Notes under the pieces: generated by a model | Seen by the model: the letters and a program-made list of their open reading frames with translations, nothing else | The model's database searches: none | What the model was told of the DNA's origin: nothing | In this document: one piece after another, positions 1-64,000 of the stretch | Layout: each line of letters starts with the position of its first letter | Numbering within the stretch: position 1 is the stretch's first letter | From: Cycloclasticus sp. 46_120_T64 | GTDB lineage: Bacteria; Pseudomonadota; Gammaproteobacteria; Methylococcales; Cycloclasticaceae | Assembly: GCA_002162695.1 (NCBI GenBank) | Contig: MAAM01000009.1 | Span: 62,001 to 126,000 of the forward strand | Direction of reading: 5' to 3' | Length of the DNA stretch: 64,000 nucleotides | Made by a program: the position numbers and the translations under genes

Positions 1-1199
1 TCAATGATATCGAAGGGCATGAAACCGGCGATTGTTTGTTGGTTGAAATAGCGACCTTGATTCGTTCTACTCTGGACGCTGATGCCTTTATTTCTCGTGT
101 AGGCTCAAATCTGTTTCAGGTGTTATTGAGTAAGACCTCCGAACAAGAGGCCTTAGATATCGCTGAGCGCCTTAGACTAAAGATTGATGAGTTTGACTTT
201 AAGGCGGGCAGCAATGTTTATAATGTTTCGGCGAGTATTGGGGTGGCAATTTTAGCGCCCATGAAAAAAATAAGGCGGCCGAGTGAGCTGATGTCAAAAG
301 CCGATCATGCTTGTTATACCGCGAAGACCTTAGGCAGAAATAGAGTGAATTTGTTTGAGGGTGAAAATGAACAGCTAGCTAGTTTACGAGATGATGCTCA
401 ATGGGTGCCGAGGATTAGACGAGCCTTAAGAGAGGATGCGTTTCAATTAGTGTTTCAGCCGGTTGTCAACGCGAGTGATGGGCATATTTCGCACTATGAA
501 ACGTTGTTGCGAATGATCGATGATAGCGGTGAGTTATTAAGCCCCGTGAAGTTCATTCCGGTTGCGGAAAGGATGGGCTTGATAAACCAAATTGATTTAT
601 GGGTGGTTTCTCACGTGATCGATTATATTGCTGGTTTAGATAAAGATCAGGAAGATGTTTGTTTTACGGTTAATTTATCAATCCATGCCCTACAAGGAGA
701 TTTTTTGTTGCCAGCGTTGCGGCAGAAACTAGAAACGAGTTGGATTTCTCCTGCGCGTTTAACCTTTGAAATTACCGAAACGGCGGCGGTCTCAAATTTT
801 GAAAAGACCCGAAAAATGGTGTCTAGGATACGGGCATTAGGCTGCCGGTTTGCTCTAGATGATTTCGGTGCGGGTTTTAGTTCATTTAATTATTTGAAGA
901 ACTTCCCTGTGGACTATTTGAAAATAGATGGGCAGTTTATTAATAACTTGGCGCTAGACCCGGCGGATCAAGTATTAGTGAAGTCGATGATCGATATTGC
1001 TCATAGCTTGGGTAAAAAGGCAATTGCCGAGTATGTGTCGAATCCTGAGATACTGAGGATCTTACAAGAGTTTGGTGTTGATTATGTACAGGGTTATTTG
1101 TTAGGTAAGCCAGAAAAGGAATTGTTGGCAGAAAAATACATTAGCTTACATGAGCTAATGAATCAGCCCTTGGATGTGAAGGAATTACTCGCCACCTAG
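1..1199 (+). CDS. GGDEF/EAL protein, 3' part; probable c-di-GMP phosphodiesterase
   Basis: The gene is cut by the left edge; the reading frame is already open at base 3, so the TTG/ATG codons inside are not the start. It begins late in a GGDEF domain whose signature is degenerate (RVGSNLF at 96-116 where RYGGDEF is expected), so this half is probably not a cyclase. The EAL domain that follows looks complete. The EAL motif reads ETLLR, followed by NLSIHAL, FEITE, LDDFGAG, LKID, an AEYV version of AEGV, and QGYLLG. These carry the metal-binding and catalytic acids, Lys and Gln of active phosphodiesterases. The inferred role is hydrolysis of cyclic di-GMP, perhaps with the dead GGDEF half as a GTP sensor. 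Any N-terminal sensor domain lies outside the window. Confidence 0.9.
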   Translation, partial: NDIEGHETGDCLLVEIATLIRSTLDADAFISRVGSNLFQVLLSKTSEQEALDIAERLRLKIDEFDFKAGSNVYNVSASIGVAILAPMKKIRRPSELMSKADHACYTAKTLGRNRVNLFEGENEQLASLRDDAQWVPRIRRALREDAFQLVFQPVVNASDGHISHYETLLRMIDDSGELLSPVKFIPVAERMGLINQIDLWVVSHVIDYIAGLDKDQEDVCFTVNLSIHALQGDFLLPALRQKLETSWISPARLTFEITETAAVSNFEKTRKMVSRIRALGCRFALDDFGAGFSSFNYLKNFPVDYLKIDGQFINNLALDPADQVLVKSMIDIAHSLGKKAIAEYVSNPEILRILQEFGVDYVQGYLLGKPEKELLAEKYISLHELMNQPLDVKELLAT

Positions 1200-1272
1200 G
1201 CATCGGTTTATGACATGATGGAGTTCGTGTTTCACGGGTTTTACTGTGACACTTTGTTAACCAGTAAACCTG

Positions 1273-3630
1273 ATGATGGCCAAGCCAAAAAGTAAACCGA
1301 AAAAAGCAAAAAAAAACCTTAGCCACAGTGCTGTTAAACAAGATCGTCGTTTATTCAAGCGCCTGTTTGCTTGTTTGTTGATAGGATTTTTGTTGGTTTT
1401 TTCCATCTACAGTGCTTACCTCGATAATATCGTTAAAACTCAGTTTGAAGGTAAGCGTTGGGAGTTAGCGGCGCGTGTTTATGCCAACCCGGTTGATATC
1501 TATCAAGGCTTAACACTCTCAGCTAGTCAGCTTGAGTCCTTATTAAATGATCTGCACTATCAATACTCTAACAAGCTCCCATCGACTGGAACATACTATC
1601 GTTCTGGCGATGTTTTTAGTATTAGAACACGGGGCTTTGAGTTTTTTGATGGTCGAGAAGCGTCCAGCCGTATTCGCATTCGCTTGCAAGATAATATGGT
1701 GTCATCGATAAGGAAGCTGGGTTCGGCTACCGATGTGGCTTTGCTGCGTTTAGAACCGGTGCAAGTTGGCAGTTTTTACCCCAAGCATAAAGAAGACCGC
1801 TTATTAGTAAAAATAAGCGAGGTGCCGCGAACCCTAATTGATGGCCTTATTACGATCGAAGATCGAGATTTTTATCAGCATTATGGGATATCTATAAAAT
1901 CAATTCTCCGTGCGCTTTGGGTCAATATTCAAGCCGGCGGCGTAGTTCAAGGGGGGAGTACGTTAACTCAGCAGTTGGTGAAGAACTTTTACCTGAGTTC
2001 GGAGCGGAGTCTTTGGCGAAAAATAAAAGAGGCCATGATGGCGCTGATACTGGAGTTTCGTTATCAAAAAGACGATATTTTAGAAGCGTATATTAACGAG
2101 GTGTTTTTAGGCCAAGACGGGGAGCGTTCGATTAATGGCTTTGGTATGGCCAGCGTATTCTATTTCAATAAACCGTTAATCGAGTTGAAGCCGCACCAGG
2201 TCGCTTTATTGGTGGGCTTGGTAAAAGGGCCGTCTTATTACGACCCACGGCGGCAGCCGCAGCGCGCGCTGAAACGTAGAAACCTAGTGTTGGGTGAAAT
2301 GGTCAGTGAGGGAGTGTTGCCGCCGCAACAGCGTAATATTGCTCAGCGTTATGGCGTCGATATTTCACCGATTAAGCGGCTCAGCAGTTCGCGCTTTCCG
2401 GCATTCTTAGACTTGGTGAAGCGTCAGTTAAGCCGAGACTATCAGGAGGAAGAACTGCGTTCGGATGGTTTGAATATTTTTTCCACCCTAGACTACAGTT
2501 TACAAACACAGGCAGAAAAAATATTTAAACAGACGCTGTATTCCTTGAATAAACGATACGGAATTGAACAAGGGAAACTGCAGGGCGCGATGGTTATTAC
2601 GCGTCGTGAAGGCGGTGAGGTGGTTGCCGTTATTGGTGATAGGAATCCCCGTTTCGATGGTTTTAATCGTGCCTTGGATGCGATTAGGCCCATTGGTTCC
2701 TTGGTTAAACCCGCAGTGTATTTAACTGCGTTATCACAGCCGAGTCGATATACCCTGACAAGTCTTATTGACGATAGCTCGATTAGTTTGAAACAGCAAT
2801 CGGGGGAGTTATGGCAGCCCCAAAATTACGATAAACAAGAACACGGTGCGGTTTCTTTGCGCAGCGCCTTGGCGCATTCTTATAATCTAGCGACGGTCAG
2901 GTTGGGGATGGCATTAAAGGTTCCGCGGGTGAAGAGAACCTTAGAAGTGTTAGGGCTACGGCGTCCGATCGAACCATACCCATCGTTATTGCTGGGGGCG
3001 TTATCGTTGTCTCCAGTGGAGGTCGCGCAAATGTATCAGACCTTGGCGGGGGAAGGGTTCTTCACCCCATTGCGCTCAATCCAGTCGGTGACGGCTAATG
3101 ATAATATGGCCTTGCAACGTTATGCTTTAAATGTGCGGCAAGTGGCTAACCCATCGGCGGTGTATTTACTCAATACGGCGTTACAAGGGGTGATGAACGA
3201 GGGTACCGGCCGCTCGGCGTATCAGTATTTGCCGGCAGATTACGGTTTGGTGGGGAAAACGGGTACCACCGATGAGTTGAGAGATAGTTGGTTTGCCGGT
3301 TTTAGCGGTGATTACCTAGCGGTGGTATGGCTGGGTAGGGATGACAATAAACCGTCAAAATTGACCGGTGCGAGTGGTGCCTTGAAGGTCTGGTCGAAAG
3401 TTATGCAAGCCATTTCTAAGCAGCCGGTACATTTAACCCAGCCCGATGATGTGGAGTATAGCTGGGTGGACCCTTTCGGCCGCCGAGCTAATGAGTTTTG
3501 TGCGGATGCTGTACAATACCCGTATATTAAAGGTTCGGCTCCGCTTGAAGACTCTCCTTGTGTCGGGGCTATCGGTGAAACCTTAGAGCGTGCAGGTAAT
3601 TGGTTTAATGATTTGATGAATAGCAGATAA
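1273..3630 (+). CDS. mrcB: Penicillin-binding protein 1B, bifunctional peptidoglycan synthase
   Basis: 785 residues, the usual length for class A PBP1B. A basic cytoplasmic tail (about 1-28) leads into one membrane segment (about 29-47). The UB2H-like region is followed by a GT51 glycosyltransferase domain with the EDRDF motif (E196-F200) and QGGSTLTQQ (about 226-234). The transpeptidase domain has S476-L-V-K479, S536-Y-N538 and K662-T-G, so all three active-site motifs are intact. It polymerises lipid II and cross-links the strands on the periplasmic side of the inner membrane. ATG codons at 1273 and 1276 are both possible starts and neither has a strong ribosome-binding site. The stop codon directly abuts the next gene, the lipoprotein that probably activates it. 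Confidence 0.96.
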   Translation: MMAKPKSKPKKAKKNLSHSAVKQDRRLFKRLFACLLIGFLLVFSIYSAYLDNIVKTQFEGKRWELAARVYANPVDIYQGLTLSASQLESLLNDLHYQYSNKLPSTGTYYRSGDVFSIRTRGFEFFDGREASSRIRIRLQDNMVSSIRKLGSATDVALLRLEPVQVGSFYPKHKEDRLLVKISEVPRTLIDGLITIEDRDFYQHYGISIKSILRALWVNIQAGGVVQGGSTLTQQLVKNFYLSSERSLWRKIKEAMMALILEFRYQKDDILEAYINEVFLGQDGERSINGFGMASVFYFNKPLIELKPHQVALLVGLVKGPSYYDPRRQPQRALKRRNLVLGEMVSEGVLPPQQRNIAQRYGVDISPIKRLSSSRFPAFLDLVKRQLSRDYQEEELRSDGLNIFSTLDYSLQTQAEKIFKQTLYSLNKRYGIEQGKLQGAMVITRREGGEVVAVIGDRNPRFDGFNRALDAIRPIGSLVKPAVYLTALSQPSRYTLTSLIDDSSISLKQQSGELWQPQNYDKQEHGAVSLRSALAHSYNLATVRLGMALKVPRVKRTLEVLGLRRPIEPYPSLLLGALSLSPVEVAQMYQTLAGEGFFTPLRSIQSVTANDNMALQRYALNVRQVANPSAVYLLNTALQGVMNEGTGRSAYQYLPADYGLVGKTGTTDELRDSWFAGFSGDYLAVVWLGRDDNKPSKLTGASGALKVWSKVMQAISKQPVHLTQPDDVEYSWVDPFGRRANEFCADAVQYPYIKGSAPLEDSPCVGAIGETLERAGNWFNDLMNSR

Positions 3631-4167
3631 ATGAATATAAAATTAATGTGTTTGGCTTGTTTGGGCTTACTCAGCGGCTGCGCAGACTTGTCAATGTATA
3701 ACCAAACGCCTGCTCCCATTGGTGGTTCGGCGCCGATGGAACAAGCCCCATCTCAGCGTGTGCCGGTGACGGTGAAAACCTTTCCACTGGATAGCGATAC
3801 GGTCAGTGATTACAGGCCGCAGCCTGAGATTCAGCGCAGCGTACAAAAACCGGCGGTTATTGCTTTATTGGACGGTGCTCAGCAGTTTAGTGCGCAAGGG
3901 CAATATAGTTTGGCTGCCGCCAAAATGGAACGTGCGATACGCATATCACCGAGGGACCCGCTGGTTTGGCATCATTTGGCAAAAATCCGCATCGCCCAGC
4001 AACAGTATGAATTAGCCATCAGTTTGGCGAAAAAGTCTAACCTATTAGCGGCCCATGACCGAATGCTACAACGTAATAATTGGTTAATAATAGCCGAGAG
4101 CTTTAACTACTTGGGGCAGACTGGATCGGCTAACAAGGCTCAGCAGCAAGCAGCACGTCTACTTTAG
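3631..4167 (+). CDS. LpoP-like TPR lipoprotein, probable PBP1B activator
   Basis: 178 residues. The N-terminus is a lipoprotein signal with lipobox LLSGC (Cys about 17), so the protein should be anchored in the outer membrane. A Pro/Gln-rich spacer follows, then helical tetratricopeptide-like repeats from about residue 70 to the end (pattern LVWHHLAKIRIAQQQYELAI). The ATG follows the mrcB stop with no gap, indicating translational coupling. In Pseudomonas aeruginosa the PBP1B activator LpoP is a TPR lipoprotein encoded beside the PBP1B gene and unrelated to enterobacterial LpoB. Position, lipobox and TPR content fit LpoP. The assignment is by architecture and context; sequence identity to LpoP was not measured. 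Confidence 0.7.
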   Translation: MNIKLMCLACLGLLSGCADLSMYNQTPAPIGGSAPMEQAPSQRVPVTVKTFPLDSDTVSDYRPQPEIQRSVQKPAVIALLDGAQQFSAQGQYSLAAAKMERAIRISPRDPLVWHHLAKIRIAQQQYELAISLAKKSNLLAAHDRMLQRNNWLIIAESFNYLGQTGSANKAQQQAARLL

Positions 4168-4168
4168 G

Positions 4169-4669
4169 ATGACGGCGACAAACATTTATTCAGTCGAGAA
4201 ACTGATTGAGCAAGCGAGGCAACTGGCGGCAGACTTTAAACAAATGACGGGTAAGCCCTTGCCGGGTGTTAGCAATGAGATCGCCGAGCACGATGCGGTG
4301 AAGTTGTTAGGCCTAGAGTTATGTGAGGACCGTAGCCATGGTTTTGATGCGAGGCGTGTATCAACAACGGTTGGACCGCAACGGGTGCAAATTAAAGCAC
4401 GGGCGATATTTAATGATAATTATCGCGGGCAGCGGCTGGGTCAGCTCAAGTTTGATAAAGAATGGGACTCAGTGGTATTGGTTTTAATGAATGAGCGTTA
4501 TCAGGCGTTTGAAATATTAGAAGCGAGGCGCGAAGAAATCGTCGATAATATCAATGATAACCCCAGTCGGAGCAAACGCGGGGCGATGTCGGTGGCAAAA
4601 TTTCGCAATATTGCGACTTTGGTTTGGACCCTAGAAGAGGGTTTGGATCGTGCGGCTTGGCATGATTAG
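4169..4669 (+). CDS. Uncharacterised protein, DUF6998-like, possible nuclease fold
   Basis: 166 residues, no signal peptide or membrane segment, so cytoplasmic. It starts one base after the lipoprotein gene stops. The layout resembles small conserved proteins I associate with DUF6998: an N-terminal helix, then VSNEIAEHDAVKLLGLEL, then GFDARR, VQIKAR, FDKEWDSVVLVLMNERYQAFEI, and a C-terminal ISKFRN-like end (here VAKFRN). The series E (in NEIAE), D (in GFDAR) and QIK mimics the E...D...(E/Q)xK order of PD-(D/E)xK nuclease folds. That reading is only an inference, and no activity can be assigned. It sits between a cell-wall activator and a DNA-repair helicase, so context does not decide its function. 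Confidence 0.6.
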   Translation: MTATNIYSVEKLIEQARQLAADFKQMTGKPLPGVSNEIAEHDAVKLLGLELCEDRSHGFDARRVSTTVGPQRVQIKARAIFNDNYRGQRLGQLKFDKEWDSVVLVLMNERYQAFEILEARREEIVDNINDNPSRSKRGAMSVAKFRNIATLVWTLEEGLDRAAWHD

Positions 4670-4695
4670 CTTACATTAAGTCTATAGGTATTCTT

Positions 4696-6633
4696 TTGCA
4701 CGATCTCGATTCTATCTTTGGCTCCGACGGTGAGCTGGTCAACCATATCAAAGGCTTTCAAGCGCGTGAAGGTCAACTATCGATGGCGAAAGCCATCGAG
4801 CGGGCGATAAACCAGCGGCGGCACTTGGTGGCCGAAGCAGGCACAGGTACCGGTAAAACCTTTGCTTACCTGATCCCGGCGATGTTATCGGGCAAAAAAA
4901 CCATTATTTCTACCGGTACGCGTAACTTACAAGATCAAATTTTTGAGAAGGATTTTCCTCTGGTACGTGATGCACTCAATGTGCCGGTGCAAGGGGCGGT
5001 GCTGAAAGGCCGGGCGAATTACCTATGTCTGTATCGCCTTGAGCAGGCGCAGCAGCAAACCATCGGTTTCGATAAGGAGTCGGCGACCCAGCTAGGCGAT
5101 ATTCAGCGCTGGTCACGGCAAACCCGTGAGGGCGATATTGTAGAGGTTGCTAGCGTAGCCGAAGACTCGCCCATTTGGCAGCAAGTCACCTCAACGGCGG
5201 ATAATTGTGTCGGCCAAGATTGCCCAATGCTGGCGGAGTGTTTTCCGATGAAAGCGCGGCGAGTCGCCCAAGAGGTAGATGTCTTAATCGTCAATCACCA
5301 CTTATTATGTGCAGATTGGTCGTTAAAAGATGATGGTTTTGGCCAGTTATTGCCTGAAGCTGAGCTGATTATTGTGGATGAAGCGCACCAGCTGATTGAT
5401 ACCGCCTCACGTTTTCTTGGGGTGTCGGTGAGTGCACGGCAAATCTTGAACTTATTGACGGATATCAGTAGTGAACAATTAAAGGTCGCTTCTGATATGC
5501 CGGGTTTGATCGACTTAACCCACGTGTTGAATGAGGATATACGCGAAATGCGCAAGCTGATGCCGGAGCAATCGCAAAAGGGTTCGTGGGTGGAGTTGGC
5601 TGAAATGGCTGGTTTTGTCGATGGCTTAGAGTGTTTGATTGAGCGTTTAGAAAAACTGTTTAATGTGCTCACCGAGGTGGCGGTACGCTCGAAGGGTTTA
5701 GAGGCGTGCTGGAAGCGTTGTGAGGATATTTTATTGCGGCTACGTTTGTTTACCCAGAGTGAGCAAAAAAACTGGATACAATGGTTTGAGTCATTCAACC
5801 GAACCTTCAGCTTTCATCGAACGCCTTTAGATATTTCGAAAACCTTTGCCAGTTTTGCGTTTGCTAGCGAGGCGAGCTGGGTATTTACCTCGGCGACCTT
5901 GTCGGTGAATAATAAATTTGATTTTTTTACCCAGCGTTTAGGTCTGCAAGACGCCGATAATGGTATGTGGGATAGCCCATTCGATTATGTTCATCAAGCC
6001 CTGATGTATGTGCCGGAAGGATTGCCTGAACCACGCGACCGGCACTATACGGAGGTGATGATTGAAAAAATCATCCCGGTATTGGAAGCCAGCGAAGGAC
6101 GGGCGTTTATCTTATTTACCAGTCACCGAGCGTTGCGCGAAGCGGCCAGCTTATTAATGGCGAAAACCGACTTTACTCTACTCGTACAAGGCGAACTGCC
6201 TAAGCAGCAAATGCTGGATAGATTTCGTAGTACGACACGAGCGGTACTGTTAGGCACGGCCAGTTTTTGGGAAGGGGTCGATGTGCGGGGCGACGCCTTG
6301 TCTTGCGTCATTATCGATAAGTTACCGTTTACCTCGCCAGGGGACCCCGTGACGAAGGCTAGGCTCGAGCATATGACCGCCAATGGCCAGTCGCCGTTCG
6401 CTGAATTTCAGCTGCCCTCGGCTGCGTTGACCTTAAAACAGGGTGTCGGGCGCCTCATTCGCGATGTTGAAGATACGGGCTTATTGGTGTTATGTGACCC
6501 GCGTTTATCCAGTAAGGCTTATGGCAAGGTATTCGTCAGTTCCTTACCCGCGATGCCGATTACCCAAGAGATGAAGGACGTGAACCGTTTCTTTCGTCGC
6601 ATCAATAAGAAAAAACTCAGTAAATTAGCATGA
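4696..6633 (+). CDS. yoaA: YoaA/DinG-family ATP-dependent DNA helicase
   Basis: 645 residues, XPD-like superfamily 2 helicase with an iron-sulfur cluster. Walker A is GTGTGK (K54), the DEAH box is D228-H231, and the four presumed 4Fe-4S ligands are C111, C171, C176 and C182. The later motifs SATL, FWEGVDV and QGVGRLIR (motif VI) are intact. The N-terminal sequence (FGSDGELVNHIKGF) matches YoaA more than DinG, which is longer. YoaA is known to interact with the DNA polymerase III chi subunit in E. coli and to help repair stalled forks. The best start is TTG at 4696; no nearby ATG gives the family N-terminus. The stop overlaps tsaB by four bases (ATGA). Confidence 0.9.
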   Translation: MHDLDSIFGSDGELVNHIKGFQAREGQLSMAKAIERAINQRRHLVAEAGTGTGKTFAYLIPAMLSGKKTIISTGTRNLQDQIFEKDFPLVRDALNVPVQGAVLKGRANYLCLYRLEQAQQQTIGFDKESATQLGDIQRWSRQTREGDIVEVASVAEDSPIWQQVTSTADNCVGQDCPMLAECFPMKARRVAQEVDVLIVNHHLLCADWSLKDDGFGQLLPEAELIIVDEAHQLIDTASRFLGVSVSARQILNLLTDISSEQLKVASDMPGLIDLTHVLNEDIREMRKLMPEQSQKGSWVELAEMAGFVDGLECLIERLEKLFNVLTEVAVRSKGLEACWKRCEDILLRLRLFTQSEQKNWIQWFESFNRTFSFHRTPLDISKTFASFAFASEASWVFTSATLSVNNKFDFFTQRLGLQDADNGMWDSPFDYVHQALMYVPEGLPEPRDRHYTEVMIEKIIPVLEASEGRAFILFTSHRALREAASLLMAKTDFTLLVQGELPKQQMLDRFRSTTRAVLLGTASFWEGVDVRGDALSCVIIDKLPFTSPGDPVTKARLEHMTANGQSPFAEFQLPSAALTLKQGVGRLIRDVEDTGLLVLCDPRLSSKAYGKVFVSSLPAMPITQEMKDVNRFFRRINKKKLSKLA

Positions 6634-7313
6634 AAATTTTAGCAATAGAAACGGCCACTGAAGCGTGTTCAGCAGCCCTACTCATCGATGGTGAGGTGAT
6701 TGAGCGTTTCCAAGTCGCGCCCCGTGAACACGGTAATTTGATTCTGCCGATGGTGGATGAGCTCATACAGGAAGCCGGTTTGTCGCTAGCGCAAATGGAC
6801 GCCTTAGCGTTTGGCCGAGGCCCAGGTTCTTTTACTGGGGTGCGGATGGCCACGGGGGTTATTCAAGGGCTGGCTTTTTCTGCTGATTTGCCGGTGGCGG
6901 CGGTATCGACCTTAGCGGCAGTGGCGCAACAAGTGGCGGCCGAGGCGGCAGGAAAAACCATTTATAGTGCGCTGGATGCGCGTATGGGCGAGGTTTACTG
7001 GTGTGAGTACCGGCAGCACAATGGTTATGTACAAGCCGTGTCAGATGAACGGGTCATTGCTCCCAATAAATTGCAGGTTGAATCGGCCTGTGCTGCGATC
7101 GGTATTGGTCATGGCTGGGATACCTACGGCGAGGAATTACGCAAAATAGTGCAAGCGGAGCAGTTAAACTTATTGCCTAAAGCCTTGCCTAGGGCTAGAG
7201 AAGTCGCTTTATTAGCGTTGAAAATGGTCGAAAGCGGGCAAATCGTTAGTGCAGAAAATGCATTGCCGGTGTATTTACGCGATAATGTCGCAAAGAAAAA
7301 GGCGCAACAATAA
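6630..7313 (+). CDS. tsaB: TsaB, tRNA threonylcarbamoyladenosine complex subunit
   Basis: 227 residues, ASKHA fold. The N-terminus MKILAIETATEACSAALL and the segment GRGPGSFTGVRM are signatures of TsaB (formerly YeaZ). TsaB is a partner and scaffold for TsaD in making the t6A base at position 37 of ANN-decoding tRNAs; it is not itself catalytic. It overlaps the yoaA stop by four bases, and yciO, a fold relative of the TsaC enzyme of the same pathway, starts three bases after it. The E. coli yoaA-tsaB (yeaZ) neighbourhood is the same. Confidence 0.95.
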   Translation: MKILAIETATEACSAALLIDGEVIERFQVAPREHGNLILPMVDELIQEAGLSLAQMDALAFGRGPGSFTGVRMATGVIQGLAFSADLPVAAVSTLAAVAQQVAAEAAGKTIYSALDARMGEVYWCEYRQHNGYVQAVSDERVIAPNKLQVESACAAIGIGHGWDTYGEELRKIVQAEQLNLLPKALPRAREVALLALKMVESGQIVSAENALPVYLRDNVAKKKAQQ

Positions 7314-7315
7314 GC

Positions 7316-7948
7316 ATGGCTCAATATTTTACAATTCACCCAGACAACCCGCAGCAGCGCTTGATCGCGCAAACCGTTGATATTATTCGTCGGGGCGGGG
7401 TGATCGCTTACCCAACCGATTCGTCTTATGCGCTAGCTTGCGGTTTAGGGAATAAGCAAGCGATAGAACGTATTCGAAAAATCAGACGGGTTGACGATAA
7501 ACACAACTTTACTTTGCTATGCCGTGACCTGGCGGATATCTCTACCTATGCGCAGGTCAATAATGATACCTATCGTTTACTGAAGGGGTTGACCCCGGGT
7601 GCGTTTACCTTTGTGTTAAAGGCGACCAAAGAGGTGCCCCGTAAATTACAGCACCCGAAAAGGAAAACCGTCGGCATTCGAGTCCCCGACAATTTGGTGG
7701 CGCAACAGATTCTTGAGTTGTTAGCCGAGCCGATGCTTACCAGTACCTTGATTTTGCCGGATGAAACGGAGGCGATTGCAGATCCTTTCGATATTAACGA
7801 GGCGTTGGGTAAGCAGTTAGACTTGGTGGTCGATGCGGGGGTTATTCCATATCAACCAACCACGATGGTGGTTTGGGATAATGACTTTCCGCAAGTGGTG
7901 CGTGAAGGCAAAGGTGAAGCTGACTTTATCGCGCGCAAGGACGATTAG
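7316..7948 (+). CDS. yciO: YciO-type Sua5/YrdC/YciO family protein
   Basis: 210 residues, close to the 206 of E. coli YciO. The YrdC fold is recognisable from GGVIAYPTDSSYALAC, then KIRRVDDKHNFTLLCRDL, LTPGAFTFVLKAT and KTVGIRVPD. The family binds ATP, threonine and bicarbonate to form threonylcarbamoyl-AMP. YciO is the divergent branch that is not the main t6A synthase in E. coli, so a separate tsaC gene is expected elsewhere. It lies directly after tsaB and just before an M50 protease, probably in one operon. Confidence 0.9.
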   Translation: MAQYFTIHPDNPQQRLIAQTVDIIRRGGVIAYPTDSSYALACGLGNKQAIERIRKIRRVDDKHNFTLLCRDLADISTYAQVNNDTYRLLKGLTPGAFTFVLKATKEVPRKLQHPKRKTVGIRVPDNLVAQQILELLAEPMLTSTLILPDETEAIADPFDINEALGKQLDLVVDAGVIPYQPTTMVVWDNDFPQVVREGKGEADFIARKDD

Positions 7949-7952
7949 GGCG

Positions 7953-8606
7953 ATGGGCGACTTGACAATATTGGAGCGTATTGCGGTATGGGCTTTGCCG
8001 GTTATTTTTGCGATTACCGTGCACGAAGTGGCGCATGGCTGGGTGGCGAATAAATTGGGCGATAATACCGCTAAGAAACTCGGGCGTTTAACACTCAATC
8101 CTATTAGTCATGTCGACCTGATCGGTACCATCATCGTACCGGCCGTTTTATTGTTTCTCGGTGGTTTTATGTTTGGTTGGGCCAAGCCGGTGCCGGTTAA
8201 CTGGAATAACTTAAAAAACCCGAAGCACGATATGGTTTACGTAGCGATTGCTGGGCCTATGGCTAATTTAGTGATGGCAATCATGTGGGCGGCTTTGCTA
8301 AAACTCGGTTATCTGATCAGTGGCGGTAATGAAGCGATATCCCTCGGGCTTATTTATATGGGGCACGCCGGAGTGATTATTAACTTGGTTTTGATGGTGC
8401 TTAATTTATTACCGCTATTACCATTAGATGGTGGGCGCGTGTTAGCGGGTTTATTGCCGCAGAAAGCGAGTTATCAGTTTAGTAAACTCGAACGTTTAGG
8501 TTTTCCATTGCTAATCGTTATAATTGCAACTGGGTGGTTGTCTAAAATATTGACGCCGCCCGTTTATTTTTTACAAACCGGCATTTTTAATGTGTTCGGT
8601 ATCTAG
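7953..8606 (+). CDS. Site-2 protease family (M50) membrane metalloprotease
   Basis: 217 residues when started at the ATG at 7953, five bases after the yciO stop. The upstream in-frame extension overlaps yciO and is rejected. The protein is nearly all membrane segments and carries the zinc-protease motif HEVAHGW (HExxH) in an early helix, with a late LPLLPLDGGRVLAG segment supplying the usual third ligand Asp. This is the short YwhC-like form without a PDZ domain. Members cut substrates inside the membrane; the target here is unknown. Such a gene immediately upstream of trpS is common in Pseudomonas and relatives. Confidence 0.88.
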   Translation: MGDLTILERIAVWALPVIFAITVHEVAHGWVANKLGDNTAKKLGRLTLNPISHVDLIGTIIVPAVLLFLGGFMFGWAKPVPVNWNNLKNPKHDMVYVAIAGPMANLVMAIMWAALLKLGYLISGGNEAISLGLIYMGHAGVIINLVLMVLNLLPLLPLDGGRVLAGLLPQKASYQFSKLERLGFPLLIVIIATGWLSKILTPPVYFLQTGIFNVFGI

Positions 8607-8614
8607 GAGGAAGT

Positions 8615-9835
8615 GTGAGTTCAGAAGTACCAGCGCAGTATCGTCGGGTGTTATCCGGTATGCGACCTACCGGTCAATTACATTTAGGTCATTATCACGG
8701 TGTGCTCAAAAATTGGGTTGAGCTACAGCAGGAATATAAGTGTTATTTCTTTGTTGCCGATTGGCATGCGCTGACGACACACTACGAAGACCCATCGGTT
8801 ATCGCCAGCAGTACTTGGGATATGGTGATTGATTGGCTTGCTGCCGGGGTGGATCATGGCTTGGCGGACTTGTTTATTCAATCGAGCATCCCCGAACACG
8901 CTGAACTGCATCTACTATTGTCGATGATGACACCGCTAGGCTGGTTAGAGCGGGTGCCAAGTTTCAAAGATCAACAAGAAAAGCTGAAAGAAAAAGATTT
9001 GGCTACCTATGGCTTTTTAGGTTACCCCTTGTTACAAAGCGCTGACATTCTAATGTACAAAGCGGGTTTGGTGCCGGTGGGTGCAGATCAGGTTGCGCAC
9101 GTTGAGTTAACCCGTGAGGTGGCTAGACGTTTTAATTATTTATATGGTCGTGAACCAGACTTTGAAGAAAAGGCTGAAGCGGCGATTAAAAAAATGGGTA
9201 AGAAGAACGCTAAAATGTTCAATAAGCTACGTTCGGCTTATCAAGAGAATGGTGACCAAGAGGCGTTAGGTGTTGCTCGAGCCTTATTAGAGGCGCAACA
9301 AAATATTACCGTGGGTGATAAAGAACGTTTATTTGGTTATTTGGAAGGCACTGGCCGAGTGGTATTGCCTGAACCGAAGGCTTTATTAACGAAGGCGTCA
9401 AAGATGCCGGGGCTCGATGGGCAGAAGATGTCGAAATCGTATAATAATACGATTGCGCTGCGTGATAAGCCTGGCGATGTGGAAAAGAAGTTGCGCACGA
9501 TGCCTACAGACCCAGCACGGGTACGTAGAACCGACCCCGGTGAGCCGAGTAAGTGCCCGGTTTGGCAGTTTCACGAGATTTACTCCGATGAAGGCGTTCG
9601 TGACTGGGTTCAAGAAGGCTGCCGCACCGCAGGTATCGGTTGCCTTGATTGCAAACAACCGGTGATTGATGCGGTATTGCGTGAATTGAAACCGATGCAA
9701 GAGCGCGCAAAAGAATATACCGAGCAACCTGAGTTGGTGCGTGCGATCATTCATGAAGGTACCGAAAAAGCACGGGATGTTGCAAAAGATACCTTAGATG
9801 AAGTGAAAGCGGTGATGGGGATGAAAATCGTTTAA
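8615..9835 (+). CDS. trpS: Tryptophanyl-tRNA synthetase
   Basis: 406 residues, class I aminoacyl-tRNA synthetase. The HIGH-type motif is PTGQLHLGHYHG near the N-terminus and the KMSKS loop is GQKMSKSYNNT. It is longer than the 334-residue E. coli enzyme because of an insertion after the Rossmann core (KKMGKKNAKMFNKLRSAY), as in the long TrpS of pseudomonads. The start is GTG at 8615, chosen because a perfect AGGAGG lies four bases upstream (8605-8610). It charges tRNA-Trp in the cytoplasm. A rho-independent terminator follows at 9864. Confidence 0.97.
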   Translation: MSSEVPAQYRRVLSGMRPTGQLHLGHYHGVLKNWVELQQEYKCYFFVADWHALTTHYEDPSVIASSTWDMVIDWLAAGVDHGLADLFIQSSIPEHAELHLLLSMMTPLGWLERVPSFKDQQEKLKEKDLATYGFLGYPLLQSADILMYKAGLVPVGADQVAHVELTREVARRFNYLYGREPDFEEKAEAAIKKMGKKNAKMFNKLRSAYQENGDQEALGVARALLEAQQNITVGDKERLFGYLEGTGRVVLPEPKALLTKASKMPGLDGQKMSKSYNNTIALRDKPGDVEKKLRTMPTDPARVRRTDPGEPSKCPVWQFHEIYSDEGVRDWVQEGCRTAGIGCLDCKQPVIDAVLRELKPMQERAKEYTEQPELVRAIIHEGTEKARDVAKDTLDEVKAVMGMKIV

Positions 9836-9863
9836 TCGATATTTACTCTGCTTAAACAAAGAA

Positions 9864-9892
9864 AAAGGGCGAGCAATCAGCCCTTTTTTTAT
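9864..9892 (+). terminator. Rho-independent terminator after trpS
   Basis: The stem AAAGGGC (9864-9870) pairs with GCCCTTT (9880-9886) across a nine-base loop and runs into a T tract. It ends the tsaB-yciO-M50-trpS transcript. Confidence 0.85.
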
Positions 9893-9950
9893 TTGTTGAG
9901 CACCGCGCACTAAAGCGAACTATATTATTAAAACAATGAGAGGTCATACA

Positions 9951-10265
9951 ATGTCAGAATTTAACAATGTCACGATTATAAAAAAAGCGAATGTCTATTT
10001 CGATGGTAAGGTTGTTAGTAGAACGGTGAGGTTTGCCGACGGTTCGACCAAAAGCCTAGGTTATATGATGCCGGGTGAATATAACTTTGATACCCAAGCA
10101 GCCGAAGTGATGGAGATTTTAGCGGGTGAGTTAGATGTATTATTACCTGGTAAGGAACAATGGCAGGCGATTAAAGGTGGTGAGTCTTTTAATGTGCCGG
10201 CTAATTCAAACTTTAAATTGAAGGTTCAGCAAGCAACCGACTATTGTTGCGCGTATCTCGACTAA
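9951..10265 (+). CDS. ppnP: Pyrimidine/purine nucleoside phosphorylase
   Basis: 104 residues, a single cupin domain (E. coli PpnP is 94). The stretch MMPGEYNFDTQAAEVMEILA and the ending FNVPANSNFKLKV...YCCAYLD match the family pattern. PpnP phosphorolyses a broad range of nucleosides to base and ribose-1-phosphate. The start is the ATG at 9951, preceded by AGAGG at a good distance; the ATG at 9936 in the same frame has no such site. It stands alone between the trpS terminator and pyk. Confidence 0.9.
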   Translation: MSEFNNVTIIKKANVYFDGKVVSRTVRFADGSTKSLGYMMPGEYNFDTQAAEVMEILAGELDVLLPGKEQWQAIKGGESFNVPANSNFKLKVQQATDYCCAYLD

Positions 10266-10338
10266 AAATGGTTAGGTGTCATCGTAATGTCACCTGTGCT
10301 TTGTAATCTAAGGGTTCAACACAATAGATGAAGGTGAT

Positions 10339-11775
10339 ATGCAGATAGCTCAACCCAGACGAACAAAAATAGTTGCGACCTTAGGGCCAGCGACCGATGC
10401 GGAAGGCGTACTTGAGGAGTTGATTCAAGCGGGGGTGGACGTCGTTCGCTTGAATTTTTCACATGGCCTAGCCGCTGAGCAGGTTAAACGCGCACAAGCT
10501 GTACGCGAGATTACTAAACGACTAGCTCGGCACGTAGCTATCTTAGTTGATTTACAGGGGCCGAAAATCCGCATTGGCCAGTTCAAACAGAACAAGGTTT
10601 GGCTGCAAGATGACGCCGAATTTGCGATCGATGTGGCGATGTCTGTGACGGAGGGGGACGAGCGTCAAGTGGCTTGTATCTACCGGCAACTAGCCAATGA
10701 AGTGTCGCTAGGCGACCGTTTATTGCTCGATGATGGACGTATCGTGTTACAGGTGGAGGCAGTCAAGGGCACAAAAATTCACTGTAAGGTGCTGGTTGGT
10801 GGTGAATTATCTAATAATAAGGGTATTAATCTGCAAGGCGGAGGTTTATCGGCGAGTGCGCTTACGGATAAAGATAAGGCCGATATTTTAACGGCCGCCG
10901 AAATCGACGCCGATTATGTCGCCGTTTCATTTCCACGCAATGCCGCCGATATGCATGATGCGAGGGTTTTGCTTGAGTCTGCGGGCTGTCAGGCCCACTT
11001 AGTCGCGAAGATTGAACGCGCCGAAGCATTACTGGTATTGGAAGAAATTATCGATGCCTCTGATGCGGTGATGGTGGCGCGGGGTGATTTAGGCGTTGAA
11101 ATTGGTGATGCCAATTTGCCACCCGCACAAAAAAATATTATTCGGCTGGCGCGTCAGCGTAATACGACGGTGATTACCGCCACCCAAATGATGGAATCGA
11201 TGATTCACAGTCCTATTCCAACCCGCGCAGAAGTCTTTGATGTGGCTAATGCGGTGGCCGATGGCACCGATGCGGTGATGTTGTCGGCGGAAACCTCGGT
11301 GGGTAAATACCCCATTAAAACGGTTCGTGCGATGGCGGAGATTTGTCTGCAAGCCGAGCGTCAGCCGAGTAGTACCCACTCGAAACACCGAGTGGGTAAA
11401 CAGTTTGACCGTATTGACGAGGCGATTGCGCTCTCGGCGATGTACGTGGCTAATCACGCTGATATCCAAGCGATTGCGGCTTATTCGGTGAGTGGTTCTA
11501 CGCCCTTACAGATGTCGAGGTTGAGTTCGGGTATCCCGATTTTTGCGATGGTTCCAGATGAGCATATATGCCGTCGAGTTTGTTTATATCGTGGGGTTAA
11601 TCCTGTATTAATGGCGCGGCCAAACGGTAACGAGGTGGAACTCGTTGAGGCGACGCTGGCGAAGTTGAAGCAATTACAAATTGTTTCTGCGGAGGATATG
11701 GTGATTGTTACGGCCGGCGAAACGAATGCGCAGCACGGAGGTACCAATACCTTGAAGATAGTGCAGGTCGATTAA
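10339..11775 (+). CDS. pyk: Pyruvate kinase
   Basis: 478 residues, as for bacterial PykA. The N-terminal RRTKIVATLGPATD, the catalytic segment VAKIERAEAL, the ARGDLGVEI motif and the TQMMESMI motif are all present, followed by the C-terminal alpha/beta domain. It converts phosphoenolpyruvate and ADP to pyruvate and ATP, the last step of glycolysis. The gene is monocistronic by spacing: 73 bases from ppnP and more than 370 to rluB. Confidence 0.96.
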   Translation: MQIAQPRRTKIVATLGPATDAEGVLEELIQAGVDVVRLNFSHGLAAEQVKRAQAVREITKRLARHVAILVDLQGPKIRIGQFKQNKVWLQDDAEFAIDVAMSVTEGDERQVACIYRQLANEVSLGDRLLLDDGRIVLQVEAVKGTKIHCKVLVGGELSNNKGINLQGGGLSASALTDKDKADILTAAEIDADYVAVSFPRNAADMHDARVLLESAGCQAHLVAKIERAEALLVLEEIIDASDAVMVARGDLGVEIGDANLPPAQKNIIRLARQRNTTVITATQMMESMIHSPIPTRAEVFDVANAVADGTDAVMLSAETSVGKYPIKTVRAMAEICLQAERQPSSTHSKHRVGKQFDRIDEAIALSAMYVANHADIQAIAAYSVSGSTPLQMSRLSSGIPIFAMVPDEHICRRVCLYRGVNPVLMARPNGNEVELVEATLAKLKQLQIVSAEDMVIVTAGETNAQHGGTNTLKIVQVD

Positions 11776-12149
11776 TATACGCTGGATCTAAGCTCCTTGG
11801 TCGATTGTATGGCGGTTGCAGGCATTGAGTGAGAAAGCTAGCTATAAGGACTGCGCTTGGTTTGCCTACTGTCGATGAGAGTCGGTTCAAAAGGGATCTT
11901 TGATACGAGCCCTTATCTGCTTGCTTTCCCTTGCCTGTGTCGGATACGTCATGCCGGGGTCTAAGCCTGCCAATATATTTCTCTTGGCTGACAAGCTTAT
12001 AAGCATAAAAACCTGTAAAATGCGCTTGAACACGGCTCGAAGCACTCGAGTAGCCGCAGCGCTTAAGTCACAACGGACTTAAGCGTTTGCAACTCCACGT
12101 GTATTCTCAACCTGGGTGAAGTAGCCCCAATACATAGGTGAATAATCTA
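11776..12149 (+). promoter_or_regulatory. Intergenic region with structured leader upstream of rluB
   Basis: No convincing gene lies here. A possible -10 box TAAAAT sits at 12016-12021 without a clear -35. Downstream, within the predicted transcript, are two hairpins. The first pairs CGGCTCGA (12033-12040) with TCGA/GCCG (12046-12056) around a three-base bulge. The second is a perfect 10-bp stem (12060-12069 with 12076-12085, six-base loop) followed by only three T residues, so it is at best a weak terminator. The 5' half (11776-11980) shows nothing recognisable. Confidence 0.4.
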
Positions 12150-12941
12150 ATGAAAAAAAATCCTCAATACAAGCCCTCCGAAAAACCCAGTCGGTCTAAA
12201 CGCCAACAGCCTGAACGTATTCAAAAGTTACTCGCGCAAGCGGGTGTCGGCTCACGTAGACAAGTTGAAAAATGGATTGCCGAAGGTACGATACACGTTA
12301 ACGGTGAGGTCGCTAAGCTTGGTGATAAGATCACCACCCATGATATCGTTAAGCTAAGAGGGCGGCCGGTTAAGCTGGCTAACAAATTACAGGTTGATAC
12401 CAAGGTATTAATCTACCATAAGCCGATTGGCGAAATTGTTAGTAAACGAGACCCTGAAGGTCGACCGAGTGTTTTTAAGCGTTTACCAAGGCTTAAAATC
12501 GGCCGTTGGATTGCCGTCGGTCGCTTGGATTTAAATACCCAAGGCTTATTAATGTTTACCAATGATGGTGAGCTGGCCAATAAGTTAATGCACCCATCGC
12601 AGCAAGTAGAGCGTGAGTACGCGGTGCGCGTTATGGGGGTGATTACCAAGGATATGATCGATCGTTTAGTGAACGGGGTTGAACTAGAAGATGGTAAGGC
12701 GCGTTTCGAAGATATCCATGAATCGGGCGGTGAGGGAATTAACCGTTGGTTTCATGTGGTGGTTGCCGAAGGTCGAAACCGAGTGGTTAGGCGTTTATGG
12801 GAATCGCAAAATTGTAAGGTTAGTCGCTTGATTCGGGTTCGCTATGGCTCCGTATTCTTGCCGCCAGGTTTGCCTACTGGCCAACACCAGATGTTGGATA
12901 AGAAAGAGTTAGAATCACTGCAGGCATTTTTAGCTGATTAG
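12150..12941 (+). CDS. rluB: RluB, 23S rRNA pseudouridine synthase
   Basis: 263 residues from the ATG at 12150, chosen over the GTG at 12138 because AGGTG at 12136-12140 then serves as its ribosome-binding site. A basic N-terminal tail is followed by an S4 RNA-binding domain (ERIQKLLAQAGVGSRRQ) and the RsuA/RluB catalytic domain with the nucleophile Asp in GRLDLNTQGLL. It converts U2605 of 23S rRNA to pseudouridine. Its stop overlaps the convergent diguanylate cyclase gene by four bases. The scpA-scpB pair that often separates trpS from rluB in gammaproteobacteria is absent here. Confidence 0.93.
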   Translation: MKKNPQYKPSEKPSRSKRQQPERIQKLLAQAGVGSRRQVEKWIAEGTIHVNGEVAKLGDKITTHDIVKLRGRPVKLANKLQVDTKVLIYHKPIGEIVSKRDPEGRPSVFKRLPRLKIGRWIAVGRLDLNTQGLLMFTNDGELANKLMHPSQQVEREYAVRVMGVITKDMIDRLVNGVELEDGKARFEDIHESGGEGINRWFHVVVAEGRNRVVRRLWESQNCKVSRLIRVRYGSVFLPPGLPTGQHQMLDKKELESLQAFLAD

Positions 12942-13840
12942 GCGCTAATAACTTTATTTCGTCCTGATTCTTTTGCTTCATATAAAGCCTTGTCTGCACG
13001 TAACATCGTACATTCAAGGCTTTCGCCTTCACGGTAACGGCTCAGGCCAATGCTAACAGTGAAGCTGATGTTATGCTCGTCGTGTTTGATGTTGAGTTTC
13101 TGCACCGCCTGACGTAACCTCTCGGCTAGTAACATTGAACCGCTGATATCGGTGGGGTGTAGTAACACTGCGAACTCCTCGCCACCGAGTCTAAACACGT
13201 GGTCACTTTCGCGCACCGTTTGTTTTAGGCACTGGCTGAACGCTTTTAAGGCGGCGTCACCAGCGGCGTGGCCGTAATTATCGTTGACGGCTTTAAAAAA
13301 GTCGATATCCAGCATTAATAAACTTAAGTCGCTGTGTTGACGTTTACTCTGCGCGGTTTCTTTTTGGAACACAGCATGCAGGGTGGAGCGGTTAAGCGCA
13401 CCCGTTAATGGATCGGTGTGCGCGAGCTGGATGGCTTGGTGGTAAAGTAGCGCGTTTCTGAGTGGGTGTAACAAGCAGCTCAGGAAGTGTTCAATTGTTT
13501 CGAGTTCAGTCTCACTGAAACGTTTCCGGCGCATTAGGCTTAATTTCCCTAAGGCGGTGTTTTCAATCGTCATTGTGTACTCACACGAGTGGTGGCTACG
13601 TTGGCCGTGTGACTGGTTAATCGCGAGCTCTTCGTGCTGGAAGACTAAACCACTGTGGTTTAGCAGCTTAGCGAGGTGTTTGCTGAAGATCGTTAATAAC
13701 TCATTTAATTGAATGCTGGTTTGTAACTCGGCCGCCAGTTTGGTAATTGGCTTGCTGTGCTCAAGGCTCTCTGCGTGTTGAAGTTTTGACGCTTTGATTT
13801 TTTTGAGTTCTATCGCAATTTGGTCGGTAGAAATGGCCAT
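12938..13840 (-). CDS. Diguanylate cyclase (GGDEF) with degenerate GAF-like N-terminus
   Basis: 300 residues. The C-terminal GGDEF domain (about 135-300) has an intact GGEEF active site at 219-223 and an RESD inhibitory site (RxxD) five residues before it, so it should make cyclic di-GMP and be feedback-inhibited. The N-terminal half looks like a GAF-type sensor (short helices, then TIENTALGKLSLMRRKRF). There is no membrane segment, so the protein is cytoplasmic. The signal it senses is not evident. It is transcribed alone, converging on rluB with a four-base overlap. Confidence 0.9.
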   Translation of the reverse strand: MAISTDQIAIELKKIKASKLQHAESLEHSKPITKLAAELQTSIQLNELLTIFSKHLAKLLNHSGLVFQHEELAINQSHGQRSHHSCEYTMTIENTALGKLSLMRRKRFSETELETIEHFLSCLLHPLRNALLYHQAIQLAHTDPLTGALNRSTLHAVFQKETAQSKRQHSDLSLLMLDIDFFKAVNDNYGHAAGDAALKAFSQCLKQTVRESDHVFRLGGEEFAVLLHPTDISGSMLLAERLRQAVQKLNIKHDEHNISFTVSIGLSRYREGESLECTMLRADKALYEAKESGRNKVISA

Positions 13841-13970
13841 GACATGATCCGTGTGTTATCGAGTGATAAACATAGAGCGATAACCGTGCCAATATTAAAT
13901 TACCCTTTAAATACAGTGTGTTGCTGGGTGAGTATCTCTGGTGGTTGCCTTTGTGTCATATTTATGACGT

Positions 13971-13997
13971 AAAAATAACGCAGCCATTGGCTGTGTT
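13971..13997 (-). terminator. Terminator of the cbb3 oxidase minus-strand operon
   Basis: Read on the minus strand, AACACAGCC and GGCTGCGTT form a nine-base stem with one mismatch and a three-base loop, followed by ATTTTT. It lies just after the fixH stop and would end the ccoN...fixH transcript. Confidence 0.6.
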
Positions 13998-14005
13998 GAG
14001 CTTTT

Positions 14006-14479
14006 TTATTCTTCTACGCTTAGGTGTTGCTCGCGACTAATTTCCCAGCTATTGTCGGGGTCGCGGATGTTCAAGTACCATTTACCGGCTATCGGCAATA
14101 CGAAGGGGGCTTGGAAGACGTTATCGCTAATCCTCAGTAGCTTTAATGTCTTATCGTGCTGACTAATGGTTGCGTGGCGCAATTGTAATTGCAGGTAAGC
14201 CGTTGGGGTTTGTAGTCCGTTCAGGTGGATGCTGAGGGTGCTTTCGCCGACGAATGTTTTATATTCTAGGCCGAGAGTCTTCGCCTTAGCTTGTAGGGTT
14301 TTGTTGATATTGATTGCCAAACCTTCTTTGTAATAATCCTTGGAGACTAATACTGGCTGGTTTTGTTGCGCAATGACAAAGGTTATGATGCCTGCAACGA
14401 CTGCGCTGAAGGGTAAAAATATTAAAAACCATGGCCAGAACTGTTTATACCAAGGTGTTGTATCTGATGATTGAAGCAT
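14006..14479 (-). CDS. ccoH: FixH/CcoH family cbb3 oxidase assembly protein
   Basis: 157 residues. A short cytoplasmic N-terminus leads into one membrane segment (about 15-36), then a periplasmic beta-rich domain. The conserved SKDYYKEGLAIN just after the membrane segment and the ending GKWYLNIRDPDNSWEI are typical FixH features. FixH/CcoH is needed for assembly or stability of cytochrome cbb3 oxidase. It is the last gene of the minus-strand oxidase operon, downstream of ccoG. Confidence 0.9.
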   Translation of the reverse strand: MLQSSDTTPWYKQFWPWFLIFLPFSAVVAGIITFVIAQQNQPVLVSKDYYKEGLAININKTLQAKAKTLGLEYKTFVGESTLSIHLNGLQTPTAYLQLQLRHATISQHDKTLKLLRISDNVFQAPFVLPIAGKWYLNIRDPDNSWEISREQHLSVEE

Positions 14480-14544
14480 GTTACTAGCCGGTTGGTGAAT
14501 GAATAACCCTATATAGGGCGGGTGAGCTCATCAATAAAGCACGA

Positions 14545-15933
14545 TCATGGATCAAGTGGTCCGATGAAACGACCCTCGGTCTCAGTTTTTAAGCTGGCAT
14601 CATCGATTGCTTGGATTGATAAACTAATCGTTGTTGACGGTTGTTGTAGCGATTCGGCAGGGGCGGTCAACGATAGGGGGATTTCTAAGATCTCGCCTGT
14701 GTTAACTGCGATGTTGTCGACAATGGAACTTTGTATACCGTCGATACCACTAACGCTGAGGGTATAACTATGATTAACAAGGTCCATGTTTAACACTTTG
14801 ATGGTGTAGCTATTGCTGATGCTACCATCGTAGTTTTCACGATATAAAGCGTGCCTATCTCGTAATACATTAAGGCCTACCGAATCACGGGTTTGAATCG
14901 AATAGATCACCCCCGATAAAATACCAATGAGCATTAGACTGTAAACAATAACGCGGGTATGGAGTAGTTTGCTGGGTTTGCCTTCAAGGCTGTTTTCGGT
15001 GGTGTATTTGATCAGCCCTTTCGGGTAATCCATTTTTTCCATCACGTCGTCGCAGACATCGATACACGCTGCGCAACCAATACACTCGTATTGCAAACCG
15101 TTACGTATATCAATTCCCGTGGGGCAAACTTGTACACAAAGGGTGCAATCGATACAGCTGCCGAGCTGCTTGGCTTGAATGTCATCGCCTTTTTTGCGGT
15201 TGCCTCGGGGTTCGCCACGGGCTTCATCATAGGAGATGACGAGGGTGTTCTTATCGAACATCACGCTTTGGAAACGTGCATAGGGGCACATGTAGATGCA
15301 GACCTGTTCGCGTAACCAGCCGGCGTTGCCGTAGGTGGCGATGCTATAGAAGATTAACCAAAACCATTCCCATGGGCCTAGTTGAAACTGAATGATATGA
15401 CCGAGTAACTCTCTGATGGGGGTGAAATAACCAACGAAGGTGAAACCCGTAAAGGCAGAGAAGATGATCCAAATACTATGTTTAGTGGCCTTGATGCGGA
15501 TTTTTCTGAAACTGCTGGCTTGCTGGTCAAGCTTCATTTGCTGTGATCGGCTGCCTTCCACTTTACGCTCTATCCATAAAAAGACTTCGGTCCAGACGGT
15601 TTGTGGGCAGGCGAAACCACACCAAACACGGCCTGCTATAGCGGTGAAGAGGAATAGCGCTAAGGCCGCGCAAATAAGTAATAGAGCAAGGTAAATAAAG
15701 TCTTGTGGCCAAAATATCCAGTCGAAGATATAAAACTTACGCGCCGGTAGGTCAAACAGGACGATTTGTCGATTGTTTAAATTTCCCCAGGGTAATAAAT
15801 AATACAGGCCGAGTAATAAAGCGATACCGCTAATGCGTAGGTTGGCAAATAATCCGTGTACTTCGCGCGGGAAGACCTTCTTACGTTTTTCAAAAAGTGA
15901 ATTATCGAGTGATTCGTTGGCTTTTTTTTTCAT
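14545..15933 (-). CDS. ccoG: CcoG (FixG/RdxA) cytochrome oxidase accessory ferredoxin
   Basis: 462 residues. Several membrane segments in the N-terminal half include a FACPQTVW cysteine motif. Two 4Fe-4S clusters follow (CIDCTLCVQVCPTGIDI and CIGCAACIDVCDDVM), then a further membrane segment and a periplasmic Ig-like C-terminal domain. CcoG is reported to act as a cupric reductase supplying Cu(I) for the CcoN active site. It is separated from ccoP by a 77-residue membrane protein and followed by fixH. Confidence 0.95.
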   Translation of the reverse strand: MKKKANESLDNSLFEKRKKVFPREVHGLFANLRISGIALLLGLYYLLPWGNLNNRQIVLFDLPARKFYIFDWIFWPQDFIYLALLLICAALALFLFTAIAGRVWCGFACPQTVWTEVFLWIERKVEGSRSQQMKLDQQASSFRKIRIKATKHSIWIIFSAFTGFTFVGYFTPIRELLGHIIQFQLGPWEWFWLIFYSIATYGNAGWLREQVCIYMCPYARFQSVMFDKNTLVISYDEARGEPRGNRKKGDDIQAKQLGSCIDCTLCVQVCPTGIDIRNGLQYECIGCAACIDVCDDVMEKMDYPKGLIKYTTENSLEGKPSKLLHTRVIVYSLMLIGILSGVIYSIQTRDSVGLNVLRDRHALYRENYDGSISNSYTIKVLNMDLVNHSYTLSVSGIDGIQSSIVDNIAVNTGEILEIPLSLTAPAESLQQPSTTISLSIQAIDDASLKTETEGRFIGPLDP

Positions 15934-15939
15934 GACCGA

Positions 15940-16173
15940 TTAATGGGTGGGGCGCGAAAAGATAATCGCGAAGAGTCCGCTCCAGGTGCATACCAACCAG
16001 AAGAAAAAGAAACCGCAGGTATACGCACCGAGGTAACTGGAATAATAGAAACCCAATTCATCGGCGATAATGAGCGGGTCTACATAACTAAAGACGATAC
16101 CGCTGAGCATTATGGCAACCCAAAAGGATGGCCATAACGCCCCGATAATAATTCTTTTTTTGCTAAGTTCCAT
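15940..16173 (-). CDS. Small two-segment membrane protein in the cbb3 operon, function unknown
   Basis: 77 residues. Two predicted membrane helices (about 10-30 and 46-70) are joined by a short loop containing FSYVDP and ELGFYYSS. The second helix contains GAYTCGFFFFWLVCTWSG, with two cysteines. It lies 6 bases after ccoP and 6 before ccoG, so it must be co-transcribed with them. I do not recognise a named family. Similar short proteins occur at this position in other proteobacterial cbb3 clusters, as far as I recall. A role in assembly or as a small subunit is inferred from position only. Confidence 0.75.
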   Translation of the reverse strand: MELSKKRIIIGALWPSFWVAIMLSGIVFSYVDPLIIADELGFYYSSYLGAYTCGFFFFWLVCTWSGLFAIIFSRPTH

Positions 16174-16179
16174 CTGGGA

Positions 16180-17070
16180 TCATTTTTTAGATAAACCGTA
16201 GACGTAGGCAGCGAGCACGTGCACCTTGTCTTCACCAAGGAATGTTTTATGCGGAGGCATTTTGCCAGAGCGCCCGTGGGTAATCGATTCGATGATTTTA
16301 TTGCGCGATGCGCCATACAACCATACTCTGTCGGCCAAATTCGGCGCTCCCATTGCTTGGTTACCCGTGGCATCAGCGGTGTGACAAGCTGCGCAGTAGT
16401 TGGCAAAAATTGCTTTGCCGCGTGTTGCGTCAGTGGCTTTATGTTCACGCCCACTCAGGCTGAGGATGTAGTCCGCGACATAACCGATTTGTAACGGTTT
16501 CAATACAGAACCCCATGCCGGCATGGTGGCGTTACGCCCATGCATAATGGTTTGTTTGATATCGCTGGCTTTACCGCCCCATAACCAATCATTATCGGTT
16601 AGGTTCGGGAAGCCTCTTGATCCACCGGCGTCCGAAGCATGACACTGTGCACAGTAGGTGACAAATAAACGTTGGCCTACTTTCTGCGCGTGTTCATCTT
16701 TACTGAGTTCTTCTAGTGGCGTTTTAGAGAACTGGCTAAAGATCGGGCCGTACTTTTCGTTAGCGTTATCGACTTCCTGTTGGTACTCCTTCGCGGAGGT
16801 CCAACCCAGTAAACCCGAATAGTTATTTAAGGCGGGGTAGAGGGCGACATAGCTAAGCGCGAACATGATGGTGATGTAAAACATAAACAACCACCAGCGA
16901 GGCATCGGGTTGTTGAGTTCGGTTAAGTCCCCATCCCAAACGTGCCCGGTAGGTTCGCCTTCTTTTGTTTCTCCTTTAACGGGTTTTGCGACCCAGCGGA
17001 TGAGGAAATAGCCACCGACCATGTTTGCTAAGATAACGATATCGACGACGATAGACCAAAAAGAACTCAT
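16180..17070 (-). CDS. ccoP: Cytochrome cbb3 oxidase subunit III (dihaem cytochrome c)
   Basis: 296 residues. Two membrane segments near the N-terminus (about 5-25 and 57-78) are followed by two cytochrome c domains with haem-binding motifs CAQCH and CAACH. It passes electrons from soluble cytochrome c to CcoO/CcoN. Its ATG overlaps the ccoQ stop (ATGA on the minus strand). Confidence 0.97.
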   Translation of the reverse strand: MSSFWSIVVDIVILANMVGGYFLIRWVAKPVKGETKEGEPTGHVWDGDLTELNNPMPRWWLFMFYITIMFALSYVALYPALNNYSGLLGWTSAKEYQQEVDNANEKYGPIFSQFSKTPLEELSKDEHAQKVGQRLFVTYCAQCHASDAGGSRGFPNLTDNDWLWGGKASDIKQTIMHGRNATMPAWGSVLKPLQIGYVADYILSLSGREHKATDATRGKAIFANYCAACHTADATGNQAMGAPNLADRVWLYGASRNKIIESITHGRSGKMPPHKTFLGEDKVHVLAAYVYGLSKK

Positions 17071-17240
17071 TTCTTACTCCCTTGTAAATCTTTACTTATC
17101 TCATTTCCCTCAAAAGGGAGATTGGCGGCTTCTTCAAACTCCTCTTTACGGTCTTTGCTCCAAGCCCAGGCAATCAATGCGATAAATAGACAAAATAGTG
17201 CGACGGTGACGATAGACCGCAGGATATCAAGATCAAACAT
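17067..17240 (-). CDS. ccoQ: Cytochrome cbb3 oxidase subunit CcoQ/FixQ
   Basis: 57 residues, short enough to be missed by length cut-offs. Reading the minus strand from the ATG at 17238-17240 gives one membrane helix (IVTVALFCLFIALIAWAW), then SKDRKEEFEEAANLPFEGNE, the characteristic EAANLPF ending of CcoQ. The stop TGA overlaps the ccoP ATG. CcoQ is a small accessory subunit that stabilises the CcoNOP complex. Its position between ccoO and ccoP is exactly as expected. Confidence 0.93.
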   Translation of the reverse strand: MFDLDILRSIVTVALFCLFIALIAWAWSKDRKEEFEEAANLPFEGNEISKDLQGSKK

Positions 17241-17242
17241 TG

Positions 17243-17851
17243 TTATCTCCTCGTGCTAACGTGGGTGCCGAGTACTTGTAAGTACGCAACTAAGGCATCT
17301 AACTCAGTTTTTCCTTCAATAGCAGCGGCTGCACCCGCGATATCTTCATCGGTATAAGGGGTGTTTAATTTACGTAATACACGCATTCTTTTGGCGGCAA
17401 CGCTGCTGTCTAAAAGGTTGTCTTTTAACCAAGGGTAACCCGGCATGTTTGATTCAGGCACCACCAACCTAGGGTTGGTGAGGTGTAATTTATGCCAGTT
17501 ATCACTATAACGCCCACCTACACGGTGTAGGTCAGGGCCAGTTCTTTTCGAACCCCATTGGAATGGACGATCATAAACAAACTCGCCAGCCAATGAGTAG
17601 TGACCGTAACGTTCGGTTTCTGCGCGGAACGGACGAATCATTTGAGAATGGCAACCATAACAGCCTTCTTTGATGTATACGCTACGCCCAGCTAGCTGCA
17701 GAGAGTTATAAGGTGTTAGCCCAGCCACCGGTTCGGTGGTTTGTTTTAAAAAGAATAATGGGACGATTTCAATCAGGCCGCCAACAGAAATGACGAGGAT
17801 GATTAATGCGATCATTAATCCAATATTAGTTTCTACTTTTTCGTGACTCAT
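17243..17851 (-). CDS. ccoO: Cytochrome cbb3 oxidase subunit II (monohaem cytochrome c)
   Basis: 202 residues. One N-terminal membrane anchor (about 10-32) is followed by a cytochrome c domain with the haem motif [12 protein letters not shown] and an axial Met candidate in [10 protein letters not shown]. It accepts electrons from CcoP and passes them to CcoN. It lies 15 bases after ccoN in the same operon. Confidence 0.97.
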
Positions 17852-17866
17852 TGTCTGATGCTCCGA

Positions 17867-19279
17867 CTAAACAGTTTGGGGTACGAGTACGCCAACAGGT
17901 TTTGAATTTTTGGTGGTTTTGAAGACGTTGTACGCCATGATAAACATGCCGCTAAGGAACATCATGCCACCGATTAAACGGATTAAATAAAATGGTTTCA
18001 TCCGTAATAGAGATTCAACGAAGCTATAAGTTAGAGTGCCATCGTCGTTGATCGCGCCCCACATTAGACCCTGCATCACACCGGCAATCCACAAGGAGGT
18101 GACGTATAACACGATACCCGCGGTGGCCATCCAGAAATGTATTTCTATTAACTTGATGCTATACATGTCTTGCTGACCAAATAACTTAGGGATCAAATAA
18201 TACAACGAACCAATGGTAATCATCGCCACCCAGCCTAACGCACCTGAGTGTACATGGCCGATAGTCCATTCGGTGTAATGTGATAAAGCATTAACCGATT
18301 TAATCGCCATCATTGGGCCCTCGAATGTTGACATGCCGTAGAACGATAGCGAGATGATTAGGAATTTAAGAATGGGATCTGTTCTTAGTTTCTGCCAAGC
18401 GCCAGATAAGGTCATGATACCGTTGATCATGCCGCCCCAAGAGGGTGCTAATAAAATCATTGAGAATGCCATACCGACAGACTGAACCCAATCAGGCAAC
18501 GCGGTGTAATGCAAATGATGAGGGCCAGCCCACATGTAAATCGAGATGATGGCCCAAAAATGCACAATAGATAAACGGTATGAATAAACAGGGCGCCCCG
18601 CTTGTTTAGGGATGAAGTAATACATCATGCCAAGGAAGCCGGCGGTTAAGAAAAAGCCAACCGCATTATGCCCGTACCACCACTGAACCATTGCATCTGT
18701 CGCGCCGGCATAGATAGGGTAAGACTCGGTGAGGCTAACTGGGATGACCAGTGAGCGCACAATATGTAATATCGCCACGGTAATAATGAACGCACCAAAA
18801 AACCAGTTAGCAACATAAATATGTTTTGTTTTACGTTTTAGAATCGTGCCAAAGAATACAATGGCATAAGAAATCCAGACGATGGCAAGCAAAATATCGA
18901 TAGGCCAGATCAGTTCGGCGTATTCGCTGCCTTGAGTGAAACCAAAAGGTAGGGTGGCTGCCGCTAACACGATAACCAAAGTCCAGCCCCAGAACACAAA
19001 ACTAGCTAAGCCGGTGGCAAATAAACGAGTTTGACAGGTTCTTTGGACTACGTAAAAGGAGGTCGCCATCAAGCCTGAACCACCAAAGGCAAAAATAACT
19101 GCATTGGTGTGTAATGGGCGTAAACGGCTATAGGTTAACCAGGGAATATCGAAATTTAACGCGGGCCAAACGAGCTGTGCAGCGATGATGACTCCGACAA
19201 GCATACCGACGATGCCCCAGGCTACCGTCATGATAGAAAATTGTCGAACAACGGTATCGTTGTAGATTGTCGTACTCAT
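17867..19279 (-). CDS. ccoN: Cytochrome cbb3 oxidase catalytic subunit I
   Basis: 470 residues, about 12 membrane helices. Conserved histidine segments include [33 protein letters not shown] and the paired [16 protein letters not shown], which supply ligands for haem b, haem b3 and CuB. It is the proton-pumping oxygen-reducing subunit of the high-affinity oxidase used at low oxygen. It is the first gene of the minus-strand operon. An FNR-like box lies about 110 bases upstream of its start. Confidence 0.97.
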
Positions 19280-19313
19280 GCGTTAATCTCTATATTTGAA
19301 AAAGTTGCGACGT

Positions 19314-19397
19314 ATTATACGGGCTGCTAGGAGATTTTCCTAGGGAGGGGGTGGCGGAAAAGAAGGTGTTATTTGCTGTACTCTTGATTTACATCAT
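19314..19397 (-). promoter_or_regulatory. FNR/Anr-box promoter of the ccoNOQP operon
   Basis: TTGATTTACATCAT at 19384-19397 matches the FNR consensus TTGAT-N4-ATCAA in nine of ten bases. A perfect TATAAT -10 box lies on the minus strand at 19319-19314. With that -10 the box is centred near -83, a class I activator position. No good -35 is visible, as expected for an activated promoter. The regulator gene is the next one upstream. Confidence 0.65.
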
Positions 19398-19458
19398 TTT
19401 TTTTGATCGATTTGACCTTACGATTGTTAGAATTCGAAGGGAAGGCAGCTCTATGGGT

Positions 19459-20178
19459 TTACGGAGCGATTAGGATTTCCTTCAATTGATCCATCTGCTT
19501 AATTTGAATACGTCGTTTATTGACGATGGAGATTAGTTTTTCACGTTCCAGTTTATGGATTTCTCGGCTAATGGTTTCAGCCGAAAGGTTAAGTAGGTTA
19601 CCTAGCTCGCCGCGAGATAAATATAGCTCGAACTCAGTCGCCAAATACCCGCGATGGCGATAACGGTCTGAGAGGTCGAGTAAAAATGAAATAATGCGTT
19701 TTCGTGCGCTCACTTTTGCAACGGATCGAGCGTAACGACCGTGGTTGATGGCTCTACCCGCGTGTTTGAGTAATTGCTGGCTGACCCCGGGGATATTCTC
19801 TTGCACTTCCGAGAGGTTTATTTCGCACACATTACTGGTTTCAATTGCGTGAATGGTGCATTGGTATTCACCTGTGGCGATACCATCAAAACCAATGATT
19901 TCCCCAGGGAGGTAAATACCTATTACGTCTTCACTGGCTTCTTGGTTGAGGCTGGTGATTTTTACCGAGCCGGATTTAACGGCGTATAGCGATTTAAAAC
20001 TAGTCCCCTGACGATAAAGGGTCTCGCCTTTCTGCAATAATTTGGTGTGGCTGACCGATTGATCTAACTTATCGATGTCGTTAGCGCTTAAGCCATACGG
20101 CATACAGAGTTCGCCTAGGCTACAGTTTTTACAAGAAAGGGATAGCTCACGGAGGAGCGCTTTAGAGGGTGCTGACAT
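19459..20178 (-). CDS. anr: FNR/Anr-family oxygen-sensing transcription regulator
   Basis: 239 residues from the ATG at 20178; a TTG at 20205 in frame is a less likely start. Cysteines C16, C19, C25 (CKNCSLGELC) and C118 match the four 4Fe-4S ligands of FNR, so the protein should lose DNA binding when oxygen destroys the cluster. A cyclic-nucleotide-like domain is followed by a helix-turn-helix whose recognition helix reads SAETISREIHK, with the Glu, Ser and Arg that read the TTGAT half-site. It probably activates ccoNOQP through the box at 19384 and perhaps ccoI. Whether the name should be fnr or anr is a matter of convention. Confidence 0.92.
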   Translation of the reverse strand: MSAPSKALLRELSLSCKNCSLGELCMPYGLSANDIDKLDQSVSHTKLLQKGETLYRQGTSFKSLYAVKSGSVKITSLNQEASEDVIGIYLPGEIIGFDGIATGEYQCTIHAIETSNVCEINLSEVQENIPGVSQQLLKHAGRAINHGRYARSVAKVSARKRIISFLLDLSDRYRHRGYLATEFELYLSRGELGNLLNLSAETISREIHKLEREKLISIVNKRRIQIKQMDQLKEILIAP

Positions 20179-20220
20179 GTGAAATAATAAGGCTATCGTA
20201 ATCAATGCTTGATTTTACCT

Positions 20221-20226
20221 TATAAT
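20221..20226 (+). promoter_or_regulatory. Putative -10 box upstream of ccoI
   Basis: A perfect TATAAT followed by GTGCGCGC lies 42 bases before the ccoI start codon. No good -35 is present at 16-18 bases, which may mean an activator is required. Confidence 0.4.
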
Positions 20227-20267
20227 GTGCGCGCTTAAGTTTCTTAGATCTAAATATTGTTAATCCA

Positions 20268-22676
20268 TTGAATAATAGTACTGTTTGTTACCACTGCGGC
20301 GAAGCTGTGCCTCGTGCGCAAAACTGGGGTATTCACTTTGATGGTGAATGGCGTGCGATGTGCTGCCCGGGGTGTGCCTCGGTGGCGGAGGCTATTATTG
20401 ATAATGGTTTGGCTGATTTTTATCAGAAACGTACCGCGTTCAGTGAATCGGCTACGCTGATTCCTGAGCCGCTGAGCCATTATGACTCCCCCGCTGCGGA
20501 CGGCATGGGTGGTGAAATAAATGAGGTATCGCTGATCATCGAGGGCATTAGCTGTTCTGCGTGTATTTGGTTGTTAGAGCGACACGTTCGGCAGCTGAAC
20601 GGGGTGGCTAGTTTTAAGATCAATTATGCAACACGGCGAGCGCAATTGGAGTTTTGTCTGGACTCGATCTTATTGAGTGAGGTGTTAACGGCGATTCGTG
20701 CGATTGGTTACCGGGCGCTGCCATATGATGCGAATAAACAATTTCTCGTTTTGCAAGCGGAGCGAAAGGATTTTATTGGCCGGATCGGTGTTGCGCTGTT
20801 GTTCAGTATGCAAGTAATGATGATTACCCTCGGTGTTTATATGGCGGGTATTGATACCATTGAAACGCAGATGTTGTCGTTTTTGCGCTGGATTAGTGCC
20901 TTCTTAAGTTTGCCGGTGATCTTGTATTCGGCGAAGCCTTTTTTGGTGGCGGCTTATCGCGATATGAAAAACGCTATGCCGGGGATGGATGTGCCGGTGG
21001 CGCTAGGGATCAGCCTAGGTTTCATCGCCAGTGTGTGGAATACCTGGCTGCTGGCCGGTGATACTTATTATGAATCGGTTTGCATGTTTATTTTATTCTT
21101 GCTGCTGGCGCGGTATGTCGAATTTTTGACACGTTGGTATGCGGTAAGTTCGAGTGAACGTCTGACTCAAGCGATACCGGTGGTGGCGAAGAAACTTCTG
21201 AGCGATGGCTCGCTAGAAAGTGTGGCGGCGAAAACACTGCAGCTTGGCGATGAGATTCAGATCAATCCGGGCGATGTTATTCCTGCAGATTCGCTGATCG
21301 TGTCGGGCACCTCGCAGGTGGATGAATCGATCTTAACCGGTGAGAACGAACCTATTAATAAATCGGTCGGCGATACCGTACTGGGTGGGAGTCATAACCT
21401 ACAGCACAGCTTAGTGGCGAAGGTGTCTTGTGTGGGAAAGGCTAGCACCTTGTCGACGATTAGCCGCTTAATCGACCGCGCGCACAGTGAAAAACCGAAT
21501 TGGGTCGAATTGGCGGATCGTTACGCCAGCGTCTTTGTCAGTATGGTGGTGTTATTAACGGTGGGTACCGCTTGGTATGGTTTTTCGCAGGGTGCGGAAG
21601 ACTGGTTTTCTACCGCCCTGTCGGTGTTAGTGGTGACTTGCCCGTGTGCGTTATCTTTGGCGACCCCGACCGCGTATACCGCAGCGATGAGCGCCTTGTT
21701 TAATAAGGGTATCATTATTACCAAGGGCCAGGCGCTGGATAAATTGGCGAGTATTAAACACGTCATCTTCGATAAAACCGGCACCCTCACCCAAGGTGTT
21801 ATGCGGATTACTCATTACCAGCAATTGGCGCAGCTTGAGTATCAAGAGTGCTTGGATTTAGCCATCAGTTTAGAGGCTTTTTCCGAGCACCCGATTGCGC
21901 GTGCTTTTAAGCGAGAGCGGCAAGACAAGGTTTATCAGCCGCAACAAGTCAAACATGTCAATGGTGCAGGTTTGATGGCTAATATTAATCAGCAGGATTA
22001 TTACCTGGGGTCTTGGGTTTATATAGCGGGGGTGCTAGCGCTTGAGGAAGAACCGGTGCAGATGAGTGGTTCCTTGGTTTATTTGGCGACTGCAAAGCAA
22101 TTGCTAGCGGTGTTCGAGATCGAGGATGATATTCGCCAAGGTGCGGTGTCGACGGTTACTTGGTTGCAGCAACAAGGTAAGGTGCTGCATTTGGTGAGTG
22201 GGGATCGCGCCACGCCGGTCGACTGGTTGGCCGCTAAGCTTGGGATTGAGCGGGTTAAGTCGAATGCTTCGCCGGTCGATAAATTAAATGAAATAGAGTG
22301 TTTGCAGCAGCGAGGTGACCCCGCGGTGATGATTGGTGACGGGGTGAATGATGCACCGATTATGGCGAAGGCCGATGTCTCCATTTCGGTATCGGGGGCG
22401 AGTCAACTGGCGCGTTCTTCGTCCGATATATTATTGATGGGTGATGATATGAGTGCGCTGCGAGATGTTTTTGCATTATCGAGTCAAACCCGACGAGTGA
22501 TCAAACAAAATATGTGCTGGGCGCTGGTTTATAATATTGGTGCCTTGCCGTTAGCGATGGCTGGGCAGGTGGAGCCTTGGCAGGCGGCGTTGGGCATGTC
22601 CGTGAGTTCCTTGGTGGTGGTGTTGAACTCTTTTCGTTTGCGTATGCTGCGTCCAGCTGGGCAAGAGAACGATTAA
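20268..22676 (+). CDS. ccoI: CcoI/FixI-type copper-translocating P-type ATPase
   Basis: 802 residues. A Cys-rich N-terminal metal-binding domain (CYHCGEAVP, then MCCPGCASV) precedes a heavy-metal-associated domain with CSACIW. Eight membrane helices carry the CPC metal site (VTCPCALSLATP). The DKTGTLT phosphorylation motif, SEHPIA and GDGVNDAP are all intact. It exports copper to the periplasm for insertion into CcoN rather than for detoxification. The start is TTG at 20268; no in-frame ATG lies upstream. ccoS follows after 13 bases. It is divergent from the anr gene. Confidence 0.94.
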   Translation: MNNSTVCYHCGEAVPRAQNWGIHFDGEWRAMCCPGCASVAEAIIDNGLADFYQKRTAFSESATLIPEPLSHYDSPAADGMGGEINEVSLIIEGISCSACIWLLERHVRQLNGVASFKINYATRRAQLEFCLDSILLSEVLTAIRAIGYRALPYDANKQFLVLQAERKDFIGRIGVALLFSMQVMMITLGVYMAGIDTIETQMLSFLRWISAFLSLPVILYSAKPFLVAAYRDMKNAMPGMDVPVALGISLGFIASVWNTWLLAGDTYYESVCMFILFLLLARYVEFLTRWYAVSSSERLTQAIPVVAKKLLSDGSLESVAAKTLQLGDEIQINPGDVIPADSLIVSGTSQVDESILTGENEPINKSVGDTVLGGSHNLQHSLVAKVSCVGKASTLSTISRLIDRAHSEKPNWVELADRYASVFVSMVVLLTVGTAWYGFSQGAEDWFSTALSVLVVTCPCALSLATPTAYTAAMSALFNKGIIITKGQALDKLASIKHVIFDKTGTLTQGVMRITHYQQLAQLEYQECLDLAISLEAFSEHPIARAFKRERQDKVYQPQQVKHVNGAGLMANINQQDYYLGSWVYIAGVLALEEEPVQMSGSLVYLATAKQLLAVFEIEDDIRQGAVSTVTWLQQQGKVLHLVSGDRATPVDWLAAKLGIERVKSNASPVDKLNEIECLQQRGDPAVMIGDGVNDAPIMAKADVSISVSGASQLARSSSDILLMGDDMSALRDVFALSSQTRRVIKQNMCWALVYNIGALPLAMAGQVEPWQAALGMSVSSLVVVLNSFRLRMLRPAGQEND

Positions 22677-22689
22677 ATAAGGTGGCTCG

Positions 22690-22911
22690 ATGGATAGTTT
22701 ATATTTTTTAATACCGGTGTCGATACTGTTAATTATCGTGGTGACGGTGATTTTTCTGTGGGCGGTTAGGTCAGGGCAATTTGATGATTTAGACGGCCCA
22801 GCGCACAGTATTTTGCACGAAGAAGAACGTTTAGCGGATACGGCTGAGGAGGCTGTGGATCAAACGGGCGACAAGCTCAGTGGTGCAGATGATGAGCCGC
22901 CGCAGGGCTGA
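22690..22911 (+). CDS. ccoS: CcoS, cbb3 oxidase maturation protein
   Basis: 73 residues. One N-terminal membrane helix (about 4-27) is followed by the diagnostic AVRSGQFDDLDGPAHSIL segment and a charged tail. CcoS is needed for cofactor insertion into CcoN. It is co-transcribed with ccoI. Its 3' end overlaps the convergent TauE/SafE-like gene by 35 bases. Confidence 0.94.
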   Translation: MDSLYFLIPVSILLIIVVTVIFLWAVRSGQFDDLDGPAHSILHEEERLADTAEEAVDQTGDKLSGADDEPPQG

Positions 22912-23563
22912 GTAAATTAACCAGCGCGAAGAGGATGATAATGCCGCCGGCAATGCGCCGAACCGTGGTTGAGCGTTTTAGTCTCATCAGTTTTTCTGAG
23001 GCCAGACCCATGGTTAATAACATCGGTAGGGTGCCTAGGCCGAAACATAGCATGATCAATGCGCCGTTGATAGCTTGTGCGCTGGCTAAACTCCAAGCGA
23101 GGGCAGAATACACCAAACCGCAAGGCAGCCAGCCCCAGACTAAACCCAAGTAAAACGCGCTACGTCGGTTACGGATAGGCAGTAGCTTTCGACTCAACGG
23201 CGATATATGTTTCCAGATGTGTTGCCCCGCGTGTTCTAGTTGGTGCAGGAAATTTAGCCAGCCGAGTAAATGAAAGCCAAATGCGAGCATAAAGAGCGAG
23301 GTGAGGATGCGGGATACGAGGGTGATTGAATCCGTATCAATCGGGCTCAAGGCTAATTGGCCAATGAGGCCCGCTAATAGCCCAATGAAGCTGTAACTGA
23401 GGATCCTTCCGGCGTTATATGCGAGGCTGTTATTGATGTTTTGCGGTTTAGAACCGCTCTGCTGGCTTAGAATGCCAACGATTCCGCCGCACATGGCGGC
23501 GCAATGGCTGGAGCCTAAAAAACCAATGCTAAAGGCGACAATAAACGTGCTGTCAAGCGGCAT
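22877..23563 (-). CDS. Sulfite exporter TauE/SafE-like (UreH/DsbD-2 type) membrane protein
   Basis: 228 residues, about six membrane helices. The N-terminal GFLGSSHCAAMCGGIVG, with a CAAMC motif in a helix, and a later LPCGLVY are typical of the family that commonly follows ccoS. The tail ends HHLHH. Family members are usually named sulfite exporters, but next to cbb3 maturation genes a role in copper or thiol-linked transport is more plausible. That is an inference. It converges on ccoS with a 35-base overlap. Confidence 0.82.
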   Translation of the reverse strand: MPLDSTFIVAFSIGFLGSSHCAAMCGGIVGILSQQSGSKPQNINNSLAYNAGRILSYSFIGLLAGLIGQLALSPIDTDSITLVSRILTSLFMLAFGFHLLGWLNFLHQLEHAGQHIWKHISPLSRKLLPIRNRRSAFYLGLVWGWLPCGLVYSALAWSLASAQAINGALIMLCFGLGTLPMLLTMGLASEKLMRLKRSTTVRRIAGGIIILFALVNLLSPAAAHHLHH

Positions 23564-23587
23564 AAGAGTCGGGCTAGGTAGGGTGTA

Positions 23588-24136
23588 TTACATCATGCCC
23601 AGTTGAAGTTTGGCCGCTTCAGTCATCATGGTTTGGTTCCATGGCGGATCTAACACCACTTCAACTTCAACGGTTTCGACCCCTTCCATATGCTTGATGC
23701 CAGATTCTATATCGCCTTGAATGACCGGGCCCATGCCGCAGCCGGGGGCCGTCAGGGTCATTTTAACGTGTACATGGTTCAAACCATCGGTGAGTGCGCG
23801 CACGGTACAGTCGTAAATCAATCCTAGGTCAACCACATTAACCGGTATTTCAGGGTCATAAACCGTGCGCATGAAATCCCAGCAGGCTTTGCGAATAGAT
23901 TCGGGGTCGGTACCGGTGTCATAGGCGTGTATGACCTTAACTTCTTTACCCAAAGCGTCGGCGTCTATGGCGCTAATTCTCGCGAGCATTCCGGTCTCGG
24001 TGGATACGGTATAGGAGCCGCCTAAGGATTGCATGATGGTGACAACATCACCTTGTTTTAAGGTGTTGTGGATTCCATCGGGGATAACGATGACATTTAC
24101 GTCGCGGGTTAGCGCGGTGCTTTCTTGCTCGGCCAT
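23588..24136 (-). CDS. sufT: SufT-type (DUF59/MIP18) iron-sulfur assembly factor
   Basis: 182 residues. The first about 85 residues are a beta-rich extension. The C-terminal half is a MIP18/DUF59 domain with DPEIPVNVVDLGLIY, a conserved Cys in LTAPGCGMGPVI, and VVLDPPWNQTMM near the end. SufT helps mature Fe-S proteins, especially when iron is scarce. No other suf genes are nearby. It lies 25 bases upstream of the TauE-like gene on the same strand and may share its transcript. Confidence 0.88.
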   Translation of the reverse strand: MAEQESTALTRDVNVIVIPDGIHNTLKQGDVVTIMQSLGGSYTVSTETGMLARISAIDADALGKEVKVIHAYDTGTDPESIRKACWDFMRTVYDPEIPVNVVDLGLIYDCTVRALTDGLNHVHVKMTLTAPGCGMGPVIQGDIESGIKHMEGVETVEVEVVLDPPWNQTMMTEAAKLQLGMM

Positions 24137-24257
24137 GGGGGTTTAATTTGGGTTGGTTAATTTGGTGAATAATACCTTAATTTGCTGAAAAAAAACGCAG
24201 CATGTAGGATATTTGCCGCTAGTACGATGATTTTTAAACCACTAAAGGGATTTGTTC

Positions 24258-25589
24258 ATGTCCGCTGAGAAAGCAATTTGGCAACAAAAAATAGAACGGC
24301 TGTTATGGCGCGAGCAACGAGATACGGAAGCTAAACAGTCGTTTTTGCTAACGCTATTACGCCTTATCTATGTGTCGATCATCGACCTGATGGCGGGGCA
24401 GCTAAGTCTGCGCGCGATGAGTTTGGTGTACACAACTCTATTGTCGATAGTGCCGCTATTGGCGTTGAGCTTTTCGGTGTTAAAGGCGATGGGGGCGCAT
24501 AATGAAATTGAACCCTTCTTGTTTCAGTTTCTGGCCCCGTTAGGGCCGCAAGGTATTGATATTGGAGAGAACATCATCGGTTTTATCGAAAACATCAAGG
24601 TTGGGGTGTTGGGCTCGGTGGGGCTCGGTTTGCTGATTTACACGGTGTTGTCGTTGGTGCAGAAAATTGAAAATGCTTTCAATATGATTTGGCGGGTCGA
24701 TACGACGCGGGGCATTGGCGAACGCTTTAGTAATTACCTCAGTGTGATCTTAATTGGCCCCGTGATCATGGTGTCGGCTTTGGGGATGACAGCAACGGTG
24801 ATGAGTTCATCATTCGTAGAATATTTTTTAGCCATTGAGCCGTTTGGTAGCTTGATTGTTATGCTGACAAAACTATTGCCTTATTTGATGGTGATGGGGG
24901 TATTCACGTTTTTCTACATGTTTGTGCCGAATACCCGAGTGCGCTTTGGGGCGGCCGTTATTGCCGGCATTGTGTCTGGATTTTTATGGGAAACCTCGGG
25001 TGTTCTGTTTGCGACGTTTGTGGTGAATTCAACTAAATACACCGCTATTTATTCGAGCTTCGCGGTGGTGATTATGCTGTTGATTTGGTTGTATATCAGC
25101 TGGTTGATATTATTATTGGGTTCTAATTTAGCATTTTATTTGCAAAACCCATCGTCGATGCGGCTCGCTAGAGAAGGTGTTGAGATGAGTAGTCGAGTCA
25201 AGGAGCGCTTGGCTTTGCGTTTAATGCAAGTGATCGCGCAGAGGCATCGTGCGGCTAAGCCGGCACCTAATTTGGATGAGTTGGTGGCCGAGCTGGCGCT
25301 AGCGGAACCCTTGTTATGCCATATTATTGATAAGTTACTCAGTCAACAGCTCTTGGTGGAGACGAATGCCGAGCCGCTTGCCTACCTGCCTGCTCGTTCA
25401 TTAGATAGTTTGTTGCTGCTGGATATCGTCCGCGCGGTCAGAGAGGCTGAAGAGGTCTCTTCGTTAACGGCTGGCAGCATCGCTTTGCCCGATGATTGTT
25501 TGGCGATTGTCGATGCGATGGAGCTGGGAATGGCGTCTGCTCTGCAGGGGAAGACGCTTGCTGACTTGTTATCGCCTAATGCGGCTTAA
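24258..25589 (+). CDS. YihY/BrkB family inner-membrane protein
   Basis: 443 residues from the ATG at 24258, which has AAGGGA seven bases upstream; a TTG six bases earlier is less likely. The first about 290 residues hold six predicted membrane helices with the family features LRAMSLVYTTLLSIVPLLA, AFNMIWRV and YSSFAVVIMLLIWLYISW. The last about 140 residues are soluble and look like a winged-helix domain, a common extension in this family. Despite the old name (ribonuclease BN), the membrane family has no proven nuclease role and its substrate is unknown. Confidence 0.85.
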   Translation: MSAEKAIWQQKIERLLWREQRDTEAKQSFLLTLLRLIYVSIIDLMAGQLSLRAMSLVYTTLLSIVPLLALSFSVLKAMGAHNEIEPFLFQFLAPLGPQGIDIGENIIGFIENIKVGVLGSVGLGLLIYTVLSLVQKIENAFNMIWRVDTTRGIGERFSNYLSVILIGPVIMVSALGMTATVMSSSFVEYFLAIEPFGSLIVMLTKLLPYLMVMGVFTFFYMFVPNTRVRFGAAVIAGIVSGFLWETSGVLFATFVVNSTKYTAIYSSFAVVIMLLIWLYISWLILLLGSNLAFYLQNPSSMRLAREGVEMSSRVKERLALRLMQVIAQRHRAAKPAPNLDELVAELALAEPLLCHIIDKLLSQQLLVETNAEPLAYLPARSLDSLLLLDIVRAVREAEEVSSLTAGSIALPDDCLAIVDAMELGMASALQGKTLADLLSPNAA

Positions 25590-25666
25590 TAATTTGCAGA
25601 CCTTAGGCCTCAGATGCTTTAAAATTCAGCGCTTCAATTTAAGTATAAGCAGCCAGGTTTTAAGCG

Positions 25667-27346
25667 ATGAGTGATCCTACAGTAGAGTCAGCCCCGAGCA
25701 ATTTTATCCGTAATATTATTGATGCAGATATCGAGTCGGCTAAGCATCAGCAAGTTGTTACCCGTTTCCCGCCTGAGCCCAATGGTTATTTGCATATTGG
25801 ACACGCAAAATCTATTTGTTTGAATTTCGCTATCGCGCAGGATTACCCCGATGCGGTTTGTCATTTACGTTTTGACGATACCAATCCAGGCAAAGAAAAG
25901 TCTGAATACATCGAGGCGATTAAAGAAGACGTGCGCTGGTTGGGTTTCGATTGGGGTGATAGCTTGCACCACACCTCCGACTACTTCGAGCAGTTATATG
26001 CCTATGCGGTGCAATTGGTGAAACAAGACCAGGCGTATGTCGATAGCCTGTCTGCTGAAGATATTCGTTTATACCGTGGTAACTTAACCGAACCGGGTAA
26101 AGACAGCCCGTATAGAAATCGCTCGGTTGAAGAAAACCTAGAGTTATTAGAAAAAATGAAGACCGGTGAATTCGCCGAAGGCGAGCATTTATTGCGCGCA
26201 AAAATTGATATGGCTGCGCCGAATATCAATATGCGTGATCCGGCTATTTACCGAATCAAAAATATGTCGCACCCGATGACCGGCGATACTTGGCATATTT
26301 ACCCGATGTATGATTTTGCGCATTGTGTTTCTGACGCAATAGAAGGCATTACCCACTCCTTATGCACCTTGGAGTTTGAAGATCATCGGCCTTTATATGA
26401 CTGGTTTTTAGAGCAGTTACAAACACCGGCGCGCCCGCAACAAATTGAATTTTCCCGTTTGAACTTGGATTACACCATCATGAGCAAGCGTAAATTGCAT
26501 GAGTTGGTTGAAGGCGGTTTTGTTGATGGTTGGAGCGATCCGCGTTTGCCAACGCTCAGTGGTATGCGTCGTCGTGGTTATACACCGGCTGCCATTCGTG
26601 ATTTTTGTTCGCGCATTGGGGTCACAAAAAAAGACAATATCATCGAAATGAGCGTACTAGAAAACTCGTTGCGTGAAGACCTCAATACGACATCGAGCCG
26701 TGCGTTAGCCGTACTCGACCCGATTAAACTGATTATTGATAATTACCCCGATGATCAAGAAGAGATGCTAACAGGCGTTAACCACCCTAAAGATCCGGAA
26801 ATGGGCCATAGAGACGTACCGTTTTCCAAGGTGCTGTATATCGAGCGTAGTGATTATATGGCCGATGCACCGAAGAAGTTCTTCCGGCTGTCCGAAGGCC
26901 GTGAAGTCAGGTTGCGTTTTGCTTATTATGTCACCTGTACTCACGTGGTTAAAGATGAGCAGGGCGAGGTGCTTGAAGTACATTGCACTTATGACCCTGA
27001 GACACGTGGCGGAAAATCAGCCGATGGGCGTAAGATTAAAGGCACCATTCATTGGGTGTCGGCGCAACACGCGGTAACAGCGGAAGTAAGAATGTATGAT
27101 CGTTTATTTACGATTCCGGCGCCGGCCTCAGAAAAAGAGCGCGACTATAAAGAGTTTATTAACCCAGAATCTATTCAAGTATTGAAAGGTTGTCAGTTAG
27201 AGGCCTCTATGGCCGGTGCTGAAAAGCGTGCCTATCAATTTGAGCGGCAGGGTTATTTCTGCTTGGATAGTGTCGATTCTTCAGCTGATGCCTTGGTGTT
27301 TAATCGTATTGTGAGTTTGCGCGATTCTTGGGCTAAAAAGAAGTAG
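25667..27346 (+). CDS. glnS: Glutaminyl-tRNA synthetase
   Basis: 559 residues, as in E. coli (554). The class I motif is [15 protein letters not shown] and the KMSKS-type loop is MSKRKL. The anticodon-binding beta-barrels at the C-terminus are complete. It charges tRNA-Gln directly, so this lineage need not use the GatCAB route for glutamine. The ATG at 25667 is the natural start. After the stop a six-base stem hairpin (TCAGCC/GGCTGA) lacks a T tract. Confidence 0.97.
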
Positions 27347-27488
27347 CTGGTTTGATTTCAGCCTTAGTAGGGCTGATGTGGGGCTTGAATATGGTGTTGG
27401 TGAAGGTGTAGAAAGTTATTGGTTAACTAAGTGGATTTCTTTCGGGGCTATGCTATGTTGGGGTTTCTTATAAAAGAAGGATGAGCCA

Positions 27489-27935
27489 ATGAAGAAAATA
27501 CTGCTCACGCTGATGCTTTTATTCAGCTTCATAAGTGCCTATGCCGATAGCTGTGACGAAAAGAACTTTGACCTTGCTGCTTGCCTGCTTGACGCAGAGC
27601 AAGGGCGTGCTGATGCTCAACATGCTATAGGCATGTTGTATGCCGGAGGCTGGGGTGTTGCTCAAGACTCTAAAGAAGCCGTTAAGTGGTTTATCCTTGC
27701 TGCCGAACAAGGACATGTCAACTCTCAGTTCAGTTTAGGCATGTTGTATGAGGAAGGGAAAGGTGAGCGTGTCCCTCAAGATTATGTGAAGGCGCATCTG
27801 TATTTTAGCCTTGCTGCTGCTAATGGTAATCAATACGCTACGGGTAATCGAGCAAAGCTCGTTAAAAACATGACCCCGGATCAAATAGAAGAAGCCGAAG
27901 ACCTCGCCATTCAATGGGCGGAGAGACACCCTTAA
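27489..27935 (+). CDS. Small secreted Sel1-repeat protein
   Basis: 148 residues. A signal peptide (about 1-19, ending SAYA) precedes a mature part with two Sel1-like repeats: DAQHAIGMLYAGGWGVAQD...AVKWFILAAEQG and NSQFSLGMLYEEGKGERVPQD...AHLYFSLAAANG. Such repeats form helical solenoids used in protein-protein contacts. There is a Cys pair (SCDEKN, AACLL) after the signal peptide. AAGAAGGA precedes the ATG. It stands alone between glnS and a 480-base gap, and its partner is unknown. Confidence 0.85.
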   Translation: MKKILLTLMLLFSFISAYADSCDEKNFDLAACLLDAEQGRADAQHAIGMLYAGGWGVAQDSKEAVKWFILAAEQGHVNSQFSLGMLYEEGKGERVPQDYVKAHLYFSLAAANGNQYATGNRAKLVKNMTPDQIEEAEDLAIQWAERHP

Positions 27936-28415
27936 TTTGCGTATCTCATGAGGCTGATCAAGAAGCTGTCAATGGTTTTATATCGCCGCTCGTTAAACGA
28001 AGTCCGATAGCCGGTCTTCAAACTCGATTATCTCGAAATAGAGCCCCTCTGGCATAATCAGCTGTTCTTCGGCCTATAGCTTTGGGGTGTATAAGAGTTA
28101 TGGGTGCATAGTGAAAGCGGAGTCATAAGGCAGAGTCAACGGGTGTGTCAAAACCTTTGGGTGATTGACCCTAAAAGGGTATGCAAGTGATTAGCGCTAG
28201 CTGGAACGGTTAATGCCTCTGGGGTGCTAGTCGGCAATCGTTTACGTTTCATTCTAGGTTCTCCTTTACGGTTAATCTAATGAGAAAACGCTATTAAAGT
28301 TATTCATGTTTTATGGGGAGGTTGCAATGACATTGTGTACTCTTTGGAGTACCTAGTGCATTAGGGTATTGTTACTGAAATAATAATGGTTAATTAATCA
28401 ATTGCTTAGGGTTAT
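27936..28415. other. Intergenic stretch with possible gene relic and a small ORF
   Basis: 480 bases without a conventional gene. The minus strand holds a 34-codon ORF with an ideal ribosome-binding site (listed separately). Further along the minus strand (about 28110-28005) two overlapping frames stay open for 22-34 codons without a start and read like ordinary soluble protein (for example IMPEGLYFEIIEFEDRLSD). This suggests a decayed gene or element. No terminal inverted repeats or target duplication were seen. Confidence 0.35.
28148..28252 (-). CDS. Candidate small protein (34 residues) with ideal ribosome-binding site
   Basis: On the minus strand AAGGAG (28266-28261) lies eight bases before an ATG at 28252-28250 that opens a 34-codon frame ending in TGA at 28150-28148. 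The peptide begins MKRKRLPTSTPEAL and ends LLGSITQRF; it is basic and has no membrane segment. A weak promoter (TTGCAA, 17 bases, AATAAC) lies upstream on the same strand. The ribosome-binding site is better than that of many real genes here. It could also be the start of a broken larger gene, since downstream sequence has coding-like traces in other frames. No homologue is known to me. Confidence 0.35.
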   Translation of the reverse strand: MKRKRLPTSTPEALTVPASANHLHTLLGSITQRF

Positions 28416-28898
28416 ATGAAACAGGTGAAAATACTATTTATTTGCATGGGTAATATTTGTCGTTCTCCCACGGCGCATGCCGTTTTCCGTAAAATGCTTG
28501 TGGATAAAGGTTTACAGCAGCAAATCATTGTTGATTCTGCGGGCACCCATGCGTACCACGTTGGAAACAGCCCTGATGGGCGCTCCGCTAAGGCCGCGTT
28601 ATTACGCGGGGTGGATATGAATGATCTCGTGGCGCGGCAGTTAAGCTCGGTGGACTTTGCAGCGTTTGATTATTTATTGGTTGCCGATAGTGATAACTTC
28701 TATTTTGTTCAGGATGTTTGCCCGCTAGAGCATCAGCATAAAATCGCTTATATCTTGGATTATGCTGAGGATATCTGGAATAAAGAAGTGCCGGATCCCT
28801 ATTATGGTCAAGGTGACGGTTTTGAGAAAGTGTTGAATCTACTGGAGAGCGCCTGTGAGGGTTTGTTGCTTAAGCTGGAAAAGGAGTTAGCTGAGTAA
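28416..28898 (+). CDS. Low-molecular-weight protein tyrosine phosphatase
   Basis: 160 residues, the usual length. The P-loop ICMGNICRSPTAH (C-x5-R-S) is at the N-terminus and the general acid Asp is in VPDPYYG near residue 128. It removes phosphate from protein tyrosines, or possibly small substrates, in the cytoplasm. No exopolysaccharide or tyrosine-kinase gene is adjacent, so the Wzb-type role cannot be assumed. Its 3' end overlaps the convergent ypjD by 12 bases. Confidence 0.93.
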   Translation: MKQVKILFICMGNICRSPTAHAVFRKMLVDKGLQQQIIVDSAGTHAYHVGNSPDGRSAKAALLRGVDMNDLVARQLSSVDFAAFDYLLVADSDNFYFVQDVCPLEHQHKIAYILDYAEDIWNKEVPDPYYGQGDGFEKVLNLLESACEGLLLKLEKELAE

Positions 28899-29705
28899 TA
28901 ACTGCAGAACAAATTTACTGCCAAAATAAGCTAGCATTAGCGAGATATAGCCTGCGTGTGTCCACTTGACGGCTTGTTGTCCCCGCCACCCCAGGTAATG
29001 TCGGCCCCATAATAAGGTGGCAAACACCAGCCAAGCTAAAATTGATAATAGGGTTTTATGCGCTAAGTGTTGAGCGAAAATATCATCTAAGAAGATGAAT
29101 CCAGTTGCTAAGGCGAAGGTGAGTAAGAATAAACCCAAGGATAAAACACGAAATAGCAGGATTTCCATCAGTTGTAAGGGCGGCAGGCAGTTAATCAGCG
29201 TGCTAGGTTGCCGGTTATGTAATTGTTTTTCCTGAATCGATAGGAACACTGCTTGAAATGCAGCGACGGTTAACAGCCCGTAGGATAAGATCGAGAAGAT
29301 GATGTGCATTTGTAACGGGGTGTCGAGTACGCTTGCGTTCGCGACAGGAAGTGCGTTACCGATATTGAGTGAAACCGCTAGGGCGGCGCAAGGGAATACG
29401 ATCACGGCGAGCGCTTCAATTGCTTGGCTGAACGAGGAAATATAAAACAATAAGCTGATGACCAGAAAAACCAATGACAGCATGCTGAAGAAGTCATTGG
29501 CGATGATTTGGTTGACGCTATAACTATGCGCGATGAGTAAGCCGTGAATTAAAATGCCAAAACTACTGCTAACCAAGCTGAGTTCGGTCGCGTTCTTGAG
29601 TGGCTTGCGCTGAAATATTTTGCTGAAAACGAGCGCGGCACTGGTTAAATAGAAGAGTGCGGCGATAAGGCTGAGGCTGTTATAGCTGAGTAGGGAGAAA
29701 GGCAT
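28887..29705 (-). CDS. ypjD: YpjD, CcsA-like inner-membrane protein
   Basis: 272 residues with about eight hydrophobic segments covering almost the whole length. It belongs to the CcsA/CcmC-like cytochrome c assembly superfamily and, as in E. coli, is divergent from ffh. The C-terminal half carries LWGRHYLGWRGQQAVKW and a conserved His in LQMHIIFSILSYG, where family members hold possible haem-binding residues. A specific function is not established; an accessory role in membrane processes has been proposed for the family. Confidence 0.85.
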   Translation of the reverse strand: MPFSLLSYNSLSLIAALFYLTSAALVFSKIFQRKPLKNATELSLVSSSFGILIHGLLIAHSYSVNQIIANDFFSMLSLVFLVISLLFYISSFSQAIEALAVIVFPCAALAVSLNIGNALPVANASVLDTPLQMHIIFSILSYGLLTVAAFQAVFLSIQEKQLHNRQPSTLINCLPPLQLMEILLFRVLSLGLFLLTFALATGFIFLDDIFAQHLAHKTLLSILAWLVFATLLWGRHYLGWRGQQAVKWTHAGYISLMLAYFGSKFVLQLLLS

Positions 29706-29860
29706 GCCTATAGTTTGTCATAAAGCTCGATGCGGTAGAAGGGCTGAGGTGATGAGTTTTGTGCTGATTGTTATGAGCTGACTTACGAAAAAGAAAAAAT
29801 GAACTGCATGCGGCCAGAAGACGTGCGAAAATAGTGGTGATAATTTTAAGGGTAATAACT

Positions 29861-31225
29861 ATGTTCGATAATTTAACCGATCGCCTAAATGCCAGTTTTA
29901 AACGTATTCGAGGTCAAGGGCGACTAACGGAAGACAATATTAAAGACACAATGCGTGAGGTCAGAATGGCCTTGTTGGAAGCAGATGTGGCTTTACCTGT
30001 TGTTCGTGAATTTACCGATATTGTTAAAACCCGTGCGCTAGGTCAAGAAGTCATGCAAAGCCTGTCTCCAGGCCAAGCGATGTTGAAAATCGTCAATGAA
30101 GAACTCATTAAAACAATGGGGGAGGCGAATGAAACCTTAGATTTGTCGGCGGCACCACCGGTTGTCATCTTGATGGCTGGCCTGCAAGGTTCAGGTAAAA
30201 CAACAACGGTTGCAAAATTATCGCGTTTATTAAAAGAGCGACATAAAAAATCAGTGATGGTGGTGAGTGCCGACGTGTATCGTCCCGCCGCGATTGATCA
30301 GTTGCAGACGCTGGCTGCTGAGGTTGGTGCAGATTTCTTCCCGAGTACGGTTGATGAAAAGCCGGTTGATATCGTTACCCGTGCGGTAGCGCAAGCGACT
30401 AAACAATTTAATGACGTGTTGATCGTCGATACGGCCGGTCGATTGCACGTAGACGATAAGATGATGGAAGAAATTCGTCAGGTTCATGCGGTGGCGAAAC
30501 CGGCGGAAACCTTATTCGTTGTTGATAGTATGACTGGGCAAGATGCGGCGAATACCGCTAAGGCGTTTAACGACGTGTTGCCACTAACGGGTGTCGTATT
30601 AACTAAAACCGATGGTGATGCGCGTGGCGGTGCGGCCTTATCCATTAGGCAAATAACCGGTAAGCCGATTAAGTTTTTAGGTGTTGGTGAAAAAACGGAT
30701 GCCCTAGAGCCTTTCCACCCTGAGCGTGTTGCTTCACGTTTATTAGGTATGGGTGACGCTTTAAGCTTGGTTGAAGAAATTGAGCGGAAGGTCGACAAGG
30801 ATAAAGCCGAGAAATTGGCGAAAAAAATTCAAAAAGGTAAGGGTTTTGATTTAGACGATTACCGCGATCAACTATCGCAGATGCTTGATATGGGCGGAAT
30901 GAGTGCGATGATGGATAAGATCCCCGGTATGTCGAATGTTCCTCAAAATGTAAAAAATCAGGTTAATGATCAGGATGTGAAAAGACAGATCGCATTGATT
31001 AATTCGATGACGAAAAAAGAAAAGGTCTTTCCAACGTTAATCAATGGCTCCAGACGTAAGCGGATTGCAATGGGTGCTGGCCTGCAAGTTCAGGACGTTA
31101 ATAAGTTGATGAAGCAGTTTAAGCAGGCGCAAAAAATGATGAAAAAGATGTCAAAAGGCGGTTTAGCAAAGATGATGCGTGGGCTGAAAGGACAGATGGG
31201 GCAGGGTCAAGGTTTTCCGTTTTAA
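29861..31225 (+). CDS. ffh: Signal recognition particle protein Ffh
   Basis: 454 residues from the ATG at 29861 (MFDNLTDRL), preceded by AAGGGT; an upstream in-frame codon at 29834 is not used. The order is an N domain, then a GTPase domain with GLQGSGKTTTVAKL, DTAGRLH and TKTDGDARGG, then a Met-rich M domain whose tail has many Lys-Met pairs and ends MGQGQGFPF. It binds 4.5S RNA and signal sequences and delivers ribosomes to FtsY. No 4.5S RNA gene is seen in the window. Confidence 0.97.
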   Translation: MFDNLTDRLNASFKRIRGQGRLTEDNIKDTMREVRMALLEADVALPVVREFTDIVKTRALGQEVMQSLSPGQAMLKIVNEELIKTMGEANETLDLSAAPPVVILMAGLQGSGKTTTVAKLSRLLKERHKKSVMVVSADVYRPAAIDQLQTLAAEVGADFFPSTVDEKPVDIVTRAVAQATKQFNDVLIVDTAGRLHVDDKMMEEIRQVHAVAKPAETLFVVDSMTGQDAANTAKAFNDVLPLTGVVLTKTDGDARGGAALSIRQITGKPIKFLGVGEKTDALEPFHPERVASRLLGMGDALSLVEEIERKVDKDKAEKLAKKIQKGKGFDLDDYRDQLSQMLDMGGMSAMMDKIPGMSNVPQNVKNQVNDQDVKRQIALINSMTKKEKVFPTLINGSRRKRIAMGAGLQVQDVNKLMKQFKQAQKMMKKMSKGGLAKMMRGLKGQMGQGQGFPF

Positions 31226-31350
31226 CTCCTTAACGAATTAATGGCTTTTTATCACGCCGTTTAGGAAAGTTGAAATAAACTGCACTAAGTTAAATAAATC
31301 GCGTAAAATCGCGGGTTAAATTATTAAGATTTACAAAAAAGGAAATATAA

Positions 31351-31602
31351 ATGGTAAAGATACGTCTTTCAAGAACCGGCGCAAAAAAACGTCCTTTCTA
31401 TCACGTTGTTGTTGCAGATAGTCGCAGAAGTCGCGATGGTCGTTATATCGAAAGAGTTGGCTATTTCAACCCTAGAGCAACCGGTGGCGAAGTTCGTTTA
31501 ACACTTGATACTGCTAGAGTTGATCACTGGGTTGGCGAGGGCGCACAAGCGACTGAGCGTGTTAGCAAGTTGATCAAAGAGGCTGTTGCAGCTGCTGCAT
31601 AA
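31351..31602 (+). CDS. rpsP: Ribosomal protein bS16
   Basis: 83 residues. [20 protein letters not shown] is the family start and the length is normal. AAAGGAAA precedes the ATG. It is the first gene of the classic rpsP-rimM-trmD-rplS operon, here complete and in standard order. Confidence 0.97.
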
Positions 31603-31603
31603 G

Positions 31604-32140
31604 GTGTCTGATACGAAATCTTCTGAGCTGGCTACGGAAGATTCTTCTTGGCTTAAGTTAGGGAAAATATCTGGAGTATTTGGCGTTAAAGGTTGGTTGA
31701 AGATCTACGCCAATACCGACAAAAAAGAAGATATTTTGTCTTATCAGCCGTGGTACGTTGAACGAAATAAGGTTCGCCAAGCGGTTAAGCTAAAAGCAGG
31801 AAAGCCACACGGTAAAACCGTCATTGCCCTATTTGAGGGTATTGATGATAGAAATGAAGCTGAGTTATGGGTTGGCTGTGATATTTATATGTCAGTCGAG
31901 CAATTGCCTAAGCTAAGAAAAAATGAATACTATTGGTCTGACTTGATAGGTTTGAAGGTTGTCTCGATAAATGGAGATGATTTTGGCACGATTGATCATA
32001 TGCTGGAAACAGGGGCAAATGACGTTATTGTGGCAAAAGGTGATCGAGAAAGATTGATCCCTTTCGTATTCGAGCAGGTTGTTAAATCGGTTGATTTGGA
32101 TGGCGGCACAATGCTAGTCGACTGGGACGCCGATTTTTAA
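31604..32140 (+). CDS. rimM: RimM, 16S rRNA processing protein
   Basis: 178 residues from the GTG at 31604, two bases after the rpsP stop. A TTG at 31586, inside rpsP with AGAGG three bases upstream, is the alternative start; no ATG is available. The RimM domain begins [18 protein letters not shown]. The C-terminal PRC barrel has [20 protein letters not shown] and ENxLIPF-like [11 protein letters not shown]. It binds S19 and helps assemble the 30S head. Confidence 0.93.
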
Positions 32141-32145
32141 GACGT

Positions 32146-32922
32146 ATGCGTTTTGATGTTATAAGTTTATTCCCAGAGTTGGTTGAACAATCAGCTTCTA
32201 TGGGAGTTGTGGGTCGAGCGATCACTAATGGTCTGCTGCAACTTAAGTTGTGGAACCCTCGGGACTTTACTACGGACCCGCACAGAACGGTTGATGATCG
32301 ACCGTTTGGTGGTGGCCCCGGTATGGTGATGAAGGTTGAACCGCTTAAAAAAGCGATAGAGGCGGCAAAAAATGCTGCTGAACAACCGGCAAAGGTGATT
32401 TATATGAGTCCCCAGGGGCGCACCTTAGATCAAAACGGGGTTAATTACTTATCGCAGTTTCCGCGCCTTGTATTATTGGCGGGTCGCTATGAAGGTATTG
32501 ATGAGCGACTAATAGAGTCACACATCGATGAAGAGTGGTCGATAGGTGACTTTGTATTGAGTGGCGGTGAGTTGCCGGCATTGGTGTTGATGGATGCTGT
32601 TAGTCGAACCTTACCCGGTGTGTTAGGGCATGGTTTGTCGGCAGAGCAAGATTCATTTGCTGATGGTTTGTTGGATTGTCCGCATTTCACTCGACCAGAT
32701 GTATATGACGGTGAGGCGGTACCGGCCGTATTGCTAAGTGGTGATCATAAAAAGATTGCTAGTTGGCGTGAGAAACAGGCATTGGGTAAAACATGGCTAA
32801 AACGCCCTGATTTGCTCGACAAGATTAAGTTGAGTAAGCATCAGATGAAATTGCTTGATGAATATAAAGCTGAAGTTGATGTGAACGATTTATACCCCTT
32901 GGGTAGAAACAGAATTAAATAA
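32146..32922 (+). CDS. trmD: TrmD, tRNA (guanine37-N1)-methyltransferase
   Basis: 258 residues, SPOUT methyltransferase with a trefoil knot. [38 protein letters not shown] and [19 protein letters not shown] are all present. It uses S-adenosylmethionine to form m1G37 and so prevents frameshifting. It lies five bases after rimM. Confidence 0.97.
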
Positions 32923-32951
32923 CCAGACAGTGAGAACTGAGGAATAAAATA

Positions 32952-33296
32952 ATGAGTAATATAATTGCGCAAATTGAAGCAGAGCAGATGAATAATGAGT
33001 TACCAGAGTTTAGTGCTGGTGATACTGTTATCGTTAAGGTTAAAGTTAAAGAAGGTAAAACAGAGCGTGTTCAAGCGTTTGAAGGCGTTGTCATTGCAAA
33101 ACGTAATCGCGGCGTAAATTCAGCGTTTACCGTTCGTAAGATTTCTCACGGTGAAGGTGTTGAGCGTGTATTCCAAACACACAGTAAGTTAATTGCGGGT
33201 GTTGAAGTGAAGCGACGCGGTTCAGTACGTCGTGCTAAGTTGTACTACTTACGTGAACTTCGTGGTAGAGCAGCACGTATTAAAGAGAAGCTATAA
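32952..33296 (+). CDS. rplS: Ribosomal protein bL19
   Basis: 114 residues. The family pattern [16 protein letters not shown], then [16 protein letters not shown] and the [19 protein letters not shown] end are clear. GAGGAA lies before the ATG. It is the last gene of the operon; a strong terminator follows at 33367. Confidence 0.97.
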
Positions 33297-33366
33297 GCAG
33301 AATATTGCTGCTTGCATGGAGCCTATGCCCTTTGGGTGTGAGTTAGCTCTAGCTAAAGTACATAAA

Positions 33367-33393
33367 AAAGGTCGGTTAATCCGGCCTTTTTTT
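33367..33393 (+). terminator. Rho-independent terminator after rplS
   Basis: A nine-base-pair stem, AAAGGTCGG (33367-33375) with CCGGCCTTT (33381-33389), one G-T wobble and a five-base loop, is followed by a run of T. It ends the rpsP operon. Confidence 0.9.
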
Positions 33394-33463
33394 ATGTCTG
33401 AAATATGTGTATGGCAGGGGATGGGGCTTGCTAGAATAATTGAGTAGCTAAAAAAGGGATTTA

Positions 33464-34357
33464 ATGAGTGATACAGAGCAGCGCCGTTTATTTTTAGAGG
33501 CGTTATGGGTAGAAGATGGTTTGAGCGATAACAGCGTGGCGGCGTATCGCACTGATCTCAAATTGTTTTCACATTGGTTGGCGGATAAGCGTAAGGCTAG
33601 CTTATTGAGTTGTGACGCGGGTGATGTGTCAGCTTATTTGGCGGTGCGTTTGGCCGAGGGTATTTCGAATCGATCTTCCGCACGTTTCCTATCTAGTTTA
33701 AAGCGTTTTTACGGCTACGCTATACGCGAGGCTTGGTTAGCGGAGAACCCGGCTGCGGGTGTCGCTATGCCGGTGTTGGGGCGAAAACTACCCGCGCTAT
33801 TATCGGAGCAGGACGTCGATGATTTACTGCAAGCACCTGATGTATCAACTGCGCTGGGTTATCGAGACAGGGCGATGCTTGAACTGTTGTATGCCAGTGG
33901 CTTACGGGTGAGTGAGTTGGTTGCGCTAAAATTATCAGAGGTTAATTTTCGCCAAGGGCTGGTAAGGGTGACGGGTAAGGGCGGTAAGGACCGTTTGGTA
34001 CCGTTGGGTGAGGAAGCGCTGACTTGGTTGGAGGGTTTTCTGGCTGAATGGCGGGAGGATATTCTGCGGGGTAAAAACACAGAACATGTGTTTCCTACCA
34101 AGCGCGGTGCCGGAATGACTCGACAGGCGTTTTGGTATTTGATTAAGCGTTACAGCCAAATGGTGGGTATTAACAAGCCTATTTCGCCGCATAGTTTACG
34201 GCACGCCTTTGCCACACATTTGTTGAATCACGGGGCTGATTTACGCGTGGTTCAATTATTACTCGGGCATAGTGATTTATCGACCACCCAAATTTATACT
34301 CATATTGCGAAAGAACGTTTGCAGGACATTCATCAAAAATTTCACCCTAGGGGTTAA
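33464..34357 (+). CDS. xerD: XerD tyrosine recombinase
   Basis: 297 residues. The N-terminal SAM-like core-binding domain is followed by the catalytic domain with Arg in SGLRVSELVAL, Lys in GKGGKDR, HSLRH (HxxR), LLGHSD and the nucleophile Tyr in TTQIYTHIA. The ending LQDIHQKFHPRG is XerD-like rather than XerC-like. With XerC it resolves chromosome dimers at dif under FtsK control. dsbC follows, the usual neighbour in gammaproteobacteria, which supports a housekeeping rather than a mobile-element role. Confidence 0.95.
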   Translation: MSDTEQRRLFLEALWVEDGLSDNSVAAYRTDLKLFSHWLADKRKASLLSCDAGDVSAYLAVRLAEGISNRSSARFLSSLKRFYGYAIREAWLAENPAAGVAMPVLGRKLPALLSEQDVDDLLQAPDVSTALGYRDRAMLELLYASGLRVSELVALKLSEVNFRQGLVRVTGKGGKDRLVPLGEEALTWLEGFLAEWREDILRGKNTEHVFPTKRGAGMTRQAFWYLIKRYSQMVGINKPISPHSLRHAFATHLLNHGADLRVVQLLLGHSDLSTTQIYTHIAKERLQDIHQKFHPRG

Positions 34358-34432
34358 TTTATTTAATGGCGATGTATGATTATTCACTTTAGCCGTGTCT
34401 AATGTAACTGAAGATAAATAATAAGGTTGAAG

Positions 34433-35134
34433 ATGAAAAGATTATTAGTGGGTTTTATTGCGGCATTTGCATGGGTTGGTGGCGCTTTGGCGGATGAGGC
34501 TTCGGTGGCGAAGGCGTTGTCGAAAATTATTCCAGGGATTGCTCAGCAGGATGTTTCGCAGACACCTATAACGGGCTTATACCAAGTGAACGCAGGGGCT
34601 AGGGTGTTTTATGTGTCGGCTGATGGTCGTTATATTATTCAAGGTGAGATGGTTGATTTGCTGAACCGTGAAAACCTGACCGCGAATGCACTGAAAAACG
34701 CACGTACAGCCGCGTTGGCGAAAATAGACGAAAAATCGATGATTATATTCCCCGCCAAAAAAGCAAAACATAGTATTACTGTTTTTTCGGATATTGATTG
34801 TGGTTACTGCCGTAAAATGCATGCCAGTTTGAGCGATTATACCGATGCGGGTATTACGGTCAGGTATTTGTTTTTCCCGCGTTCGGGGGCGAATACCGAG
34901 TCTTACTTTAAGGCGGTTTCGGTCTGGTGTGCCGCTGATAGAAATCAAGCATTAACCGACGCCAAGCTGTCTAATAAAATAGAAAATAAGACCTGTGAAC
35001 ACCCAGTTGATCGGCATATGCAGTTAGCGCAGCAATTTGGGGTGACGGGAACACCGGCGATAATCGCCGATGACGGCACCATGGTGCCGGGCTTTGTGCC
35101 CGCCAAGCAGTTGCTTGAACACCTATCTTGGTAG
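34433..35134 (+). CDS. dsbC: DsbC, periplasmic disulfide isomerase
   Basis: 233 residues from the ATG at 34433, preceded by AAGG at six bases; the TTG two codons upstream is not needed. A signal peptide (about 1-20, ending GALA) leads to the dimerisation domain, then a thioredoxin domain with active site FSDIDCGYCRKMH (CGYC) and cis-Pro loop GVTGTPAII. It reshuffles wrong disulfides in secreted proteins, which here could include type II secretion cargo. The stop directly abuts the convergent mutS stop. Confidence 0.95.
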   Translation: MKRLLVGFIAAFAWVGGALADEASVAKALSKIIPGIAQQDVSQTPITGLYQVNAGARVFYVSADGRYIIQGEMVDLLNRENLTANALKNARTAALAKIDEKSMIIFPAKKAKHSITVFSDIDCGYCRKMHASLSDYTDAGITVRYLFFPRSGANTESYFKAVSVWCAADRNQALTDAKLSNKIENKTCEHPVDRHMQLAQQFGVTGTPAIIADDGTMVPGFVPAKQLLEHLSW

Positions 35135-37705
35135 TTAGGCGGACAGCTCTTTAAGCTGGTAAATTAGACTTAAGGCTTGCTTTGGGCTTAACTCATCGGG
35201 TGACAGTTGTTCAATGAAGTCCATCACGTGTTGGTTTTCCGCGGGCTTAAATAAATCGAACTGATCGGTTTGTTGGTGGCTGTTCAGCTCATTGAGTTGA
35301 TTGGCTTCTAGCTGTTGTAGTTTTTTTCGTGCGTTCTTGATCACCGTCTGTGGTACCCCAGCCAAGGCGGCAACTTGCAAACCGTAGCTTTGACTGGCAG
35401 CGCCGTCTTTGACCGCGTGTAGAAAAACAATGTGTTCGCCGTGTTCGATCGCGTCTAGGTGCACATTGGCTGCCGCGGCTGCTTGTTCCGGCAGGCTGGT
35501 CATTTCAAAATAATGGGTGGCAAATAGGGTGAATGGCTGGGTTATATTGGCGAGGTGTTCGGCGCTAGACCAAGCCAGTGAGAGGCCATCGAAGGTACTG
35601 GTGCCGCGGCCAATCTCATCCATTAGCACCAGGCTGTTTGCGCTGGCGTTATGCAAAATATTAGCGGTTTCCGACATTTCAACCATAAACGTTGAGCGGC
35701 CACTGCTAAGGTCATCGGATGCACCAATACGGGTGAATATTTGATCGATGGGGCCGATCGTGGCTGCGTTAGCCGGAACATAACAACCGATGTGCGCCAT
35801 CAGAGTAATGAGCGCAATTTGCCGCATATAGGTGGATTTTCCGCCCATATTCGGCCCCGTGATGATCAACATGCGGCGTTCGTCGTGCATCTCTATGTCG
35901 TTAGCAACAAATGGGTTCTGCATGATTTGTTCAACAATCGGGTGGCGGCCTTGTTGTATATTGATGCCCGCGTCGGGCGTTAACTCGGCTTGTTGATAAT
36001 TGAGACTGGCGGCGCGTTCGGCAAAGTTTGCCAATAGGTCGAGTTCGGCTAAGGCGGCGGCGCAGGCTTGTAAGGCGTTTAACTGAGGGGCAAAGCTGAG
36101 TAGTAACTCGTTGTACAGCTGTTTTTCAAAGGCGAGTGCTTGCTCCTTAGCGTCGAGCACCTTGTCCTCAAATGCTTTTAATTCGGGGGTGATATAACGC
36201 TCAACATTTTTGAGCGTTTGTTTGCGAATAAAATATTCGGGGACCTTGTCGGCCTGTGCGCGCGGGACTTCTATGTAATAACCGTGAACGCGGTTGTAAT
36301 TCAGTTTAAGCGTACTGATCTGACTGTGTTCACGTTCCTTTGTTTCAATATCAAGTAAGAACTGATCGGCGTTGGCGCTGATGTTTTTCAGCTCGTCGAG
36401 TTTTTCATTATAGCCGCTGGCAATCACCCCGCCATCACGGATCAGTACTGGTGGGTTTTCTATAATGGCGGTTTCCAGTAGCTGGTAGGCGTCGTTGTGT
36501 TCACCGGTTTGAATCGATAACTCGGCTAAGCGCGGGGAGTCTAAAGCCGCTAGGCTTTGCTGGATTTGCGGTAAGACCTTGAGGGTTTGGCGCAGTACCA
36601 CGAGATCCCTCGGGCGTGCGGTTAGCAGGGCGATCCGGCTGCTAATGCGCTCGATGTCGCCGGTGAGTGTTAGCGACTGTTGGATGTTATCTAATTGCCC
36701 AGCTTGTTGTATCTGCTCAATGGCTAAATAACGCTGTTTGATAGTTTGTTGATTACGCAAGGGCAGGTGGATCCAGCGGCGTAATAAACGCGTACCCATG
36801 GCTGTTTTGCAGCGGTTGAGTAAACCAAATAAGGTAAAGTTTAGATTGCCGGAGGGGTGGTAATCGAGCTCAAGGTGCTGGCGAGTAGCGGCATCGAGGC
36901 TGATGTAGTCGGTCGGCTTAATCACTTGAATGGATTGTAAGTGGGGGATCGACGACTGATGTGTGTCTTTTAGGTATTGCAACAAGGCACCGGCGGCAGC
37001 AATGGCTAAATCCATGTCTTGGCAACCAAAACCGTTTAGGTCTTTGCTGGCAAATTGTTTGCACAATAAACGTGTCGCCGTTTGTGTATCAAAGTGCCAG
37101 TCGGCCAGTGGGCAACTGCCTGAGGTGGCGTTAATAAACTGTGAGCCTGTGCGGTCTTCGCTAAATAAGGTTTCTGCGGGGGCGATGCGCGCTAACTCGG
37201 CTTTTAATGCGGCGGCATCATCAATTTCTTGTAACAAAAACCGGCCACTAGCGAGGTCCACGGTGGCGAGACCAAAGCGTTGTTTATGCTCGGATATGGC
37301 GCATAATAAACTATCTTTATCGGCTTCGAGTAGCGATTCTTCGGTGAGGGTGCCGGGGGTGATAACACGTACTACTTTACGTTCGACGATACCCTTGCTT
37401 AGTGCGGGGTTGCCGATTTGTTCGCACAGGGCGACTGACTCGCCCGCTTTAATGAGTTTTGCCAAATAACCATCGGCGGCGTGGTGAGGAATACCGGCCA
37501 TCGGAATGGGTTTACCATTCATATTGCCGCGACTGGTCAGGGTGATACTTAATAACTCAGAGGCCTTTACCGCGTCATCAAGAAATAACTCGTAAAAATC
37601 CCCCATGCGGTAAAATAATAGGGTGTTTGGGTGGTCCTCTTTGATGCGTAAAAATTGCATCATCATCGGGGTAAGGCTCGGTTTTGTTTTTACATTCTTT
37701 GGCAT
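35135..37705 (-). CDS. mutS: DNA mismatch repair protein MutS
   Basis: 856 residues (E. coli 853). The mismatch-reading Phe-x-Glu is in MGDFYELF, the connector, lever and clamp domains follow, and the ATPase has [14 protein letters not shown] (Walker A) and [15 protein letters not shown] (Walker B and signature). The short C-terminal tetramer tail is also present. It recognises mispairs and recruits MutL. It is divergent from the pncC-recA-recX-alaS run, with about 64 bases between. Confidence 0.97.
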
Positions 37706-37769
37706 CCCGCCATTTTAGCAACCTTGCTAGCTTGCGGTGCTGTTTAATAATAATTTTTGGTGAGTGCTG

Positions 37770-38261
37770 ATGATAGAGCAACAAATAGATCGTTTGGCGG
37801 CCAATTTGGCGAATGGTTTGCAACAACAAGGTTTAAGCTTGGCGGTGGCTGAATCCTGTAGCGGAGGTTGGTTGGCGAAGGTGTTAACCGATGTGCCTGG
37901 CTGCAGTGCTTGGTTTTTAGGTGGGGTGGTCAGTTACAGTAACGCCGCTAAACAGCGTTTGTTATCGGTTGATCATGACTGTTTACAAGAGTTTGGTGCA
38001 GTGAGTGAACCGGTGGCTAGGCAGATGGTTGTCGGTGTCTGTGCAGCATTTTCATCGAACTTGGGGGTCTCCATTACCGGCGTGGCTGGGCCAGCGGGCG
38101 GTACTGCTGATAAACCTGTCGGCATGGTGTGTTTTGCGGTGCAAAACAGTCGCGGGGAGGTGTTGGCGATAACGCAGTGTTTTGATGGTGATCGTGAGCA
38201 GGTTCGCTTGCAAGCGGTAGCGTTTGCCTTATCGTTATTACTGGAGGCGGTGGCGGATTAA
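37770..38261 (+). CDS. pncC: CinA C-terminal-type nicotinamide-nucleotide amidase
   Basis: 163 residues from the ATG at 37770, with GGTGAG five bases upstream. It is the stand-alone CinA C-terminal domain: AVAESCSGGWLAKVLTDVPG near the start, then GGVVSYSNAAKQRLL and SITGVAGPAGGTADKPVG. The family deamidates nicotinamide mononucleotide in NAD recycling. The gene lies just upstream of recA, as in most gammaproteobacteria. Confidence 0.93.
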   Translation: MIEQQIDRLAANLANGLQQQGLSLAVAESCSGGWLAKVLTDVPGCSAWFLGGVVSYSNAAKQRLLSVDHDCLQEFGAVSEPVARQMVVGVCAAFSSNLGVSITGVAGPAGGTADKPVGMVCFAVQNSRGEVLAITQCFDGDREQVRLQAVAFALSLLLEAVAD

Positions 38262-38363
38262 ACAGCGAATACAGTATGCCTGCATCATAGTTTATGTGAT
38301 AATTTACGATTACTTACGATAATTTTGCTTTTGCATGAGGCAGGGGCTGTGACGAGGACGATG

Positions 38364-39398
38364 ATGGACGAAAATAAGAAGAAAGCACTCGGTGCCGCAT
38401 TATTACAAATTGAAAAGCAGTTTGGTAAGGGTTCCGTTATGCGTATGGGGGATGGCTCGGCCTTGCCCGATATTGAAACCTACTCAACCGGCTCTATTGC
38501 CTTAGATGTTGCCTTAGGTGTTGGTGGTCTTCCACGTGGTCGGGTTGTCGAAATATACGGGCCTGAATCATCGGGAAAAACAACCTTAACCCTAGAAACC
38601 ATCGCCCAGTGTCAGAAAGCGGGGGGTACTGCCGCATTTGTTGATGCGGAACACGCACTCGACCCTATTTATGCCGATAAAATTGGTGTCAATATGGATG
38701 AGCTGTTGGTGTCACAACCTGATACCGGCGAACAAGCCTTAGAAATTGTCGATATGTTGGTACGCTCAGGTGCGGTCGATATGGTGGTTGTTGACTCGGT
38801 AGCTGCGCTCACCCCGAAAGCCGAAATTGAAGGTGATATGGGTGATCATCACGTGGGTTTACAAGCGCGTTTGATGTCGCAGGCGTTACGCAAGCTGACG
38901 GGTAATATTAAGCGCTCAAATACACTCGTGGTCTTCATCAACCAAATTCGGATGAAAATTGGGGTGATGTTTGGTAACCCAGAAACCACCACGGGGGGTA
39001 ATGCCTTAAAGTTTTATTCATCGGTACGTTTAGATATTCGTCGTATTGGCGCGATTAAAAAAGGCGATGAGATTTTAGGTAATGAAACCCGCGTTAAAGT
39101 GGTTAAAAATAAAGTTGCTCCGCCGTTTAAACAGGGTTTATTCGAAATTTTATACGGTGAAGGTATTTCTCGCGAAGGCGAACTCGTGGATTTAGGTGTT
39201 AGTTTAGACTTGGTTGAAAAAGCAGGCTCTTGGTATAGCTATGATGGCGCTAAAATTGGCCAAGGCAAAGACAATGCAAAAAATTACTTCAGAGAAAATA
39301 AAGATAAAGCGGCTGAATTAGAAGCGAATATTCGTGCCGCCTTATTACCGACGAAAGGCGAGAAAGATGCCGCTGATGATAAAGGTGCTAAGGCCTGA
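38364..39398 (+). CDS. recA: RecA recombinase
   Basis: 344 residues from the ATG at 38364 (MDENKKK), which has GAGG six bases upstream; the ATG three bases earlier is an alternative. Walker A is [11 protein letters not shown], followed by DAEHALDP, the Walker B stretch VVVDSVAAL, and the L2 region with [17 protein letters not shown]. It promotes strand exchange and activates LexA cleavage. Only half of a LexA site (ATACAGTA at 38269-38276) is visible upstream, so SOS control is not evident from the sequence. Confidence 0.97.
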
Positions 39399-39847
39399 AC
39401 GAGGAGCAAAAAACAGCGTCGCAACTGCGTGAAAAATGCTTAGCGATGCTGTCTCGGCGGGAACATAGTTTCCGCGAACTGCTACAGAAGTTAACCTTGA
39501 AAGGCTTCCAGCGGGATGCGGTGGAAGAGCTGTTGAACGAGTTTGTAGAACTCGGTTGGCAAAGTGACCAGCGGTTCGCCGAAAGTTATAGCCGTTCAAG
39601 ATTGCAGAAGGGCTTTGGCCCCGTTCGCATTCAGTATGAATTAAGAGAGCGCGGTATTGATAAGGGTCTCAACAAGGTCTTCGATGAAGCCCCTGATTGG
39701 CAAACCTTATTAAGCGAGCTACACAGTAAAAAATACGGTGCACAAGCACCAACGGATATGAAAGAACGCGCGAAGCGGATCCGTTTTTTTCAACATAAGG
39801 GATTTACACACGACATGATTAAGCAGTTGTTTAATCAGATGTCTTAA
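39395..39847 (+). CDS. recX: RecX, regulator of RecA; non-standard start probable
   Basis: About 150 residues. The first ATG in frame is at 39446, but the conserved N-terminal helix ([25 protein letters not shown]) begins upstream of it. The frame is open back to 39392, with no ATG, GTG or TTG. The CTG at 39395 overlaps the recA stop (CTGA) and has AAGGTG about seven bases upstream, so it is the best candidate start. The three-helix RecX repeats follow ([44 protein letters not shown]). RecX binds RecA filaments and limits their growth. If translation starts at 39446 the protein is 133 residues and lacks part of the first repeat. Confidence 0.85.
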
Positions 39848-39863
39848 TATAGGTTTTAATGAG

Positions 39864-42473
39864 ATGAAAAATTTAACGAGTGCTGAAATTCGTTCAGCCT
39901 TTTTGACGTATTTTGAAAAACAGGGGCATCAAATTGTTCCTTCCAGCTCATTAGTACCGGGTAATGATCCTACCTTGTTATTTACCAATGCGGGCATGGT
40001 ACCGTTTAAAGACCTGTTTTTAGGTGATGAAAAACGATCCTATACAACGGCGACTTCATCGCAACGTTGTGTTCGTGCCGGTGGCAAACATAATGACTTA
40101 GAAAATGTAGGTTATACCGCGCGTCACCACACCTTTTTCGAAATGCTGGGTAACTTTAGTTTTGGCGACTACTTTAAGCGTGAAGCGATTCAATATGCTT
40201 GGCAGTTTTTAGTCGGAGAACTGGGTATTCCGGCTGAAAAGCTTTGGGTTACCGTGTTTGATGAAGATCCAGAAGCCGCTGATATTTGGTTAAACGAAAT
40301 AGGCGTTAGCCCTGATCGTTTATCACGCATTGGCGCAAAAGATAATTTCTGGTCGATGGGTGATACTGGCCCGTGCGGCCCGTGTTCTGAAATTTTTTAT
40401 GATCACGGTGAAGACGTTGCCGGTGGCCCACCGGGCACACCAGAAGAAGACGGTGATCGTTACGTAGAAATTTGGAACCTCGTATTTATGCAATACGACC
40501 GCAATGCGGCCGGTGAGCTGATTCCTTTGCCTAAACCATCGGTTGATACCGGTATGGGTTTAGAACGTGTTGCGGCGGTGTTGCAAGGTGTTCACAATAA
40601 TTACGATATTGAGTTATTCCGAGGGCTTATCGATAGTGCTGCGGCTTTAACCAATACGAGCAATAAATCGCATACCTCATTACGCGTATTGGTTGATCAT
40701 ATTCGTTCATGTGCTTTCTTAATTATTGACGGTGTGCTGCCGTCTAATGAAGGTCGAGGTTATGTATTACGTCGTATTATTCGTCGTGCAATACGCCATG
40801 GCTATAAATTAGAAACAAAACAAGCCTTCTTCCATAATTTGGTACAACCGTTGGCTGAACAAATGGGCGAGGCTTACCCAGAGCTTATCGAAAAAGCGCA
40901 GATGGTTAGTAATATTCTGTTAAAAGAAGAACAGCGTTTTGCCGAGACCTTAGAGCAAGGTATGAAGCTGCTGCAAGAGGCGACCGCCGGTTTAAAAGAT
41001 AAGGTGATCAGCGGTGAAACAGCCTTTAAGTTATACGATACCTTTGGCTTCCCCGTTGACCTGACCGCTGATTATGCCAGAGAGCATGATTTAACCGTCG
41101 ATATGGATGGTTTTGAGAGCGCGATGCAAGCGCAGCGTGAACGTGCGCGTTCATCCAGCTCGTTTGCAGCGGGCCAATCTGAATTACCAAAATTAGACTT
41201 TAAAACAGAATTTACCGGTTATGTTGAGCTAGAAAAGACCGCTAATTTGCAGGCTATTATTAAATCGTCTGAACAGCTTCAGCAGTTAACAGCGGGTGAT
41301 GAAGCACTGTTAGTACTTGAACAAACGCCTTTTTATGCCGAATCGGGTGGTCAAGCGGGTGACCTTGGTGTTATTACATCGGCAGACGCTGTGTTTGAAG
41401 TGAGTGATGTGCAAAAACAAGGGGATTGTTACTTCCATGTGGGGCGTTTACTTAAAGGTGAACTGAACGTTGGTCAGTCATTAACGGCGCAGGTGGATGC
41501 GGCTAAGCGTTCAGCGACAGCGGCAAACCACTCGGCGACTCATTTATTACACTCGGCATTACGTGAAGTGCTAGGTGAACACGTGGCGCAAAAAGGTTCC
41601 TTGGTGGAAGCGAAGCGTTTACGTTTCGATTTTAGTCACTTCGAACCCGTTTCTGCCGAGCAATTATTGCAAATTGAGCGTGTAGTTAATCAGCAGGTTC
41701 GTTTAAATAATGATGTTGAAACCCTAGTGACCGACCAAGAAACTGCGGTAGCGAATGGCGCAATGGCGTTGTTTGGTGAAAAATACGGCGATAAAGTTCG
41801 TGTGTTATCGATGGGCGATTTTTCAACCGAGCTCTGTGGTGGTACCCACGTCAACCGTGTGGGTGATATTGGTTTGATTAAAATACTCGCAGAAAGCGGT
41901 ATCGCATCTGGGGTGCGTCGTATCGAAGCGATTGCCGGTGTAGGTGCGATGGATTGGGTGGAGCAGGGTGATGCCTTGCTGAATAATATCAATAAACTGG
42001 TTAAAGCGAATCGCGAAACAGCGCTCGGTAAAGTGAGTCAGTTACAGGATAAAAATAAATCGTTAGAAAAAGAACTCGAGTTATTAAAAGCGCAGCTGGC
42101 GAAAGCGGCGAGCGGCGATTTGGCGAGTCAAGCGGTGCAGGTTGATGGCTTAAATGTATTGGCTGCGCATATTGAAGGCAGTGATGTAAAAACCTTGCGT
42201 GAGCTAGTGGATCAGCTGAAAAATAAACTCGGTGATGCGGCGGTGGTGTTATCGACCGTTGACGGTGAAAAAATAACCTTGATTGCGGGTGTCTCGAAAG
42301 AACAAACCAAGCGCATTAAAGCGGGTGACTTAGTCAACTCGGTTGCTCAACAAGTGGGTGGTAAGGGTGGCGGTAGACCGGATATGGCGCAAGCAGGCGG
42401 TGATAATCCTGCGGCTTTAGATGCCGCACTCGCCTCTGTGGCTGACTGGGTTAAGCAGCAATTAACAAAATAA
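39864..42473 (+). CDS. alaS: Alanyl-tRNA synthetase
   Basis: 869 residues (E. coli 876). The class II catalytic core starts [18 protein letters not shown]. The editing domain has [15 protein letters not shown] (HxxxH) and [13 protein letters not shown] (C and H zinc ligands). The C-terminal oligomerisation domain ends with the Gly-rich [15 protein letters not shown]. It charges tRNA-Ala and clears mischarged Ser and Gly. It lies 16 bases after recX. Confidence 0.97.
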
Positions 42474-42486
42474 TTTCGGTAATAAA

Positions 42487-43713
42487 ATGACTCTACACGT
42501 ACATAAATACGGTGGCACTTCCGTAGGCACGGCTGATAAAATTCAGAATGTTGCAAAAAAATTAGTCGGCGAAAAAAAGACAACGGGTAACGACCTTGTT
42601 GTGGTGGTATCCGCGATGAGTGGTGAAACCAACAGAATGACCGACCTGGCGAAGACGATGCAGCAGGTGCCGAGTGCGAAGCAGATGGATGTGTTGTTAT
42701 CCACCGGTGAGCAGGTGACGATCGCGTTGTTATGTATGGCGCTGGAAGAGCTGGGGCAAGCCGCGGTTTCGTATACCGGCGGGCAAGTGAAAATTATTAC
42801 TGATGATGCGCACAGTAAGGCGCGTATCGAAGAGATTCACACGGCTAATGTACAAGCCGATTTGCAAGGCGGTAAGATCGTCGTGGTGGCTGGTTTTCAA
42901 GGGGTTACTGAGGACGGAGCGATCACCACCTTGGGTCGAGGCGGTTCAGATACCACCGCCGTTGCCTTGGCGGCAGCGTTAAAAGCCGATGAATGTCGAA
43001 TTTATACCGACGTTGATGGTGTTTATACGACAGATCCAAGAGTCGAGCCTAAAGCCCGTCGTTTAGATAAGATAACCTTCGAAGAAATGCTTGAGATGGC
43101 TAGCTTGGGTTCAAAGATTTTGCAAATTCGTTCAGTTGAATTTGCCGGTAAATATAATGTTCCATTACGTGTTCTATCAACCTTTGTTGAAGGTGACGGC
43201 ACGTTAATTACGTATGAAGATGAGGATGAGGGTATGGAAAAAGCGTTAATATCAGGTATAGCATTTAATCGCGATGAGGCCAAAGTAACGTTGGCGGGTG
43301 TGCCCGATATGCCGGGTGTTGCCTCGGCGATTCTCCAGCCCATTTCAGCGGCCAATATTGAAATTGATATGATCGTGCAAAACATTGCCGAAGATAAAAC
43401 GACTGATTTCACCTTTACCGTACACCGAAATGATTACGAAAAGACGATGCAAATCTTGCAAGATATTTGTAATCAACTGGGAGCAGAAAAGGTTAGCGGT
43501 GACGATAAAATCGTCAAGGTTTCTATTGTGGGTGTGGGTATGCGTTCGCACGCCGGTATTGCCAGTCAAATGTTTACTGCTTTGGCCGAAGAGGGAATTA
43601 ATATCCGGATGATTTCTACGTCTGAAATTAAGATCTCTGTGGTGGTTGATGAGAAATACCTAGAGCTTGCGGTGCGTACATTGCATGAATCTTTTGGTTT
43701 ATCTGCGGAATAA
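42487..43713 (+). CDS. lysC: Aspartate kinase
   Basis: 408 residues. The kinase domain begins with the family motif VHKYGGTSVG and has GRGGSDTTAVALAAAL. Two ACT domains at the C-terminus bind the feedback effectors lysine and threonine. It phosphorylates aspartate, the first step towards lysine, threonine, methionine and diaminopimelate. Only 13 bases separate it from alaS, so a lysine riboswitch is excluded here. Confidence 0.96.
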   Translation: MTLHVHKYGGTSVGTADKIQNVAKKLVGEKKTTGNDLVVVVSAMSGETNRMTDLAKTMQQVPSAKQMDVLLSTGEQVTIALLCMALEELGQAAVSYTGGQVKIITDDAHSKARIEEIHTANVQADLQGGKIVVVAGFQGVTEDGAITTLGRGGSDTTAVALAAALKADECRIYTDVDGVYTTDPRVEPKARRLDKITFEEMLEMASLGSKILQIRSVEFAGKYNVPLRVLSTFVEGDGTLITYEDEDEGMEKALISGIAFNRDEAKVTLAGVPDMPGVASAILQPISAANIEIDMIVQNIAEDKTTDFTFTVHRNDYEKTMQILQDICNQLGAEKVSGDDKIVKVSIVGVGMRSHAGIASQMFTALAEEGINIRMISTSEIKISVVVDEKYLELAVRTLHESFGLSAE

Positions 43714-43823
43714 AGCATTTGATAGCTTTTAGCCTGTTTATTGCTGTGCTACAATAACCGAATAACAAGATTCAATATTGATCGGCAAAGCTTTAGGGAT
43801 CTTTAAGGCAAAAAGGAGCTACC

Positions 43824-44009
43824 ATGCTAATTTTAACTAGAAAGGTTGGTGAATCCCTTATCATTGGCGATGATGTTTCTATCATTGTTTTAGGTGTTAA
43901 AGGGAATCAAGTAAGAATTGGTGTTGATGCACCAAAAAGTGTTTCTGTTCATCGTGAAGAGATTTATAATAAAATCCAAGATGAAAAAGAAATAAACGGG
44001 AATAAATAA
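43824..44009 (+). CDS. csrA: Carbon storage regulator CsrA/RsmA
   Basis: 61 residues. [18 protein letters not shown] and the conserved Arg in [11 protein letters not shown] mark CsrA. It binds GGA motifs in mRNA leaders and represses or stabilises transcripts for motility, biofilm and secretion. AAAAAGGAGCT lies upstream of the ATG, and this GGA at the ribosome-binding site could permit autoregulation. The lysC-csrA-tRNA-Ser order is typical of Pseudomonas and relatives. Confidence 0.96.
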
Positions 44010-44020
44010 GAATATATTCT

Positions 44021-44112
44021 GGAGAGATGGCCGAGCGGCTGAAGGCGCTCCCCTGCTAAGGGAGTATGGGTTTTATAGCCCATCGAGGGTTCGAATCCCT
44101 CTCTCTCCACCA
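44021..44112 (+). tRNA. tRNA-Ser (anticodon GCU)
   Basis: The acceptor stem GGAGAGA (44021-44027) pairs with TCTCTCC (44102-44108). The anticodon loop reads CTGCTAA within the stem CTCCC/GGGAG. A long variable arm (TATGGGTTTTATAGCCCATC) and the T arm GAGGG-TTCGAAT-CCCTC complete a class II serine tRNA. CCA is encoded at 44110-44112, which leaves A at the discriminator position 44109; bacterial serine tRNAs usually have G there. Confidence 0.95.
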
Positions 44113-44896
44113 TGTATATTTTTAGGCAAGGATCTATTCCTGTATTGACGTGTACCGCTCAGGCACGAACGTTCAATCACACTCATTTTCTTTAATTCAC
44201 CGCGGTTGCTTTCAATAAGCAACTCTGCGTTAATAACTTTTTTACGTCAAACAAACCTTCAGTATTATTCCTCCCCGTACGTCCAAAACGTCGATATCAA
44301 TTCGGCATACGAATATCACATTGTTTACTCACTTCTTTTTGCCTACGCTCATATACATGATGCCTTCAACCCCTCTAGGCAAGTACACGGCAAAATTCTT
44401 TGCCGTTAAGCGCATCTCTTTACGTTAATCGGCTTCAATAACTTCAGTACGCCCACACTCCTCATTTTTTACGTGCCACTTTTTAAGTGAGCTGGCGATT
44501 TTTTGTGCGCTTATTAGTTTTGTTGCTAGTCCTTATAGGTTTAAGTAAAACGAAGCGGGTAACTATGCTTACCGGTGGTCCATAATATATTTACAGAATC
44601 ACACGTAGCTAGGGCGGCTGAATTTAACTGCTTCTCAGTTGCAACTTACTATCAAGGACCTTTGCGCGATAATGCCGTAGAGTGTTTTTTTGAAAAACAT
44701 TACGTAGTGTAGATAGTAACTGCCTCGATAGTTTACAATTAATTGAGTTTCTTTAGGGTGAGTGCTCTAAGTACCTTACGTACTATGTACTTGTCGTAAA
44801 ACCTTGTCGGCTTAACGATCAAGTCAGAGGGGTGTTTGCTTGTGGTAATCAAAGGAATTGGTTTTCATTTTAATAATTTTAAAGGATTAATAAACA
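44113..44896. other. 784-base gene-free stretch downstream of tRNA-Ser
   Basis: No convincing gene lies here. The first about 400 bases are C/T-rich and G-poor on the plus strand, opposite to the neighbouring plus-strand genes. Hairpins include a 7-bp stem at 44205-44223 and a perfect 8-bp stem with a four-base loop at 44387-44406 (ACGGCAAA / TTTGCCGT). On the minus strand some 55 codons around 44350-44190 stay open apart from one stop (pieces such as NNTEGLFDVKKLLTQ), possibly a gene relic. The last about 80 bases are AT-rich and probably hold the promoter of the next gene. Confidence 0.4.
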
Positions 44897-45724
44897 GTGT
44901 TAAATAAAAAAATAAATACGGTTATTTTAGGGGCAGCACTTGCTGCTGTTGTATCGGCACCTGTGTTGGCGGCACCATCGGCTAAATTTGCGGCGACTTG
45001 GTCAACGGAGCCTGCATTGGCTTCGCTTGCAAATACCGGGGGGTATGTAGATACCGATACTGTTGTTACTGACTCACATACGGGTTACACAATAGCCACC
45101 ATTAAAGTGCCACAAGATAAAGAATTATTGGTGGGAGTTTCTGCTGAAATTGGTTTAATAACCGATACATCCATTAAAGGTAAAAATGGTGGTTCTGCTA
45201 AAGCGATTGCCGATGCTGAAGCATTCGTAACCTTATTTGCTGTGCCAGTTGATGGCGGAGATGGTATTGAAGCAGCGCCGGGTCAAGTGATGTTATCAAA
45301 GCGGGTTCAAGCTTTAAGCGCTACGTTAGGCGGGGTGATTCAAAGCTGTACCGATTCGCTTACTGTCGATACTGATGAAGATGGTGTTGCTGATGCCGGT
45401 GATGGAACTATTGTTATTGCCGATGAGTGTGATGTAACGGATGAAGAAATTGGTTTAATGCAAAATACTACGGCGGCACACCACTTTAACTTTGTACTGC
45501 CTAATATGGATCAAGGCGAATACGATATTAAAGCTGTTTTCACTACAGGTTCACGTGCTGAAGTCATTATTTGTGATTCTGAAGCCGAGTGTGACCTCTA
45601 TGATGCTGATGGAACCGTTGAGGGAATGGCTAACGCTGCAGCCGTTATCAATAAGACTATGGTAACTGTTCAGCAAGTACGTGCTGCAAAAGATGGTTTG
45701 AATTTAGTGACTATTACTGAGTAG
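44897..45724 (+). CDS. Secreted protein of unknown function with Asp-rich loop
   Basis: 275 residues from the GTG at 44897, with AAAGGA about ten bases upstream. A clear signal peptide (about 1-26, ending VLAA) is followed by a beta-rich acidic mature domain. Around residues 158-170 a DTDEDGVADAGDG stretch resembles calcium-binding DxDxDG loops. Cysteines are few (CTDS, ECDV, ICDSEAECD) and could form two disulfides. I do not recognise the family. It lies directly before the type II secretion operon, behind its own terminator, so it is a candidate substrate or surface protein; that is inference from position. Confidence 0.8.
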   Translation: MLNKKINTVILGAALAAVVSAPVLAAPSAKFAATWSTEPALASLANTGGYVDTDTVVTDSHTGYTIATIKVPQDKELLVGVSAEIGLITDTSIKGKNGGSAKAIADAEAFVTLFAVPVDGGDGIEAAPGQVMLSKRVQALSATLGGVIQSCTDSLTVDTDEDGVADAGDGTIVIADECDVTDEEIGLMQNTTAAHHFNFVLPNMDQGEYDIKAVFTTGSRAEVIICDSEAECDLYDADGTVEGMANAAAVINKTMVTVQQVRAAKDGLNLVTITE

Positions 45725-45770
45725 TAATTATTAGTTACTTGGCCTACCCAAGGGTTAGGTTCCGATTCGA

Positions 45771-45801
45771 AAAACCAGCTACCTTAGTAGCTGGTTTTTT
45801 T
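45771..45801 (+). terminator. Rho-independent terminator after the secreted orphan gene
   Basis: A perfect 12-bp stem, AAAACCAGCTAC (45771-45782) with its complement (45787-45798), has a CTTA loop and runs into a T tract. It separates this gene from the secretion operon. Confidence 0.93.
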
Positions 45802-45972
45802 ATATATCAAGAAAACCAAGCCGGTTTGATTTTTTCTTATTTGAAACTATAACGGATAACAATGAGACTTTTAAATGATGAGTAACTCCATTTGCACCTG
45901 TTTTCTTAAATACGCCAGGGGTATAGTTATACTCTCAGCTAGATAATTCAATGGCACGATGGATAGGGGCGC

Positions 45973-47652
45973 ATGGGTATTAAGGACTGTTATCAAGAGT
46001 TTTCGAAAGCACTGTTAGGCACAGGTTTACTGAGTGATATGGATATCGCAAAGGCTGAACGGTTGGCCACCAGCAATTCATCATTAAGCTTGCCACAGTT
46101 GCTGTTAGATTTAGGGATGTTGCCTGAAGCCGAGTTGGCTGATCAGTTGTCGGCGGTGAGCAAAAAACAACGTGTGACGGCTAAGGAATTGCCGGAAAAT
46201 GCGGTGTTGACCGATGTATCCCCCCGTTTTTTAAAAGAATTCTCTATTGCTGGCTTATATTCTAATGAAGACAGTGTTGCTGTTGCCGTCGTTGACCCGT
46301 TGGATAGCTATGCGGTGGATGCCTTGGCGTTAGCATTGAACAAACAAGTTGTTGTGCACGTGGGGGTACGTTCAGAGATTGAAAAGGCGGTAGCTCTGCA
46401 ACTAGAGGATGGCCGTGTCGATAAGGTAGAGGATTGGCAGGGTAATGATGATGCAGATATTGAACGCTTACGTGATATTGCTAGTGAGGCGCCGGTTATC
46501 CGTTTTGTTAATGCACTGTTTCAGCAGGCGGTGGAGGCTAGTGCTTCTGATATTCACATTGAATCTATAGACAAAAGCCTAAAACTACGGTTGCGTATTG
46601 ACGGTGTGTTGAAGGATGTCGACTTACCTATGAGCGGCACGGCGGTGGGTATTATTTCTCGCATTAAACTCTTAGCAAAGCTCAATATAGCCGAACGACG
46701 CTTACCCCAGGATGGCCGTATTCGTTATCAAGTGAATGCAAAAGAGTTTGATATGCGAGTTTCAACCAGCCCAACGATACATGGTGAAGGCGTGGTCATT
46801 CGTTTATTAGATCGCTCACAAATTGACCTTGATTTTGAAACCTTGGGTTTTGAAGGTCTGTCGCTCGAACGTTTTCTGGGTGTGTTGGCTCAACCGAATG
46901 GCATCATTTTGATCACTGGGCCAACCGGCAGCGGTAAAACGACTACGCTATACACGGCGTTAACACGTCTTAATACCTCAGAATCAAAAATCATTACAGT
47001 AGAAGACCCTGTTGAGTATGAGCTTGAGGGGATTAATCAAATTCAGGTTAAAGCTGATATTGATTTAACATTTTCTAATATTTTGCGATCCATCGTGCGT
47101 CAAGACCCGGATATTATTATGGTGGGTGAAATGCGTGATACTGAAACGGCTAATATTGCCGTTCAATCTGCATTAACAGGGCATTTAGTTTTAACGACAT
47201 TGCATACCAATGATGCTGCATCTGGGATGATACGCTTGCTTGATATGGGAGTGGATGACTTCTTGTTGGCCTCAACGGTGACTGGAATTTTGGCGCAACG
47301 TTTGATGAGGCGTTTGTGTGATGAGTGTAAACAAGCGTTTGACCCTGCTAAGGAATTAATCGATGAATTAGGTTTACAGCCAATTATTGAGGCGGAAGGT
47401 TCAAATTTTTATACTGCAACAGGCTGTGAATCTTGTGGGGAAACAGGTTATAAGGGGCGGATAGCCATGGTGGAGTTTTTGACTGTATCAGAAGGAATCA
47501 AAAAAGGGGTCATGCGTAAAGCGGATGCGGTTGAAATTCATGAATGTGCCTTATCGGAAGGTATGGAGTCTATGTTGAGTGATGGGCTTAAAAAAGCAGC
47601 GCGGGGCTTAACAGCACTTGAAGAAGTTGTTCGTTTAAGCAAAAAACAATAG
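45973..47652 (+). CDS. gspE: Type II secretion ATPase GspE
   Basis: 559 residues. The N1E-type domain is followed by the RecA-like ATPase with GPTGSGKTTTLYT (Walker A), the Asp box, IIMVGEMRDTETANIA (Walker B) and LTGHLVLTTLHTND (His box). The zinc-binding CDECKQAF...CESCGETGYKGR motif is intact. It powers pseudopilus assembly from the cytoplasmic face. It is the first gene of an eleven-gene operon in Xps order. AGGGGC precedes the ATG. Confidence 0.95.
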   Translation: MGIKDCYQEFSKALLGTGLLSDMDIAKAERLATSNSSLSLPQLLLDLGMLPEAELADQLSAVSKKQRVTAKELPENAVLTDVSPRFLKEFSIAGLYSNEDSVAVAVVDPLDSYAVDALALALNKQVVVHVGVRSEIEKAVALQLEDGRVDKVEDWQGNDDADIERLRDIASEAPVIRFVNALFQQAVEASASDIHIESIDKSLKLRLRIDGVLKDVDLPMSGTAVGIISRIKLLAKLNIAERRLPQDGRIRYQVNAKEFDMRVSTSPTIHGEGVVIRLLDRSQIDLDFETLGFEGLSLERFLGVLAQPNGIILITGPTGSGKTTTLYTALTRLNTSESKIITVEDPVEYELEGINQIQVKADIDLTFSNILRSIVRQDPDIIMVGEMRDTETANIAVQSALTGHLVLTTLHTNDAASGMIRLLDMGVDDFLLASTVTGILAQRLMRRLCDECKQAFDPAKELIDELGLQPIIEAEGSNFYTATGCESCGETGYKGRIAMVEFLTVSEGIKKGVMRKADAVEIHECALSEGMESMLSDGLKKAARGLTALEEVVRLSKKQ

Positions 47653-47662
47653 GTCTTAGCGT

Positions 47663-48874
47663 ATGCCAACTTTTTACTGTAAAGCGGTTCATTCAGATGG
47701 TGGGTTGATTGATGAGGTGCGGGAAGCGCCTAGCATGGAAACCATCGTGAGTGACTTGCAGGATCAAGGCTATGTGCCTATTCGTGTCGTGCCTGCGAAT
47801 ACGATGGCGGTACGGCTTTTTTCGAGTGACAAACAACATTTAAAGAATAAGCAGGTACTACTGTTTACCCAACAGCTTGCTACATTGCTGCAAGCTGGCT
47901 TGCCACTGGATCAGGCACTTAATATGTTGCTTGAACTAACAGAGTCGGTACCTGAAATTAACCGTGTTGTTGAACAGGTATTCAAACAAATAAAACAAGG
48001 TGTGGCGCTGTCGAATGCATTACAGCAGCAGGATTGTGGTTTTTCGCGTTTTTATATTGGAATTATTAAAGCGGGTGAGGCAAGTGGTGATATTGCGGGG
48101 TCTTTACTGCATTTGTCCGAATACTTGGAGCGTATCGATTCTTTACGTAGTACGGTTGTGTCGGCACTGGTGTATCCGGCCATTTTATTGTTTACCTCGG
48201 TTGCATCAATTGTGTTGTTAATGACCTTGGTATTGCCACAGTTTGCCGAGCTGTTTGCGGACAGTGGTAAGGAACTTCCGCTGCCAACAGCGGTTGTTAT
48301 GGGTATTTCGAATTTTTTACAGTCGTACTGGTGGGCATTGCTTGTTGTTATGATGGCTTGTGCGGCTGTGGTACGTCATATTATGAGCGTTCCCGAGTTA
48401 CGCTACCGGTGGGACCGGCGTTGTTTAGCCTTTCCGTTGGTTGGAGACCTCATTAAAAAAGTTGAAGTGACACGGTTTAGTTATACACTAGCGAGCTTAC
48501 TTGGCAATGGTTTGCCGCTACTTGAAGCGTTATCTATTGTTAAAAATACGCTGACTAACCGAGTCATGGTTGAGTTAATTGAGCAGGCTAGGGAAAACCT
48601 TAAACAAGGTAAGACAGTGTCATCGGCACTTGATAGTGATGATCAGTTTCCTAAAATGGCGGTACGAATGATCCGTTTAGGGGAGGAAACAGGCAGCTTG
48701 AAAACGGTGCTCGATAAATTGTCGAGCAGTTACGATCAAGAGGTGAAAGTTAGTTTGCAGCGCCTACTTTCTTTATTCGAACCGATTCTTATTTTGGTGT
48801 TGGGTATTGTTATATCAGGGATTATTTTTTCTGTTTTACTGGCGCTTGTCAGTATCAATGATTTTGCTTTTTAG
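47663..48874 (+). CDS. gspF: Type II secretion inner-membrane protein GspF
   Basis: 403 residues, with two repeated cytoplasmic domains and three membrane segments (about 170-190, 220-240, 375-395). The motifs LFTQQLATLLQAGLPLDQAL and FSYTLASLLGNGLPLLEAL are the paired GspF signatures. It is the platform protein that couples GspE to the growing pseudopilus. It lies ten bases after gspE. Confidence 0.95.
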   Translation: MPTFYCKAVHSDGGLIDEVREAPSMETIVSDLQDQGYVPIRVVPANTMAVRLFSSDKQHLKNKQVLLFTQQLATLLQAGLPLDQALNMLLELTESVPEINRVVEQVFKQIKQGVALSNALQQQDCGFSRFYIGIIKAGEASGDIAGSLLHLSEYLERIDSLRSTVVSALVYPAILLFTSVASIVLLMTLVLPQFAELFADSGKELPLPTAVVMGISNFLQSYWWALLVVMMACAAVVRHIMSVPELRYRWDRRCLAFPLVGDLIKKVEVTRFSYTLASLLGNGLPLLEALSIVKNTLTNRVMVELIEQARENLKQGKTVSSALDSDDQFPKMAVRMIRLGEETGSLKTVLDKLSSSYDQEVKVSLQRLLSLFEPILILVLGIVISGIIFSVLLALVSINDFAF

Positions 48875-48923
48875 TCGTTTAATAAAGCATTATTTTCACA
48901 CATGGGTCGTTATGGGTTGGATT

Positions 48924-49364
48924 ATGAAAAAGAGTAATAAAGTATTGGTTAATACAGGGCAAAAAGGTTTTACATTGATTGAAATATTGGTGGTGTTGGC
49001 AATTATTGGTTTGTTGGCCGGTTTAATTGGTCCGCAGGTTATGAAACAGTTTAGCTCATCAAAACCTAAGGCGGCACGTTTGCAAATAGAAGGTCTGGTG
49101 TCGGCATTAGAACTTTATAGATTGGATATTGGGCGTTACCCAAGTAGCGAACAGGGCTTATCAGCACTGATTCAATCACCCGATGGTGTTAATAATTGGA
49201 ACGGTCCTTATTTGCGTAAAAAAACAATTCCAACCGATCCTTGGAACGCGCCATATCAGTATGTCTATCCGGGGCTAAAATCAGACATTGACGTGTTTTC
49301 ATTAGGCGCTGATGGCCGCCCAAGTGGTACGGATGATAATGCGGATATTAATAGTTGGGAGTAG
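48924..49364 (+). CDS. gspG: Major pseudopilin GspG
   Basis: 146 residues from the ATG at 48924; an in-frame ATG at 48912 is an alternative. The leader MKKSNKVLVNTGQKG ends at the prepilin peptidase site G|FTLIEILVVLAII. RYPSSEQGL, DPWNAPYQYVYPG and FSLGADGRPSGTDDNADI form the C-terminal calcium-binding region of the major pseudopilin. No prepilin peptidase (gspO) is in the operon, so a pilD gene elsewhere must process it. Confidence 0.95.
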   Translation: MKKSNKVLVNTGQKGFTLIEILVVLAIIGLLAGLIGPQVMKQFSSSKPKAARLQIEGLVSALELYRLDIGRYPSSEQGLSALIQSPDGVNNWNGPYLRKKTIPTDPWNAPYQYVYPGLKSDIDVFSLGADGRPSGTDDNADINSWE

Positions 49365-49417
49365 TAGTGTGTTGAATTGGCTAACCGCGTAGAAAAATGT
49401 TGAACGTGGTTATATCA

Positions 49418-49858
49418 ATGGATAAAAAGAATGGCTTTACGTTGTTGGAAGTATTGCTGGTGTTGGCAATATCTTCAGTATTATTGGTGTTTGTCGCTCC
49501 CGATCTATATCGGACGATGAGTGGGATGTCACTGCCTAAGGCGACACAGGAGCTGGCAACCGCATTGCGCCATAGCCAAAGTCAGGCAATTAATGCGTCA
49601 CAACCTGTTTCATTAGTACTGGATGTAGAAAAGCGCAGTTATCAATTAAGCGGAAGTGAGAAGGTTTATCAATTACCGAGTGACTTAGATTTAACGCTTT
49701 TAACCGGGATGGGTCTCGTACAGGGAGCCAGTTCAGGAGCTATATATTTCTATTCAGACGGCTCCTCAAGTGGCGGGCGTATTAGCTTGCAGCAAGGAGA
49801 TCGCCAGCAACAAATCCATATAAATTGGCTGACAGGTGAGGTGGAAATTGGTGATTAA
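49418..49858 (+). CDS. gspH: Minor pseudopilin GspH
   Basis: 146 residues from the ATG at 49418; an ATG at 49397 would add seven residues. The very short leader MDKKNG precedes FTLLEVLLVLAI, followed by a beta-rich GspH domain. The sequence is otherwise poorly conserved, so the name rests on the prepilin motif, length and position between gspG and gspI. Confidence 0.9.
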   Translation: MDKKNGFTLLEVLLVLAISSVLLVFVAPDLYRTMSGMSLPKATQELATALRHSQSQAINASQPVSLVLDVEKRSYQLSGSEKVYQLPSDLDLTLLTGMGLVQGASSGAIYFYSDGSSSGGRISLQQGDRQQQIHINWLTGEVEIGD

Positions 49859-50273
49859 ATTTAGTCGTCGTCAATTACTCGGGTTTACCTTATTAGAAGT
49901 TTTGGTGGCCTTTGTCATTGCTGCTCTCGCTTTAACCCTGTTAATCCGTGCTTTTTCAGGTGGTTTACGTTTAGCTGCAACAGCTGAAGACTATGGCAAA
50001 GCAAGTGTATTAGCTCAGTCGCTGATAGCGCAAGTTGGTGTGGAATATGGTGTGAAAAACACACCGATACATGGCATGTTCGCCAATCGGTTTGATTGGG
50101 TGGTGAATATTGAACCCTACTCGATTGATATTGAACTGCCTGAAGACGAGGCAGTTGTGATGGTATTTAAATGCATGGTTAGTATTGTATGGGTTGAGGG
50201 GGTGAAAAAACGTCAATATGAATTGTCTAGTTTACGTTTGATGCCAAAGGAGAGTAACCATGCAGCTTGGTAA
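49851..50273 (+). CDS. gspI: Minor pseudopilin GspI
   Basis: 140 residues from the GTG at 49851, with GAGGTGG upstream; it overlaps gspH by eight bases. The prepilin site is G|FTLLEVLVAFVIAALAL. The C-terminal WVEGVKKRQYELSSLRL is typical of GspI. GspI nucleates the pseudopilus tip with GspJ and GspK. Confidence 0.92.
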   Translation: MIKFSRRQLLGFTLLEVLVAFVIAALALTLLIRAFSGGLRLAATAEDYGKASVLAQSLIAQVGVEYGVKNTPIHGMFANRFDWVVNIEPYSIDIELPEDEAVVMVFKCMVSIVWVEGVKKRQYELSSLRLMPKESNHAAW

Positions 50274-50925
50274 TAGAGTCAATAAGCTAGGCTTTACGCT
50301 CATCGAATTACTGGTTGGGCTAACATTATTTGGTGTTATTTCCATGGCCTTATACAGTGGCCTGAGTATGGCGATAAAAAGTACGGCGTCTGGAAACAAG
50401 CAGTCGCAAGAAGTGCGGCAAGTGATGGCACTGCAAACCTTGTTGAATACTAAGATTTATGCAGCAAAATCAGGTAAACAGTCAAATACCAAGGGAGAGG
50501 TAAGCTTTTATGGCGAGCCTCATGCGATTACATTTATTTCTGATATGCCTCAGTCTATTACACAGGGAGGTGATGGCGTTTATTCGATAAGCATTCAGAC
50601 AGGTAAGCCACAACCGCTGTTGACAATAGACTTGAAAAGGGAGGTTGATCTGGCTGAAGAGGCGTTGGGTGAGGCGGTGAATGAAACAGTTCGGCTGGCT
50701 AATATTAACGGCTTTTCAGTGAGTTATTTTGGGTTGCTGAATGCAGAAAATGAACGGGCTTGGCACCCAAGCTGGTTGAGGCAAAAACGCTTACCGTTGC
50801 TGGTTAAAATTAATATTACAACGGAATCAGGTTCCGTGTGGCCGCCCATTATTATTGCTTTACGAGAGTCAACAAATCAGGCCAACCTTTTTAATGTTAG
50901 TTTATCCGGTGCTGGGCGTGGGTGA
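50260..50925 (+). CDS. gspJ: Minor pseudopilin GspJ
   Basis: 221 residues. AAAGGAGAG lies seven bases before the ATG, and the gene overlaps gspI by 14 bases. The prepilin motif is G|FTLIELLVGLTLFGVI, followed by the larger beta-rich domain of GspJ. It belongs to the tip complex with GspI and GspK. Confidence 0.93.
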   Translation: MQLGNRVNKLGFTLIELLVGLTLFGVISMALYSGLSMAIKSTASGNKQSQEVRQVMALQTLLNTKIYAAKSGKQSNTKGEVSFYGEPHAITFISDMPQSITQGGDGVYSISIQTGKPQPLLTIDLKREVDLAEEALGEAVNETVRLANINGFSVSYFGLLNAENERAWHPSWLRQKRLPLLVKINITTESGSVWPPIIIALRESTNQANLFNVSLSGAGRG

Positions 50926-50926
50926 A

Positions 50927-51850
50927 GTGAACGCTCTTAAAATATCCAAAAACCAAACAGGGGTTGTACTGGTGTTTGTTTTGCTGATGCTGGTTCTTTT
51001 GTCGGTGATGGCGGGGAGCTTTAGCAACAGTATGCGTGGCGGAGCAAGCATCATACATAATAAAAAATCACAGTTACATAAGCAAGAGTTCGTTAATGCA
51101 GGGGTTGCGTATGCTGAATATATGATGACGCAGCCGGTTGGGAACCAACGGTGGCTGGCAACAGGTGTGGCTTATAAAATTAATTTTTCGAGTGAATTGA
51201 TCGAGATTAATATTTACGATGAGGCAGGGAAATTCAATATTAACCAGCTTGATAAGTTAATGCTTTTGGGGGTTTTAAAGTCGGTAGTTGCCGACACCTT
51301 GCAAGCGGGTCGCCTTACCGATAGTATCTTGGACTGGATAGATGCGGATGATGATGTGCGTGAGAACGGGGCAGAGCGAATGGTGGATAGTCATCAACAA
51401 GCTGCAGGCACTTCGAAAGATGAAGAGTACCGGCCTGCGAATCGTCCCTTTCGTCATTTGGCTGAATTAATGCTCGTTAAAGGGATGACCGATGCCATTT
51501 ATAAGAATTTGCGCCCGTTATTAACGGTTCAAGCCATAAAAAAACTTGATTTGGGTGTTGCAACAAAACAGGTGTTAACTCTATTATCAGAGGTATTTGG
51601 TGTTGGTGAATCGTGGGTTCAGCAAATTATATCGGGGCGCTTGGCTGTGGAAGATCAAGGCTTTATACCGTACGAAATGCGCGAATATGCTACTATCAAA
51701 ACCTCGCAAAGAGGTCGCTGGGTTGATGTGTCTATTACATTGAGCCGAGCAGGTAACAAGCGATCAGTGACAAATGTGTTAATGCGTAGGAACGCTGGGG
51801 GTGCTTTTCCTTTGTTTGTCGAGATTGATCGGCGTTTAGTTAGTGGATAA
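50927..51850 (+). CDS. gspK: Minor pseudopilin GspK
   Basis: 307 residues from the GTG at 50927, one base after the gspJ stop; in-frame codons farther upstream overlap gspJ. The leader ends KNQTG before VVLVFVLLMLVLL and, as usual for GspK, the Glu at +5 is missing. The large insertion domain has LDWIDADDDVRENGAE and YRPANRPFRHLAELMLVKGM, both typical. It caps the pseudopilus. Confidence 0.94.
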   Translation: MNALKISKNQTGVVLVFVLLMLVLLSVMAGSFSNSMRGGASIIHNKKSQLHKQEFVNAGVAYAEYMMTQPVGNQRWLATGVAYKINFSSELIEINIYDEAGKFNINQLDKLMLLGVLKSVVADTLQAGRLTDSILDWIDADDDVRENGAERMVDSHQQAAGTSKDEEYRPANRPFRHLAELMLVKGMTDAIYKNLRPLLTVQAIKKLDLGVATKQVLTLLSEVFGVGESWVQQIISGRLAVEDQGFIPYEMREYATIKTSQRGRWVDVSITLSRAGNKRSVTNVLMRRNAGGAFPLFVEIDRRLVSG

Positions 51851-51877
51851 ATAAACAAATAAAAACAAGGAAGGTTA

Positions 51878-52960
51878 ATGCAAGGGCTTATTAGTCAACC
51901 GATAAAACAATTTTTTGCTTGGTGGGGTAAAGAGTTGTTTGCGCTGCTTCCAGAGGTTTGGCGAGGTAAGCTTCAGGTTGCCGATAATATTCTTTTGTTA
52001 CGGCATTGTCCTGATGGAATAAGGGTTATTTGGATTAATGACTCACAGCGAATGGACTTCGGTGTTTTTGCGGTAAATGATGCGGGGCGTACTGCTTGGC
52101 AAGAGCGGGTTGCAAAATATAGCCGGGTATCTAAGGCAAGTCGTATTTTAGTGCTCTCTCCGGCGCAGTGTTTTAACCGGCGTATTATGTTACCTAAGCA
52201 GGCAGCAGCAAACCTACATCAGGTGATGGGTTTCGAAATGGATCGTTACACGCCCATTACGGCGAAACACGCCTACTTCGATATAGTCAGTACGAATGCG
52301 CCTGTACAAGACGGTCAATTCGAAGCCTTTTTTGTTGTAACGCCAAAGACATTACTGGAGCCGATGCTTGAGCAGTGTGGTTTTTTTGATTTGTCACCCA
52401 ACACGGTCAGTCACTCAGCAACACTAGCATTGCCGCTGGATGCTGCAAATATTAATGTGTTACCTGACGATATGCGGCCGGCGGTCAATAAAAAGGAACG
52501 TGTATTGACGACGGCTTTAGTGGTGGTCTTATTGCTTGGAGTGTCCGTTGCTTTAACCTACCCAACATGGGCGATAAAACATGAAGTGACTGATCTGCAA
52601 GCTAGAATTGCTGCGATTAAGGAAGATGTGAAATTAGTTGGCAAGATGCGAACAAGCATTGAAAGCACTGAGGCACAAATTAAAAGTTTACTGGATAAAA
52701 AAACAAGCCGACCTTATGCGGTTGATATTTTGTTAGAACTGACAAAGCGCTTACCCGCAGATAGTTGGTTAACCAACCTACGTTTAACCGGTAGTCATCT
52801 GCAAATACAAGGCTACTCAGAGAATGCAACGGGGTTAATACAATTATTAGAGGATTCGCCGCTATTCTCAAATACTCGATTTACCTCTCCTCTTGCCAGT
52901 AATAAAGCACCCCAGCAGGCTTTTAAGATAGGCATCGACTTAGTTAGGGTGATGCCATGA
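51878..52960 (+). CDS. gspL: Type II secretion protein GspL
   Basis: 360 residues. The cytoplasmic actin-like (PilM-like) domain covers about 1-205 (MLPKQAAANLHQVMGFEMDRYTPI). A membrane helix lies at about 212-230, then a coiled segment and a periplasmic PilN/ferredoxin-like domain (LLELTKRLPADSWLTNLRL). It recruits GspE and pairs with GspM. Its stop overlaps the gspM start by four bases. Confidence 0.92.
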   Translation: MQGLISQPIKQFFAWWGKELFALLPEVWRGKLQVADNILLLRHCPDGIRVIWINDSQRMDFGVFAVNDAGRTAWQERVAKYSRVSKASRILVLSPAQCFNRRIMLPKQAAANLHQVMGFEMDRYTPITAKHAYFDIVSTNAPVQDGQFEAFFVVTPKTLLEPMLEQCGFFDLSPNTVSHSATLALPLDAANINVLPDDMRPAVNKKERVLTTALVVVLLLGVSVALTYPTWAIKHEVTDLQARIAAIKEDVKLVGKMRTSIESTEAQIKSLLDKKTSRPYAVDILLELTKRLPADSWLTNLRLTGSHLQIQGYSENATGLIQLLEDSPLFSNTRFTSPLASNKAPQQAFKIGIDLVRVMP

Positions 52961-53544
52961 TGATGGTTGATAATTTAACGAATAAGCAGCAACGCTATTT
53001 AGCAATTGAGTTGCTTATTCTGCTGGTATTACTGGTGTTATGGTTGTTTGTTTCACCCTTATGGAACATGCATGTATCGCACGCCGAGCAAGCTTTGGAT
53101 TTACGGTTTCAACTAGCCAAGTATGAGCAAGCGATTAACAGTAAAACGCTCATTGCTAGCAATAAAGCCTCTCTACAGGAATCACTTAAAGACGCAACGT
53201 TGATTCATGAAAATATCGCTCATGGGGTTGTCGCGGCGAAGGTACAAAATACCATTCGTGAAATGGTTGAGAAATCACAGGGCAGTCTGCTGAGCACCCA
53301 GGTGTTACCGGAAAAGAAAGAACAACAGTTTACCCGGCTTGCGATTAATGTACGGCTAACAGGCGACGACTTGGTATTACATCAATTGCTTTTTGAGCTT
53401 GAAATGGCGCGCCCAATATTGACGATTGAAAAGCTAACGGTCTCTTCAAGACGGCGCTCTCGTCGGCAGAATACTCATGTGAACGGTGTACATAATATAA
53501 CCTTGGAAATAGCCAGTTATGTCATACGGGGTGCGACAGAATGA
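52957..53544 (+). CDS. gspM: Type II secretion protein GspM
   Basis: 195 residues. A short cytoplasmic tail is followed by a strongly hydrophobic helix (about 17-36), a coiled coil and a small ferredoxin-like periplasmic domain (TRLAINVRLTGDDLVLHQLLF). The sequence is weakly conserved in the family, but length, topology and position after gspL support it. It overlaps gspL and the next gene by four bases each. Confidence 0.88.
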   Translation: MMMVDNLTNKQQRYLAIELLILLVLLVLWLFVSPLWNMHVSHAEQALDLRFQLAKYEQAINSKTLIASNKASLQESLKDATLIHENIAHGVVAAKVQNTIREMVEKSQGSLLSTQVLPEKKEQQFTRLAINVRLTGDDLVLHQLLFELEMARPILTIEKLTVSSRRRSRRQNTHVNGVHNITLEIASYVIRGATE

Positions 53545-54122
53545 TATTCAACACACATTTAATTCGACAACTTACATTAAACCTATGTGGTGTTTTTTTG
53601 CTCATTCTTATTATTGAATGGCTCATTATAAATGTAGGCAGTTCCGAGCCATCCCTCTTATCGCCGCTGCCTAATTTTTCGCAAGAAACCGAACAGTTAT
53701 TATTAGAATTCCCAGCGTTGCAAGTAGAGGACTACGCCGCTTTAGCGGAAGCTCCGCTGTTTGTTGAAGGTAGAATCCCCATCGTAAGTGACGGTAATAA
53801 TGTCGCCGAGGGTATTGAAAAGCAGTCGAGTCATGCTTCGTTACAAATGCGCTTAATGGGTGTAACCCTTTCGGTAGAGGGTTCTTTAGCGTTGGTCGTA
53901 GATTCTAACGGTACGTATTATCGTCTATTCGTAGACGATGAGGCGTTAGGTTGGACGTTGACATCGGTTGAACAAAAGAAAGCTACGTTTAATAGAGGTG
54001 GAAAAGTCATTACTCTGACTTTGGAAAAGCACAAAGTTGGAAAGCTCAAAAAATCCTACCGTTCACGACAGCTACGTAGTGCAAAGCCACTGTCTCCAGC
54101 AATATTAAAAAATAACAATTGA
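53541..54122 (+). CDS. gspN: GspC-like clamp protein of Xps type (GspN)
   Basis: 193 residues. A single membrane helix (about 11-30) is followed by a periplasmic homology-region domain: APLFVEGRIPI, then LQMRLMGVTLSVEGSLALVVDSNG, ending in a basic tail. This is the layout of the inner-membrane protein that links the platform to the secretin. There is no PDZ domain and no separate gspC. In the Xanthomonas xps cluster the gene at this place is XpsN, which takes the GspC role. The call rests on gene order and topology. Confidence 0.8.
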   Translation: MIFNTHLIRQLTLNLCGVFLLILIIEWLIINVGSSEPSLLSPLPNFSQETEQLLLEFPALQVEDYAALAEAPLFVEGRIPIVSDGNNVAEGIEKQSSHASLQMRLMGVTLSVEGSLALVVDSNGTYYRLFVDDEALGWTLTSVEQKKATFNRGGKVITLTLEKHKVGKLKKSYRSRQLRSAKPLSPAILKNNN

Positions 54123-54138
54123 ATCAGGGAAGTATGAC

Positions 54139-56301
54139 ATGAGAAAAGCCGTATCTACGCTTAATAAAACTATACTGCTTGGAAGTGTACTTTTACTTCA
54201 GGGTTGTGAAACATTAGGCCCTAACTTATCGGAAAAGCGGATGATTACCGGCTCGTTTCCGACAGAAACGGCTTCAACGGTACAAAAAGAAGATCGGGCT
54301 TTAACACGGATAGCTCCAGAAAAAAACGTACCCAGACAAAAGGCTGAGATTTACCCTGCAGATAGTCAATTCATCGTCCCTAGTAAACCTATTAAGAGAG
54401 GCTTGAATTCAGCGACTAGTGGCAGCTATACGCTTAATTTTAGTAGTGTTGATATCTCCGAAGTTGTGAAAGTGATTCTGGGGGATACGCTAAAGAAAAA
54501 CTTTACTATTAGCGCCAGTGTGGGTGGCAATGTTTCCATGCAGACGAGTCAACCGCTAACAACTCAAGAGCTACTGCCGACATTGCAAATGTTATTAGCA
54601 ATGAATAACGCGATTTTGATAGAAGAAGCCGGTTTATATCGAGTGGAGCCTGTTAATACAGCATTGGTCGCCGGAAATGTTCCATTAACCTTGGGAGGCG
54701 ATACGCTAAACGGCCATCAAATAAACGTCATTCCTCTGCAGTATATGGGCGCTCAGGATATGAAGAAGATCCTAGAGCCCGTACTGCCTAAGAACGCAGT
54801 CGTTCAAATAGATATTAATAGGAATCTCTTATTGGTAGCGGGTAATCCAACAGACCTGTTCAATACGAAAGAGTTAATTAGCTTATTTGACGTGGATGTT
54901 TTGCAAGGTAAGTCAGTTGGTTTGTTTCCGTTAACGTATGTGGAGGCAGAGACCGTACAAAAAGAATTGATGGGGCTTTTTGCCGCCGAGGACAATAATG
55001 CTCTGGCGGGCATGTTGCAAATGCTGCCGATAGAGCGAATGAATGCATTAATGGTGATTACATCCCAAGTAAAGTATTTGCAGCGTATTAAGCAGTGGCT
55101 TGCTCGTTTAGATCGCGCAGGGCCACGAGGGCAGGCGGGGCATATCCATGTTTACTCGGTACAAAATGTAGATGCAGTTGATTTAGCGGGAATTTTAGAG
55201 CAAATTTACCTACCTCAGGAAGGGGCTAGCCGTAAAAGAAAAACATCGGCGATAGCTCCTGGCTTAGAACCGGTAAAACTTAGTAGTAAGGCAACAGTAG
55301 CCACTAAATTAGCACGCACTAAAATGGGTGCATCGGTTTCAGGAAAAGTCGTTAGCAGCTCAACCACGGGGGCTGTTCGAATTATTGCCGATGAAATGAA
55401 TAATTCACTGGTGATTGTAGCGAGTGCACAAGACTATGAGCCGATTAAAAAAGTCATTAAACAATTAGATGTTGTGCCGTTGCAGGTTTTGGTAGACGCA
55501 ACAATAATTGAAGTGAGTTTAACGGATGAATTACATTACGGATTACAGTGGTATTTTAATAATAAATCAGGCAGTTATCGAGGATCAGCGAGAGGCGGGG
55601 ATTCTAATTTCAATGCGGCAGGTTTGGGTGGCTTTTCGTATTCAATCGTTAATAGTGCCGATATTGTGCGAGCAGAATTAAATGCTTTAGCAAACGACTC
55701 AAAAATTAATGTCGTTTCTTCTCCGTCACTGATGGTGCTGAATAATCATGAGGCGATCATTAAAGTAGGTGACCAAGTGCCCATTAGGACATCGGAATCG
55801 GCCAATACCAGTGGTGTCGTAGGTGATACCGCTATCATTACCAGTACGATTGATATGCGAGATTCAGGCGTGACCTTAAAGGTTAAACCTAGAGTAAATG
55901 CAGGGGGCTTAGTCATCATGGACGTAGAGCAGAATGTAGATGGCGTTTCACGCACTGAAAGCTCAGAGATAGACTCACCCACCATTCAACAGCGACAAAT
56001 ACAAACTTCCGTTGCGGTAAAAAATGGAGAAACAATTATTTTGGGTGGACTGATTACGGAACAGCGAGAGCTAGGACGAAGCGGTATACCTGTTTTAAGC
56101 CGGTTGCCACTAATAGGTGGTTTATTTGGCAAAACAGATAAGGTGCTAGACCGCACTGAACTCGTTGTATTGTTAACCCCTAGAGTCGTGAAGAACGAGT
56201 ATGATGCTCGGCTTGTCACGCGTGAATTTAAGCATAAGTTGACAGGTATATACACTGATCTAAAAAATGAAGAGAGCTTAAACTCTCGTGTAGAAGACTG
56301 A
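54139..56301 (+). CDS. gspD: Type II secretion secretin GspD, lipoprotein form
   Basis: 720 residues. The lipobox LLLQGC puts the lipidated Cys at about 23, as in XpsD. The N0 domain (YTLNFSSVDISEVVKVILGD) is followed by N1-N3 repeats and the secretin core with VPIRTSESA, RDSGVTLKVKPRV and the ending GRSGIPVLSRLPLIGGLFG. The N3 domain holds a Ser/Thr/Lys-rich insertion (about 370-410). It forms the outer-membrane channel. Being a lipoprotein, it could reach the outer membrane without a separate pilotin, as inferred for Xps. Confidence 0.95.
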   Translation: MRKAVSTLNKTILLGSVLLLQGCETLGPNLSEKRMITGSFPTETASTVQKEDRALTRIAPEKNVPRQKAEIYPADSQFIVPSKPIKRGLNSATSGSYTLNFSSVDISEVVKVILGDTLKKNFTISASVGGNVSMQTSQPLTTQELLPTLQMLLAMNNAILIEEAGLYRVEPVNTALVAGNVPLTLGGDTLNGHQINVIPLQYMGAQDMKKILEPVLPKNAVVQIDINRNLLLVAGNPTDLFNTKELISLFDVDVLQGKSVGLFPLTYVEAETVQKELMGLFAAEDNNALAGMLQMLPIERMNALMVITSQVKYLQRIKQWLARLDRAGPRGQAGHIHVYSVQNVDAVDLAGILEQIYLPQEGASRKRKTSAIAPGLEPVKLSSKATVATKLARTKMGASVSGKVVSSSTTGAVRIIADEMNNSLVIVASAQDYEPIKKVIKQLDVVPLQVLVDATIIEVSLTDELHYGLQWYFNNKSGSYRGSARGGDSNFNAAGLGGFSYSIVNSADIVRAELNALANDSKINVVSSPSLMVLNNHEAIIKVGDQVPIRTSESANTSGVVGDTAIITSTIDMRDSGVTLKVKPRVNAGGLVIMDVEQNVDGVSRTESSEIDSPTIQQRQIQTSVAVKNGETIILGGLITEQRELGRSGIPVLSRLPLIGGLFGKTDKVLDRTELVVLLTPRVVKNEYDARLVTREFKHKLTGIYTDLKNEESLNSRVED

Positions 56302-56653
56302 ATACCGCCAAATATGTCGTTAACGCCTTGTTGCTGCCGGTGAACGGCGGTTATTTGTATACCCTTAGGGAGGGTATTGAATATGAAAAAAACATATCGA
56401 TGTTTTTATCGTTGAAGCTATAAAAGTTATTAGTTGAGGACTTCATTCGGTGATTGAAAGCTAGGGGCGTCCTAGAGTTATCGGTGGAGCAGAACGCTTT
56501 TCTAAAAGCTATTGAGGGTAGATACTCTTGATGTGATTTGAGGGTAATGACAATAAAACACCTCATGCCGCAAAAGCATGACCCTCTTCACAGTAAAATT
56601 CACCTTTATTTTTTATACTGCATCCTCACTGGTAACTATTTAAAGGAATTAAC
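56302..56653 (+). promoter_or_regulatory. Intergenic region with tandem hairpins and a 10-codon ORF
   Basis: A 7-bp stem at 56359-56377 holds TAGGG in its loop. An 8-bp AT-rich stem at 56388-56407 (loop ATCG) follows and could act as a weak terminator for gspD. Between them an ATG at 56383 opens a ten-codon frame (MKKTYRCFYR) whose ribosome-binding site lies in the first hairpin. The rest is AT-rich leader before the protease gene, whose ATG has AAAGGAA upstream. No clear -35/-10 pair was found. Confidence 0.4.
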
Positions 56654-59035
56654 ATGAGAGTATTTGTTGTAGCCCTAATAACAGCCGTTACATCAATGAG
56701 TGCGCAAGCCGCTCCCGATGCATCCAAAATGTTTGGCGGCGCTGTCCCCTTCACGATGGATCAGATACCAAGCAGTCGTCTGAAGTCTGATCTTCAATCC
56801 TTACCGGCTCCTGCTAGAGAAAGAGGGGTCGCGTGGTTAAATAGTTTCAGCTTTCCGGCTCATGATGTTGAGCACCTTCGCGTTGATGGTCGTGGGGCGG
56901 TTTTTTATGAAGACACCCAGCTTCCTGACGAGATTAGCCAAGAAGCTTTAGAAGCTGATCCAACATTGGAAGGTATTAACCCAGTGGATGCATTTAAGTT
57001 GCACAGTAAACCCGGAGCTGCCAATGTTGTTTACGTTAACTTTAAAGGCTCTACAATTGCGAATACAGCTTGGAACTATGGTGCTGCGGCAAGTTATCAA
57101 GCAAAACCTTTTAATAAGGATGCTGACCCGAGTACATTCTCGGAGGCGGAAAGAAAAGATATAGGTGAAATTTGGCACCGGATTGCAGAAGATTTTAGTG
57201 CTTTTGATGTCGATGTAACGACCGAAGCGCCCGCTGCATTTGGGCCTAAAGTCGGGCATATTCTCATCACCAGTAATTCAACGGTCAGCGGTGGTGCGAT
57301 GCCTCATTATAATGCTGGGGGTGTAGCCTATGTGGGTGTTTGGGGTTACTCAAATTATGAATATTACCAACCAGCCTTAGTTTATTACGATCAATTAGCA
57401 TCATCGCCGACGTATATTTCAGAAGCTGCCTCGCATGAACTTGGACATAATTTAGCGTTATCACATGATGGTACAAGTACTGTGGGCTACTACACGGGAC
57501 ATGGTGATGGCTTATTAAGTTCGTGGGCTCCAATTATGGGAGTTGGTTATTATCAAAATGTAACCCAATGGAGCAAAGGTGAATATAACGATGCAAGTAA
57601 TACACAAGATGATTTAGCAATCATTAGTGCTCGTTTATCGTATCGCTCGGATGACCATGCAAATAACCATGCTTCGTCAACGGCCTTGATCGTTGATTCA
57701 TCTGGCCATATTGCGAGTAGTAACCCTGAGTTTGATCCACTCAACGATCGCCCTGACAATAAAGGGGTTATTGAAAATAGTGCGGATACTGATGTTTTCT
57801 TTTTTGACACGGCTGCCGGTGATATTAATATTTCAATAACACCCGCATGGGCGGCCTATACACGCTCTACTCGACGTGGGGCAAACCTGGATATTAAAGC
57901 CACCCTTACGGATGGTGCAGGCCTTACTATTGTTGATGATTACTTAAATGATACAGAAGCGTTAATTACGGCCACTGTTCCTGCAGGCCGATATTATCTT
58001 GAAATCACAGGTGTTGGTAATAGCGCTATAAACTACTCAGCTTATGGCAGTTTAGGTGAGTATTTTATTGTCGGTCAAGTTGTGGCTTCAAGTGCCGATA
58101 CGACGGTACCGAACCCTGATCCAATGTCATGGGTGAGTGCACCGGTAAGTACCAGTCGAACAAGCATCGAAATGACGGCAACCGTGGCTTCTGATGACTC
58201 TGGTTTTGTTGAGTATCAATTTGTTTGTACGACGGGTGGGCAGGGCTGTGTTGCTAGTGCATGGCAAGCTGACACCGTGTATGTTGCAAACGGTTTGGAA
58301 TTTGGTACAGATTATAGTTATCAAGTGAAAGCACGGGATAGTGTCGGTAATGAAACGGCATTATCAGCTGCGGCATCGGCTACGACATGGAGTAATGCAC
58401 AACCTGTCGGCGTTACGGATTCAGCAGAGGGCGATAAGGATGCAACCATTCTTATCGATGTGTTAGCAAATGATAGTGACTCGGATGGCGATACCTTGCA
58501 GGTTTATAGTGTTTCTGTGGCAGCGGGTAACGGCGATGCTGTCATCAGTGGTAGCAAAATCCTTTATACGCCGGATACAGGTTTTGTAGGTAACGATACC
58601 TTTAGCTATGTTACAACAGACGGTTTTGGTGGTTACTCGAGCAACACTGAGGTGACGATTGATGTGTTTGATGCTAATTCAGCGCCTACTGCAAACCCTG
58701 ATAGTGCAGAAGTGCTCTTAGTGAGCAGCGTGGTTATTGATGTGCTAGCTAATGATACCGACCCTGAAGGAACGAGCTTAAACATTGTATCAGTGACAAA
58801 TGGAGCAAAAGGGACTGCTACTAATAATGGTGATGGGACGATTACTTACACGGCAGCCAATAAAAAACGTGGTGGTGATGTCTTTAGCTATACCGTATCG
58901 GATGGCGAACTGACCTCTACCACGACGGTGTCGGTATCAATCGTAAAATCACTTTCAACTGACGGAGGTACTGATGGAGGTACTGGCGATACGGGTGGTG
59001 GTAGTGGTAAATGTCACCCTAAAAAAGGATGCTGA
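56654..59035 (+). CDS. Large secreted metzincin-like metalloprotease, multi-domain
   Basis: 793 residues. The signal peptide (about 1-19, ending SAQA) leads to a pro-region. The catalytic domain has H261-E-L-G-H265-N-L-A-L-S-H271-D (HExxHxxxxxH zinc motif, with Ala where metzincins usually have Gly) and a likely Met-turn in APIMGVG about 25 residues later. Next come a PPC-type beta domain (about 370-455), a fibronectin III-like domain (about 490-580) and two cadherin/VCBS-like domains, each starting DVLANDxDxxGxxL. A Gly/Thr-Asp linker ends in KCHPKKGC. It follows the secretion operon and is a strong candidate for its cargo. The substrate is unknown, and the tail may be an anchor or sorting tag. 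Confidence 0.88.
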   Translation: MRVFVVALITAVTSMSAQAAPDASKMFGGAVPFTMDQIPSSRLKSDLQSLPAPARERGVAWLNSFSFPAHDVEHLRVDGRGAVFYEDTQLPDEISQEALEADPTLEGINPVDAFKLHSKPGAANVVYVNFKGSTIANTAWNYGAAASYQAKPFNKDADPSTFSEAERKDIGEIWHRIAEDFSAFDVDVTTEAPAAFGPKVGHILITSNSTVSGGAMPHYNAGGVAYVGVWGYSNYEYYQPALVYYDQLASSPTYISEAASHELGHNLALSHDGTSTVGYYTGHGDGLLSSWAPIMGVGYYQNVTQWSKGEYNDASNTQDDLAIISARLSYRSDDHANNHASSTALIVDSSGHIASSNPEFDPLNDRPDNKGVIENSADTDVFFFDTAAGDINISITPAWAAYTRSTRRGANLDIKATLTDGAGLTIVDDYLNDTEALITATVPAGRYYLEITGVGNSAINYSAYGSLGEYFIVGQVVASSADTTVPNPDPMSWVSAPVSTSRTSIEMTATVASDDSGFVEYQFVCTTGGQGCVASAWQADTVYVANGLEFGTDYSYQVKARDSVGNETALSAAASATTWSNAQPVGVTDSAEGDKDATILIDVLANDSDSDGDTLQVYSVSVAAGNGDAVISGSKILYTPDTGFVGNDTFSYVTTDGFGGYSSNTEVTIDVFDANSAPTANPDSAEVLLVSSVVIDVLANDTDPEGTSLNIVSVTNGAKGTATNNGDGTITYTAANKKRGGDVFSYTVSDGELTSTTTVSVSIVKSLSTDGGTDGGTGDTGGGSGKCHPKKGC

Positions 59036-59074
59036 TACGGGTTCTATCACCCTAAAAACATCGAAGTTTTAACT

Positions 59075-59106
59075 AAAAGCCAACTGCCGATGGTAGTTGG
59101 CTTTTT
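59075..59106 (+). terminator. Rho-independent terminator after the protease gene
   Basis: The stem AAAAGCCAACT (59075-59085) pairs perfectly with AGTTGGCTTTT (59095-59105) across a nine-base loop and ends in T residues. Confidence 0.9.
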
Positions 59107-59631
59107 CATGCGTCTTAAGTTAATTTTTGATGACAATCATATTGTTACGACATTGCTTAAGCGGCAGTCACCTGAGTTGGTAACGGTAGATCTGGGGCTG
59201 TCTATTTAATTTACAGTGCCTCTTTCAGGGATCACTCCGCCTGGTCTTGATATTAGCGAACCAATAGCGCCTCTGGTTTAGTTAATCAGCGGTGTTTGAA
59301 GTATGGTGGTCGTTGGGTTTCCAGCACCCTATCAGTTAGGGCTTTTTAGTTTGTTGGTGAGTAGTTGGGTCAGCGGCCTGATACTTTTTATCTTGAGTTG
59401 TACTTATAAAAATAATGATAAACACACATTATTCGCTGGCTAGTCTTAAATAGTTCCCAGTTGCATTTGCTATTCATTATCAATAGTATGGTCGTATTAC
59501 TTATCTGCCTCTTCTGCCCTGCTGTATTAATATTTAAAGACGATTAGCTGGTAAGCAGGGGTAGGTTGAGCGAAGCGGCAGTGATTAGCGTCGTTGCAAA
59601 ATAAAATATTAGCTTATAGAAGGAAGGATTA
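59107..59631 (+). promoter_or_regulatory. Intergenic region with weak Fur-like sites before the FTR1 gene
   Basis: No gene is seen. Two stretches resemble parts of the Fur box: ATAATGATAA within 59410-59428 (12 of 19 consensus bases) and GCATTTGCTATTCATTATC at 59463-59481 (13 of 19). Both lie 150-220 bases before the permease start. A short stem with five T residues (59327-59347) may be a weak terminator. These are low-confidence readings. Confidence 0.25.
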
Positions 59632-60456
59632 ATGGAACAATTATTACCAAGTTTTTTAATGGGTTTTCGAGAAGGGCTAGAAGCATTTTTATTGATAGCC
59701 ATTATTCTTCAGTACCTGACTAAAACCAATCAGCATTCGCTTAAAATAAAGGTAGCGCAGGGCGCTGTTGCCGGTATTGTGGTGTCTTTGTTATTGGGTT
59801 TATTGTTGAATGAGCTAGCGGGCCAAATGGGGGGGGTGAGTGCGTTAACCAAGGCGTGGGAAAGCCTCGCCAGTTTCGTTGCGTTGGTGTTGGTCAGTCT
59901 GTTTATTATTTGGATGATTCGCCATAGTGGTGATATGGCTAAACAAATTCAAGGCGAGGTGGCCAATAACTTATCGCCGATAGGTTTGTTTTTAATATCA
60001 TTTGTGGTCATTGCACGAGAAGGAACGGAGATAGCGATCTTTTCTTTTGCCGGTAAATACCCCGTCGATTATGTGTCTATCGGGGTGTTATCCTCGCTAG
60101 CCTTAACGGTTTTAGTGTCTCGATCCTTGGTTCGAATTAACCTGTCGCTGTTGTTTAAAATAACCCTCGCTTACCTCATTCTACAAGCGGGTTTCTTAGT
60201 AGGGTATGCGGTACACGAGGGGTTATCTGCGCTGAAAGCCTATGGACAGTTATCGGCAGATAGCCTTATCTTTATGAAGGCGTTTAATGTGTCTCAAACG
60301 GTATTGAGCCATAAAGACGGCATTATAGGAATCCCTTTGCACGTGCTCTTCGGTTGGTATTCTAAACCAGAGATGATCCAGTTTATTGTGCAATATATGT
60401 ATACCATTCCGATGTTTTTATTTTGGCACCGCTTTCATAAAAAACAGGCAATATAA
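59632..60456 (+). CDS. FTR1-family metal permease
   Basis: 274 residues, close to E. coli EfeU (276), with seven predicted membrane helices. The two metal-binding motifs are FREGLEAFL (helix 1) and AREGTEIAI (helix 4), each with the REGxE core needed for ferric iron transport in the family. GAAGGAAGG precedes the ATG. The EfeO and EfeB partners are absent. It sits instead before a His-rich protein and a czcCBA efflux operon, so its cargo might be iron or another metal, as in the lead-uptake branch PbrT. Context does not settle this. Confidence 0.9.
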   Translation: MEQLLPSFLMGFREGLEAFLLIAIILQYLTKTNQHSLKIKVAQGAVAGIVVSLLLGLLLNELAGQMGGVSALTKAWESLASFVALVLVSLFIIWMIRHSGDMAKQIQGEVANNLSPIGLFLISFVVIAREGTEIAIFSFAGKYPVDYVSIGVLSSLALTVLVSRSLVRINLSLLFKITLAYLILQAGFLVGYAVHEGLSALKAYGQLSADSLIFMKAFNVSQTVLSHKDGIIGIPLHVLFGWYSKPEMIQFIVQYMYTIPMFLFWHRFHKKQAI

Positions 60457-60520
60457 ACGAACCAGAGTAAACCGTTAGGCTGACAGGGGCATCAGCTTAA
60501 TGGTTTTCCGGCGAGCTTTT

Positions 60521-60549
60521 TTGTTCATATCAACGCAGAAAAATATGAT
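60521..60549 (+). promoter_or_regulatory. Predicted promoter of the czc module
   Basis: TTGTTC (60521-60526) and TATGAT (60544-60549) are spaced by exactly 17 bases. The expected transcription start near 60556 is only about nine bases before the ATG at 60565, which lacks a ribosome-binding site, so the mRNA may be nearly leaderless. Confidence 0.5.
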
Positions 60550-60564
60550 ATATTTAGCCACTTG

Positions 60565-60873
60565 ATGGATAAGCTCAAACACACATTATTATTTATACTC
60601 GTACTTTGTACCTTAACGAGTAGTAGTGCCTGGGCCTATGCTGAGCAACAATTGGATGCTCACGGTGGCGAGCACCAGCACCATGTCGATGATCAATCGT
60701 TCAATTCTGAGCCTGCTATCGATCATTGCAATCACTTGTCTGCGCATATTATCGGTTTGTTAACTGACATCAATTTTTCTTTTAGCGTTAACCCGTTTGC
60801 GCTCGCCTTGGATGTGAGCGACAACTTTATTTCATTTATTCCCCTAGTTTATTTAAAACCTCCTAGCGTTTAG
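60565..60873 (+). CDS. Small periplasmic His-rich CzcI-like protein
   Basis: 102 residues from the ATG at 60565; a TTG three bases upstream is also possible. The signal peptide (about 1-24, ending SAWA) is followed by a His-rich stretch, DAHGGEHQHHVDDQ, and DHCNHLSAH. The rest is a weakly hydrophobic tail ending LKPPSV. Its place just before czcC, size and metal-binding residues resemble CzcI, a small protein of czc operons with a proposed regulatory role. Sequence similarity to CzcI was not tested. Confidence 0.7.
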   Translation: MDKLKHTLLFILVLCTLTSSSAWAYAEQQLDAHGGEHQHHVDDQSFNSEPAIDHCNHLSAHIIGLLTDINFSFSVNPFALALDVSDNFISFIPLVYLKPPSV

Positions 60874-60953
60874 TTCTGTTAATTGGCCAGCCCAGCTGGT
60901 AGTGAGGCGTGCCGATGGCACGTGTTTACGAACATTAATTTGAGAACAAACCA

Positions 60954-62234
60954 ATGATTAAACGAGTTTTTATTAAGTCTGGCTTATTGTTTGCCAGTCT
61001 AAGCCTTTGTGCGGGCGTGTCGCATAGCGCAGGTGTCAATAAACTAGAGCGCTGCTCGACTTATACGTTCAATAAGACATTGAGCGAATGGCTAGTCGCC
61101 AATGTCACGCAGCACCCCACGGTGCTAGCCGCTAAGGCAGCGGTTGAGGCCAGTGAGTTTCAGCAATTAGCCGCTGCTAAGGCCTTATATAACCCAGAAT
61201 TAGCGCTGGCGACAGAATCGGTTGATGAGGTAACGACCACCAGCCTAGGGATTAGCCAAACTATTGATTGGGGAGATCGGCGAGGGGCTAATATTAAATT
61301 TGCCAGCGCGCAATTGCGCGGCAAGCAAAGCCAATTGAGCTTAAGCCAGCAGCAGCTTAGCTTAAGCTTGTTAACGGCGTTGTCTAAACAACATACCTCT
61401 CAAGCATTAATAGCCTTAGCTACCCAGCGCAGTGAGTTGATGCAGCGTTTTGTTAATCTAGCAAGGCAGCGTTTTTCACACGGCGACTTGACCCGGGTAG
61501 AGGTTGATTTAGCCAAATTATCTTATGCACAGGCACGTTTTAGCCAAACGTCTGCGCAAGCGGATTTTATGCGTGCGCAGCAGCAACTGATTGCCCTAAC
61601 CGGCGTGGCGTTAGACGATTGGCCATTAATGCCGACAAACTACCCCGAACCGGTGGCAGCCGGCGCGGATAAGGAGGCGTGGGTTCAGCGCTTAGCGACA
61701 ATGCAGTTGGCATTAGCGACGATCGAATCGGCTCAGGCGCTTATTAAACAACGGCAGGCGCAAGCGGTGGTTCAACCAACACTGGCCTTGCACGCGGGTA
61801 AAGAGGAATCTGATCATATTGTGGGTTTGACCCTGTCACTGCCTTTGCCGCTTAGAAACGATTTTAGTGCCGAAGTGGGTGCAGCTAATGCGGTGTTGAT
61901 TCAAGCAAAGAGAGAGGCGCATGCGCAGTTCCGTGAATTAAGTAGCCGTTATGAAATATCGCTAGGGTCTTACCGTTTGAGCCGAGATGCATGGTTGTTT
62001 TGGCAGCAATTCGCTGCAGACAGTTTGGCGGAACACATCCGTTTATTGGAGCGCTTATGGCAGGCTGGGGAATTAAGCAGCAGTGATTATGTAATCCAGC
62101 TTGGCCAAGCCTTACAGACCAAAGCGTCGGCGATACAGCAGCGCGGGAAATTATGGTTGGACTGGGCGCAGTGGCAACATGCCAGCGGGCATATAGAACA
62201 ATGCCTATTAAAAGATATCGAGGGTGCAAAATGA
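60954..62234 (+). CDS. czcC: CzcC-type outer-membrane efflux channel (TolC family)
   Basis: 426 residues. A signal peptide (about 1-26) is followed by two long helical repeats (LATQRSELMQRFVNLARQRF and LAEHIRLLERLWQAGEL) and beta segments such as LGISQTIDWGDRRGA, the usual outer-membrane factor layout. It is the exit duct of a heavy-metal RND pump. Its stop overlaps the czcB start by four bases. Confidence 0.9.
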   Translation: MIKRVFIKSGLLFASLSLCAGVSHSAGVNKLERCSTYTFNKTLSEWLVANVTQHPTVLAAKAAVEASEFQQLAAAKALYNPELALATESVDEVTTTSLGISQTIDWGDRRGANIKFASAQLRGKQSQLSLSQQQLSLSLLTALSKQHTSQALIALATQRSELMQRFVNLARQRFSHGDLTRVEVDLAKLSYAQARFSQTSAQADFMRAQQQLIALTGVALDDWPLMPTNYPEPVAAGADKEAWVQRLATMQLALATIESAQALIKQRQAQAVVQPTLALHAGKEESDHIVGLTLSLPLPLRNDFSAEVGAANAVLIQAKREAHAQFRELSSRYEISLGSYRLSRDAWLFWQQFAADSLAEHIRLLERLWQAGELSSSDYVIQLGQALQTKASAIQQRGKLWLDWAQWQHASGHIEQCLLKDIEGAK

Positions 62235-63523
62235 ACGTAATACAACGAATGACAGTAGCGATATTAGCAATGACAGTTAATGCGATGAATATGGCGTATG
62301 CCGTTGAAATAACCGTGTTGCACGAACAGCACGAACAACACGAACAACACGAACAGCACGAACAGCACGAACAGCACGAACAGCACGAACAACACGAAGA
62401 ACACGAAGAACACGAAGAACACGAAGAACACGAAGAACACGAAGAACACGAAGAACACGAAGAACACGAAGAACACGAAGAACACGAAGAACACGAAGAA
62501 CACGAAGAACAAACGGTCAAGCTTTCTACGCAGCAGTTAGCGATGGCGGGCATTGTGGTGGCAGAGGTACGGCCGCAACGCCTATCGGCAGAAATTAGCG
62601 CGCCGGGTGAGGTGGTACAAAATGCCTATGCAACGAGCAAGGTGACCCCACGTATTCCCGCACAAGTGCTTGAACGCCACGCGCGTTTAGGCGATAAGGT
62701 GCAATTAGCCGAGCCGTTGGTTAGTTTGACTAGCGTAGAAATGGCGGCGGCACAGGGGGATTTGCTGGTCGCTACACGGGAGTGGCAACGGGTGAGTAAG
62801 CTAGGGCAGCCAGTAGTGTCGGAGAAGCGCTTTGTGCAAGCACGCGTGAGTTATCAGCAGGCTAAATCACGTGTGTCAGCCTATGGTATGAGTGAGCAGC
62901 AACTGGCGGAATTCTTACGTAGCCGTGACCCCGCCAAGGCGAATGGTCGTTTTCAGTTACTGGCAACGCAACCGGGCACGGTGCTGGCTGATCGGTTTAT
63001 TGTTGGTGAATTGATTCAACCCGGAACCACCTTATATACGATCAGTAATGAATCGCTGCTGTGGGTGGAAGCCAAACTGACGCCATTAGAGGCGCAGTGG
63101 GTTCGAGTGGGCAGCGTCGCTACCGTTCGTACATCGGGGCGCACGTTTACCGGCAGGGTCGTACAGGTGCATCACGCGCTGGATAGAGCAACACGTACCC
63201 TTGGGGTGCGGATTGAACTGGCCAACATCGATGATCAATTACACGCGGGCTTATTCGTACAGGTGAGTATTCATAGTATTAAGTCTACGCACGGCTTGTT
63301 TGTACCGTTGAATGCGGTATTACGCAGTGCGGATGGTGATTGGCAGGTTTTTGTAGAAAAACAAGCGGGTGAGTTTGCGCCGGTTGAGGTGGCATTATTG
63401 CAAACCATTGGCAATATGGCGCAAATAAGCGGGGTCGAGGCGGGCACTCGGCTAGTCACCAACGGGGCTTTTTTTGTTCAGTCGGAGTTGGCAAAAGCCG
63501 GTTTCGAAGTCCATAACCATTAA
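62231..63523 (+). CDS. czcB: CzcB-type periplasmic adaptor with long His-Glu repeat
   Basis: 430 residues from the ATG at 62231, with GAGGG seven bases upstream. A signal peptide (about 1-24, ending MAYA) is followed at residues 31-93 by 21 tandem triplets, eight HEQ then thirteen HEE, so His and acidic side chains fill the mature N-terminus. The adaptor follows: barrel-sandwich (VVQNAYATSKVTPRIPAQVLERHARLGDKV), hairpin helices and beta-barrel (GTRLVTNGAFFVQSEL). The protein links CzcA to CzcC. Some CzcB-type adaptors have His-rich N-terminal metal sites, but a pure triplet array this long is unusual. Metal buffering or delivery is inferred. Confidence 0.92.
   Translation: MNVIQRMTVAILAMTVNAMNMAYAVEITVLHEQHEQHEQHEQHEQHEQHEQHEQHEEHEEHEEHEEHEEHEEHEEHEEHEEHEEHEEHEEHEEQTVKLSTQQLAMAGIVVAEVRPQRLSAEISAPGEVVQNAYATSKVTPRIPAQVLERHARLGDKVQLAEPLVSLTSVEMAAAQGDLLVATREWQRVSKLGQPVVSEKRFVQARVSYQQAKSRVSAYGMSEQQLAEFLRSRDPAKANGRFQLLATQPGTVLADRFIVGELIQPGTTLYTISNESLLWVEAKLTPLEAQWVRVGSVATVRTSGRTFTGRVVQVHHALDRATRTLGVRIELANIDDQLHAGLFVQVSIHSIKSTHGLFVPLNAVLRSADGDWQVFVEKQAGEFAPVEVALLQTIGNMAQISGVEAGTRLVTNGAFFVQSELAKAGFEVHNH
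62321..62509 (+). repeat. 9-bp coding minisatellite, 21 copies
   Basis: Units of CACGAACAG/CACGAACAA (first eight) and CACGAAGAA (last thirteen, all identical) run without interruption in frame within czcB. The homogeneous second block suggests recent expansion by slippage. Because each unit is a multiple of three, copy-number change alters length without shifting the frame. All three minus-strand frames are also open, giving spurious ORFs. Confidence 0.97.
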
Positions 63524-63535
63524 TGTCAAACTGAT

Positions 63536-64000
63536 ATGTTAAATAAATTGATTAACTGGGCGGTTAAGCACCGCTTATTGGTGGTTATTGCCTTATTGGC
63601 GACGATTGTTTCTGCGAGTTTAGTGTTACCTAAGTTGAACCTCGATGCCTTTCCTGATGTAACTAACATCCAAGTGCAAATTAATACCGAGGCACGCGGC
63701 TTGGCCGCCGCCGAGGTGGAGCAACTCATCACCTTCCCGATCGAGGCGGTGATGTATTCGCTGCCGAGTGTTGAAGAAGTGCGGTCGATTTCTAAAACCG
63801 GTTTATCGGTGATTACCGTGGTGTTTAAGGAAGGTACCGATATTTACTTTGCTCGCCAATTGGTTTTTCAACAGCTACAAACCGCGCGTGAGCAAATCCC
63901 CAATGGTATTGGTTCGCCCAGCATAGGGCCCAACACTTCTGGGCTGGGGCAAGTTTATCAGTATATCTTGCGCGCCGATGACCCGCAGAAATACGATGCA
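63536..64000 (+). CDS. czcA: CzcA-type heavy-metal RND pump, 5' part
   Basis: The gene runs off the right edge after 155 codons. The N-terminus MLNKLINWAVKHRLLVVIAL is the first membrane helix, followed by NLDAFPDVTNIQVQINTEA and LPSVEEVRSISKTGLSVITV, which are diagnostic for CzcA/CusA-type transporters. It starts 12 bases after czcB and completes the CBA operon. It uses proton flow to export divalent or monovalent metal ions. The metal-choosing motif in the fourth helix lies outside the window, so zinc/cobalt/cadmium versus copper/silver cannot be decided here. Confidence 0.93.
   Translation, partial: MLNKLINWAVKHRLLVVIALLATIVSASLVLPKLNLDAFPDVTNIQVQINTEARGLAAAEVEQLITFPIEAVMYSLPSVEEVRSISKTGLSVITVVFKEGTDIYFARQLVFQQLQTAREQIPNGIGSPSIGPNTSGLGQVYQYILRADDPQKYDA

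Follow-up and report, generated by a model that had tools for sequence, protein, structure and literature searches.

The window analysed here, a stretch of 64,000 nucleotides from contig MAAM01000009.1 of Cycloclasticus sp. 46_120_T64, encodes on its forward strand a protease of 793 amino acids (56654..59035, ATG start). From the N- to the C-terminus, it is composed of a putative signal peptide, a metzincin-like catalytic domain, a β-rich region, an FN3-like domain, two Big_9 domains, a glycine linker and a cysteine tail. The likely signal peptide (MRVFVVALITAVTSMSAQA / AP; 56654..56713) was assigned by eye. A zinc-binding motif of the metzincin type, HELGHNLALSHDG, is located at 57434..57472, and HExxGHxxxxxHD was invariant across alignment A2. 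The protein was matched by Pfam Reprolysin_3 with E 5.6e-6 and 27.3 bits (cut-off 22.4), and the score of Reprolysin_5 stayed below its cut-off. With a zinc motif of the HExxHxxGxxHD type and this profile match, the protein can be assigned by sequence to the Reprolysin-like M12 metzincins. The FN3-like region contains the cysteine pair FVCTTGGQGC (58226..58249), according to the cysteine census the only one in the mature protein besides that of the tail. It is followed by two tandem Ig-like domains of the Big_9 or tandem-95 repeat type (58433..58936), seen in the AF2 model and by Pfam (Big_9, E 1.8e-31, two stretches). The AF2 model of the mature chain was of modest confidence (mean pLDDT 69, pTM 0.43, 11 sequences in the input). 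In a comparison with the PDB, its best 50 matches were Ig-type chains, glycosidases and other β-proteins, and the catalytic fold was not recovered; phmmer against the PDB returned only acutolysin-C with E 0.13.

The Ig-like domains are followed by a linker of about 20 Gly, Asp, Thr and Ser residues (58949..59008) and by the tail KCHPKKGC (59009..59032). The C-terminal end reads ...SIVKSLSTDGGTDGGTGDTGGGSGKCHPKKGC-stop, with the last cysteine as C-terminal residue and the stop codon at 59033-59035. A sequence-only reading of the window had reported this Gly-rich linker with its KCHPKKGC end, and the translation confirmed both position and description. It had also described the tail as free of a membrane helix, and the sequence indeed has no hydrophobic stretch after the linker. 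In the AF2 model, the fold of the mature chain is well defined as far as residue 745, with the last Ig domain complete before the linker; residues 749-774, comprising linker and tail, have a pLDDT <50 and are thus predicted to be disordered.

Directly upstream of the protease, an operon for type II secretion is located on the same strand (45973..56301); the same reading had named it as a neighbour of the gene. The genes for gspE, F, G, K and the GspD-type secretin are supported by Pfam matches, while gspH, I, J and M were labelled by position and eye; ORF 51878 matched PilN and ORF 53541 matched nothing. Judged from its position and its domain make-up, the protease is most likely exported by type II secretion. 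Just before gspE, an ORF of 275 amino acids with a likely signal peptide and no Pfam match (44897-45724) may encode another exported protein that belongs to the operon. Downstream of the protease, a gene for an efflux adaptor of the CusB/HlyD type (62153-63523, Pfam HlyD_D23) adjoins the genes for an outer-membrane efflux protein and an FTR1-type iron permease. Near the N-terminus of this adaptor, a 9-bp tandem repeat CACGAAGAA in 21 copies (62321-62511) encodes a long HEQ/HEE run that may be a length-variable metal-binding stretch.

A first scan for homologues used six query peptides, one of them the tail itself, so its count of tails (nine of 11 loci ending in KCHPK[KR]GC) is biased. Since these query patterns included the tail, the search was repeated using just the catalytic part. 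In the order to which the window belongs, 32 of 151 genomes contained a homologue. The hits comprised 48 places, of which 30 were taken as loci; three complete ones among the other 18 (L223, L225 and L226) were inspected as well and had no tail. Within this order, the tail was found in the window's genome and in a genome of the same genus (G384), there as RCHPKRGC, and a profile of the tail, run against these 151 genomes, returned only G000 and G384 at E <1e-5. Homologues were present in 15 of the 116 genomes from the family of Marinobacterium nitratireducens; the tail or a clear variant of it was seen in 11 of these and absent from four. One further tailed protease (G1102) was obtained by a pattern search. 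After removal of duplicates, 21 distinct tailed proteases from several gammaproteobacterial lineages were counted, i.e. the one in the window and 20 others, with the pattern C[HN][PG][KR][KR]x(1,2)C. Viral contigs gave no match to the strict tail pattern. In the 93 plasmid records that were hit, the match was confined to the catalytic or to the Ig part, with <60% identity, and none covered 80% of the query.

A tree was calculated from 54 catalytic domains after L047, which is cut by a contig end, had been dropped. All 21 tailed proteins fell into one clade of 27 (support 87/95) together with six tail-less members, L020-L025. The tail state changed four times on this tree compared to 16.8 times with shuffled labels; hence, the random absence among homologues that had been named as a refutation was not observed. 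The protease resembles other Reprolysin-like bacterial metzincins of the M12 type with Ig-like domains in combining the catalytic domain with Big_9 or PKD accessory domains, but most of the sampled homologues (33 of the 54 tree rows) have no tail. Among the six tail-less clade members, the chain ends shortly behind the catalytic region in L022, L024 and L025, behind Big_9 in L020 and behind FN3-like domains in L021 and L023. None of the six showed a trace of a degraded tail, and three-frame translation past the stop of L020, L021 and L023 gave no convincing remnant. An SPQK-like stretch after the stop of L020 coincides with a terminator-like inverted repeat. The sequences are compatible with a tail gained once and lost a few times as well as with a few gains.

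Most of the scanned clade members carry Big_9 once or twice, whereas L109, L114 and L116 carry PKD, with the tail unchanged. It is directly preceded by Big_9 in the window, L007, L108 and L219 and by PKD and FN3-like domains in L109, L114 and L116. Since the middle domains were shuffled within the clade while the terminal tail stayed the same, the tail is an independent unit. Two further observations were made on the homologues. L119-L122 form a sister group within the Marinobacterium family; these proteases have 978-1040 amino acids and another cysteine pair, TCSGC, near the C-terminus. An orthologue in a metagenome-assembled genome (L009:5107-7496) is split into two ORFs by a frameshift, which is either real or an assembly error.

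The second cysteine of the tail was the final residue wherever a stop was visible (20 of 20 copies). The 21st copy, L116 (G580), has no visible stop, and its gene runs off at the contig end into a sequence that we take to be sequencing adapter. CHPKKGC was the most frequent variant (12 of 21), followed by CHPKRGC (five) and by CNPKKGC, CNPRKGSC, CNPRKTSC and CNGKKKSC with one copy each. The spacing was C-x5-C in 18 tails and C-x6-C in three. Within the former, positions 1, 3, 4, 6 and 7 were invariant, position 2 was H or N and position 5 K or R; the first cysteine was preceded by K in 16 of 20 copies counted. For comparison, 116 pairs of tailed proteins with a catalytic identity <60% (mean 57%) were considered. 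Tails of equal length (83 pairs) had a mean identity of 91%, a value inflated by the definition of the protein set by the motif, and the 12 preceding residues had one of 40%. The Gly linker thus diverges between homologues while the tail persists. The tail codons differ synonymously between lineages, so the tail is evidently kept by protein-level selection, which these sequences indicate to be strong.

A chance ending of the chain was rejected on account of the clustering in the tree, the conservation of the tail and a count of ORF endings. Of the 1,233 different ORFs with 150 or more amino acids in the collected loci, 22 ended in C-x(5,6)-C, and the tail of this protease accounted for 20 of them, although this rate is a local yardstick rather than a genome-wide one, as most loci had been chosen for the protease. 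The exact letters of the tail had no match in the literature text searched, and titles and the beginnings of abstracts likewise showed no such tail. On the basis of the sequences compared, the two-cysteine tail is a real, uncatalogued and strongly conserved feature of one protease clade.

The position of the gene next to the type II operon could suggest that the tail is an export signal read by this machinery. The gene directly follows the operon in the window and adjoins one divergently in G530 (L130), but these were the only two of 20 tailed neighbourhoods (flanks of 0.2 to 9 kb) with type II genes nearby. In G384, an intact tailed gene is directly preceded by a C-terminal gspD stub of 55 residues with 80% identity (L123:8645-8809), and no other match to the operon of the window was found within about 98 kb of this gene. 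With the stub alone at this place, the operon was apparently lost or moved there. As close tail-less homologues also share the same catalytic domain, an export signal is quite unlikely.

The sequence-only reading had considered the tail to be a sorting signal common to several exported proteins and served by a processing gene of its own, and the Gly-rich linker with its basic end does recall GlyGly-CTERM. Profile and pattern searches of the window's own genome, however, found a single copy of the tail, namely that of the protease. In the 11 genomes of the first scan, KCHPK[KR]GC occurred once in each of the nine tailed ones and not in the two planctomycetes. The tail pattern was furthermore applied in 1,024 genome scans (390 + 295 + 339, partly overlapping sets), in a form that misses the NPRK and CNG variants and Arg as first basic residue. 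It gave 50 places, five of which were this protease (G520, G521, G522, G1102 and G000). The other 45 were out of frame, ended elsewhere or lay in ORFs <100 amino acids, the longest non-protease ORF ending in the motif having 69, so that the pattern as searched revealed no second tailed protein of at least 100 amino acids. An all-versus-all comparison of ORFs from the 20 tailed neighbourhoods showed no neighbour or processing gene shared across lineages; the largest non-protease clusters comprised six loci and were lineage-bound or, by eye, a common signalling-type domain. With one copy per genome, no other tailed protein, no hydrophobic segment and no shared neighbour, the idea of a many-protein signal fails within the genomes and the motif searched, and we regard it as extremely improbable. 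A tag acting on a single protein would be compatible with the sequences.

The NCBIfam CTERM models matched neither the whole protein nor the tail. The model of a myxosortase-dependent phytase reached a meaningless 11 bits in the Gly linker compared to a cut-off of 440. As the membrane helix is missing as well, none of the known CTERM tags fits. GlyGly-CTERM of the rhombosortase system (Vibrio cholerae VesB) is C-terminal after a Gly/Ser-rich stretch, has basic residues and occurs on an exported protease with ties to type II secretion. In contrast to this combination of Gly/Ser motif, hydrophobic segment and basic residues, the present tail has no hydrophobic segment, ends in Cys and was found on one protein per genome examined. 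The Pro-Glu-Pro motif, helix and basic end of PEP-CTERM are absent from the sequence. MYXO-CTERM, the tag of the myxosortase system, shares a conserved cysteine in a C-terminal tag, but combines it with a helix and an Arg-rich cytoplasmic end, whereas the protease sequence stops at the second of two cysteines with fixed spacing. MYXO-CTERM processing has been proposed to leave a lipidated cysteine at the end of the protein, which would then be delivered to the surface via type II secretion (PMC11980579). By analogy, the tail would resemble such a cleaved end product, encoded without a membrane helix, and its last cysteine would be attached covalently, by lipid or mixed disulfide, and keep the protease on the cell surface. 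The strictly final position of this cysteine in the complete copies agrees with such an anchor. However, no transmembrane helix would present it to a membrane enzyme, the fixed spacing of two cysteines suggests pairing, each genome examined has a single substrate, and the neighbourhoods have no enzyme in common. A covalent anchor is therefore rather unlikely. Unlikely too, though deserving some credit, is a helix-free anchoring tag, in which a terminal CxxxxxC on the Gly tether would be recognised after export and fixed to the outer surface via the terminal cysteine or a basic ring; a type II exoprotease would in this way be displayed on the surface by a minimal signal that needs no sortase-like enzyme.

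Pairing of the cysteines is also suggested, indirectly, by their number. Behind the signal region, 19 of 20 tailed proteins counted had four cysteines and one had six, never an odd number. They lie close together two by two, with one such pair in the tail and the other in the FN3-like or PKD part, and tail-less L020 keeps exactly the internal pair. These even counts and the strict co-presence of both tail cysteines fit two local disulfide loops. The small disulfide loop that had been proposed earlier is compatible with two cysteines flanking basic residues and Pro; the loop itself is something that we infer. Such a ring could simply be a cap that shields the chain end from carboxypeptidases or the protease itself. 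It would close on the terminal residue, and the exposed Gly linker belongs to a protease, but a plain cap would not require K-x-[HN]-P-[KR]-[KR]-G to be kept and tail-less L020, L021 and L023 likewise end in exposed Ig or FN3 domains, uncapped. This leaves the cap with a small probability. A latch of the zymogen, in which a thiolate or His of the tail blocks the catalytic zinc as a cysteine switch, or a metal site in the tail is very unlikely. The enzyme is a zinc protease with a single other cysteine pair, and bacterial pappalysins do use a cysteine switch, but theirs is located in the N-terminal pro-segment (PMC6949598). Moreover, His is replaced by Asn in four of 21 tails, the AF2 model leaves the tail undocked (at low confidence), and the clade enzymes that end after the catalytic region have neither Cys nor tail.

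As leading, though still tentative, explanation, we propose that the tail works as a basic hook, closed by a disulfide and mounted on a flexible tether, by which the protease would stay attached to a polymer or surface after export. The Gly-rich tether would carry a ring of 7-8 residues, closed between the two tail cysteines and exposing two or three Lys/Arg. After Sec export, the ring would be oxidised in the periplasm, and the folded protease would then cross the outer membrane, most likely via type II secretion. Outside, the basic ring would keep the enzyme in place by binding something anionic, for instance LPS, exopolysaccharide, DNA or a polymeric substrate. This proposal builds on the conservation of the tail, its clade-bound inheritance, its persistence across domain swaps, the even cysteine counts and the predicted disorder of the linker. 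A C-terminal disulfide loop can act as an adhesive contact in type IV pilins such as Pseudomonas aeruginosa PilA (PMC5581551), which illustrates the principle, not its use by the protease. The pilin loop spans 12-31 residues within a folded domain, whereas the tail has 5-6 residues between its cysteines on a disordered tether, and the likeness is one of working rather than kinship. Against the hook, it has to be considered that the ring is deduced, that a Lys/Arg run could serve other ends and that paired cysteines could also bind metal. In addition, six of the 27 clade proteins manage without a tail, and H/N as well as, in most copies, P and G are kept more tightly than simple charge binding needs.

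The tail was found in one protease family, and no surrounding system was found. As a protective cap only, it would still be a neat uncatalogued feature of this family. If it retains the enzyme, few natural retention tags known from Gram-negative bacteria would be as short as these eight residues, which are kept while the adjacent Ig-like domains swap. If true, this would be one way for an exoprotease to escape loss to sea water.
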